The position numbers and the translations under genes were made by a program. A stretch of 30,312 nucleotides of DNA, taken from assembly GCA_945926565.1 (NCBI GenBank), contig CAMELY010000001.1:1-30312 (forward strand). Direction: 5' to 3'. Numbering within the stretch: position 1 is the first letter of the stretch; every line of letters begins with the position of its first letter. Positions 1-30,312 of this stretch are shown here, piece by piece. The notes under the pieces were generated by a model that saw only the letters and a list, made by a program, of their open reading frames with translations, had not been told where the DNA came from and did no database searches. Source of the DNA: an uncultured Clostridia bacterium. GTDB taxonomy: Bacteria > Bacillota > Clostridia > Oscillospirales > Oscillospiraceae.

Positions 1-5
1 TTTTT

Positions 6-129
6 CGAACAAAATCGTAGATTTTGTTCGAGCGTGTCGATCTTTATCGACACGCTGAGGCCCTCTGCTTTCGCTTGCCGAAAGCAGAGGGCCTTTGCCC
101 TGCCGTCCCGTCCGCTGTGTCGGACGGGA
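6..129. repeat. Four consecutive perfect hairpins
   Basis: Four inverted repeats lie almost end to end. Their arms are 6-16/20-30 (11 bp, 3-nt loop), 31-41/46-56 (11 bp, 4-nt loop), 58-73/79-94 (16 bp, 5-nt loop) and 106-114/121-129 (9 bp, 6-nt loop). All arms are perfect. The third is followed by a short T run and could terminate transcription entering from the left. The four stems differ in sequence, so this is not a simple tandem repeat. Function is unknown: stacked terminators, a structured RNA or the edge of a mobile element are all possible. Confidence 0.75.
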
Positions 130-150
130 TATTTCTGTTTTGGAAAATAC

Positions 151-179
151 TTGCTATTTTCTCCTGTCTCTGCTATGCT
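151..179 (+). promoter_or_regulatory. Candidate promoter of the CAP-domain gene
   Basis: TTGCTA at 151-156, a 17-bp spacer and TATGCT at 174-179. A TG at 171-172 gives an extended -10. It lies in an AT-rich stretch between the hairpins and the CAP gene, about 48 bp before the start codon. Motif match only. Confidence 0.5.
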
Positions 180-226
180 GAAGATAACAAAATTTGGAAG
201 CCTTGAGATGAGAGAGGATGGTATTC

Positions 227-1600
227 ATGTACAACTGCAAGCGTGCGCTGGCGCTGCTGCTGACGCTGGCCGTTCTGCTGTTCGCGCTTCCGGCGACCGC
301 GCTGGCGTCGGATGAGACAACGGCAGAGGTTTCCATCGAGGTAACCTATGGCCAGACGGAGGCCAGAACCATGCTGGACATGGTAAACGAATTCCGAACC
401 GGCGATGAGGCGTGGGCATGGAACAGTGACGATACTGAAAAGATCGCCTATTCAGGTCTCCAGCCGTTGGTTTACGACTACGAACTGGAAGCAACTGCCA
501 TGCAGCGTGCTGCGGAGATCGCCCTGTCCTTCAGTCACACCCGGCCCAACGGAACAAGCTGTGCAACCGCATACATCGGCAGCTGGTATAGCCGCGGTGA
601 GAATATCGCGGCTGGAAACAGACTCTCCTCCGCCCAGGCTGTCTTTACAGGTTGGCAGGAGACCGACAAGACCTACATCGGTCAGGGCCACCGGCGCAAT
701 ATGCTTAGCTCCTCCTTTACCGCCATCGGCATCGGCCATGTGTATTTTAACGGTATACACTACTGGGTGCAGGAATTCAGAAATCCTGCCTCTGATGCGG
801 CGGAAACGGAGGCCAATGACGGCAAAACCTCCGTGGATATTGAGCTCCTGCTGTCCGACGCGGAGGTCTCTGTCAGCGCGGAGCCGTCCTCCCTGTCGGT
901 CGTCTGCGGCCAGTCCCAGGCGCTGCCCACGCTGAGCACCACAGTCCGGATGAGCGAGGCCTGGCCCGACAAAGCCAGCACCGTTGGAGTGGACTATACC
1001 TGGTCAGTGGAGGACAGCCAGCTCGCCGCCATCTCCGGAGATACAGTGACCGGTGTGCAAGAGGGAACGACCGCGCTGACGACCGCTGCCCTGGGGCAGA
1101 CAGTCTCTGTCCCACTGACTGTGGAAAAGGCCCCCTGTATCCACTCCTATGACGAAGCAGTGACGAAGCCAGCCTCCTGCACCGAGACCGGCGTGAAGAC
1201 GTATACCTGCGCCAAGTGCGGCGACAGCTATACCGAAACCATCCCGGCCGCAGGCCACACCACAGAAACGCGCAGCGCCAAAGAGCCCGGCTGTACCGAG
1301 GCCGGCTATACCGGCGACGCCGTCTGTACCGTCTGCGGCAAGACCGTTGAGCAGGGGCAGTCTATCCCGGCTACGGGGCACTCCACACAAGTGCGCAGCG
1401 CCAAAGAGCCCGGCTGTACCGAGGCCGGCTATACCGGCGACGCCGTCTGTACCGTCTGCGGCAAGACCGTTGAGCAGGGGCAGTCTATCCCGGCCACGGG
1501 GCACTCCACAGAAACGCGCAACGCCAAAGAGCCCGGCTGTACCGAGGCCGGCTATACCGGCGACGCTGTCTGTACCGTCTGCGGCAAGACCGTTGAGTAG
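227..1600 (+). CDS. Secreted CAP-domain protein, N-terminal part ending at an in-frame amber
   Basis: The ATG at 227 is preferred over the ATG at 218, because the GAGAGG ribosome site at 212-217 touches 218 but is well spaced from 227. A signal peptide (KR, then a long Leu/Ala core, ending near ALA-S) covers residues 1-28. A CAP/SCP domain follows, with the recognisable SHTRP, RGENIA and GHRRNML motifs, so secretion to the cell surface or medium is likely. Next come a bacterial Ig-like segment and Cys-rich units each holding a CxxC pair (CAKC, CTVC). The frame ends at TAG 1598-1600, where the two preceding repeat copies have CAG (Gln). The same frame then stays open to 2944. The gene was therefore probably one protein of about 905 residues; as it stands the product lacks all fibronectin-like domains. 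The substrate or partner of the CAP domain is unknown. Confidence 0.85.
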   Translation: MYNCKRALALLLTLAVLLFALPATALASDETTAEVSIEVTYGQTEARTMLDMVNEFRTGDEAWAWNSDDTEKIAYSGLQPLVYDYELEATAMQRAAEIALSFSHTRPNGTSCATAYIGSWYSRGENIAAGNRLSSAQAVFTGWQETDKTYIGQGHRRNMLSSSFTAIGIGHVYFNGIHYWVQEFRNPASDAAETEANDGKTSVDIELLLSDAEVSVSAEPSSLSVVCGQSQALPTLSTTVRMSEAWPDKASTVGVDYTWSVEDSQLAAISGDTVTGVQEGTTALTTAALGQTVSVPLTVEKAPCIHSYDEAVTKPASCTETGVKTYTCAKCGDSYTETIPAAGHTTETRSAKEPGCTEAGYTGDAVCTVCGKTVEQGQSIPATGHSTQVRSAKEPGCTEAGYTGDAVCTVCGKTVEQGQSIPATGHSTETRNAKEPGCTEAGYTGDAVCTVCGKTVE

Positions 1601-1639
1601 GGCCAGGCTATCCCGGCCACGGGGCACAGCTATCAGTCC
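1271..1639 (+). repeat. Three 123-bp tandem repeats within the CAP gene
   Basis: Three near-identical 123-bp units begin at 1271, 1394 and 1517 and encode a 41-residue unit containing PGC, then CTVC, then IPATGH. The third carries the amber codon at 1598-1600. More diverged units of the same cysteine pattern flank them (CAKC before; CSRC and CTRC after). The high identity points to recent duplication or gene conversion. Confidence 0.9.
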
Positions 1640-2944
1640 ACCGTCACTGCCCCCACCTGCACCCAGCAGGGCTATACCACCCACACCTGCTCCCGCTGCG
1701 GCGACAGCTATGCCGACGCCCCCACCGCTGCTTTGGGCCACAGCTGGGATAAGGGTCAGGTGACAAAAGCGGCGACCTATACGGAAGAAGGGGTCAAGAC
1801 CTACACCTGCACGCGCTGCAATGGGACCAGAACGGAGTCCATTCCCAAAAGCGTTCCGGCCGCTCCCACGATTACCAAGGTGGAAAACGTCAACGGCGGC
1901 ATCAAGGTCACCTGGGGCGCGGTCGCCGGCGCGGAGCAGTACCGGCTGTACGTCTACTCCGAATCTACGGGCAGTTGGAAAAAGGTGACGGACACCGCCT
2001 CCACCAGCGCCACTTTCAATGGTATCAGCGGGATTTCCCTCAAGAGCGGCACCTCCTATCGCTTCACCGTCAAGTGCATCCGTCCGGCTGTCAGCAGCTA
2101 CGACAAGACCGGCAAGACCATCACCTACATCGCCCAGCCCGTTCTCTCCAGTGCCGCAAACGCCACCTCCGGCGTCACTGTCCAGTGGGGCAAGGTCACC
2201 GGGGCAGCCAAGTACCGGGTCTTCCGGAAGGTCAGCGGCGCCAGCAAGTGGGACAAGGTCACCGACACCACCTCTACCAGCTGCACTGATACGACAGCCA
2301 AGAGCGGCACCACCTATATCTACACGGTGCGCTGCATCTCCGGCGACGGCAAGAGCTACACCAGCAGCTACGACGCCAAGGGAAAAACCGTCCTCCGTCT
2401 GTCCAATCCGTCTGTGACAGTGAGCAACACCGCCTCCGGCGTGGCAGTCAAGTGGGGCAAGGTCACCGGAGCCAATGGATATTATGTCTACCGAAAGACC
2501 GACTCCGGCAAGTACAGCAAGATTGCCACCATTAAGAGCGGCAGCACAGTCAGCTACACCGACACTGCGGTCAAAAGCAAGAACGGAACCACCTACACCT
2601 ATACTGTCCGGGCCTATAATGGCTCCACCCTCAGCTCCTATGCAGGGAAGAAGATTGTCCGCCTGACTGCCCCCACCATCTCCAGCGTCACCAACAGCTC
2701 CGGCAGGACGATGACGGTGAAGTGGAACAAGAACAGCTCCGCCACCGGCTACCAGGTCTACTACAAGACCGGCTCCACGGTTAAGACGGTGACGGTCAAG
2801 GGCAGCAGCAGCCTGAGCAAGACGATCTCCGGTCTCACCAAGGGCAGCACCTACACCGTTTACGTCCGCAGCTACAAGACGGTCTCCGGGGTGAACTACT
2901 ACTCCGCCTGGAGCGGCTCCAAGACGGTAAAGATCTCCAAATAG
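1601..2944 (+). pseudogene. C-terminal part of the CAP protein: Cys units and four fibronectin type III-like domains
   Basis: This stretch is in the same frame as the CAP gene and has no stop until TAG 2942-2944. It encodes the rest of the fourth cysteine unit, two diverged units (CSRC, CTRC), then four fibronectin type III-like domains of about 85-95 residues. Each domain has the pattern 'GxxVxWxxVxGAxxYxVY' and ends in a Tyr-rich strand. No SORTAZ-type LPxTG, S-layer or membrane anchor is visible at the C-terminus. There is no ribosome site before the first possible start (TTG at 1733), so separate translation is unlikely. It is expressed only if the amber at 1598 is read through, or if that codon is a sequencing error. 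Confidence 0.75.
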
Positions 2945-2966
2945 CACACAATCAGTCCGGACAACT

Positions 2967-2996
2967 GATGCGGCGCCCCTGCCGGGGCGCCGCATC
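2967..2996 (+). terminator. Hairpin after the CAP gene
   Basis: A perfect 13-bp GC-rich stem (2967-2979 with 2984-2996) with a 4-nt loop starts 22 bp after the stop codon. The following T run is short (GTTTC), so termination strength is uncertain. Confidence 0.6.
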
Positions 2997-3029
2997 GGCG
3001 TTTCAAACAGCGCTCTGATTGGAGCCGTA

Positions 3030-3204
3030 TCACCGGCAGTGCCCAGCCCTCTGGGCGCTGAGATAGTCCGCCAGGGCCAGCTCCGAGCACAGGGTGCGGG
3101 ACAGGCCGCGCTCCAGAACCCGGTCAGCCTCCAGAAGGCGGCGGATCCCCTCTGCCTGAGAAACCGTCTCCAGCATCCGGTCGGCCTCTGCGGACAGGCA
3201 CTGG
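3030..3204 (-). pseudogene. Coding-like tail in a second frame behind the LytTR domain
   Basis: On the minus strand the LytTR frame ends its family homology near 3205. A different frame from there to the stop at 3030 reads like a genuine helical, charged protein end (CLSAEADRMLETVSQ then RRLLEADRVLERG), with GC-rich third positions. Removing one base near 3205 would join it to the LytTR domain. It may be a frameshifted C-terminal tail of that regulator or the end of another gene. I do not recognise the family. Confidence 0.35.
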
Positions 3205-3552
3205 GCCGCCCAGCAGGGCCAGGTAGTGGCTTTTGACCTCTCCCATCTTGCTGCGGCCGATGGGCAGGACGACCCCGTCATCCAGGGTGACCTGATTGGC
3301 GTGAATCCGCTGGATATAGCGGTAGTTCACCAGATATCCCTTGTGGATGCGGATAAAGCCGTGGGGCTGGGTGAGCGCTTCCAGCTTTTCCATGGTCATC
3401 TTGACCTCCAGCGGCGCGCTCCGGTCGGTGAGGTGGAGCAGCTGGTAGTTTCTGCTGCCCTCAATATAGCGGATCTGCTCCCGCTTCAGGGAGAGCAGGC
3501 TGGCGCGGGTGGCGAACTGGATGTAGGCCCCGTCCTGGGTCTGAAGGCAGTT
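3205..3552 (-). pseudogene. LytTR DNA-binding domain fragment without receiver
   Basis: This encodes an essentially complete LytTR domain of about 100 residues, the DNA-binding module of AgrA/LytR/VirR-type response regulators. Visible motifs are REQIRYIEGSRNY, FIRIHKGYLVNYRYI and LPIGRSKMGEV. Such regulators normally carry an N-terminal phospho-receiver domain, and none precedes it here. Upstream the strand runs into a GH3 glycosidase in another frame. The open frame extends to 3124-3579, but its ATG at 3579 lies inside the GH3 reading and has no ribosome site. The last residues of that frame (after LLGG) are Arg/Gly/Pro-rich and look out of frame. I read it as the remnant of a regulator left by a deletion or chimeric join. 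Confidence 0.7.
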
Positions 3553-5041
3553 CTTCGCGTACAGCGTCGTTGAGGGCATAGTGCTTGACGTAGGTGTAGC
3601 AGCCTCTGCTCACGGCGCCCCGGATCTCGGCAGCGGCCATCTTGCCGGCCAGCAGACCGTCCTCGGAGAAGTACTCAAAGTTGCGGCCGCCGAAGGGAGA
3701 GCGGTGGGTGTCAGCGCCGGGGCCATAGAGGCCGGTGACGCCGTTGGCCAGCGCCTCGTCGCCCAGGCACTCGCCCATCTCCTCCACCAGCTTCTGGTTC
3801 CAGGTGCAGGCCATGACCACCTCGCTGCAGAACTGGACGCCGCTGATGCCGTTGACCAGGCCGTTCAGGCCGGCGGGGCCGTCAATGTCCACGGTGGCGG
3901 GCTTGGAGACGGAGGCGATGCTGATGGTCTGATAGCCGCCGGTGGTGATCAGGTTGACCATATCCTCCACAGAGAGCTGCTCCAGCAGCTGTTGCCACTT
4001 GGGATCGTCATAGTCCAGGCCGATCACATCCGCCAGGGTGAGGCCGTTGTCCTGGATCACGATGGGCTCGGCGTCGGGATCCTCCGGCACGGAGTAATCC
4101 TCAATCGCGGCAATCAGCTCGGCAGAGGCCTCCCGGTCGGGGGTGCGCTGGGTGGGCAGGGTGCCCTCCCAGTCGGCACGGGAGATGACCACGATGGCGG
4201 TGTCGGAGAACTCCTTGGCGGAGTCGATCAGATCCCCATACTCGGAGACAGCGGGCTCATAGATGTTAAAGTCATTGCCCATCATGTTGAACACGTTGCC
4301 CTCGTACTCACCGGTTTTCAGATTGGAGTAGAAGTCGAGCAGCCCGTCGTTCACGGTGAAGCCAGCCACTTCCAGGCCGCCCTTCACGGAGACGTTCTTG
4401 GTCTCGTCGCCGGAGCCGGAGCCCGCGCCGCCGTAGGCCGGGGCATAAGAGCCGTAGCCAAAGACGTTGACCTTCTTCTCCGCCAGAGGCAGGGTGCTGC
4501 CCTCGTTCTTCAGCAGACCGATGCCCTCGCCCTCCAGCTCCTGAGTCTTGGCCTTGGAAGCCTCTTCCGCCGCGGTGATCTCGTCCGAGGAGCTCTGGCC
4601 GGAGAGGAACTGGTTGACGACCACGTTAAAGCGGGCCACGGCGATGTTGAGCACCAGCAGCGCCGCCAGCACCACGCACAGCAGGGCAGAGCCCACCTTC
4701 CGCACGCTGCGGATGCGCACCGCCCGGAAGATAAACAGGCCCAGCACAGCCACTGCCGCCACGGCAAACACGATGGCAATGATCATGGTCGCCTTCTCCA
4801 CGTGAAAGCCCAGGTCGACCTCATCGCCTTCTGCCAGCTCGATTTGCGGGGGGCCCATCTCCGGCATCGACTCGCCCTCGGGCGCAGCGCCGTCCCCGGG
4901 CATCTCTGCCATCTCTTCTGTCTCAGCCGGGGCGTCGGTGGGCGCCGCGGCGGTGTCCGTTGCCCAGCAGGGCAGTGCGGCCGCCATCACCAGCGCCAGG
5001 GACAGCGCCAGCAGGGAGAGCCGTTTCAGTACTTGCTTCAT
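3461..5041 (-). pseudogene. Truncated membrane-anchored GH3 glycoside hydrolase, fused out of frame to LytTR
   Basis: The start ATG at 5041 has an AGGAGG site just upstream. Residues 1-27 are a signal-like hydrophobic segment, followed by an acidic Pro/Glu stretch and two membrane helices (about 85-107 and 117-138). The GH3 C-type domain starts near 171 (GIGLLKNEGSTLPL) and comes before the barrel domain, a permuted order known in some ruminal GH3 beta-glucosidases. Barrel motifs include DGPAGLNG, RSPFGGRNFEYFSED and KHYALND (486-492). Family homology stops at KHYALND (about 3566). The usual QETNR continuation and the later nucleophile Asp are absent, and the last 34 residues are the LytTR region read in the wrong frame. 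The product should be catalytically dead. The substrate of the intact enzyme, probably a beta-glucoside or related plant sugar, cannot be told. Confidence 0.8.
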
Positions 5042-5089
5042 TCTAAAACCTCCTGTTCAAATGGTCGGCCATGGCTGCCGCCGGGGCAG

Positions 5090-5128
5090 GGATGCGTTCC
5101 GGCCCATGGCCCGCGCCGGGACGCATCC
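5090..5128 (-). promoter_or_regulatory. Leader hairpin upstream of the GH3 gene
   Basis: Inverted repeat 5090-5103 / 5115-5128: 14 positions with one non-Watson-Crick pair and an 11-nt loop, about 50 nt before the start codon. A weak promoter candidate (TTGCTT, 17 bp, TAAATA on the minus strand, 5223-5251) lies further upstream. Apart from this hairpin and the terminator at 5327, I see nothing in 5042-5435. Confidence 0.4.
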
Positions 5129-5326
5129 GCAATGGTATAGAGAGCGGCAGCGGGCCGCGATCTATCGACAAGAAGGGATTCCGTATTCGCCGCGGCAGCG
5201 CTCCGCCGCAGCGTGCTGCCCTTATTTAACCATTTGTTTCAATTTAAGCAAGTAGGGCTGGAGCTTCAGCGTGTAATCGAGCAAAACAGCATTCTCTCCT
5301 GGACAAACCGCGCTATAAAATGACAA

Positions 5327-5356
5327 ACCGCCGTTCGTCCAGGGACGAACGGCGGT
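5327..5356 (-). terminator. Terminator of the radical-SAM/DUF4130 operon
   Basis: A 14-nt perfect inverted repeat (5327-5340 / 5343-5356) followed on the minus strand by a T-rich run (TTTGTCATTTTAT). It lies 80 bp after the DUF4130 stop codon. Confidence 0.75.
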
Positions 5357-5435
5357 CCGGCAGACGGGAATCCCTCTGCCTCTTTTTCTGAAATTGAACT
5401 TGTCCCGGTGTTTCCGCGTCCAAACAGGAGGCAGG

Positions 5436-6308
5436 TCACACCGGTCCACTCCGCCGGGACGGCAGGGCGGGTTCCGGCCCCCTTTGCTCCGTTCTCCGGC
5501 AGGAGGCGGAGGGCGGCTCCCGCAGCTCCCGCTTCCGTGGCGGGGCTCCCTCCAGCTCCCCCTTCAGCTCGGTCATGTGCTGCCAGTAGCGCTTGGGGAC
5601 GTTTCCCATGCGTAGCTTGGGGTTGTACCGGCCCTCGATGGCGATGGTGTCGTAAAACCGCTGCCACAGCCGCTGATAGTCCTCCTCCCGGGCGTCCGCC
5701 TGGGGAAACTCCATATGCTCCACCGGCACAATCGCCCACCGGCCCCTCTGGTGGACCAGGGCCTCATGGTGGGTGTGGTCGTAGAGCAAAAAGGTCTCTG
5801 TATTGAACCGCTGGCAGAAGTGGGGCCGCAGCAGGGGCAGCACCCGGTTTTTCGGGCTGATCTCCCCCCACAGCAGACCCCGGCAGTCGGCAAACCGGGT
5901 AAAGCCCTTGAGCAGGTGGGCCTCGTTGTACAGATGCCCCACCGCCTTGTTCAGCCGGTCCACCCGGTCATCCGCCAGCCAGTAGGTCACCCCCGGCCCC
6001 ACGTCCCAGGCCAGCCGGATGAACTGCCAGATGGCGCACTCCTTCTCCGGCATGCAGGTGAGAAAGGCGTGGCTCACCAGCCGCCGGGCCTCCTGGGACA
6101 CCTTGTCCCGCAAATCCCGGTAGACCTGCCGGGCCCGGGCCTCATCCGTCTCCACCGTCCGCTGGGGATAGAGGGAGATCTTCTCCTCCTCCGGGCCGGC
6201 AAAGGCCATGGGGGTCTCAAAATAGCGAAAGCTCTCGTCCACGCAGGTGAGAAAGCCGGCAAAGCTGCCGTCATAGCAATAGGACACCTGAGTCCACTCC
6301 GGTCTCAT
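5436..6308 (-). CDS. TIGR03915/DUF4130-type DNA metabolism protein
   Basis: A 290-residue protein of the family that pairs with a radical-SAM partner in clostridia and is sometimes found in bacteria fused to uracil-DNA glycosylase-like domains. Recognisable parts are the opening YCYDGSFAGFLTCVDE, a central KGFTRFADCRGLLWGEISP and a C-terminal region with EHMEFPQADAREEDYQRLW followed by RYNPKLRMGNVPKRYW. Its ATG overlaps the TGA of the radical-SAM gene (ATGA, 6305-6308), so the two are translationally coupled. The last 40 or so residues are rich in Pro, Arg and Glu and probably disordered. The family is annotated as a probable DNA metabolism protein; its reaction is not known. A catalytic role alongside the radical-SAM enzyme in DNA repair or modification is inference from this pairing and from the operator sites upstream. 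Confidence 0.85.
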   Translation of the reverse strand: MRPEWTQVSYCYDGSFAGFLTCVDESFRYFETPMAFAGPEEEKISLYPQRTVETDEARARQVYRDLRDKVSQEARRLVSHAFLTCMPEKECAIWQFIRLAWDVGPGVTYWLADDRVDRLNKAVGHLYNEAHLLKGFTRFADCRGLLWGEISPKNRVLPLLRPHFCQRFNTETFLLYDHTHHEALVHQRGRWAIVPVEHMEFPQADAREEDYQRLWQRFYDTIAIEGRYNPKLRMGNVPKRYWQHMTELKGELEGAPPRKRELREPPSASCRRTEQRGPEPALPSRRSGPV

Positions 6309-7582
6309 AGGCCGCCTCCAGTCTCAAACAGGGAGAGCTGCTCCGGCTGATAGGGCAGCAGGTTGGGCCGCTCCAGCTCCACCAGGTGGCGGAGCACTCC
6401 GTCCGGCCGCACCCGCAGGCCGTCGGTCATCCGGCCGGAGCAGGTGATAAAGTACTGGGCCCGCTTGAGCACCACTCCCAGCTTTTTTAGCCCCTCGTAG
6501 TCCAGCCGGCAGGCCCGGCGGGCGGTGAGAATCCGTCTGGCCGAGGTGACGCCGATCCCCGGCACTCGGAGCAGGGCCTCATAGTCTGCGGAGTTCACCT
6601 CCACTGGGAAGAACTCCATGTGCCGCAGGGCCCAGCAGCATTTCGGATCCAGCTTGGGGTCGAAGTTGGGGTTGCTCTCATCCAGCAGCTCCGAGGCGTC
6701 AAAGTGATAGAACCGGAGCAGCCAGTCCGCCTGATACAGCCGGTGCTCCCGCAGCAGCGGCGGCTGAAAGCCCTCCGGGGCGGGCAGCAGGCTGGAGTTG
6801 GAAACCGGCATATAGGCGGAGTAAAAGACCCGCTTGAGCCGGTATTTCTGGTAGAGATTCTGGGTCAGATTCAAAATATGCCGGTCGTCCTCCGGGGTGG
6901 CCCCGATGATCATCTGGGTGGACTGGCCCGCCGGGGCAAACCGGAGGGCCTGCCGGGCGGGGAGCTTGCGCAGCTCCCTCCGGCTCTCGGCGGAGCCGTC
7001 CCGGATGAGGGCCATGGGCTTCAGAATCGCGTCCTTCTTCTTGTCCGGGGCCAGCAGGCTCAGGCTCTTGGCCGACGGCAGCTCAATATTCACGCTCAGC
7101 CGGTCTGCCAGCAGCCCCAGTCGCCAGGTGAGCTGAGGGTCCGCCCCGGGAATCGCCTTGGCGTGGATATAGCCCCCGAAGCCGTATTTCTCCCGCAGCA
7201 GGGACAGGGCCCGGATCATCAGCTCGGTGGTGTAGTCCGGGTTGCGGATTACCGCCGAGCTGAGGAACAAGCCCTCGATATAGTTCCGGCGGTAGAACTG
7301 GATGGTCAGCTCCGCCAGCTCCTCCGGGGTGAAGGCGGCCCGGCGGGTGTCGTTGCTCCGGCGGTTGACGCAGTACTGGCAGTCGTAGACGCAGCAGTTG
7401 GTCAGCAGCACCTTGAGCAGCGTCACGCACCGGCCGTCGGCGGAGAAGGTGTGGCAGCAGCCCGCCGCCATGGTGGAGCCCATCCGCCCCTGCCGGGCCT
7501 TCCGGTCCAGGCCGCTGGAGGTACAGGCGGCGTCATATTTGGCGGCGTCGGTAAGCACCTCCAGCTTGTCCATCAGCTCCAC
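6305..7582 (-). CDS. Putative DNA modification/repair radical SAM protein (TIGR03916 type)
   Basis: A 425-residue radical-SAM enzyme. The 4Fe-4S cluster motif CxxxCxxC is at C64, C68 and C71 (CVYDCQYC), preceded by a Cys-containing N-terminal region (GCCHTFSADGRC). A helix-hairpin-helix-like segment near residue 340 (LLRVPGIGVTSARRIL) suggests nucleic-acid binding. A start at GTG 7582 is chosen because a GGGGAGGG ribosome site sits 8 nt upstream and the family begins at this point. It is the first gene of the operon, driven by the promoter at 7639-7667 with two LexA-type boxes between promoter and gene. The reaction is unknown; the family name reflects its linkage to DNA repair proteins. Confidence 0.9.
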   Translation of the reverse strand: MELMDKLEVLTDAAKYDAACTSSGLDRKARQGRMGSTMAAGCCHTFSADGRCVTLLKVLLTNCCVYDCQYCVNRRSNDTRRAAFTPEELAELTIQFYRRNYIEGLFLSSAVIRNPDYTTELMIRALSLLREKYGFGGYIHAKAIPGADPQLTWRLGLLADRLSVNIELPSAKSLSLLAPDKKKDAILKPMALIRDGSAESRRELRKLPARQALRFAPAGQSTQMIIGATPEDDRHILNLTQNLYQKYRLKRVFYSAYMPVSNSSLLPAPEGFQPPLLREHRLYQADWLLRFYHFDASELLDESNPNFDPKLDPKCCWALRHMEFFPVEVNSADYEALLRVPGIGVTSARRILTARRACRLDYEGLKKLGVVLKRAQYFITCSGRMTDGLRVRPDGVLRHLVELERPNLLPYQPEQLSLFETGGGL

Positions 7583-7608
7583 AGCCGCTCCCTCCCCTGC
7601 TCAGAATT

Positions 7609-7622
7609 CGAACATCCGTTTC
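7609..7622 (-). promoter_or_regulatory. LexA-type operator, distal box
   Basis: Read on the plus strand it is CGAACATCCGTTTC. Compared with the Gram-positive SOS box CGAACRNRYGTTYG it fails at one R and at the last G. It lies 26 bp before the radical-SAM start and 1 bp from the second box, at about +10 to +23 of the predicted transcript. Confidence 0.55.
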
Positions 7623-7623
7623 T

Positions 7624-7637
7624 GGAACTGTTGTTCT
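7624..7637 (-). promoter_or_regulatory. LexA-type operator, proximal box
   Basis: GGAACTGTTGTTCT contains the perfect core GAAC-N4-GTTC (7625-7636). It abuts the -10 element (7639-7644) and overlaps the predicted start site, where a bound repressor would block transcription. Its inner bases fit the SOS consensus less well than its arms. Confidence 0.6.
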
Positions 7638-7638
7638 A

Positions 7639-7667
7639 ATTATGACAGCGCCGCTCCTGTTTGTCAA
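7639..7667 (-). promoter_or_regulatory. Promoter of the radical-SAM/DUF4130 operon
   Basis: On the minus strand: TTGACA (7662-7667), a 17-bp spacer and CATAAT (7639-7644). This is a near-consensus housekeeping promoter. A strong promoter with overlapping operators is the usual design of a tightly repressed gene. Confidence 0.75.
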
Positions 7668-7875
7668 GAGGGGATTGCCGGTTGGGGGCAGCGCGGGACT
7701 GCTTTCAACAAATGCTCCTCTGCTGTGGGGCGGGCAGGGCTGGGCGCCCCGCCCCGGGCGGGGACGGCATCCCGCTCCTGTCCATGGTCAGGAACAGGAT
7801 CAGGGTCATGTTCAGGGTCACGGTCATGATCGGCCCCCAGTGGGGCCCAGTGGGTCGTTTGGATATATTTTCCAG

Positions 7876-7905
7876 AAAAAAGAGGAGGCCCCCAAGGGTC
7901 TCCTC
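7876..7905 (-). terminator. Terminator of the small membrane protein gene
   Basis: GAGGAG and CTCCTC arms (7882-7887 / 7900-7905) with an inner CCC/GGG pairing, followed on the minus strand by TTTTTT (7876-7881). Confidence 0.7.
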
Positions 7906-7933
7906 AAAGCAGATTTTCTTGCAGACCGGCCGG

Positions 7934-8122
7934 TCATCTGGCGCCCCGGCGCAGTTCTCCCTCTCCCCGCTGGAAGCTGCGCTTGATGGGCGCTTTCTTT
8001 TTGGCGAAGGGACAGGGGAGCTTTCCCAGAACGCCCAGGATACCAAACACGATGCCGAACACCGCCACAAAGAGGGATACGGCGAAAACCAGACCGGAAG
8101 TCTTCTTTTGCTTCTGTTCCAT
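7934..8122 (-). CDS. Small single-pass membrane protein, 62 residues
   Basis: The start at 8122 has an AGGAGG site 6 nt upstream, a promoter candidate at 8161-8189 and a terminator at 7876, so it looks like a complete one-gene unit. Lys-rich residues 1-8 are followed by one helix (about 10-33, LVFAVSLFVAVFGIVFGILGV) and a basic tail containing CPFAKKKAPIKR. No family recognised. The Gly-spaced helix could support self-association, but that is speculation. Between this gene and the radical-SAM promoter (7668-7875) I see no convincing gene. Confidence 0.6.
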   Translation of the reverse strand: MEQKQKKTSGLVFAVSLFVAVFGIVFGILGVLGKLPCPFAKKKAPIKRSFQRGEGELRRGAR

Positions 8123-8160
8123 GAGCTGCCTCCTGTTCTTTGGTTTTGTTCTCAGGCCTT

Positions 8161-8189
8161 AGTTTACACGATTTTCCCCCCTGAAACAA
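8161..8189 (-). promoter_or_regulatory. Candidate promoter of the small membrane protein
   Basis: On the minus strand: TTGTTT (8184-8189), a 17-bp spacer and TAAACT (8161-8166), about 38 bp before the start codon. Confidence 0.45.
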
Positions 8190-8237
8190 TAGCCATTTTG
8201 TAAAATCTCTCGGAACAATCTCCCTGTCTCCCGCCTC

Positions 8238-8266
8238 TTGACAGCGCCCGCTCCGGGCCGTATCAT
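8238..8266 (+). promoter_or_regulatory. Promoter of tcdA
   Basis: TTGACA (8238-8243), a 17-bp spacer and TATCAT (8261-8266), 41 bp before the tcdA start codon. Confidence 0.7.
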
Positions 8267-8307
8267 TGGGTAAAACACTTTTTGAAGCAAAAGGAGGCGG
8301 CTGCGCC

Positions 8308-9027
8308 ATGAACGAGCAGCTGATTCGCACTGAAATTCTGCTGGGCAGTGAGGCCCTGGAGCGGCTGCGCCGGGCCAGGGTGCTGCTCTTCGGCCTGGGG
8401 GGCGTGGGCGGCTACTGCGCCGAGGCGCTGGCCCGCTCCGGCGTGGGCCGCATCGACCTGGTGGACCGGGACCGGTACAGCCTGAGCAACCTGAACCGGC
8501 AGCTCCACGCCACCCGGGAGACGGTGGGCCGGCTCAAGGTGGAGGTGGTGCGGGAGCGGATCGCCGCCATCGACCCGGAGATTCAGGTGGAGGTGTTCCC
8601 CATCTTCTACCTGCCGGAGACGGCGGGGCAGATTGACCTGGGCCAGTACGACTACGTCATCGACTGCATCGACACGGTGAAGGCCAAGCTGCACATTGTC
8701 ACCGCCTGCCGCAGCCTGGGGGTGCCGGTGATCTCCTGCATGGGGACGGGGAACAAGCTGCACCCGGAGCTGCTCCGGGTGGCGGATCTCTCCAAGACCT
8801 CGGTCTGCCCCCTGGCCCGGGTGATGCGCAGAGAGCTGGGCAAGCTGGGCATCCGGCACCTGAAGGTGGTCTACTCCACCGAGGACGCCCGCACCCCCGC
8901 CCCGGTGCCGGGGGAGACGCCGGATGAGGGACGGCGGTCTATCCCCGGTTCGGTGTCCTTTGTGCCGGGCACCGCCGGACTGCTGCTGGCCGGACAGGTG
9001 ATCCGGGAGCTGGCCGGGGTGGAATAA
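8308..9027 (+). CDS. tcdA: tRNA threonylcarbamoyladenosine dehydratase
   Basis: A 239-residue E1-like (ThiF/MoeB fold) enzyme. TcdA uses ATP to cyclise t6A at position 37 of ANN-decoding tRNAs to ct6A. Visible are the nucleotide-binding GLGGVGG (29-35), the conserved DLVDRDRYSLSNLNRQ strand and loop, DYVIDCIDT and the C-terminal SIPGSVSFVPGTAGLLLAG. Length is normal for the family. ATG 8308 is chosen because AAGGAGG (8291-8297) lies 10 nt upstream; a start at 8266 would place the ribosome site inside the gene. It is monocistronic, with its own promoter and a following hairpin. The tRNA-Thr(TGT) gene in this window makes an ANN-decoding tRNA, a plausible substrate. Confidence 0.92.
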   Translation: MNEQLIRTEILLGSEALERLRRARVLLFGLGGVGGYCAEALARSGVGRIDLVDRDRYSLSNLNRQLHATRETVGRLKVEVVRERIAAIDPEIQVEVFPIFYLPETAGQIDLGQYDYVIDCIDTVKAKLHIVTACRSLGVPVISCMGTGNKLHPELLRVADLSKTSVCPLARVMRRELGKLGIRHLKVVYSTEDARTPAPVPGETPDEGRRSIPGSVSFVPGTAGLLLAGQVIRELAGVE

Positions 9028-9043
9028 TCTGTGTGAAAGGAAA

Positions 9044-9080
9044 ATGCGCCTCCTGCCCTGTTTTGGGGCGGGAGGCGTAT
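9044..9080 (+). terminator. Hairpin after tcdA
   Basis: A 15-bp stem with two G-U pairs (9044-9058 / 9066-9080) and a T-rich loop, 16 bp after the stop. The downstream T run is weak (GTTGCTTCT). Confidence 0.55.
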
Positions 9081-9119
9081 GTTGCTTCTGTCAGCAAATG
9101 GGTGTCTGCTGTATAAAAC

Positions 9120-9261
9120 GCCGTAGGGGCGGCCCTATGTGGCCGCCCTACCACAATGGCATGTTTTTGTAAAAACGGGCGGGCGCACAATGTGCGCCCC
9201 TACGGCCATACCTGGACAATCGCATCCGCGTAGGCGGGGGCTTTCCCCCGCCGAACGATTG
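9120..9261. repeat. GC-rich palindromic repeat cluster (GTAGGGGC family)
   Basis: GCCGTAGGGGC (9120-9130) and its inverted copy (9196-9206) bracket two palindromes, 9127-9134/9141-9148 and 9181-9189/9191-9199. A third hairpin follows: outer arms 9217-9222/9256-9261 and inner GC arms 9233-9240/9245-9252. GCCGTAGGGGC recurs at 15428-15438, and a GGCGGGGGC palindrome at 15349. No coding potential. It looks like a small non-autonomous repeat (REP or MITE type). It also lies at the 3' end of pepF, where it may serve as a terminator. Confidence 0.65.
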
Positions 9262-9264
9262 CAT

Positions 9265-11049
9265 TCACTCCTCCATCAATTCCTCCATCTCCCCGATCAG
9301 CTGGTCAAACAGCTCCAGGGCCTGATTGATGGGCTCGGCGGTGGCCATATCCACCCCGGCCCCCTTGAGCAGGGTGATGGGGTCGGCGGAGCAGCCGCCG
9401 GAGAGGAAGTTCAGATAATCCCGGACAGCAGGCTCTCCCTCCCTGAGGATACGCCGGGACAGGGCGATGGCGGCGGCGTAGCCGGTGGCGTACTGGTAGA
9501 CGTAGAAATTGTAATAGAAATGGGGGATTCTGGCCCACTCCAGGGCGATCTGGTCGTCCACCACAATGTCCGGGCCGAAGTAGTCCGCGTTGAGCTGCCG
9601 GTAGATGTCGCACAGGGCCTCCGCCGTAACGCCTTCGCCCCGCTGGGCCAGCTCGTTCACCTTCAGCTCGAACTCGGCGAACATGGTCTGGCGGTACAGG
9701 GTGGTGCGGAACTGCTCCAGGAAATAGTTGATCAGATAGGCCCGCTCCCGGCGGTCGGTGGTCTTGGCCAGCAGATGCTCCATCAGCAGCGCCTCGTTGC
9801 AGGTGGAGGCCACCTCGGCCACAAAGATCACATAGTCGCTGTAGGCCACCGGCTGATCCCGGTTGGAGCGGTAGGAGTGGATGGCGTGGCCCATCTCGTG
9901 GGCCAGGGTGAAGACATCGTTGAGGGTGTCGTGGTAGTTGAGCAGCACATAGGGGTGTACCCGGGCCCCGGCGGAGTAGGCGCCGGAGCGCTTGCCGGTG
10001 TTCTCATAGACGTCAATCCACCGGTTTGCAAAGCCCTCGTCCAGAATGGCGGCGTACTCCTCTCCCAGGGGCTTGAGGGCCTGACGCACCGTCTCCTTGG
10101 CCTCCTCGAAGGGGATCTTCATCTCCACATCGCCCACGATGGGGGTGTACAGGTCGTAGAAGTGGAGCTCCTCCACCCCCAGCAGCTTTTTCCGCAGGGC
10201 GGTGTACCGGTGGAGCTTGGGCAGGTTGGCCCGGACGGCGGAGATCAGGTTGTGGTAGACCTCCACCGGCACCTCGGTGCCGTCCAGGGCGGCGGCCAGG
10301 GAGGAGGGATATTTCCGGGCCCTGGAGAAGAAGAGCAGCTGCTTGACCTGGGCGGACAGGGTGGCGGCGCAGGTGTTCCGGTACTGGCCGTAGACGGAAT
10401 ACAGCGCCTCAAAGGCGGACTTGCGCAGAGCCCGGTCCTGGCTGTACAGCAGGGGGACAAAGCTGCCGTGGGTGACGGCGTGGTGCTCTCCCTGGCTGTC
10501 CACCGCGTCGGGGAAGGTCATATCCGCGTCGCAGAGCATGGAGTAAATGTTGTCCGGCCCCTGGGCCAGCTCTCCGGCGGAGGCCAGCAGCGCCTCCTCG
10601 GCGGGGCTGAGGATGTGCTCCCGGCGGCGGCGCACCTGGTCCAAGCGGCGGCGATAGCCCTCCAGCCGGGGCTCCCGGGCATAGTAGTCCTCCAGAGTCT
10701 CGTCGGGGATGGCCAGGATCTCGTTGCTCTCATAGGCTCCGGCGGTCTCGATGTCCACCATCAGGGCCATCAGCTGGGCGTTCATATCCTGATACTTGGC
10801 CACCCGGGTGTCCTCGTCTCCCTTGCGGCTGGCGTAGTGGGCCAGGGCCTCCACGTCCACGGACAGCCGGTCGTCCAGCTCCATGCCCTCCAGCAGGGTC
10901 TGGGCGCTCTCCCCCAGCCGGCCCTCCAGAGCCCGGATCTTGGGCAGATAGCCCTTGGCCTCCTCCAGGGCGGCCTTCCAGGCCTCGTCACTGGGGAACA
11001 GATCCTCTGTGGCCCAGGTATTCTCTCTGACTTGCTCCTTGCGTTCCAT
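9265..11049 (-). CDS. pepF: Oligoendopeptidase F (M3 metallopeptidase)
   Basis: A 594-residue cytoplasmic zinc peptidase of the PepF/M3B group, which cleaves short peptides imported or released by proteolysis. The zinc motif HEMGH is at 384-388 with the third ligand Glu near 412 (FVAEVAST). N-terminal helices carry WATEDLFPSDEAW, and the C-terminal IPHFYYNFYVYQYATG is typical of the family. ATG 11049 is chosen because AAGGAA lies 10 nt upstream; the longer TTG start at 11085 would overlap the preceding stop and lacks a good site. The LexA-like regulator ends 32 nt upstream on the same strand, so the two probably share a transcript. Length is normal for the family. Confidence 0.93.
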   Translation of the reverse strand: MERKEQVRENTWATEDLFPSDEAWKAALEEAKGYLPKIRALEGRLGESAQTLLEGMELDDRLSVDVEALAHYASRKGDEDTRVAKYQDMNAQLMALMVDIETAGAYESNEILAIPDETLEDYYAREPRLEGYRRRLDQVRRRREHILSPAEEALLASAGELAQGPDNIYSMLCDADMTFPDAVDSQGEHHAVTHGSFVPLLYSQDRALRKSAFEALYSVYGQYRNTCAATLSAQVKQLLFFSRARKYPSSLAAALDGTEVPVEVYHNLISAVRANLPKLHRYTALRKKLLGVEELHFYDLYTPIVGDVEMKIPFEEAKETVRQALKPLGEEYAAILDEGFANRWIDVYENTGKRSGAYSAGARVHPYVLLNYHDTLNDVFTLAHEMGHAIHSYRSNRDQPVAYSDYVIFVAEVASTCNEALLMEHLLAKTTDRRERAYLINYFLEQFRTTLYRQTMFAEFELKVNELAQRGEGVTAEALCDIYRQLNADYFGPDIVVDDQIALEWARIPHFYYNFYVYQYATGYAAAIALSRRILREGEPAVRDYLNFLSGGCSADPITLLKGAGVDMATAEPINQALELFDQLIGEMEELMEE

Positions 11050-11081
11050 AGCTGTTATTTCCTTTCCATGTTTGTCCCCGC

Positions 11082-11720
11082 TCAAAGGGCGCGGACGAGT
11101 TTGGTGGCGACCCCCACAATCCGGGCCTCTCCCGTCTCAAAGTCCCCCATGGGGACGATTCTGGGCTCGTAGGCCGGATTTTCCGGCTGGAGGATGACCC
11201 AGTCCCCCTGGCGTCGAAACCGCTTGAGGGTGGCGTCCTCCTGCCGCACCAGGCAGACCACGATCTGGCCGTTTTCCGCCTGGGGCTGCTGGTGGATGAG
11301 CACCAGATCCCCCGTCTGAATGCCCGCGTTCTTCATGCTGTCCCCGGAGACCTCCAGGTAGAAGTATTCCTCCGGCCGGGAGACGTCCGCCGAGGCGTAG
11401 CCCTTGACCTCCTGCTGGGCCAGGGTGGGAATCCCCGCCTTGATCACCCCCAGGATGGGGATCAACTGCTCCCCCGGCACCCGGAGACTGTCGCTCCGGC
11501 TCTCCCGGGGGACGTCGTAGCCCTGGAGCCACAGGGGATCCACCCCCAGGCGCACCGCCATGTCGGTGACCACCCCCGCCTTGGGCTCCCGCTGGCCCAG
11601 CACATACCGGTTCAGGGTCTGCGGCTTCATCTCCAGCAGCCGGCCCAGGGCCTCGTAGTTCAGCTGCCGCTCCTCCATCAGCGTCCGAAGGCGCTTTCCC
11701 AGGCTCTCCTGTTTGTCCAC
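11082..11720 (-). CDS. LexA-like regulator: XRE helix-turn-helix plus S24 autoprotease
   Basis: A 212-residue repressor. Residues 8-62 form a Cro/CI-type helix-turn-helix (YEALGRLLEMKPQTLNRYV), not the winged helix of classical LexA. Residues 88-212 are an S24/LexA peptidase domain: cleavage-site pair A95-G96 (GVIKAGIP), catalytic S128 (SGDSMKNAG) and K166 (ATLKRF). All parts needed for RecA-stimulated self-cleavage appear present. The GTG start at 11720 has AGGAGG 7 nt upstream; a TTG at 11741 would have none. It precedes pepF in a probable operon. Likely DNA-damage responsive, but targets are unknown; it may be a host regulator or a domesticated phage repressor. Whether it binds the SOS-type boxes at 7609-7637 and 11902 cannot be told from sequence. 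Confidence 0.85.
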   Translation of the reverse strand: MDKQESLGKRLRTLMEERQLNYEALGRLLEMKPQTLNRYVLGQREPKAGVVTDMAVRLGVDPLWLQGYDVPRESRSDSLRVPGEQLIPILGVIKAGIPTLAQQEVKGYASADVSRPEEYFYLEVSGDSMKNAGIQTGDLVLIHQQPQAENGQIVVCLVRQEDATLKRFRRQGDWVILQPENPAYEPRIVPMGDFETGEARIVGVATKLVRAL

Positions 11721-11768
11721 GGGGTTCCCTCCTGTCTCCAAACGGTGGGGTTTTTCCTATCTTTTGTC

Positions 11769-11797
11769 ATTATACCACGGCTTATGCCCCGGTTCAA
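11769..11797 (-). promoter_or_regulatory. Promoter of the LexA-like regulator and pepF
   Basis: On the minus strand: TTGAAC (11792-11797), a 17-bp spacer and TATAAT (11769-11774), about 48 bp before the GTG start. I see no obvious SOS box overlapping it. Confidence 0.7.
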
Positions 11798-11859
11798 GCA
11801 ATCCCGGCAATTGTCATATTTCAATTTCATCACCATTTGAGGTTTTTTCTTTTTTGCAC

Positions 11860-11888
11860 TTGACACTTTCTCCGTTCGGTGATATTAT
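11860..11888 (+). promoter_or_regulatory. Strong promoter with no recognised gene downstream
   Basis: TTGACA (11860-11865), a 17-bp spacer and TATTAT (11883-11888). It points toward the tRNA genes, which are on the opposite strand, and I find no open frame with a ribosome site after it. It lies in an AT-rich patch (about 11780-11960) unlike the rest of the window. Confidence 0.55.
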
Positions 11889-11901
11889 ACCCTCAGCAAA
11901 T

Positions 11902-11915
11902 CGAACAACCGTTTT
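11902..11915 (+). promoter_or_regulatory. LexA-box-like site behind the orphan promoter
   Basis: CGAACAACCGTTTT shares the pattern CGAACANCCGTTTY with the distal box of the radical-SAM operon and fails the same two SOS-consensus positions. It sits at about +7 to +20 of the predicted transcript, close to the relative position of that box. Confidence 0.4.
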
Positions 11916-11974
11916 AGTTTCCTCTTCGATTTCTCCAATTGGTGTGAGGCACCTTCTCTTCCGGGCCGGCCGGC

Positions 11975-12011
11975 AAAAAACAAGTGCGCGTGTTACCAAT
12001 AACACGCGCAC
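11975..12011 (-). terminator. Terminator of the tRNA unit
   Basis: A perfect 12-bp stem (11984-11995 / 12000-12011) with a 4-nt loop, followed on the minus strand by TTGTTTTTTG. It begins 5 nt after the tRNA-Tyr 3' end. Confidence 0.85.
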
Positions 12012-12015
12012 AGGA

Positions 12016-12098
12016 TGGAGGAGAATGGATTCGAACCATTGTAGGCGCAAGCCAACAGATTTACAGTCTGCCCCCTTTAGCCACTTGGGTACTCCTCC
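12016..12098 (-). tRNA. tRNA-Tyr(GTA)
   Basis: An 83-nt class II tRNA with a long variable arm. Acceptor arms GGAGGAG/CTCCTCC are at 12092-12098 and 12017-12023, with discriminator A at 12016. The anticodon loop reads CTGTAAA with anticodon GTA, and the T-arm has GGTTCGAATCC. CCA is not encoded. It is cotranscribed behind tRNA-Thr (38-bp gap). Confidence 0.95.
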
Positions 12099-12136
12099 GT
12101 ATGAAGTTGGGCTGAAATCGCAGAGCCAAACCAAAG

Positions 12137-12209
12137 AGCTGGTAGACGGACTCGAACCCCCGACCTGCTGATTACAAATCAGCTGCTCTACCAACTGAGC
12201 TATACCAGC
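12137..12209 (-). tRNA. tRNA-Thr(TGT)
   Basis: A 73-nt tRNA with acceptor arms GCTGGTA/TACCAGC (12203-12209, 12138-12144), a D-arm with AGCTCAGTTGGTAGAGC, anticodon loop TTTGTAA (anticodon TGT) and T-arm GGGGGTTCGAGTCC. CCA is not encoded. First gene of the tRNA pair. Confidence 0.95.
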
Positions 12210-12240
12210 AGATTTTCGCGTTCGGAATTCAGCAAGGAGT

Positions 12241-12269
12241 ATATTACCAGACGGAAGCCGGTTTGTCAA
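12241..12269 (-). promoter_or_regulatory. Promoter of the tRNA pair
   Basis: On the minus strand: TTGACA (12264-12269), a 17-bp spacer and TAATAT (12241-12246), 31 bp before tRNA-Thr. Confidence 0.75.
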
Positions 12270-12298
12270 TAGCTGTGCAAAAAGTTTTTTGAAATTTT

Positions 12299-12320
12299 TG
12301 CTCCGGCAACCTCCGGAGCA
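12299..12320 (+). promoter_or_regulatory. Hairpin just upstream of the sigma-region-4-like gene
   Basis: A perfect 8-bp stem (12299-12306 / 12313-12320) ends 1 nt before the AAGGAGG ribosome site at 12322. It could affect ribosome access or be the remains of a terminator. Confidence 0.4.
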
Positions 12321-12335
12321 CAAGGAGGAGTTCTT

Positions 12336-12665
12336 TTGTCCAGACCTGTCTATCGCCGGGGCGGCCCCTACGCCGCCCGTACCCGCCAGCTGCTCCGTCT
12401 GGCCGTCCACCCTGAGCTGGACAGCAGCCAGGACCGCTACACCCTGGCCCTGATCCAGTCCATCCGGGAAAAGCTGACCGAGCGGGAGCTGCAGTGCCTC
12501 ACCGGCTACTACGTCCAGCGCCTGCCCCTGGCCGAGCTGGGGCCCCGGCTGGGAATCAATCCCTCCACCGTCAGCCGGAACATCCACCGGGGCCAGAACA
12601 AGCTGGACGAGCTGGTACGGCTGGCCATCCAGATCAGTCCCATCCGGTTCGACCAGCCCGCTTAG
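12336..12665 (+). CDS. Small sigma-70 region 4-like DNA-binding protein
   Basis: A 109-residue protein with a TTG start supported by AAGGAGG (12322-12328) 7 nt upstream. Residues about 45-95 form a sigma-70 region 4-type helix-turn-helix (LTERELQCLTGYYVQ, then LGINPSTVSRNIHRGQNKL). Region 2, needed for -10 recognition, is missing, so it is more likely an accessory DNA-binding protein than a full sigma factor. Its TAG stop interlocks with the TAA of tmcAL on the other strand (TTAG, 12662-12665). No promoter was evident upstream. Its regulatory target is unknown. Confidence 0.75.
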   Translation: MSRPVYRRGGPYAARTRQLLRLAVHPELDSSQDRYTLALIQSIREKLTERELQCLTGYYVQRLPLAELGPRLGINPSTVSRNIHRGQNKLDELVRLAIQISPIRFDQPA

Positions 12666-13903
12666 TCCGGATTCTCCAGAATCACCGGGCCCCGGAGCCA
12701 CTCCCGGCCCCCCCGGCGCTGCTCCGGCTGGGGCAGGCAGAGCCGCCAAAGATCGTCCGCCCGGGCCTCCAGAGAGAAGACCTGCCGGGCCGTCTCGTCC
12801 AGGTATCGCACCTGGCCGGGCTTGGTGAGAATGGGCAGGCTGGCCGTCTTTTTCATGGCCCGGAGCAGGCTTCGGCCCCGGTCATTGCAGCCCAGCACCC
12901 GGAGATAGGGCACCCGCCCCGGCCGCTGCTCCGGCGCCAGGCCCAGAAAGGCCCAGAGCACCATCCGGCGCACCCGGGCCTCGGGGCAGCGCCGGGTCTT
13001 GGCCCTGTCGTAGAGCTCCGCCAGGGTCACCGACTCCCGGGCGGCCCGGGACAGGCGGCGCTCCAGGCCCGGTTCCCAGTCGGGGAGCCGGGTCAGCTCG
13101 TCCTCGGTCATGGCCCGGAGCCGGGCCAGAATGCCGCTGCCGCACCGCTCCAGCAGGGCGGGGCAGCGGCCCTGTTCCTGTTCTCGCAGGAGCAGCGCCA
13201 GGCTCTCCGGGGGCAGGCAGCCCTCCAGGCGCTCCCAGACGCCCTCTGCCATCCAGGCCCGGAGCCGGGAGGCGGAGACCATGGGGCTCTCCTCCTCCAG
13301 GCTGCCGTGGGCAGCTCCCCGGCGGGGGACGGTGAAAGCGCTCAGCTCAGGCCTGCCCCAATACCGGAGGGCCCGGAGGTACTCTACTCCCAGATTGTTG
13401 TTGGCCCCGGCCAGGCACTTCCCTTCCGCCCCGGAGAGGGCCTCTGCCGCCCGCTGCCGGGCGGCGGCAAAGGAGAGGCCCTGATCCAATCCCGCCCGAA
13501 GCAGGGGCTGATACGCCTCGCTGTCCAGGGTCTCCGCCGCCTGCCGCAGTTGGGACAGCTCTCCCGCCTCGCTGCCGAAGGCCAGGGTGTCCACCACCCC
13601 GGTGTCCAGCAGACACTGGACGGCTCCCCGGGCAAAGGTCTCCGCCGAGGCGGAGGCCCAGAGCACCGGCAGCTCCAGAATCAGGTCGGCGCCTCCCCGG
13701 AGGGCCATCTCCGCCCGGGCCAACTTGTCCACTGCGGCGGCAGAGCCCCGCTGGGTGAACTGTCCGCTCATGACGCAGATGATTCCCCGCTCCGGAAATG
13801 CCCGGCGCACCGCCCGGAGCAGGTACCGGTGGCCCAGGTGGAAGGGGTCGAACTCCGCCGTAATCCCCACGGATTTGTTAAACATTTCACGATTATTTTC
13901 CAC
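12662..13903 (-). CDS. tmcAL: tRNA(Met) cytidine acetate ligase
   Basis: A 413-residue member of the TmcAL (YlbM, nucleotidyltransferase-like) family. The characterised B. subtilis enzyme activates acetate with ATP and acetylates C34 of elongator tRNA-Met to ac4C. The nucleotidyltransferase motif HxGH is at 22-25 in AEFDPFHLGH. Also seen are ICVMSGQFTQRG, GADLILELP and GANNNLGVEYLRAL, all typical of the family. The GTG start at 13903 is chosen because GGGGAGGGG lies just upstream; a TTG at 13936 would precede that site. It diverges from ackA, and their promoter candidates interleave. Length is normal. Confidence 0.92.
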   Translation of the reverse strand: MENNREMFNKSVGITAEFDPFHLGHRYLLRAVRRAFPERGIICVMSGQFTQRGSAAAVDKLARAEMALRGGADLILELPVLWASASAETFARGAVQCLLDTGVVDTLAFGSEAGELSQLRQAAETLDSEAYQPLLRAGLDQGLSFAAARQRAAEALSGAEGKCLAGANNNLGVEYLRALRYWGRPELSAFTVPRRGAAHGSLEEESPMVSASRLRAWMAEGVWERLEGCLPPESLALLLREQEQGRCPALLERCGSGILARLRAMTEDELTRLPDWEPGLERRLSRAARESVTLAELYDRAKTRRCPEARVRRMVLWAFLGLAPEQRPGRVPYLRVLGCNDRGRSLLRAMKKTASLPILTKPGQVRYLDETARQVFSLEARADDLWRLCLPQPEQRRGGREWLRGPVILENPD

Positions 13904-13942
13904 CGTTTCCCCTCCCCCAGCGGAATTTCTTTCCAAGAATAG

Positions 13943-13971
13943 TTGTCCTTTTCGAAAATCTGTATTAAAAT
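13943..13971 (+). promoter_or_regulatory. Candidate promoter of ackA
   Basis: TTGTCC (13943-13948), a 17-bp spacer and TAAAAT (13966-13971), 86 bp before the ackA start. It faces the tmcAL promoter across 11 bp. Confidence 0.5.
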
Positions 13972-13982
13972 AGTGTCATCTT

Positions 13983-14011
13983 ATTATACCGTCTCCCGCC
14001 CTGCTTTACAA
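13983..14011 (-). promoter_or_regulatory. Promoter of tmcAL
   Basis: On the minus strand: TTGTAA (14006-14011), a 17-bp spacer and TATAAT (13983-13988). Confidence 0.6.
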
Positions 14012-14057
14012 GGGAAGGCGCCGGTATGTAATTTGAGTCAAAGGAGAAATGGACAAT

Positions 14058-15269
14058 ATGAATATTCTGGTCATCAATGCAGGCAGCTCCTCCCTGAAGT
14101 ATCAGCTGCTGGATCCGGATACCGGTGTTCTGCTGGCCAAGGGCCTGTGCGAGCGCATTGGCATCGACGGCAAGTTTACCTATAAGCCCCAGGTGGAGGG
14201 CAAGCAGACCCTGAACGCGGTGGATGTGGCCATGCCCACCCACTCTGAGGCCATTCAGGCGGTGCTGGGTGCCCTGGTGGACAAGGACAACGGCGTGCTC
14301 TCCTCCATGAGCGAGATTGACGCTGTGGGCCACCGGGTCGTCCACGGCGGCGAGTCCTTCGCCTCCTCCGTCCTGCTGACCGACGATGTGCTGAAGGCCA
14401 TTGAGGCGTGCAACCCCCTGGCCCCCCTGCACAATCCCGCCAACCTGATCGGCATCAACGCCTGCACCGCCGTGCTGGGGGACAAGGTGCCTCAGGTGGC
14501 CGTGTTCGACACCGCCTTCCATCAGACCATGCCCCCCGTGGCCTACACCTACGCCATCCCCTACGAGTACTACGAGCAGGACAAGATGCGCCGGTACGGC
14601 TTCCACGGCACCTCCCACCGGTTTGTCTCTCAGCGGGCCGCCGCCATGCTGAACAAGCCCATTGAGGAGCTGAAGATCATCACCTGCCATCTGGGCAACG
14701 GCTCCTCCATCGCCGCCATCAAGAACGGCAAGTGCGTGGACACCACCATGGGCCTCACTCCCCTGGCCGGCCTGCCCATGGGCACCCGCTCCGGCGATAT
14801 GGACGCAGGCGTGCTGGAATTCCTGATGCACAAGTACAACTACTCCATCGACGAGATGATGACTATTCTGAACAAGAAGTCCGGCGTGCTGGGCATCTCC
14901 GGCGTCTCCTCCGACTTCCGGGATCTGGAGGCCGCCTCCAAGCAGGGCAACCAGCGGGCTCAGCTGGCACTGGACATCTTCTGCTATGATGTGAAGAAGT
15001 ATATCGGCTCCTATGCCGCCGCCATGGGCGGTGTGGACGCCATCGTCTTCACCGCAGGCGTGGGCGAGAACGGCCCCGACACCCGCAGCATGTGCACCTC
15101 CGGTCTGGAGTTCATGGGAATTGCCCCCCTGAACGACGTGGAGAACCACAAGCGGGGCGCCGAGGTGGACGTCTCCGGCGAGGGCTCCAAGGTGCATGTG
15201 CTGGTCATCCCCACCAACGAGGAGCTGATGATCGCCATGGATACCGCCGAGATCGTCAAGGCGCTGTAA
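14058..15269 (+). CDS. ackA: Acetate kinase
   Basis: A 403-residue enzyme that interconverts acetyl phosphate + ADP and acetate + ATP, the last energy-yielding step of acetate fermentation. Family signatures are present: NAGSSSLKYQLL at the N-terminus, GHRVVHGGE, FDTAFHQTMP, RRYGFHGTSHRFVSQ, HLGNGSS and FTAGVGENGP. The ATG at 14058 is preferred: AAGGAG (14041-14046) is 11 nt upstream, against 2 nt for the ATG at 14049, and the family begins at MNILVINAG. Phosphotransacetylase, often adjacent in clostridia, is not in this window. A strong hairpin follows, so it looks monocistronic. Confidence 0.97.
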   Translation: MNILVINAGSSSLKYQLLDPDTGVLLAKGLCERIGIDGKFTYKPQVEGKQTLNAVDVAMPTHSEAIQAVLGALVDKDNGVLSSMSEIDAVGHRVVHGGESFASSVLLTDDVLKAIEACNPLAPLHNPANLIGINACTAVLGDKVPQVAVFDTAFHQTMPPVAYTYAIPYEYYEQDKMRRYGFHGTSHRFVSQRAAAMLNKPIEELKIITCHLGNGSSIAAIKNGKCVDTTMGLTPLAGLPMGTRSGDMDAGVLEFLMHKYNYSIDEMMTILNKKSGVLGISGVSSDFRDLEAASKQGNQRAQLALDIFCYDVKKYIGSYAAAMGGVDAIVFTAGVGENGPDTRSMCTSGLEFMGIAPLNDVENHKRGAEVDVSGEGSKVHVLVIPTNEELMIAMDTAEIVKAL

Positions 15270-15293
15270 GGCTCCCGTCAAACTGCGATTTTC

Positions 15294-15326
15294 AAAGGGC
15301 GTCCCCGGATGCGGGGACGCCCTTTT
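15294..15326 (+). terminator. Terminator of ackA
   Basis: A perfect 13-bp stem (15294-15306 / 15313-15325) ending in TTTT, 24 bp after the stop. Confidence 0.85.
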
Positions 15327-15348
15327 GCCGCTGTTTGGGGGTATTTGC

Positions 15349-15454
15349 GGCGGGGGCAAGCCCCCGCCCTACGGCCGGCACACGGGACGGCACGGGCCGT
15401 TCGTGAACGGCCCCTACGAATTGCCGCGCCGTAGGGGCGATTCATGAATCGCCC
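15349..15454. repeat. Three 9-2-9 palindromes (GTAGGGGC repeat family)
   Basis: Three perfect 9-bp palindromes, each with a 2-nt centre: 15349-15357/15360-15368, 15394-15402/15405-15413 and 15435-15443/15446-15454. GCCGTAGGGGC (15428-15438) is identical to the end of the element at 9120, and CCTACGGC (15369-15376) is its partial inverse. No coding potential. It lies between the ackA terminator and the promoter of the DUF1292 gene. Confidence 0.65.
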
Positions 15455-15483
15455 GCCAGAGCCAAGGTTTCCCCTCGTTTTCA

Positions 15484-15512
15484 TTGACGGGACCTTTCCC
15501 CTTCTGTATAAT
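15484..15512 (+). promoter_or_regulatory. Promoter of the DUF1292 gene
   Basis: TTGACG (15484-15489), a 17-bp spacer and a perfect TATAAT (15507-15512), 34 bp before the start codon. Confidence 0.75.
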
Positions 15513-15546
15513 GGCAGTATCCCCCAATGCAGAGAGGAGTATCAGT

Positions 15547-15858
15547 ATGTCTGATCAGGAAAAGGATCTGCTGGAGCAGGAAGAGGAGCTGGACAATCTG
15601 ATTGAGCTCACCGACGAGGACGGCAACCCCGCCACCTTTGAATTTCTGGATGTGATTGAGTATCAGGGCAAGGAGTATGTGGCCCTGCTGCCCACCGAGG
15701 AGGAGGAGACCCCCGAGGTGGTCATTCTGGAGATTCAGCCCATCGAGGACAGCGAGGACGAGGAGGCCTATGTGGCCGTGGAGAGTGAGGAGATTCTCGC
15801 CGCCGTCTTTGAGATCTTCAAGGAGCGGTTCCAGGACGTCTTCACCTTTGAGGATTGA
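15547..15858 (+). CDS. DUF1292 family acidic protein
   Basis: A 103-residue, very acidic cytoplasmic protein of the DUF1292 (YrzB-like) family widespread in Firmicutes. The typical core is visible: IELTDEDGNPATFEFLDVI, EYQGKEYVALLP and a C-terminal AVFEIFKERFQDVF. The function of the family is unknown. ATG 15547 follows AGAGGAG by 7 nt. It is flanked by its own promoter and terminator and is convergent with ileS. Confidence 0.88.
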   Translation: MSDQEKDLLEQEEELDNLIELTDEDGNPATFEFLDVIEYQGKEYVALLPTEEEETPEVVILEIQPIEDSEDEEAYVAVESEEILAAVFEIFKERFQDVFTFED

Positions 15859-15878
15859 TTGCACCGCGCAAACAGTGC

Positions 15879-15908
15879 CGCCCCGGCAGCTTGCCGGGGC
15901 GCATTTTT
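15879..15908 (+). terminator. Terminator of the DUF1292 gene
   Basis: A 10-bp GC stem (15879-15888 / 15892-15901) followed by ATTTTT. Confidence 0.85.
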
Positions 15909-15921
15909 ATCCGGAAAGCAA

Positions 15922-15959
15922 AACCCGGGCCTGCTGTGTTGTGACAGCAGACCCGGGTT
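15922..15959 (-). terminator. Terminator of ileS
   Basis: Arms 15922-15937 / 15944-15959 pair over 16 positions with one mismatch. On the minus strand TTTGCTTT follows; on the plus strand a T-rich run also follows, so it may act in both directions. Confidence 0.7.
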
Positions 15960-15978
15960 GATTTATTTTTCAGTTCGC

Positions 15979-18792
15979 TTACAGCTCAATGTCCATGCCC
16001 TTGACGACCTTCGCGCAGCGGGGGCAGAGCTCAGGATGCTCGGCGTCCTGGCCGATGGCCTCGTTGTGCAGCCAGCAGCGGGGGCACTTGGGAGCCTGGC
16101 TCATGGCCACCTGGACGGTGACGCCGGGGAAGCTCTCTCCCACCACGCCATCGCCCTGGCCCTGGACCGTCTCCACCTTGGAGACAATGAACAGCTCGGC
16201 CAGATCCAGATCCGCCAGATCCTGGAACTCCTTCCAGCCCTCCTCGGTGAAGGAGAGGGTGAGGTGGGCGTCGGTGGCCTTTTTGACCTCCTTGGCGCCC
16301 CGGGACTGCTCCAGCGCCTTGTTCACGTCGGCGCGCAGGCTGAGCAGCTTCTCCCAGCGGTAGCTCTCCTCCACGGACAGCTCCCAGGCGGGATTGGCCT
16401 CGGGCATCTGGTTGAGCAGAACGCTCTCGCCCTCCTCCTCGGCCAGGTGGGGCATGGCAGCCCAGATCTCCTCAGAGGTGAAGGCCAGGATGGGGGCCAG
16501 CAGCTTGACCAGGGCGTCCAGAATCTGATAGATGGTGGACTGGGCCATTCGGCGCTCGGTCTCCTCGCCGCAGTAGAGGCGATCCTTGATGATATCCAGG
16601 TAGAAGTTGGACATCTCCACCACACAGAAGTTGTAGATCGTCCGGTAGACCACATGGAAATCGTAGCTGTCATAGGCCTCCCGGCACTTGGCCACCAGCT
16701 TGTTCAGGCTGGCCAGGGCCCAGCGGTCCAGAGGCTTGCGCTCGGCGGCGGGCACCAGGTCGGTGTTGGGGTCGAAGCCGTCCAGGTTGCCCAGGATATA
16801 CCGGGCGGTGTTGCGGATCTTCAGATAGGCGTCGGACAGCTGCTTCTGGATGGCCTTGGACAGGCGCATATCCTGGGTGTACTCGGCGGAGGCCACCCAC
16901 AGGCGGAGAATGTCCGCGCCGTACTCCTTGATGGTGTCCTGGGGGGAGATGGCGTTGCCCAGGCTCTTGTGCATGACCTTGCCCTCGCCGTCCACCGTCC
17001 AGCCGTGGGTGACGATCTGCTTGTAGGGGGCCACGCCGTTGGCGGCGATGGAGGTCAGCATGGAGGACTGGAACCAGCCGCGATACTGGTCGCCGCCCTC
17101 CAGGTAGAGATCAGCGGGATAGGTCAGCTCAGGCCGCTCCTCGCAGACCGCCTTCCAGGTGGAGCCGGAGTCGAACCAGACGTCCAGGATGTCCTTCTCC
17201 TTGCGGAAGTCGGTGCAGCCGCAGTCGCACCGGGCGCCCTCGGGGATCAGCTCCTGGGCAGAGCGGGCCCACCAGGCGTTGGAGCCCTCCTCCTTGAAGA
17301 TGGCGGAGATCTTGGCGATGGATTCCTCGGTGCAGTAGGGCTTGCCGCACTGCTCACAGAAGAACATGGGGATGGGCACGCCCCAGGTGCGCTGACGGGA
17401 GATGCACCAGTCGGAGCGCTCCTGAATCATGGAGATCATGCGATCCTTGCCCCACTCGGGCTTCCAGGTGATGCCGTCGCAGGCCTTGACCGCCTGCTCC
17501 TTGATGGCGTCCACGCTGGCGAACCACTGCTGGGTGGCCCGGAAGATGACCGGCTTCTTGCAGCGCCAGCAATGGGGATAGCTGTGGGTGATATCCTTGC
17601 TGGAGAGCAGGGCGCCGGAGTCCACCAGATCCTGGAAGATGACCGGATGGGCGTCCTTGAGGACGTGGAGGCCCTGGTAGGGGCCGGCAAACTCGTTCAG
17701 ATAGCCCCGGGCGTCCACCGAGACCTCCATGGTGATGTCGGTGGGGATTTCCGGGTAGCGCTGGCAGACATAGAAGTCGTCCAGGCCGAAGGAGGGGGCG
17801 GTGTGGACGCAGCCGGAGCCGGCGTCCAGGGTGACGTGGTCGCCCAGGATGATGAGAGAGTCCCGGTTCATGAAGGGATGGTGGGCGGTCATATACTCGA
17901 ACTCGTTGCCGTAGAGGGTGGCCACCGTCTCATACTCGGTGATGCCGCTCTCCTGCATGACATGCTCCACCAGCTCGGTGGCCATGATGAGGATCTCGCC
18001 GGCGCCGGTCTTGACCAGAGCGTACTGGAAGTCGGGGTTCAGGCAGATGGCCATGTTGCCGGGCAGGGTCCAGGTGGTGGTAGTCCAGATGACGAAGTAC
18101 ATCTTGTCAAGATCGCCGTACTGGGCCAGCTTGCCCTTGTCGTCGTGGACCCGGAACTTGACGAAGATGGTGGTGACCGGGTCGTCGGCGTACTCCACCT
18201 CGGCCTCGGCCAGGGCGGTCTCGCAGGTGGGGCACCAGTAGGTGGGCTTGAGGCCCTGATAGATCAGGCCCTTCTGGGCCATGGCGCCGAAGACCTCCAC
18301 CTCTTTGGCCTCGAACTCAGGCAGCAGGGTGACGTAGGGGTGATCCCAGTCGCCGATGACGCCCAGGCGCTTGAAGCTCTCCCGCTGGCGGTCCAGCTGC
18401 TCCAGGGCGAACTCCCGGCACTTGTCCCGGAACTCGGGCACCGGCATGGAATTGCGCTTGACGCCCTTCTTCTGGACAGCGGTCTCAATGGGCATGCCGT
18501 GGGTGTCCCAGCCGGGGATATAGGGGGCCTGGTAGCCGGTCATATTCTTGGCACGGACAATGAAGTCCTTGAGGATCTTGTTCATGGCGGTGCCGATATG
18601 GATATCACCGTTGGCATAGGGAGGGCCGTCATGGAGCACGAAGCGGGGCTTGCCCTCGTTTTTCTGCATCAGCTTGCGGTAGATGTCCTTGCGCTGGAAC
18701 TCCTCCAGCATACCCGGCTCCCGCTTGGCCAGAGCTGCCCGCATGGGGAACTCCGTCTTGGGCAGATGGATGGTTTTGTTATAGTCTGGCAT
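15979..18792 (-). CDS. ileS: Isoleucyl-tRNA synthetase
   Basis: A 937-residue class I aminoacyl-tRNA synthetase charging tRNA-Ile in the cytoplasm. The ATP-binding HIGH signature appears as HIGT (65-68, GDIHIGTAMNK) and the KMSKS loop as VMHKS (606-610, then LGN). The editing domain, anticodon-binding helices and a C-terminal zinc-finger-like CPRCW...CPRC are present. ATG 18792 (MPDYNKTIHLP) fits the family start and follows an AGGAAG site by 9 nt; the upstream extension to 18834 has no site. It follows divIVA, as in many Firmicutes, after a 119-bp structured leader. I looked for a T-box antiterminator (GGTGG...ACCGCG) and did not find one. Confidence 0.97.
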   Translation of the reverse strand: MPDYNKTIHLPKTEFPMRAALAKREPGMLEEFQRKDIYRKLMQKNEGKPRFVLHDGPPYANGDIHIGTAMNKILKDFIVRAKNMTGYQAPYIPGWDTHGMPIETAVQKKGVKRNSMPVPEFRDKCREFALEQLDRQRESFKRLGVIGDWDHPYVTLLPEFEAKEVEVFGAMAQKGLIYQGLKPTYWCPTCETALAEAEVEYADDPVTTIFVKFRVHDDKGKLAQYGDLDKMYFVIWTTTTWTLPGNMAICLNPDFQYALVKTGAGEILIMATELVEHVMQESGITEYETVATLYGNEFEYMTAHHPFMNRDSLIILGDHVTLDAGSGCVHTAPSFGLDDFYVCQRYPEIPTDITMEVSVDARGYLNEFAGPYQGLHVLKDAHPVIFQDLVDSGALLSSKDITHSYPHCWRCKKPVIFRATQQWFASVDAIKEQAVKACDGITWKPEWGKDRMISMIQERSDWCISRQRTWGVPIPMFFCEQCGKPYCTEESIAKISAIFKEEGSNAWWARSAQELIPEGARCDCGCTDFRKEKDILDVWFDSGSTWKAVCEERPELTYPADLYLEGGDQYRGWFQSSMLTSIAANGVAPYKQIVTHGWTVDGEGKVMHKSLGNAISPQDTIKEYGADILRLWVASAEYTQDMRLSKAIQKQLSDAYLKIRNTARYILGNLDGFDPNTDLVPAAERKPLDRWALASLNKLVAKCREAYDSYDFHVVYRTIYNFCVVEMSNFYLDIIKDRLYCGEETERRMAQSTIYQILDALVKLLAPILAFTSEEIWAAMPHLAEEEGESVLLNQMPEANPAWELSVEESYRWEKLLSLRADVNKALEQSRGAKEVKKATDAHLTLSFTEEGWKEFQDLADLDLAELFIVSKVETVQGQGDGVVGESFPGVTVQVAMSQAPKCPRCWLHNEAIGQDAEHPELCPRCAKVVKGMDIEL

Positions 18793-18827
18793 TTCCTTCG
18801 TCTTCCTCTCTGGTGGAGAATACAGCA

Positions 18828-18886
18828 CGATCACATAGCCGGTCTTCGAGGCGGCTGTACCGGCCTTCGGGGCGGCTATGTGATCG
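18828..18886 (-). promoter_or_regulatory. Structured leader element between divIVA and ileS
   Basis: A perfect 14-bp inverted repeat (18828-18841 / 18873-18886) encloses two 21-bp direct repeats (18840-18860, 18861-18881; 16 of 21 bases equal). On the minus strand no T run follows, so it is not a classical terminator. It lies 36 nt before the ileS start. Confidence 0.6.
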
Positions 18887-18911
18887 AAAGCGGCGTTATG
18901 TTACAGGATGT

Positions 18912-19628
18912 TTACTTAATCTCGTAGTCCTTGCCGAACTTGAGGTTGGAGAAGTCAATCCGGCTGGTGCTGCTGAAGGGCTGCTCCGCGGGGGCCTGCT
19001 CCGGCTCGGCGGGAGCCTCCTGCTCAGGAGCGGGGGTCTCCTCCGCCTCCTGGGCGATCATCTCGCCGATGGTGTCGCCCTCCTGCTCCGGGGCCGGCTG
19101 CTCAGCCGGAGTCTCTCCGGCGGGGGCGACCTCCTCCGCAGGGGCCTCCTCTGCGGGCTCTTCCACATCGCCCCCCTGACCCAGGTCGGGCAGCTTGGAC
19201 AAAAACGCCTGCTGCTGGTCGGTGAGATCCTGAATCATGGCGATGTATTCGGTGGTCTTCTCCCGGGCGCTGGCCAGCTGGGCACGGCAGACGGCGATCT
19301 CGTCGTCATAGGCCTTTTTCCGGGCCCGGATATCCTGCTCCAGGGCGTCCAGAATGGCCTCCCGCTTGTTCTCCGCCTCGGAGACGATCTCGTTGGCCGT
19401 CTTCTGGGCGTTGTGGAGGGTGGCCCGCATAATGTCCTCGGTCTCCCGGTACTCATTGATCTTGTCCGCCAGAACCTTCAGCTTCCCCTTGAGCGAGGCG
19501 TTCTCCTCGAAAAGGGCGGTGTAGTCCTTGGTGATCTGATCCAGGAAATCGTCCACTTCCTGCATGGTATAGCCGCCGAACTTGGCCTTGGTAAAGGTGC
19601 GTTCCGCTACTGCTTGAGGTGTCAGCAC
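18912..19628 (-). CDS. divIVA: DivIVA-domain cell division protein
   Basis: A 238-residue peripheral membrane scaffold that localises to curved septal or polar membrane. The N-terminal DivIVA motif is clear (FTKAKFGGYTMQEVDDFLDQI, about residues 12-31), followed by a long coiled coil to about residue 145. The C-terminal third is a Pro/Ala/Glu-rich, acidic, probably disordered tail ending in a short basic-aromatic patch (IDFSNLKFGKDYEIK). The GTG start has an AGGGGGA site 8 nt upstream. It sits 40 bp after sepF in the division cluster. Confidence 0.92.
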   Translation of the reverse strand: MLTPQAVAERTFTKAKFGGYTMQEVDDFLDQITKDYTALFEENASLKGKLKVLADKINEYRETEDIMRATLHNAQKTANEIVSEAENKREAILDALEQDIRARKKAYDDEIAVCRAQLASAREKTTEYIAMIQDLTDQQQAFLSKLPDLGQGGDVEEPAEEAPAEEVAPAGETPAEQPAPEQEGDTIGEMIAQEAEETPAPEQEAPAEPEQAPAEQPFSSTSRIDFSNLKFGKDYEIK

Positions 19629-19668
19629 AGATAGTCCCCCTTCTGTCGTCTATTTGGGTGGCAGCCGA

Positions 19669-20145
19669 TTAAAAGCGCATGCCGTTGCTCTCCAGCTCGT
19701 CGATCAGATCCCCGATAATGTCCACATTGTAGGGGGTGATGATGTAGGTGGAGACAGCAACCTTTTTGATCTTGCCCTCCAGGGCATAGGCCACACCGGA
19801 GAGGAAGTCCACCAGGCGGCGGGCAATGTCCTTATTGGCAGACTCCAGATTGAGCACCACCGTCCGCTTGTCCCGCAGATGGTTGGCGATGCTGGAGGCG
19901 TCGTCAAACTTCTCCGGCTTGACCAGCACGACCTGCAGCTGGGTGGTGGTGTTGATGTTTACCACGTTGTCGCTGCTGCTGCGGCGCTCCGGAGCCGGCG
20001 CGGAGAAATAGCTCTCCTCCTTGCGGGGCGCCTTCCGGGGACGCTCAGCCTCCTCCTCGGGAGCCTCGTCTTCCGCCTCTTCCACGAACTCCTCGTCGTC
20101 CTCGTAAGGGTGAGCCAAGCGTTTCAGTTCATCCATAAAGCCCAT
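19669..20145 (-). CDS. sepF: Cell division protein SepF
   Basis: A 158-residue protein that anchors and bundles FtsZ at the division site. It has an N-terminal amphipathic membrane-targeting helix (MGFMDELKRLA), an acidic linker (about 14-70) and the C-terminal SepF domain (VVLVKPEKFDDASSIANHL, then VVLNLESANKDIARRLVDFL). The ATG has AGGAGG 9 nt upstream. It lies in the order yggS-sepF-divIVA, as in B. subtilis, but ylmG and ylmH, expected between sepF and divIVA, are absent. Confidence 0.95.
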   Translation of the reverse strand: MGFMDELKRLAHPYEDDEEFVEEAEDEAPEEEAERPRKAPRKEESYFSAPAPERRSSSDNVVNINTTTQLQVVLVKPEKFDDASSIANHLRDKRTVVLNLESANKDIARRLVDFLSGVAYALEGKIKKVAVSTYIITPYNVDIIGDLIDELESNGMRF

Positions 20146-20192
20146 TGCATATTCCTCCTGTATCAGGTGTGTTTTATCTCTATCCTGTATTG

Positions 20193-20903
20193 TCAGCCGT
20201 TGGCACGCATGGGCGGCCGCGCCCCGAAGAGGGCGGTGCCAATCCGCACCTGGGTGGAGCCATAGGCGATGGCGTCGGCAAAGTCGCCGCTCATGCCCAT
20301 GGAGAGACAGTCAATACTCACTTTATTATCGTACGTTTTGCTCTTGATGTCAACAAAAAGCTGTTGCATTTCGGCAAAATATCGGCTGTTTCCCCCGGAA
20401 ATCTCTGCCACGGGGGGAATTGCCATCAGTCCCCGGGGATTTACATGGGGCAAAGCCGCCGCGGTTTCGAACAGGGCGGGCAGCTTTTCCGGCTCGATAC
20501 CGGATTTGGAGGCCTCGCCTCCCACGTTGACCTCGATCAGAATATCCTGGACAACGCCCAGCTTCTCCGCCCGGCTGTTGATGGCCTCCAGCAGAGCCAG
20601 GCTGTCCACCGACTCGATGAGATCCACCTTGCCCACCAGATATTTCACCTTGTTTTTCTGCAGGTGGCCGATAAAATGCACCTTCGCCCCCTGGTAGGCG
20701 TTGTCCGCCCAGTGGGCGTTGAACTCCTGTACCCGGTTCTCCCCGCAGACGGTGATGCCTGCCGCGATGGCCGCCCGGATGGTCTCCGAGGTCTGCACCT
20801 TGGTGGCCGCCTCCAGCGTGATTTCCGCCGGGTTCCGGCCCGCCCGGAGGGCCGCCTCGTCAATCTGCCGCCGGACGGCGGCAATGTTCTCCTGGATCGA
20901 CAT
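20193..20903 (-). CDS. yggS: YggS family pyridoxal phosphate homeostasis protein
   Basis: A 236-residue single-domain alanine-racemase-fold protein that binds PLP and helps keep B6 vitamers in balance; no classical catalytic reaction is established. PLP Lys is K35 (LEAATKVQ), with GENRVQEF, HFIGHLQKNK, SVDS and the C-terminal SMGMSGDFADAIAYGSTQVRIG. ATG 20903 overlaps the stop of the HlyD-like gene (TGATG), with AGGTG 8 nt before it, so translation is probably coupled. A GTG one codon earlier is an alternative. Second gene of the division cluster (ylmE position). Confidence 0.93.
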   Translation of the reverse strand: MSIQENIAAVRRQIDEAALRAGRNPAEITLEAATKVQTSETIRAAIAAGITVCGENRVQEFNAHWADNAYQGAKVHFIGHLQKNKVKYLVGKVDLIESVDSLALLEAINSRAEKLGVVQDILIEVNVGGEASKSGIEPEKLPALFETAAALPHVNPRGLMAIPPVAEISGGNSRYFAEMQQLFVDIKSKTYDNKVSIDCLSMGMSGDFADAIAYGSTQVRIGTALFGARPPMRANG

Positions 20904-22144
20904 CACTTGATCACCTTTCCGTCATAGATATTCTTGCCCCGCACCAGCACCTCGTCCCCCGGCTTGAGGCGCTCCGCCTCCTGCAGCTGGGACATGTTCT
21001 CCTCGGTCACGGAGCGCACCAGGTAGTAGTCGCTGCCGGTAAAGATCAGCTCCACCGGCACCCACTGGGCCTGGGCGCCGCTGATGCGGTAGACCCCCAG
21101 CTGGCCGGTCTGCTGATCCGCCCGGAGGGCCCGGGCCGGGATACGCAGGCCCTCATAGGTACCGTAGGCCACATTCACATTCTGCTCCCGCAGCAGGGTG
21201 GTGGAGGAGAGGTTGCGGTTGGAGACAAAGACCACCGCCACCTTGCCGTTCTCGTCCGCCGCGCTGATGGACTGCACCGTCATCTTCTGGGCGCCGGTGG
21301 AGCCCTCAAAATTGACCGTGGCGGTGTCCCCGGAGGAGAGGTGCTTGGTCACGTCCTGAGACATGACGGCGGCATAGTACCAGCGGAAGCTGGTGATCAC
21401 CTTGCCCAGCTCCTGGCCGGAGACCTCCGTCTGATTCCCAGCCAGCTCCCGCAGGGCCACAGGGGTCAGATCGGTCAGGGCGTCGATGGTCAGGCAGCTC
21501 TCATAGCCGTCCACCAGCCCGGAGAAGATGCCCGCCGCCGGGGAGTACACGGTGGAGACGGCGCTCTCGGTGGCGCTGCGCAGTTCGGCAATCTGCTCCT
21601 CCACCGCGTCGATCTGTTGGGAGAGGGTGGAGCTGGTGCTGTAGGTAAAGTCTCTGCGGAAAATCAGATCCTGGAGGCTTTCCACCCGGTCGTCCAGATT
21701 GGTAAAGTCCTGCCGGGCAGCACTTGCCTTCAGATCGGTCATGGCGGTCACAATCTCCCCGTTGAGCCGCATGGCGTCCGACTCCTCGGTGCCCCGGCTG
21801 CGGATGTACTCCAGCCGCTCCAGCTCGGTCTCCAGCGCCTCCAGGCGGCGGTGCTGCTCCAGGGCGTTCTCCGAACGATAGACCCGGGCCACCACATCGC
21901 CCAGAGCCACGTTCTCCCCTTCGGCCACCACAATCTCCTCCAGACTGCCTCCATCAGAGAGGACGGTCTCCTCCCGAACCAGGTAGCCTTCGGCAGGCAG
22001 GGTGCTCTGGCCGGTGTAGTTGTAGACGGTGGCGGTCTCATAGCCGCCGAAAAAGATATGGTAGGCGTAGACGGCGAAATAGGCCGCCGCGCCCAGGAAG
22101 AGCAGCAGCATAATCGCCCGTACCACGTTTTTGCCTGGCTTCAT
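20903..22144 (-). CDS. HlyD-like membrane fusion protein
   Basis: A 413-residue protein with one N-terminal membrane helix (about 9-30) and an extracellular part. The first lipoyl-like half is seen in YLVREETVLSDGGSLEEIVVAEGENVALGDVVA, followed by a coiled coil (about 95-185, EALETELERLEYIRS) and a second half with YSPAAGIFSG and KPGDEVLVRG. This layout is that of HlyD/RND-type adaptors, but no transporter gene is adjacent. The ATG has AAGGAGG 5 nt upstream. The position directly before yggS and sepF suggests a link to the cell envelope or division; that is inference. Confidence 0.8.
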   Translation of the reverse strand: MKPGKNVVRAIMLLLFLGAAAYFAVYAYHIFFGGYETATVYNYTGQSTLPAEGYLVREETVLSDGGSLEEIVVAEGENVALGDVVARVYRSENALEQHRRLEALETELERLEYIRSRGTEESDAMRLNGEIVTAMTDLKASAARQDFTNLDDRVESLQDLIFRRDFTYSTSSTLSQQIDAVEEQIAELRSATESAVSTVYSPAAGIFSGLVDGYESCLTIDALTDLTPVALRELAGNQTEVSGQELGKVITSFRWYYAAVMSQDVTKHLSSGDTATVNFEGSTGAQKMTVQSISAADENGKVAVVFVSNRNLSSTTLLREQNVNVAYGTYEGLRIPARALRADQQTGQLGVYRISGAQAQWVPVELIFTGSDYYLVRSVTEENMSQLQEAERLKPGDEVLVRGKNIYDGKVIK

Positions 22145-22186
22145 GGTTGCCTCCTTATGTCTCTCCCCCGCCAGGCAGCTGCTGAA

Positions 22187-22435
22187 TTACTGGGCGGCTC
22201 CCTCCGGGCCGACGCTCTCCCGCAGATCCACCGGCCGCTCGGGCACGATGGTGGAGATGGCGTGCTTGTAGATCACCTGCTGCCGCCCCTCGGTGATGAG
22301 CACCACGGTAAAGGCGTCAAAGCCGGCAATCACTCCCCGCATCTGGAAGCCGTTGACCAGGAAGACGGTGACATTCAGCCGGTTCCGGCGGGCCTTGGTG
22401 AGAAAGATTTCCTGCAAATTGTTGCTCTTTTGCAT
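22187..22435 (-). CDS. hfq: RNA chaperone Hfq
   Basis: An 82-residue Sm-like protein that forms hexameric rings binding small RNAs and mRNAs. Q8, the Sm1 strand set ([18 protein letters not shown]) and the Sm2 motif YKHAIS (56-61) are intact. The C-terminal tail is short, as usual in Gram-positives. ATG 22435 is chosen over the longer frame to 22510 because the family starts at [12 protein letters not shown] and an AAGGA site lies 10 nt upstream. It follows miaA by 71 nt, the classical miaA-hfq order. The leader hairpin covers its ribosome site. Confidence 0.95.
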
Positions 22436-22437
22436 TT

Positions 22438-22474
22438 GGGACACATCCTTTTCTGTATTCTGAGGACATGTCCC
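22438..22474 (-). promoter_or_regulatory. Hairpin sequestering the hfq ribosome site
   Basis: On the minus strand GGGACATGTCCT (22474-22463) pairs with AGGATGTGTCCC (22449-22438) over 12 bp, including two adjacent G-U pairs, with a 13-nt loop. The 3' arm contains the AGGA ribosome site and ends 2 nt before the hfq ATG. In plus-strand RNA the two G-U pairs would be A-C mismatches, so the structure suits the hfq transcript. Confidence 0.65.
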
Positions 22475-22506
22475 ACAGGGTTTGACGGCGGGGCCTGTCC
22501 TCCCCG

Positions 22507-23448
22507 TCATCCTATACCCGATTCCCCTATTTTTTCTGTCGCAAACTGGCAGGCCGCCCCAAAATCGGGTGGGCTGTCCCAGAGATACCAGTGAATGGCC
22601 GGATTTCTCCGGAACCAGGTGAGCTGCCGCTTGGCGTACTGGCGGCTGCGGAGCTTGACCTCCTCCGCCGCCTGGGTCAGATTCTCTCCCGTCCGAACCG
22701 CCTGGGCCAGCTCCTTGTAGCCGATGGCCTGCATGGCGGTGCAGTTGGGATCGATGCCCCGGTTCAGCAGGGCTTGCACCTCCGCCGCCAGCCCCTGGGC
22801 CAGCATCTCGTCCACCCGCCGGTCGATGCGGTTCCAGAGCGCCTGCCTGCTTTGAAAGTTCAGACCGATCCAGCAGCCCTCATACCGGGGCGGGATGGCC
22901 CGGGTCTCCCGGTTGTGCTGGGAGATGGTCTTGCCCGTCTCGTGCCAGACCTCCAGGGCCCGGATGATCCGCTTTTCGTCGTTGAGATGCAGCCGGCCGG
23001 CAGCCTCTGGGTCGACCTGCTCCAGCTCCTCCATCAGCACCTGGATGCCCTCTGTCTCAGCCCGCTGCTGCAGCCGCTCCCGCCAGCCGGTGGCGGGATA
23101 GGGGGCGAAGGTGCGCCCGGAGAGGAGGGAGTCCAGGTAGAGACCGGTGCCGCCCGCCAGAATGGGCACCCTGCCCCGGGCGAGAATGTCGTCCACACAG
23201 GCGGAGGCCAGCTCCACATACCGGGCCACCGAAAAGTTCTCCTCCGGGTCGGCCACATCCAGCATGTGGTGGGGGATCCCCTGCCGCTCTTCCGGGGTGG
23301 GCTTGGCGGTACCCACGTCCATGCCCCGGTAGATCTGCATGGAGTCGGCGCTGACCACCTCCCCGCCGAAGCGCTTTGCCAGGGCGATGGAGAGGGCGGT
23401 CTTGCCCGAGGCGGTGGGGCCGGCGATGACGATCACTTTGGGGGGCAT
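22507..23448 (-). CDS. miaA: tRNA dimethylallyltransferase
   Basis: A 313-residue enzyme that transfers the dimethylallyl group to N6 of A37 in UNN-decoding tRNAs (i6A), the first step toward ms2i6A. Walker A GPTASGKT is at 10-17, followed by [30 protein letters not shown] and the C-terminal IGYKELAQA and [15 protein letters not shown]. The ATG has AAGGAG 6 nt upstream. It lies between mutL and hfq. MiaB, which completes the modification, is encoded at the right edge of the window. Confidence 0.96.
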
Positions 23449-23487
23449 GGGTCGCTCCTTCTTTCCTGGTAATGGCGCTCCATTGGG

Positions 23488-23589
23488 ACGGGCGGCCGCA
23501 AGGGTCGCCCCTACTTGCGTACTCCGGCATCAGCCTTCCCCCTCCGGGGGAAGGTGTCGCCGCCGCACTGCGGCGGTGACGGATGAGGG
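23488..23589. repeat. Palindromic repeat element between miaA and mutL
   Basis: A GC palindrome with CGCCCCTAC (23505-23513), related to the GTAGGGGC family, is followed by CCTTCCCCC/GGGGGAAGG (23534-23542 / 23546-23554), a GCCGC-type palindrome (about 23556-23580) and GGATGAGGG (23581-23589). The CCTTCCCCC hairpin and GATGAGGG end recur in the element at 25745-25867. No coding potential. Confidence 0.6.
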
Positions 23590-23619
23590 CGTTCTGACAG
23601 GCGTCTGGGGCGGCCTTCC

Positions 23620-25704
23620 TCAGCTCCGCTTGAACTGCTTTTCCAATTGGGCTTTGGTCAGCTCGATGGCCACCGGCCGGCCGTGGGGGCAGTATTTCAC
23701 TTCCCCGGACATGACCGCCCGGGCCACCACCTCCAGCTCGGCGGGGTCGTTTTTCCAGCCGCCCTTGATGGCCGCCTTGCAGGCCATGGTGTGCAGCACC
23801 TGGTCCCGGGCGGCGGTGGGGTCGGCAGTGCCGTTTTCCAGCAGCTGGGCCGCCAGTTGGGTGAGCACCCGGTCGGCCTCCTCCGCCTCCACATAGTCGG
23901 GCACCTCCCGCACCAGGATGTCCCCGCCGCCGAAGTCCTCCGCCTCAAAGCCAAATTCCCGCAGCAGATCCAAATGCTCCAGAAGCACCTCGCTCTCCGC
24001 CGGGGCGGCCTTGACCACCACCGGCGTCAGCAGCAGCTGCCGCATAGGAGTATAATCCCGGGCCTTCATTTTGTCAAAATTCATCCGCTCGTGGGCGGCA
24101 TGCTTGTCAATGAAAAACACCGAGTCCCCCTGCTCCACAATCAGATAGGTGTCCAGCACCTCTCCCGCCAGACGCCAGACGGGGGTCTCCGGGGTCACCG
24201 GGCTCTCCTCCGCCGTGGTCAGCTCCGGCTCAGCGGGTATGGGCGGCTCCGCGGGAGCAGCGGGCTGCTGCTCCCGCTCCTGCACCGGCTCCGGTTGAGG
24301 GACGGGATCCGGCGCCGGGGGTGCAGGCGCCTTGGGCTGCTCCGGCGCCGCCCAGGCCAGCTCCTCCGGCAGAACCTGCTCCGGCGGGGGGCTCACCTTG
24401 CCGGCGCTCTGGAGCTCCAGTGCATCCAGCACCACCTGCACCTCCCGGCTCTCCTGCTGCTTCTGGGCCCGGCGGGCCTCCTCCCGCTGGCGCTGCCGGG
24501 CCAGCAGCTCGGCGGCGTTGCGGCTGGTGGCCGCCTGCCAGGGGGTGATCGTCCGGTCCGGAGCGGTCCGGACGGCGGGAGAGCGGAGGATATTCCCCTT
24601 GTTCTCCCGGTACTCCTGGCTGGTCATGCTCTTGAAGAAGGTCTGATTAGGGGTCACCGTGTCCTGCCGCTGGGGCTTGGGGGGCTGCTGGGGCAGCACC
24701 GCCCGGACATGGCCGCTCTCCCGCTCCAGTACCGATTTGGCGGCGTAGTACACCGCCTCAAAGAGCTGCTTTTCGTTGGTGAACTTGACCTCGGTCTTGG
24801 CGGGGTGGACGTTGACGTCCACAGCGTTGAGCTTGGTGGTCAGCTTGAGCACGCAGCCGGGGAACTTGCCTACCATCTTCTGGTTCTGATAGGCCTCCTC
24901 CAGGGCGGCGGTCATGGTCCGGGACTTGACGTACCGGCCGTTGACGAAGAAGAACTGATAGGCCCGGGTGCCCCGGCAGCAGGCGGGGCGGGAGAGGTAC
25001 CCCTCCACCCGGATCTCCTCCCCGTAGCCGGGGCACTCCAAAAAGCCCAGCGCCACCTCCCGGCCCAGGACGGCGTAGAGGGCGGACTCCAGCCGCCCGT
25101 CTCCCGGGGTGAGCAGCTCCTCCTTCCCCTCCCGGAGAAACCGGAAGGAGATCTCGGGATGGGCCAGGGCCTCGTGCTGTACCACGGTATAGACGGCGGC
25201 CCCCTCGGCGGCGTCCCGCTTCATGAACTTGAGCCGGGCGGGAGTGTTGTAAAACAGATCCCGGACGATCATGGTGGTGCCCTCCGGGCAGCCCACCTCC
25301 TCCTGCTCCCGGAGGACGCCGCCGTCCAGCAGCAGAGCGGTGCCGAAATCGGCGGCCCGGGTGCGGGTCATCAGCTCGATTTTGGACACAGCGGAGATGG
25401 CGGCCAGGGCCTCCCCCCGGAAGCCCAGGGTGCCGATGGCCTCCAGGTCGTACTCGGTGCGGATTTTGCTGGTGGCGTGGCGGAGGAAGGCGGTGGGGGC
25501 GTCCTCCGGGTCGATGCCGCAGCCGTTGTCGGTGACCCGGATGTAGCGCATGCCCCCCGCCTGAATCTCCACCGTCAGGGCGGTGGCCCCGGCGTCGATG
25601 GCGTTTTCCACCAGCTCCTTGACCACGCTGGCGGGGCGCTCCACCACCTCGCCGGCGGCGATCAGGTCGGCCACATGGGGGGACAGTTGTTGAATCTTGG
25701 GCAT
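23620..25704 (-). CDS. mutL: DNA mismatch repair protein MutL
   Basis: A 694-residue mismatch-repair ATPase that links MutS to strand incision. The N-terminal GHKL ATPase has E30 and N34 (KELVENAIDAGAT), DNGCGI and TLGFRGEAL. A Pro/Gln-rich linker covers about 330-495. The C-terminal domain has the endonuclease-type motif as DKHAAHERMNFD (consensus DQHA..E....E) and CPHGRP, so it is probably an incising MutL as in species lacking MutH. ATG 25704 follows AGGAG by 6 nt. It lies between mutS and miaA, separated from each by a palindromic repeat element. Confidence 0.96.
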   Translation of the reverse strand: MPKIQQLSPHVADLIAAGEVVERPASVVKELVENAIDAGATALTVEIQAGGMRYIRVTDNGCGIDPEDAPTAFLRHATSKIRTEYDLEAIGTLGFRGEALAAISAVSKIELMTRTRAADFGTALLLDGGVLREQEEVGCPEGTTMIVRDLFYNTPARLKFMKRDAAEGAAVYTVVQHEALAHPEISFRFLREGKEELLTPGDGRLESALYAVLGREVALGFLECPGYGEEIRVEGYLSRPACCRGTRAYQFFFVNGRYVKSRTMTAALEEAYQNQKMVGKFPGCVLKLTTKLNAVDVNVHPAKTEVKFTNEKQLFEAVYYAAKSVLERESGHVRAVLPQQPPKPQRQDTVTPNQTFFKSMTSQEYRENKGNILRSPAVRTAPDRTITPWQAATSRNAAELLARQRQREEARRAQKQQESREVQVVLDALELQSAGKVSPPPEQVLPEELAWAAPEQPKAPAPPAPDPVPQPEPVQEREQQPAAPAEPPIPAEPELTTAEESPVTPETPVWRLAGEVLDTYLIVEQGDSVFFIDKHAAHERMNFDKMKARDYTPMRQLLLTPVVVKAAPAESEVLLEHLDLLREFGFEAEDFGGGDILVREVPDYVEAEEADRVLTQLAAQLLENGTADPTAARDQVLHTMACKAAIKGGWKNDPAELEVVARAVMSGEVKYCPHGRPVAIELTKAQLEKQFKRS

Positions 25705-25744
25705 GGGGTGCTCCTATCTAATAAAATCTTCGCGCAGGGGGATG

Positions 25745-25867
25745 CCCTCATCCGACCCGGCTTACGCCGGGCCACCTTCCCCCAGAGGGGGAAGGCTTGA
25801 GAGGGTGCTCCCGTTGGCTTCCCCCCCGGGGGGGAAGCTGGCAGCCCGAAGGGCTGACTGATGAGGG
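25745..25867. repeat. 123-bp palindromic repeat element between mutS and mutL
   Basis: Ends are CCCTCATC (25745-25752) and GATGAGGG (25860-25867), inverted copies. Inside are four hairpins: 25756-25761/25766-25771, 25775-25783/25787-25795, a 22-bp perfect palindrome at 25817-25838 and 25842-25847/25851-25856. The CCTTCCCCC hairpin and GATGAGGG end match the element before miaA. It looks like a non-autonomous mobile repeat with terminal inverted repeats. No coding potential. Confidence 0.7.
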
Positions 25868-25894
25868 GCCGTCAACAGAGTGCCCTTCTTGCGC

Positions 25895-28483
25895 TCATAG
25901 CTTTTTCTTCCACTCAAACAGCAGGTTCATGGCCTCGATGGGGGTGAGGGTGTTGACCTCGGTCAGCCGGAGCTGGTTCAGAATCTCCTGACCGGCCATA
26001 TCCCCCAGGGAGATCTGCTCCTCGTCCTTGGGCTTCTGCACCGGAACCTGGACGCCGTTTCCCCGCTCCAGCTCCTCCAGAATCTTTTTGGCTCGGCTGA
26101 TCACCTTTTGGGGCACGCCCGCCAGCTTGGCCACCTCGATGCCGTAGCTCTGGTCAGCCCCGCCCCGGACGATCTTGCGCAGGAAGATGATGTCGTCCGC
26201 CCGCTTTTTGGCGGCGATATTGTAGTTGCGCACCCCGGGGATGGTCTCCTCCAGGACGGTGAGCTCGTGGTAGTGGGTGGCAAAGAGGGTCTTGGCCCCC
26301 AGCTTTTTCTTGTCCGCGCAGTACTCCAGCACCGCCCGGGCGATGCTCATGCCGTCATAGGTGGAGGTGCCCCGGCCAATCTCGTCCAGAATGAGCAGGG
26401 AGCGGCTGGTGGCGTTTTTCAGAATCTCCGCCACCTCGCTCATCTCCACCATAAAGGTGGACTGGCCCCCTGCCAGGTCGTCGGAGGCGCCGATGCGGGT
26501 GAACACCCGGTCCACCACCCCCAGCCGGGCGGAGCGGGCGGGGACAAAGGAGCCAATCTGGGCCATGAGGCAGATCAGGGCCACCTGGCGCATATAGGTG
26601 GACTTGCCCGCCATATTGGGGCCGGTGATGATGGCCAGGGTCTCGTTTTTGCCGTCCATCAGCGTGTCGTTGGGGACGAAGAAGCTGTCCTTGAGCATCT
26701 GCTCCACCACCGGATGGCGGCCGTCCACAATCTCGATGCCGGTGGAGTCGTCCACCACCGGCATGGTGTACTGATTGCGCACCGCCACATCGGCCAGGGC
26801 GGCCAGCACGTCGATCTGGGCCAGGGCGTCCGCCACCGTCTGAATCCGCTCCACCTGGGCGGCACACTGGTCCCGGAGCTCGGCAAAGAGCTGGTACTCC
26901 AGGTCACCGATCCGCTCCCGGGCGTTGAAGATGGTGTTCTCCAGTTCCTTCAGCTCCGGGTTAATGAACCGCTCGTTGTTGGCCAGGGTCTGCTTGCGCA
27001 CATAGTCCTCCGGCATCTGGTCGGACTGGGCCCGGGGGACTTCGATATAGTAGCCGAACACCTTATTATAGCGCACCCGGAGCTGACGGATACCGGTGCG
27101 CTCCCGTTCCCGGGCCTCGATGTCGGCGATGAGGCTCTTGCTGTCCTTGAGGACGTGGTTGAGGTAGTCCACCTCTTCATTGTAGCCCTCCCGGATCATG
27201 CCGCCCTCCCGCACCAGGAAGGGGGGCTCGTCCACAATGGCGGCCTCCAGCCGGCAGCGGAGCTCGGGCAGGTCGTCCAGGGTGTCCCGCAGCTTTTGCA
27301 GCAGAGGGGCGGTGGTATCGCCCAGCAGCTTCTTGACTCTCGGCACCTTGGACAGGCCGATGCCCAGGGCCTGCAGATCCTTGCAGTTGGTGTTGCCGTA
27401 GGCGATGCGGCCGATGAGCCGCTCCAGGTCGGTGACCTCCCGGAGGGTGAGCAGCAGCTCCTGACGCACCACCAGCTTGTCCACCAGGGCGGCCACAGCG
27501 TTCAATCTGCCGTTAATCTCCACCGGGGAGAGGAGGGGCCGCTCCAGCCACTGGCGGAGCTTGCGGCCCCCCATGGCGGTGCGGGTCTTGTCCAGCACCC
27601 ACAGCAGGCTCCCCCGCTTCTCCTTGCCCCGGAGGGTCTCGGTGAGCTCCAGGTTCCGACGGGCGGTGAGATCCAGCTCCATAAACCGGCCGGCGGCGTA
27701 GTATTCGATGGTACGGATATAGCTGAGATCGGTCTTCTGGGTCTCGTGGAGGTAGCTCAGCAGGGCGCCCGCCGCCTGCACCGCCCAGGGCCGGGCGGGG
27801 GGGATGGCGCCGGGATTGTCAAACTGGCTCGCCACCTTGGCCTGGGCGCTTTTCAGCTGGAAGCGGCTGCCTCCCGGCTCATAGCAGCAGCTCAGCTTGT
27901 CCTTGAGGAAGGTCAGCAGCTGGTCACTTTCCATGCACAGGGGAGACAGCACCGCCTCCCGGGGGGCAAAGCGGCCCAGCTCGTTCATCACATGGGGGAG
28001 CACATCCTCCCCGGCAAAGCCGGTGACGGAGACGCCGCCGGTGGAGAGGTCGCAGAAGCAGATGCCCGCCCCCGCCGGCTCCAGGCAGATGGCGGCGATA
28101 TAGTTGTTCTTCCCCTCCTCCAGCATGGAGGCGTCCACCACGGTGCCGGGGGTCACCACCCGGACGACCTCCCGCTCCACCAGGCCCTTGGCCAGGGCCG
28201 GGTCCTCCATCTGCTCGCAGATGGCCACCTTGTAGCCCTTGGCAATCAGCCGGGCCAGGTAGGACTCGTAGGAGTGGAAGGGAACGCCGCACATGGGGGT
28301 CTGCTCCTCCTGGGGCTTACCCCGATCCCGGGTGGTCAGGGTGAGATCCAGCTCCTGAGAGGCGGTTCTGGCGTCCTCATCGAACATCTCATAGAAGTCG
28401 CCCAGCCGGAAAAAGAGGAGACAGTCCGGGTACTGCTCTTTGATCTGTAAATATTGCCTGCGCATGGGGGTGAGTTCTGCCAT
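25895..28483 (-). CDS. mutS: DNA mismatch repair protein MutS
   Basis: An 862-residue mismatch-recognition ATPase. The mismatch-reading FYE motif is at F30 and E32 (LGDFYEMF). Connector, lever and clamp domains follow. The C-terminal ABC ATPase has Walker A GPNMAGKSTYMRQ and Walker B LLILDEIGRGTSTYDG, then ATHYHELT. Length is normal for MutS1, and the C-terminal tail ends in helices. ATG 28483 has AAGGAG 8 nt upstream. It is probably cotranscribed with mutL, although a 190-bp gap with a repeat element lies between them. Confidence 0.97.
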   Translation of the reverse strand: MAELTPMRRQYLQIKEQYPDCLLFFRLGDFYEMFDEDARTASQELDLTLTTRDRGKPQEEQTPMCGVPFHSYESYLARLIAKGYKVAICEQMEDPALAKGLVEREVVRVVTPGTVVDASMLEEGKNNYIAAICLEPAGAGICFCDLSTGGVSVTGFAGEDVLPHVMNELGRFAPREAVLSPLCMESDQLLTFLKDKLSCCYEPGGSRFQLKSAQAKVASQFDNPGAIPPARPWAVQAAGALLSYLHETQKTDLSYIRTIEYYAAGRFMELDLTARRNLELTETLRGKEKRGSLLWVLDKTRTAMGGRKLRQWLERPLLSPVEINGRLNAVAALVDKLVVRQELLLTLREVTDLERLIGRIAYGNTNCKDLQALGIGLSKVPRVKKLLGDTTAPLLQKLRDTLDDLPELRCRLEAAIVDEPPFLVREGGMIREGYNEEVDYLNHVLKDSKSLIADIEARERERTGIRQLRVRYNKVFGYYIEVPRAQSDQMPEDYVRKQTLANNERFINPELKELENTIFNARERIGDLEYQLFAELRDQCAAQVERIQTVADALAQIDVLAALADVAVRNQYTMPVVDDSTGIEIVDGRHPVVEQMLKDSFFVPNDTLMDGKNETLAIITGPNMAGKSTYMRQVALICLMAQIGSFVPARSARLGVVDRVFTRIGASDDLAGGQSTFMVEMSEVAEILKNATSRSLLILDEIGRGTSTYDGMSIARAVLEYCADKKKLGAKTLFATHYHELTVLEETIPGVRNYNIAAKKRADDIIFLRKIVRGGADQSYGIEVAKLAGVPQKVISRAKKILEELERGNGVQVPVQKPKDEEQISLGDMAGQEILNQLRLTEVNTLTPIEAMNLLFEWKKKL

Positions 28484-28503
28484 GCCTGTCGCTCCTTCTC
28501 TCA

Positions 28504-28523
28504 GGATAGCACATTGTGCATCC
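28504..28523 (-). promoter_or_regulatory. Dyad just upstream of mutS
   Basis: GGAT-A-GCACA / TGTGC-ATCC: nine paired positions with one bulged A and a 1-nt centre, about 20 nt before the mutS start codon. It could be a protein-binding dyad or chance. Confidence 0.3.
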
Positions 28524-28561
28524 GTTTCCGTGAACGGTTGATGAAATTTCGATGGCCCCGG

Positions 28562-29497
28562 TCAGTCCTCCACGTCTTTCCGGCGCACCACATAGGTGGG
28601 CATCTTTTTCGCCTCGTCCAGGGTGTGCATTAAGTACTCGCCCACAATGCCGATGGCCAGCAGGATCAGGCCGTTGTAGGCCAGCGTCAGCAGCACCAGG
28701 GTGGTAAAGCCCTCCACCGTGCTGCCGAAGGCGATATAGTTGATCAGATACCACAGGGCCAGCAGAATGCTGATCACAAAGCTGACAATGCCGATGTTCC
28801 GCACCACGATGAGGGGGAAGATGGAGTTGGTGGTGATGTCATACAGCAGATCCCGCACCAGGTGCATAAAGGTGTAGTTGCTGTGGCCGAACTTCCGGGC
28901 GTCGTGGCGGACAGGCACGTTGACAATCCGGTTGGAGGTCTCCACCAGGAGGTTGCCGATCTGGGGCAGGTGGGTGTGGGTGGAGAGCATGGTGTCCACC
29001 AGAAAACGGCGCATCATCCGGAAGCTGGTCAGCTCCAGATTGGGGTCTTTTTTCAGCATGCTGCTGGTAAACTTCATCTGCACCCAGGTGCCCAGCCGGC
29101 GGATGGCGTTGTGCTTCCGGTTCTCATACCGGCCCATGACGCAGTCCACCTCCGGCTGCTCCTGGAGCACCTTGGCCATCTTGGGAATCTCCTCCGGGGG
29201 ATGCTGGAGGTCGTCGTCCATGGTGACCACAAAGTCCCCCTTGGAGATCTCGCAGCCGCAGAGCACCGCCGCCGGCTGGCCGAAGTTCTTGGCCATCTGG
29301 GCGATCTTTACCCGCCGGTCCTGGCTGCGCAGCTTTTCCATGACGGCAAAGGAGTTGTCCCGGGAGCTGTCATCCACCAGGATCAGCTCAAAGGGCTCAT
29401 GCATGACGTTTTCAAAGGTGTCCTTCAGGCGCTGATACAGCTCCTCAAGGGTGTGCTCCGAGTTATAGACCGGCACCACAATGGAATACAGGCTCAT
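28562..29497 (-). CDS. Membrane family-2 glycosyltransferase
   Basis: A 311-residue GT-A-fold glycosyltransferase of the polyisoprenyl-phosphate sugar transferase group (GtrB/DPM1-like). The nucleotide-sugar binding VVPVYNSE, LVDDSSRDNS and MDDDLQHPPEE motifs lie in the N-terminal half. Two membrane helices lie near the C-terminus (about 238-262 and 269-292). Such enzymes usually load a sugar onto undecaprenyl phosphate for envelope glycan decoration; the sugar here is unknown. ATG 29497 follows GGAGGG by 7 nt; the ATG at 29512 overlaps that site. It sits between miaB and mutS, where it has no obvious functional partner. Confidence 0.9.
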   Translation of the reverse strand: MSLYSIVVPVYNSEHTLEELYQRLKDTFENVMHEPFELILVDDSSRDNSFAVMEKLRSQDRRVKIAQMAKNFGQPAAVLCGCEISKGDFVVTMDDDLQHPPEEIPKMAKVLQEQPEVDCVMGRYENRKHNAIRRLGTWVQMKFTSSMLKKDPNLELTSFRMMRRFLVDTMLSTHTHLPQIGNLLVETSNRIVNVPVRHDARKFGHSNYTFMHLVRDLLYDITTNSIFPLIVVRNIGIVSFVISILLALWYLINYIAFGSTVEGFTTLVLLTLAYNGLILLAIGIVGEYLMHTLDEAKKMPTYVVRRKDVED

Positions 29498-29578
29498 CGG
29501 TGTTCCCTCCATCTTTCTTTTATCTTTTGGTTGGTTGCATCTGTTTCTGCCAGACGGCGGGGCTTTCTTTCATCGCCC

Positions 29579-30312
29579 TCACGCAAGCTCCCCGAACAAT
29601 GCCCAGTTGGAGGAGCCGGTGATCTTCGCCTGCTGCCAGGTGCCGATCAGCTCCGGCGCGCCGTCCAGGTGCACCAGGCGGCCTCCATCGGTGCGGGCGG
29701 TGAGGGTATGCTTGCCGTCGGTGTTTTCCCCGTCCACCAGCACCCGCACCGTCTTGCCCACATAGGCGGCGTGCTTTTCGGCGGAAATCCGGTTCTGGAG
29801 ATTGACCAGCCGCTGGAAGTTCCGGTTCTTCTCTTCCTTCGACATAGGGTCCGGCATCTTGGCCGCCGGCGTCCCCTCTCGGGGGGAGTAGATAAAGGTG
29901 AAGAGGGCGTCGTAGCGCACCTCCTCCAGCAGGGAGAGGGTGTCCTCAAACTCCTCGGTGGTCTCCCCGGGGAAGCCCACAATGATGTCCGAGGTGAGGA
30001 CAATGTCCGGAATCAGCTCCCGGAGCCGGCGGATCTCGTCCAGATAGGCCGCCCGGTCGTAGTGCCGGTTCATGGCCTTGAGCACCCGGTCGTTGCCCGC
30101 CTGCACCGGCAGGTGGAGCTGGGGGGCCACCTTCTCGCACCGGGCCATGGTCTCAAACAGCTTCTGGGAGGCGTCCTTGGGGTGGCTGGTCATAAAGCGA
30201 ACCAGAAAATCTCCGGGGATGGCGTTGACCCGCTCCAGCAGGTCGGCAAAATCCATGTCCAGCCCCAGATCCTTGCCGTAGGAGTTGACGTTCTGGCCCA
30301 GGAGGGTGATGT
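29579..30312 (-). CDS. miaB: tRNA-2-methylthio-N6-dimethylallyladenosine synthase MiaB, C-terminal part (runs off the window)
   Basis: The open frame continues past the right edge, so only about the last 244 residues are seen. MiaB is a radical-SAM methylthiotransferase that converts i6A37 to ms2i6A37. Visible motifs are GQNVNSYG at the edge, [54 protein letters not shown] and a C-terminal TRAM domain (about the last 65 residues). The N-terminal cluster-binding domain and the radical-SAM cysteines lie outside the window. miaB upstream of mutS is a common clostridial order. Confidence 0.94.

Follow-up and report, generated by a model that had tools for sequence, protein, structure and literature searches.

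LexA is the bacterial DNA-damage switch. That it would control a radical-SAM/DUF4130 gene pair is not a new proposal, as such control was already predicted in 2013 for CAC3343-CAC3344 of C. acetobutylicum, in a study with footprinting and expression data (PMC3828012). This study deals with one species and with butanol and butyrate stress, and its passages on the pair contain neither a survey of orthologues nor a regulator replacement; CAC3343 is equated here with TIGR03916 by the shared name, not by sequence comparison (PMC3828012). In Clostridioides difficile, LexA uses the same operator, GAACN4GTTT or GTTC, at lexA, recA and uvrB, and the terms "radical" and "DNA modification" are absent from the main text of that paper (PMC4234289). 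The table of LexA targets in Streptomyces venezuelae includes vnz_31145, named Radical SAM protein, which may be a relative of TIGR03916 (PMC9380542). In Bacteroidetes, SOS control was predicted for COG4277 relatives, as a COG1573-COG4277 pair belongs to a predicted network under non-canonical LexA, and the authors cite reports on Verrucomicrobia and Alphaproteobacteria (PMC8565304). DUF4130 has been linked by gene neighbourhood to SplB-like radical-SAM proteins and to uracil DNA glycosylases (PMC3765255).

The window, i.e. the whole stretch of 30,312 nucleotides that was analysed, contains such a pair on the minus strand. The radical-SAM gene (6305–7582) matches TIGR03916 at 634.3 bits (cut-off 343.5) and starts at a GTG at 7582 or at an in-frame ATG at 7573. 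Its neighbour (5436–6308), with which it overlaps by 4 nt, matches TIGR03915 at 207.7 bits (cut-off 112.25) and Pfam DUF4130 at 147.1 bits. Both genes are thus adjacent and above the curated TIGR cut-offs, in agreement with the original prediction of an operon, and a DUF4130 ORF is present in 164 of the 171 loci fetched in this work. The prediction had also described the enzyme as a radical-SAM protein with a helix-hairpin-helix. TIGR03916 bears out the family, but the Pfam matches to radical-SAM (23.2 bits) and helix-hairpin-helix (22.9 bits, the motif at residues 327–356) are both below their cut-offs. The CxxxCxxC motif is formed by C64, C68 and C71, and C20, C43 and C52 are also invariant in alignments of 15 and 37 sequences. 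A sequence search of solved structures gave no match for the protein at E 0.001; for its predicted model (pLDDT 80.0), general radical-SAM folds are found among the 50 matches listed. The spore photoproduct lyase SplB is a radical-SAM DNA repair enzyme, and the DUF4130-associated enzyme has been called SplB-like (PMC3765255), but SplB and the protein in the window belong to different family models.

Upstream of the pair, direct reading of the minus strand from 7667 to 7639 confirms the proposed promoter, with TTGACA (7662–7667) as the -35 element and, after a 17-nt spacer, CATAAT (7639–7644) as the -10 element. The two boxes that had been described downstream of it are also present. The first, GAACAACAGTTC (7625–7636, minus strand), is a perfect GAACN4GTTC palindrome that follows the -10 element and covers the likely start site; its assignment as a LexA box draws on the sequence and on conservation in orthologues. 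The second, GAAACGGATGTTCG (7609–7622, minus strand), agrees at 7 of 8 palindrome positions, and a second box is also found in all three sampled genus mates that have the operon.

Palindromes of this size might arise by chance, or be leftovers of common ancestry without any regulatory role, and the raw counts would agree with this. The window contains nine GAACN4GTTC matches with at most one mismatch, when 8.0 are expected, and the whole metagenome-assembled genome (MAG, 1.44 Mb) contains seven perfect sites against six for the reversed pattern and, with one mismatch, 181 against 483. Counting in the window or in the MAG was accordingly rejected as a measure of significance, and since these counts are at chance level, the case for the boxes rests on comparison. 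There, the half-sites are conserved but the spacers and positions are not, the promoters of orthologous operons are about 9-fold and 15-fold enriched over control pieces in two sets of loci, and the boxes are absent from a group of operons led by a repressor gene of their own and from most LexA-less genomes, both discussed below. Given this, we regard a chance or purely ancestral origin as extremely improbable.

The first of the two sets comes from the order of the window. Of its 394 sampled genomes, 101 have a TIGR03916 match above the cut-off, and 91 of these 101 loci, including that of the window, were taken in; one has practically no upstream sequence, leaving 90. Within 200 nt upstream, 64 of the 90 loci have a GAACN4GTTC match of at least 7 of 8 positions (32 perfect). 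The same loci supplied two controls: 25 of 312 200-nt pieces from further upstream reach this level (one perfect), which makes the enrichment over these ~9-fold, and so do 48 of 455 coding pieces, all of them imperfectly. In a ranking of 1536 palindromes (256 half-sites with six spacers), GAAC/N4 (64 loci) comes second behind AACA/N2 (68 loci), the median being 5. AACA/N2, which ranks first in both sets, is the inner part of the GAAC/N4 palindrome. Within the family of the window, 19 of 21 loci have the box. In its genus all four sampled genomes with the operon, the window's included, have a perfect and a second box; a profile search of three other genomes of the genus gave no TIGR03916 match.

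The second set consists of 80 named loci, the best 80 of at least 587 confirmed matches, two of which are also in the order set. It takes in Lachnospiraceae, Paenibacillus, Enterococcus, a Negativicutes MAG and Coriobacteriia. Here, the box is found at 58 of the 80 loci, perfect at 33 of them, and in 15 of 306 control pieces, of which none has a perfect one; the enrichment is ~15-fold, and GAAC/N4 is again second after AACA/N2. The loci in both sets share descent, so they are not independent in these statistics. The conservation upstream of orthologous TIGR03916/TIGR03915 operons that had been proposed as a test is thus found at most loci, within the order and beyond it.

A canonical LexA is encoded in the genome of the window (TIGR00498, 209.3 bits, cut-off 110.95), and its gene has a GAACN4GTTT-type box, AGAACGAATGTTTG (also given as GAACGAATGTTT), 73 nt upstream. 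The comparison with SOS genes of the same genome is nevertheless divided: lexA has a box, but recA has none at 7 of 8 positions or better, in the window genome as well as in 11 LexA-positive relatives. Judging by sequence, recA of these genomes is apparently not a member of the GAAC-type LexA regulon, unlike in C. difficile, where recA has a box (PMC4234289). The recA genes of two LexA-less genomes (G007 and G264) have a 7/8 match to GAAC, which we take as chance. No uvrB above the cut-off was found in the window MAG, which is 76.5% complete.

The lexA promoters of the order were also considered. The GAAC box (at least 7 of 8 positions) is found at 15 of 31 upstream regions, which belong to the 30 lexA genes with the highest scores in the order sample and to that of the window genome, and which come mostly from genomes other than those with the operon. 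Autoregulation through the GAAC motif is hence not general in the order. In these regions AACA/N2 (19), AAAC/N4 and an A-run all rank above GAAC/N4, which is fourth. The lexA promoters were rejected as a training set, so the motif was not derived from them, and about half of those examined lack the GAAC box.

The presence of the box follows that of the repressor. With canonical LexA called at E < 1e-32 for TIGR00498 and boxes counted within 300 nt, the order set has 63 loci with a box and 13 without in LexA-positive genomes, compared with three with and 11 without in LexA-negative ones (Fisher p 1.3e-5, uncorrected for kinship). Two of the three LexA-negative genomes with a box are fragmented MAGs, and the third has a LexA match of 2.1e-31, which narrowly misses the threshold; incomplete MAGs are also found among the 11 box-less LexA-negative genomes. 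Box conservation, a canonical LexA in the genome and a box at its own gene all speak for the original prediction, and LexA control of the radical-SAM/DUF4130 operon is well supported at the level of sequence. For the operon itself, we infer LexA binding and induction by damage.

A second regulator in the window could also be considered as the binder of the operon boxes. A non-canonical LexA-like gene (11082–11741, minus strand), separate from the operon and adjoining an M3 peptidase gene, encodes HTH_3 and Peptidase_S24 domains with the Ala-Gly, serine and lysine residues for self-cleavage intact. It has a LexA-type box upstream, AAAACGGTTGTTCG (11902–11915, minus strand, 7 of 8 positions), and further upstream lie genes for tRNA-Tyr and tRNA-Thr (12016–12209, minus strand). 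Its location in the same window, its cleavage residues and its GAAC-type box would fit such a role. However, its HTH is of another type than that of LexA, and genes at least 62% identical to it occur in only seven of 61 genomes of the family, compared with an operon box in 19 of the 21 family loci. Among these seven genes, itself included, five have a box within 350 nt upstream and two do not; none of three relatives at 44–52% identity has one. The promoter of the canonical lexA of the window genome moreover has the same kind of box. That this regulator instead of canonical LexA binds the boxes of the operon is therefore very unlikely in our judgement; it is more likely a LexA target, and from the box in front of it this gene may itself be under LexA control.

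Returning to canonical LexA, we consider it very likely that the operon is an SOS pair, that its relatives keep it under damage control through whichever repressor the host has, and that the two proteins probably repair a lesion. In the undamaged cell, LexA dimers would bind the two boxes and block RNA polymerase. With a transcription start 7 nt downstream of the -10 element, the boxes would lie at about -4 to +8 and +11 to +24. RecA filaments formed on damaged DNA would then cause LexA to cleave itself, and the operon would be transcribed. The promoter, the boxes, the canonical LexA and the conservation are in silico observations. The proteins, a predicted DNA-binding radical-SAM enzyme and its DUF4130 partner, would probably repair or process a lesion. 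In the relatives, the operon would mostly be under damage control by the host's own repressor. At most loci this would be through a LexA box directly upstream and at a few probably through one in front of a leading dinB gene, whereas the operons of one clade begin with a gene for a CI/434-like, putatively autocleavable HTH-S24 repressor. The target of this repressor would apparently be ACAAC-N5-GTTGT, in its own promoter and, for one family, in that of recA as well.

Many of the loci without a box carry other SOS parts, being either S24-led or dinB-led. After removal of two duplicates, 169 non-redundant loci were sorted using the 300 nt upstream: 125 have the box, 13 are led by an HTH-S24 gene, five by dinB, one by a different S24 gene and dinB, 24 have none of these and one is too short. 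The searches for S24 and dinB covered the fetched upstream sequence, which is shorter than 900 nt in ten of the 171 loci. In the five dinB-led, box-less loci, 7/8 boxes are found upstream of dinB in L043 (two) and L041 (one, from a MAG in which no LexA was found), and L017 has only a 6/8 match there; two of the five end before the dinB promoter. A later search of all loci added a sixth dinB-led locus, L047, with a 7/8 match that lies inside dinB, so its label as a box locus is doubtful. Y-family polymerase domains were identified in the one dinB-type protein that was scanned, and the other dinB proteins match it at 5.5e-112 or better, except L041 (1.1e-92) and L047 (9.9e-88). In L157, the different S24 gene is followed by dinB and then by the radical-SAM pair, and neither type of palindrome was found upstream.

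Among the 24 loci with neither box, dinB nor S24, nine have the weaker variant AAACN4GTTT within 200 nt, and one has less than 100 nt of upstream sequence. In G007 (locus L027), a LexA-less genome in a single contig, a Crp-like regulator gene ends 53 nt upstream from the radical-SAM match.

In the radical-SAM tree, all 13 S24-led loci fall into a single clade (SH-like support 98), and the S24 character requires one change on this tree compared with a mean of 12.7 after shuffling. None of the 13 has a LexA box; the corresponding Fisher value for S24 against box, 4e-9, reflects a single origin and is thus no independent evidence. Within the clade, the spirochaete Brucepastera pairs with G361, which belongs to the family of the window, and this pairing points to a horizontal transfer of the unit.

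The one S24 repressor that was scanned, from G213, has HTH_3 and Peptidase_S24 domains. The repressor matches solved structures of LexA and of the lambda and 434 repressors, with phage 434 CI at 33%, and the Ala-Gly site, the serine and the lysine are kept in all 13 S24 proteins of the clade. It is not a canonical LexA, but a non-canonical protein of the CI-like HTH plus S24 type. Relatives at 54% identity or more are present in at least seven of the 394 genomes of the order, a number that may miss some, as at most seven first-look candidates were scored per genome. All are in genomes without canonical LexA: the best TIGR00498 match in these seven has E 2.5e-29 or weaker, which is under the cut-off (on this scale E 4.0e-28 corresponds to 97.9 bits, the cut-off being 110.95 bits). 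Six of the seven genes lie upstream of the radical-SAM gene, and that of G282 is about 1.1 kb away from it. The seventh is that of G178, a genome with no listed TIGR03916 match.

The same gene order, S24, radical SAM, DUF4130, is found in positions 1–4600 of MT839076.1 (L321), an entry from human faeces labelled Bacteriophage sp., with the ACAAC-N5-GTTGT palindrome at 9 of 10 positions. This is probably bacterial DNA mislabelled as phage.

The palindrome was first spotted by eye upstream of the S24 genes. Of 14 S24 promoters, 12 have it with at least 9 of its 10 positions matched. The other two are those of L161 (8 of 10) and G282, where palindrome sites are located 1.7 kb upstream. The next four S24 matches, at 35–43% identity, have no palindrome at 9 of 10. 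In 13 S24 promoters it ranks first among 7168 pairs of half-site and spacer, a ranking that is partly circular because the motif came from those same promoters. In G282 (contig C4, about 63.7–65.4 kb; L269 and L314), a transposase-like ORF, recognized by eye, splits the palindrome pair from the S24 gene, and control of the S24 operon may be broken in this genome.

An independent test is provided by recA. In family f24, which we call the Gemmiger group on the presumption that G282 is Gemmiger sp. An194 (they have the same gene), the recA promoter has the exact palindrome in six of six S24-bearing genomes. It ends 18–19 nt upstream of a TATAAT or TATACT in all six, with five different inner spacers. 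One of these six, G178, was outside the exact-site search of six genomes described below. Of 24 other recA promoters, none reaches 9 of 10; nine of the 24 are from f24 genomes that lack LexA and in which the search gave no close S24 relative.

Alternatively, the S24 protein could be a captured phage repressor that controls only its own operon, and something else would bind the recA site. The resemblance to phage 434 and lambda CI fits this, as does G361, which has the palindrome at its own S24 operon and none at recA. The small number of perfect sites in each genome also fits it. In a scan allowing one mismatch, ACAAC-N5-GTTGT is below the reversed-pattern control in seven of seven genomes, so only exact sites were read, and a global regulon scan was rejected for the same reason. 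There are one to six perfect sites per genome, 18 over the six genomes searched, where the reversed pattern has 11. The 12 in five f24 genomes comprise five at recA, four at the S24 operon (one of them that of G282) and three elsewhere; the remaining six are in G361, the S24 operon among them. Against this restricted role stand the exact recA site and its distance of 18–19 nt to the -10-like element in every S24-bearing f24 genome, and its absence from the 24 other genomes; we consider the restricted role unlikely, though less so than the alternatives discussed for the window.

We suggest as the probable course of events that the S24 repressor arose as first gene of the operon and became the SOS repressor in the LexA-less Gemmiger group, acting on the operon and on recA through ACAAC-N5-GTTGT as a new operator, and that S24, radical SAM and DUF4130 cross phyla as a self-regulated cassette for the damage response, in line with the spirochaete copy nested in the S24 clade. 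From these sequence patterns, a dedicated repressor has apparently replaced LexA and captured recA.

Comparable regulators have been described. The Bacteroidetes regulators are likewise S24 proteins with a lambda-CI-like N-terminal domain that replace LexA, but their motifs differ (CTAA-N5-TTAG and GGA-N5-TCC), their pair includes a uracil-DNA glycosylase, and the paper describes the regulator family as restricted to Bacteroidetes (PMC8565304). FddR of Francisella resembles the S24 repressor as a damage-response repressor that is autoregulated through a palindrome, probably of phage origin and co-opted. It differs in its motif (GTG-N11-CAC), in its divergent target genes and in that canonical SOS genes are not induced, whereas the S24 gene here is the first gene of a repair operon and recA is an apparent target (PMC13148647). 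Among open-licence PMC papers, judged mostly by titles and the beginnings of abstracts, we found none on an S24-led operon or on SOS control in Gemmiger. Nor did we meet there an account of comparable breadth and statistics for the box conservation, of box-less operons that carry different SOS components, or of an additional S24 protein in place of LexA that has a palindrome of its own and apparently targets recA.

The comparison thereby places an orphan enzyme pair among the DNA-damage responses of several phyla, so that a role in repair can be tested directly. The S24-led clade offers a natural experiment in regulator replacement, where the operon brings its own, presumably self-cleaving, repressor; the palindrome of this repressor appears at recA in members of one family that lack LexA. 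The S24 case would then represent a step, found in common gut bacteria, on the way from a local switch to a rebuilt SOS network.
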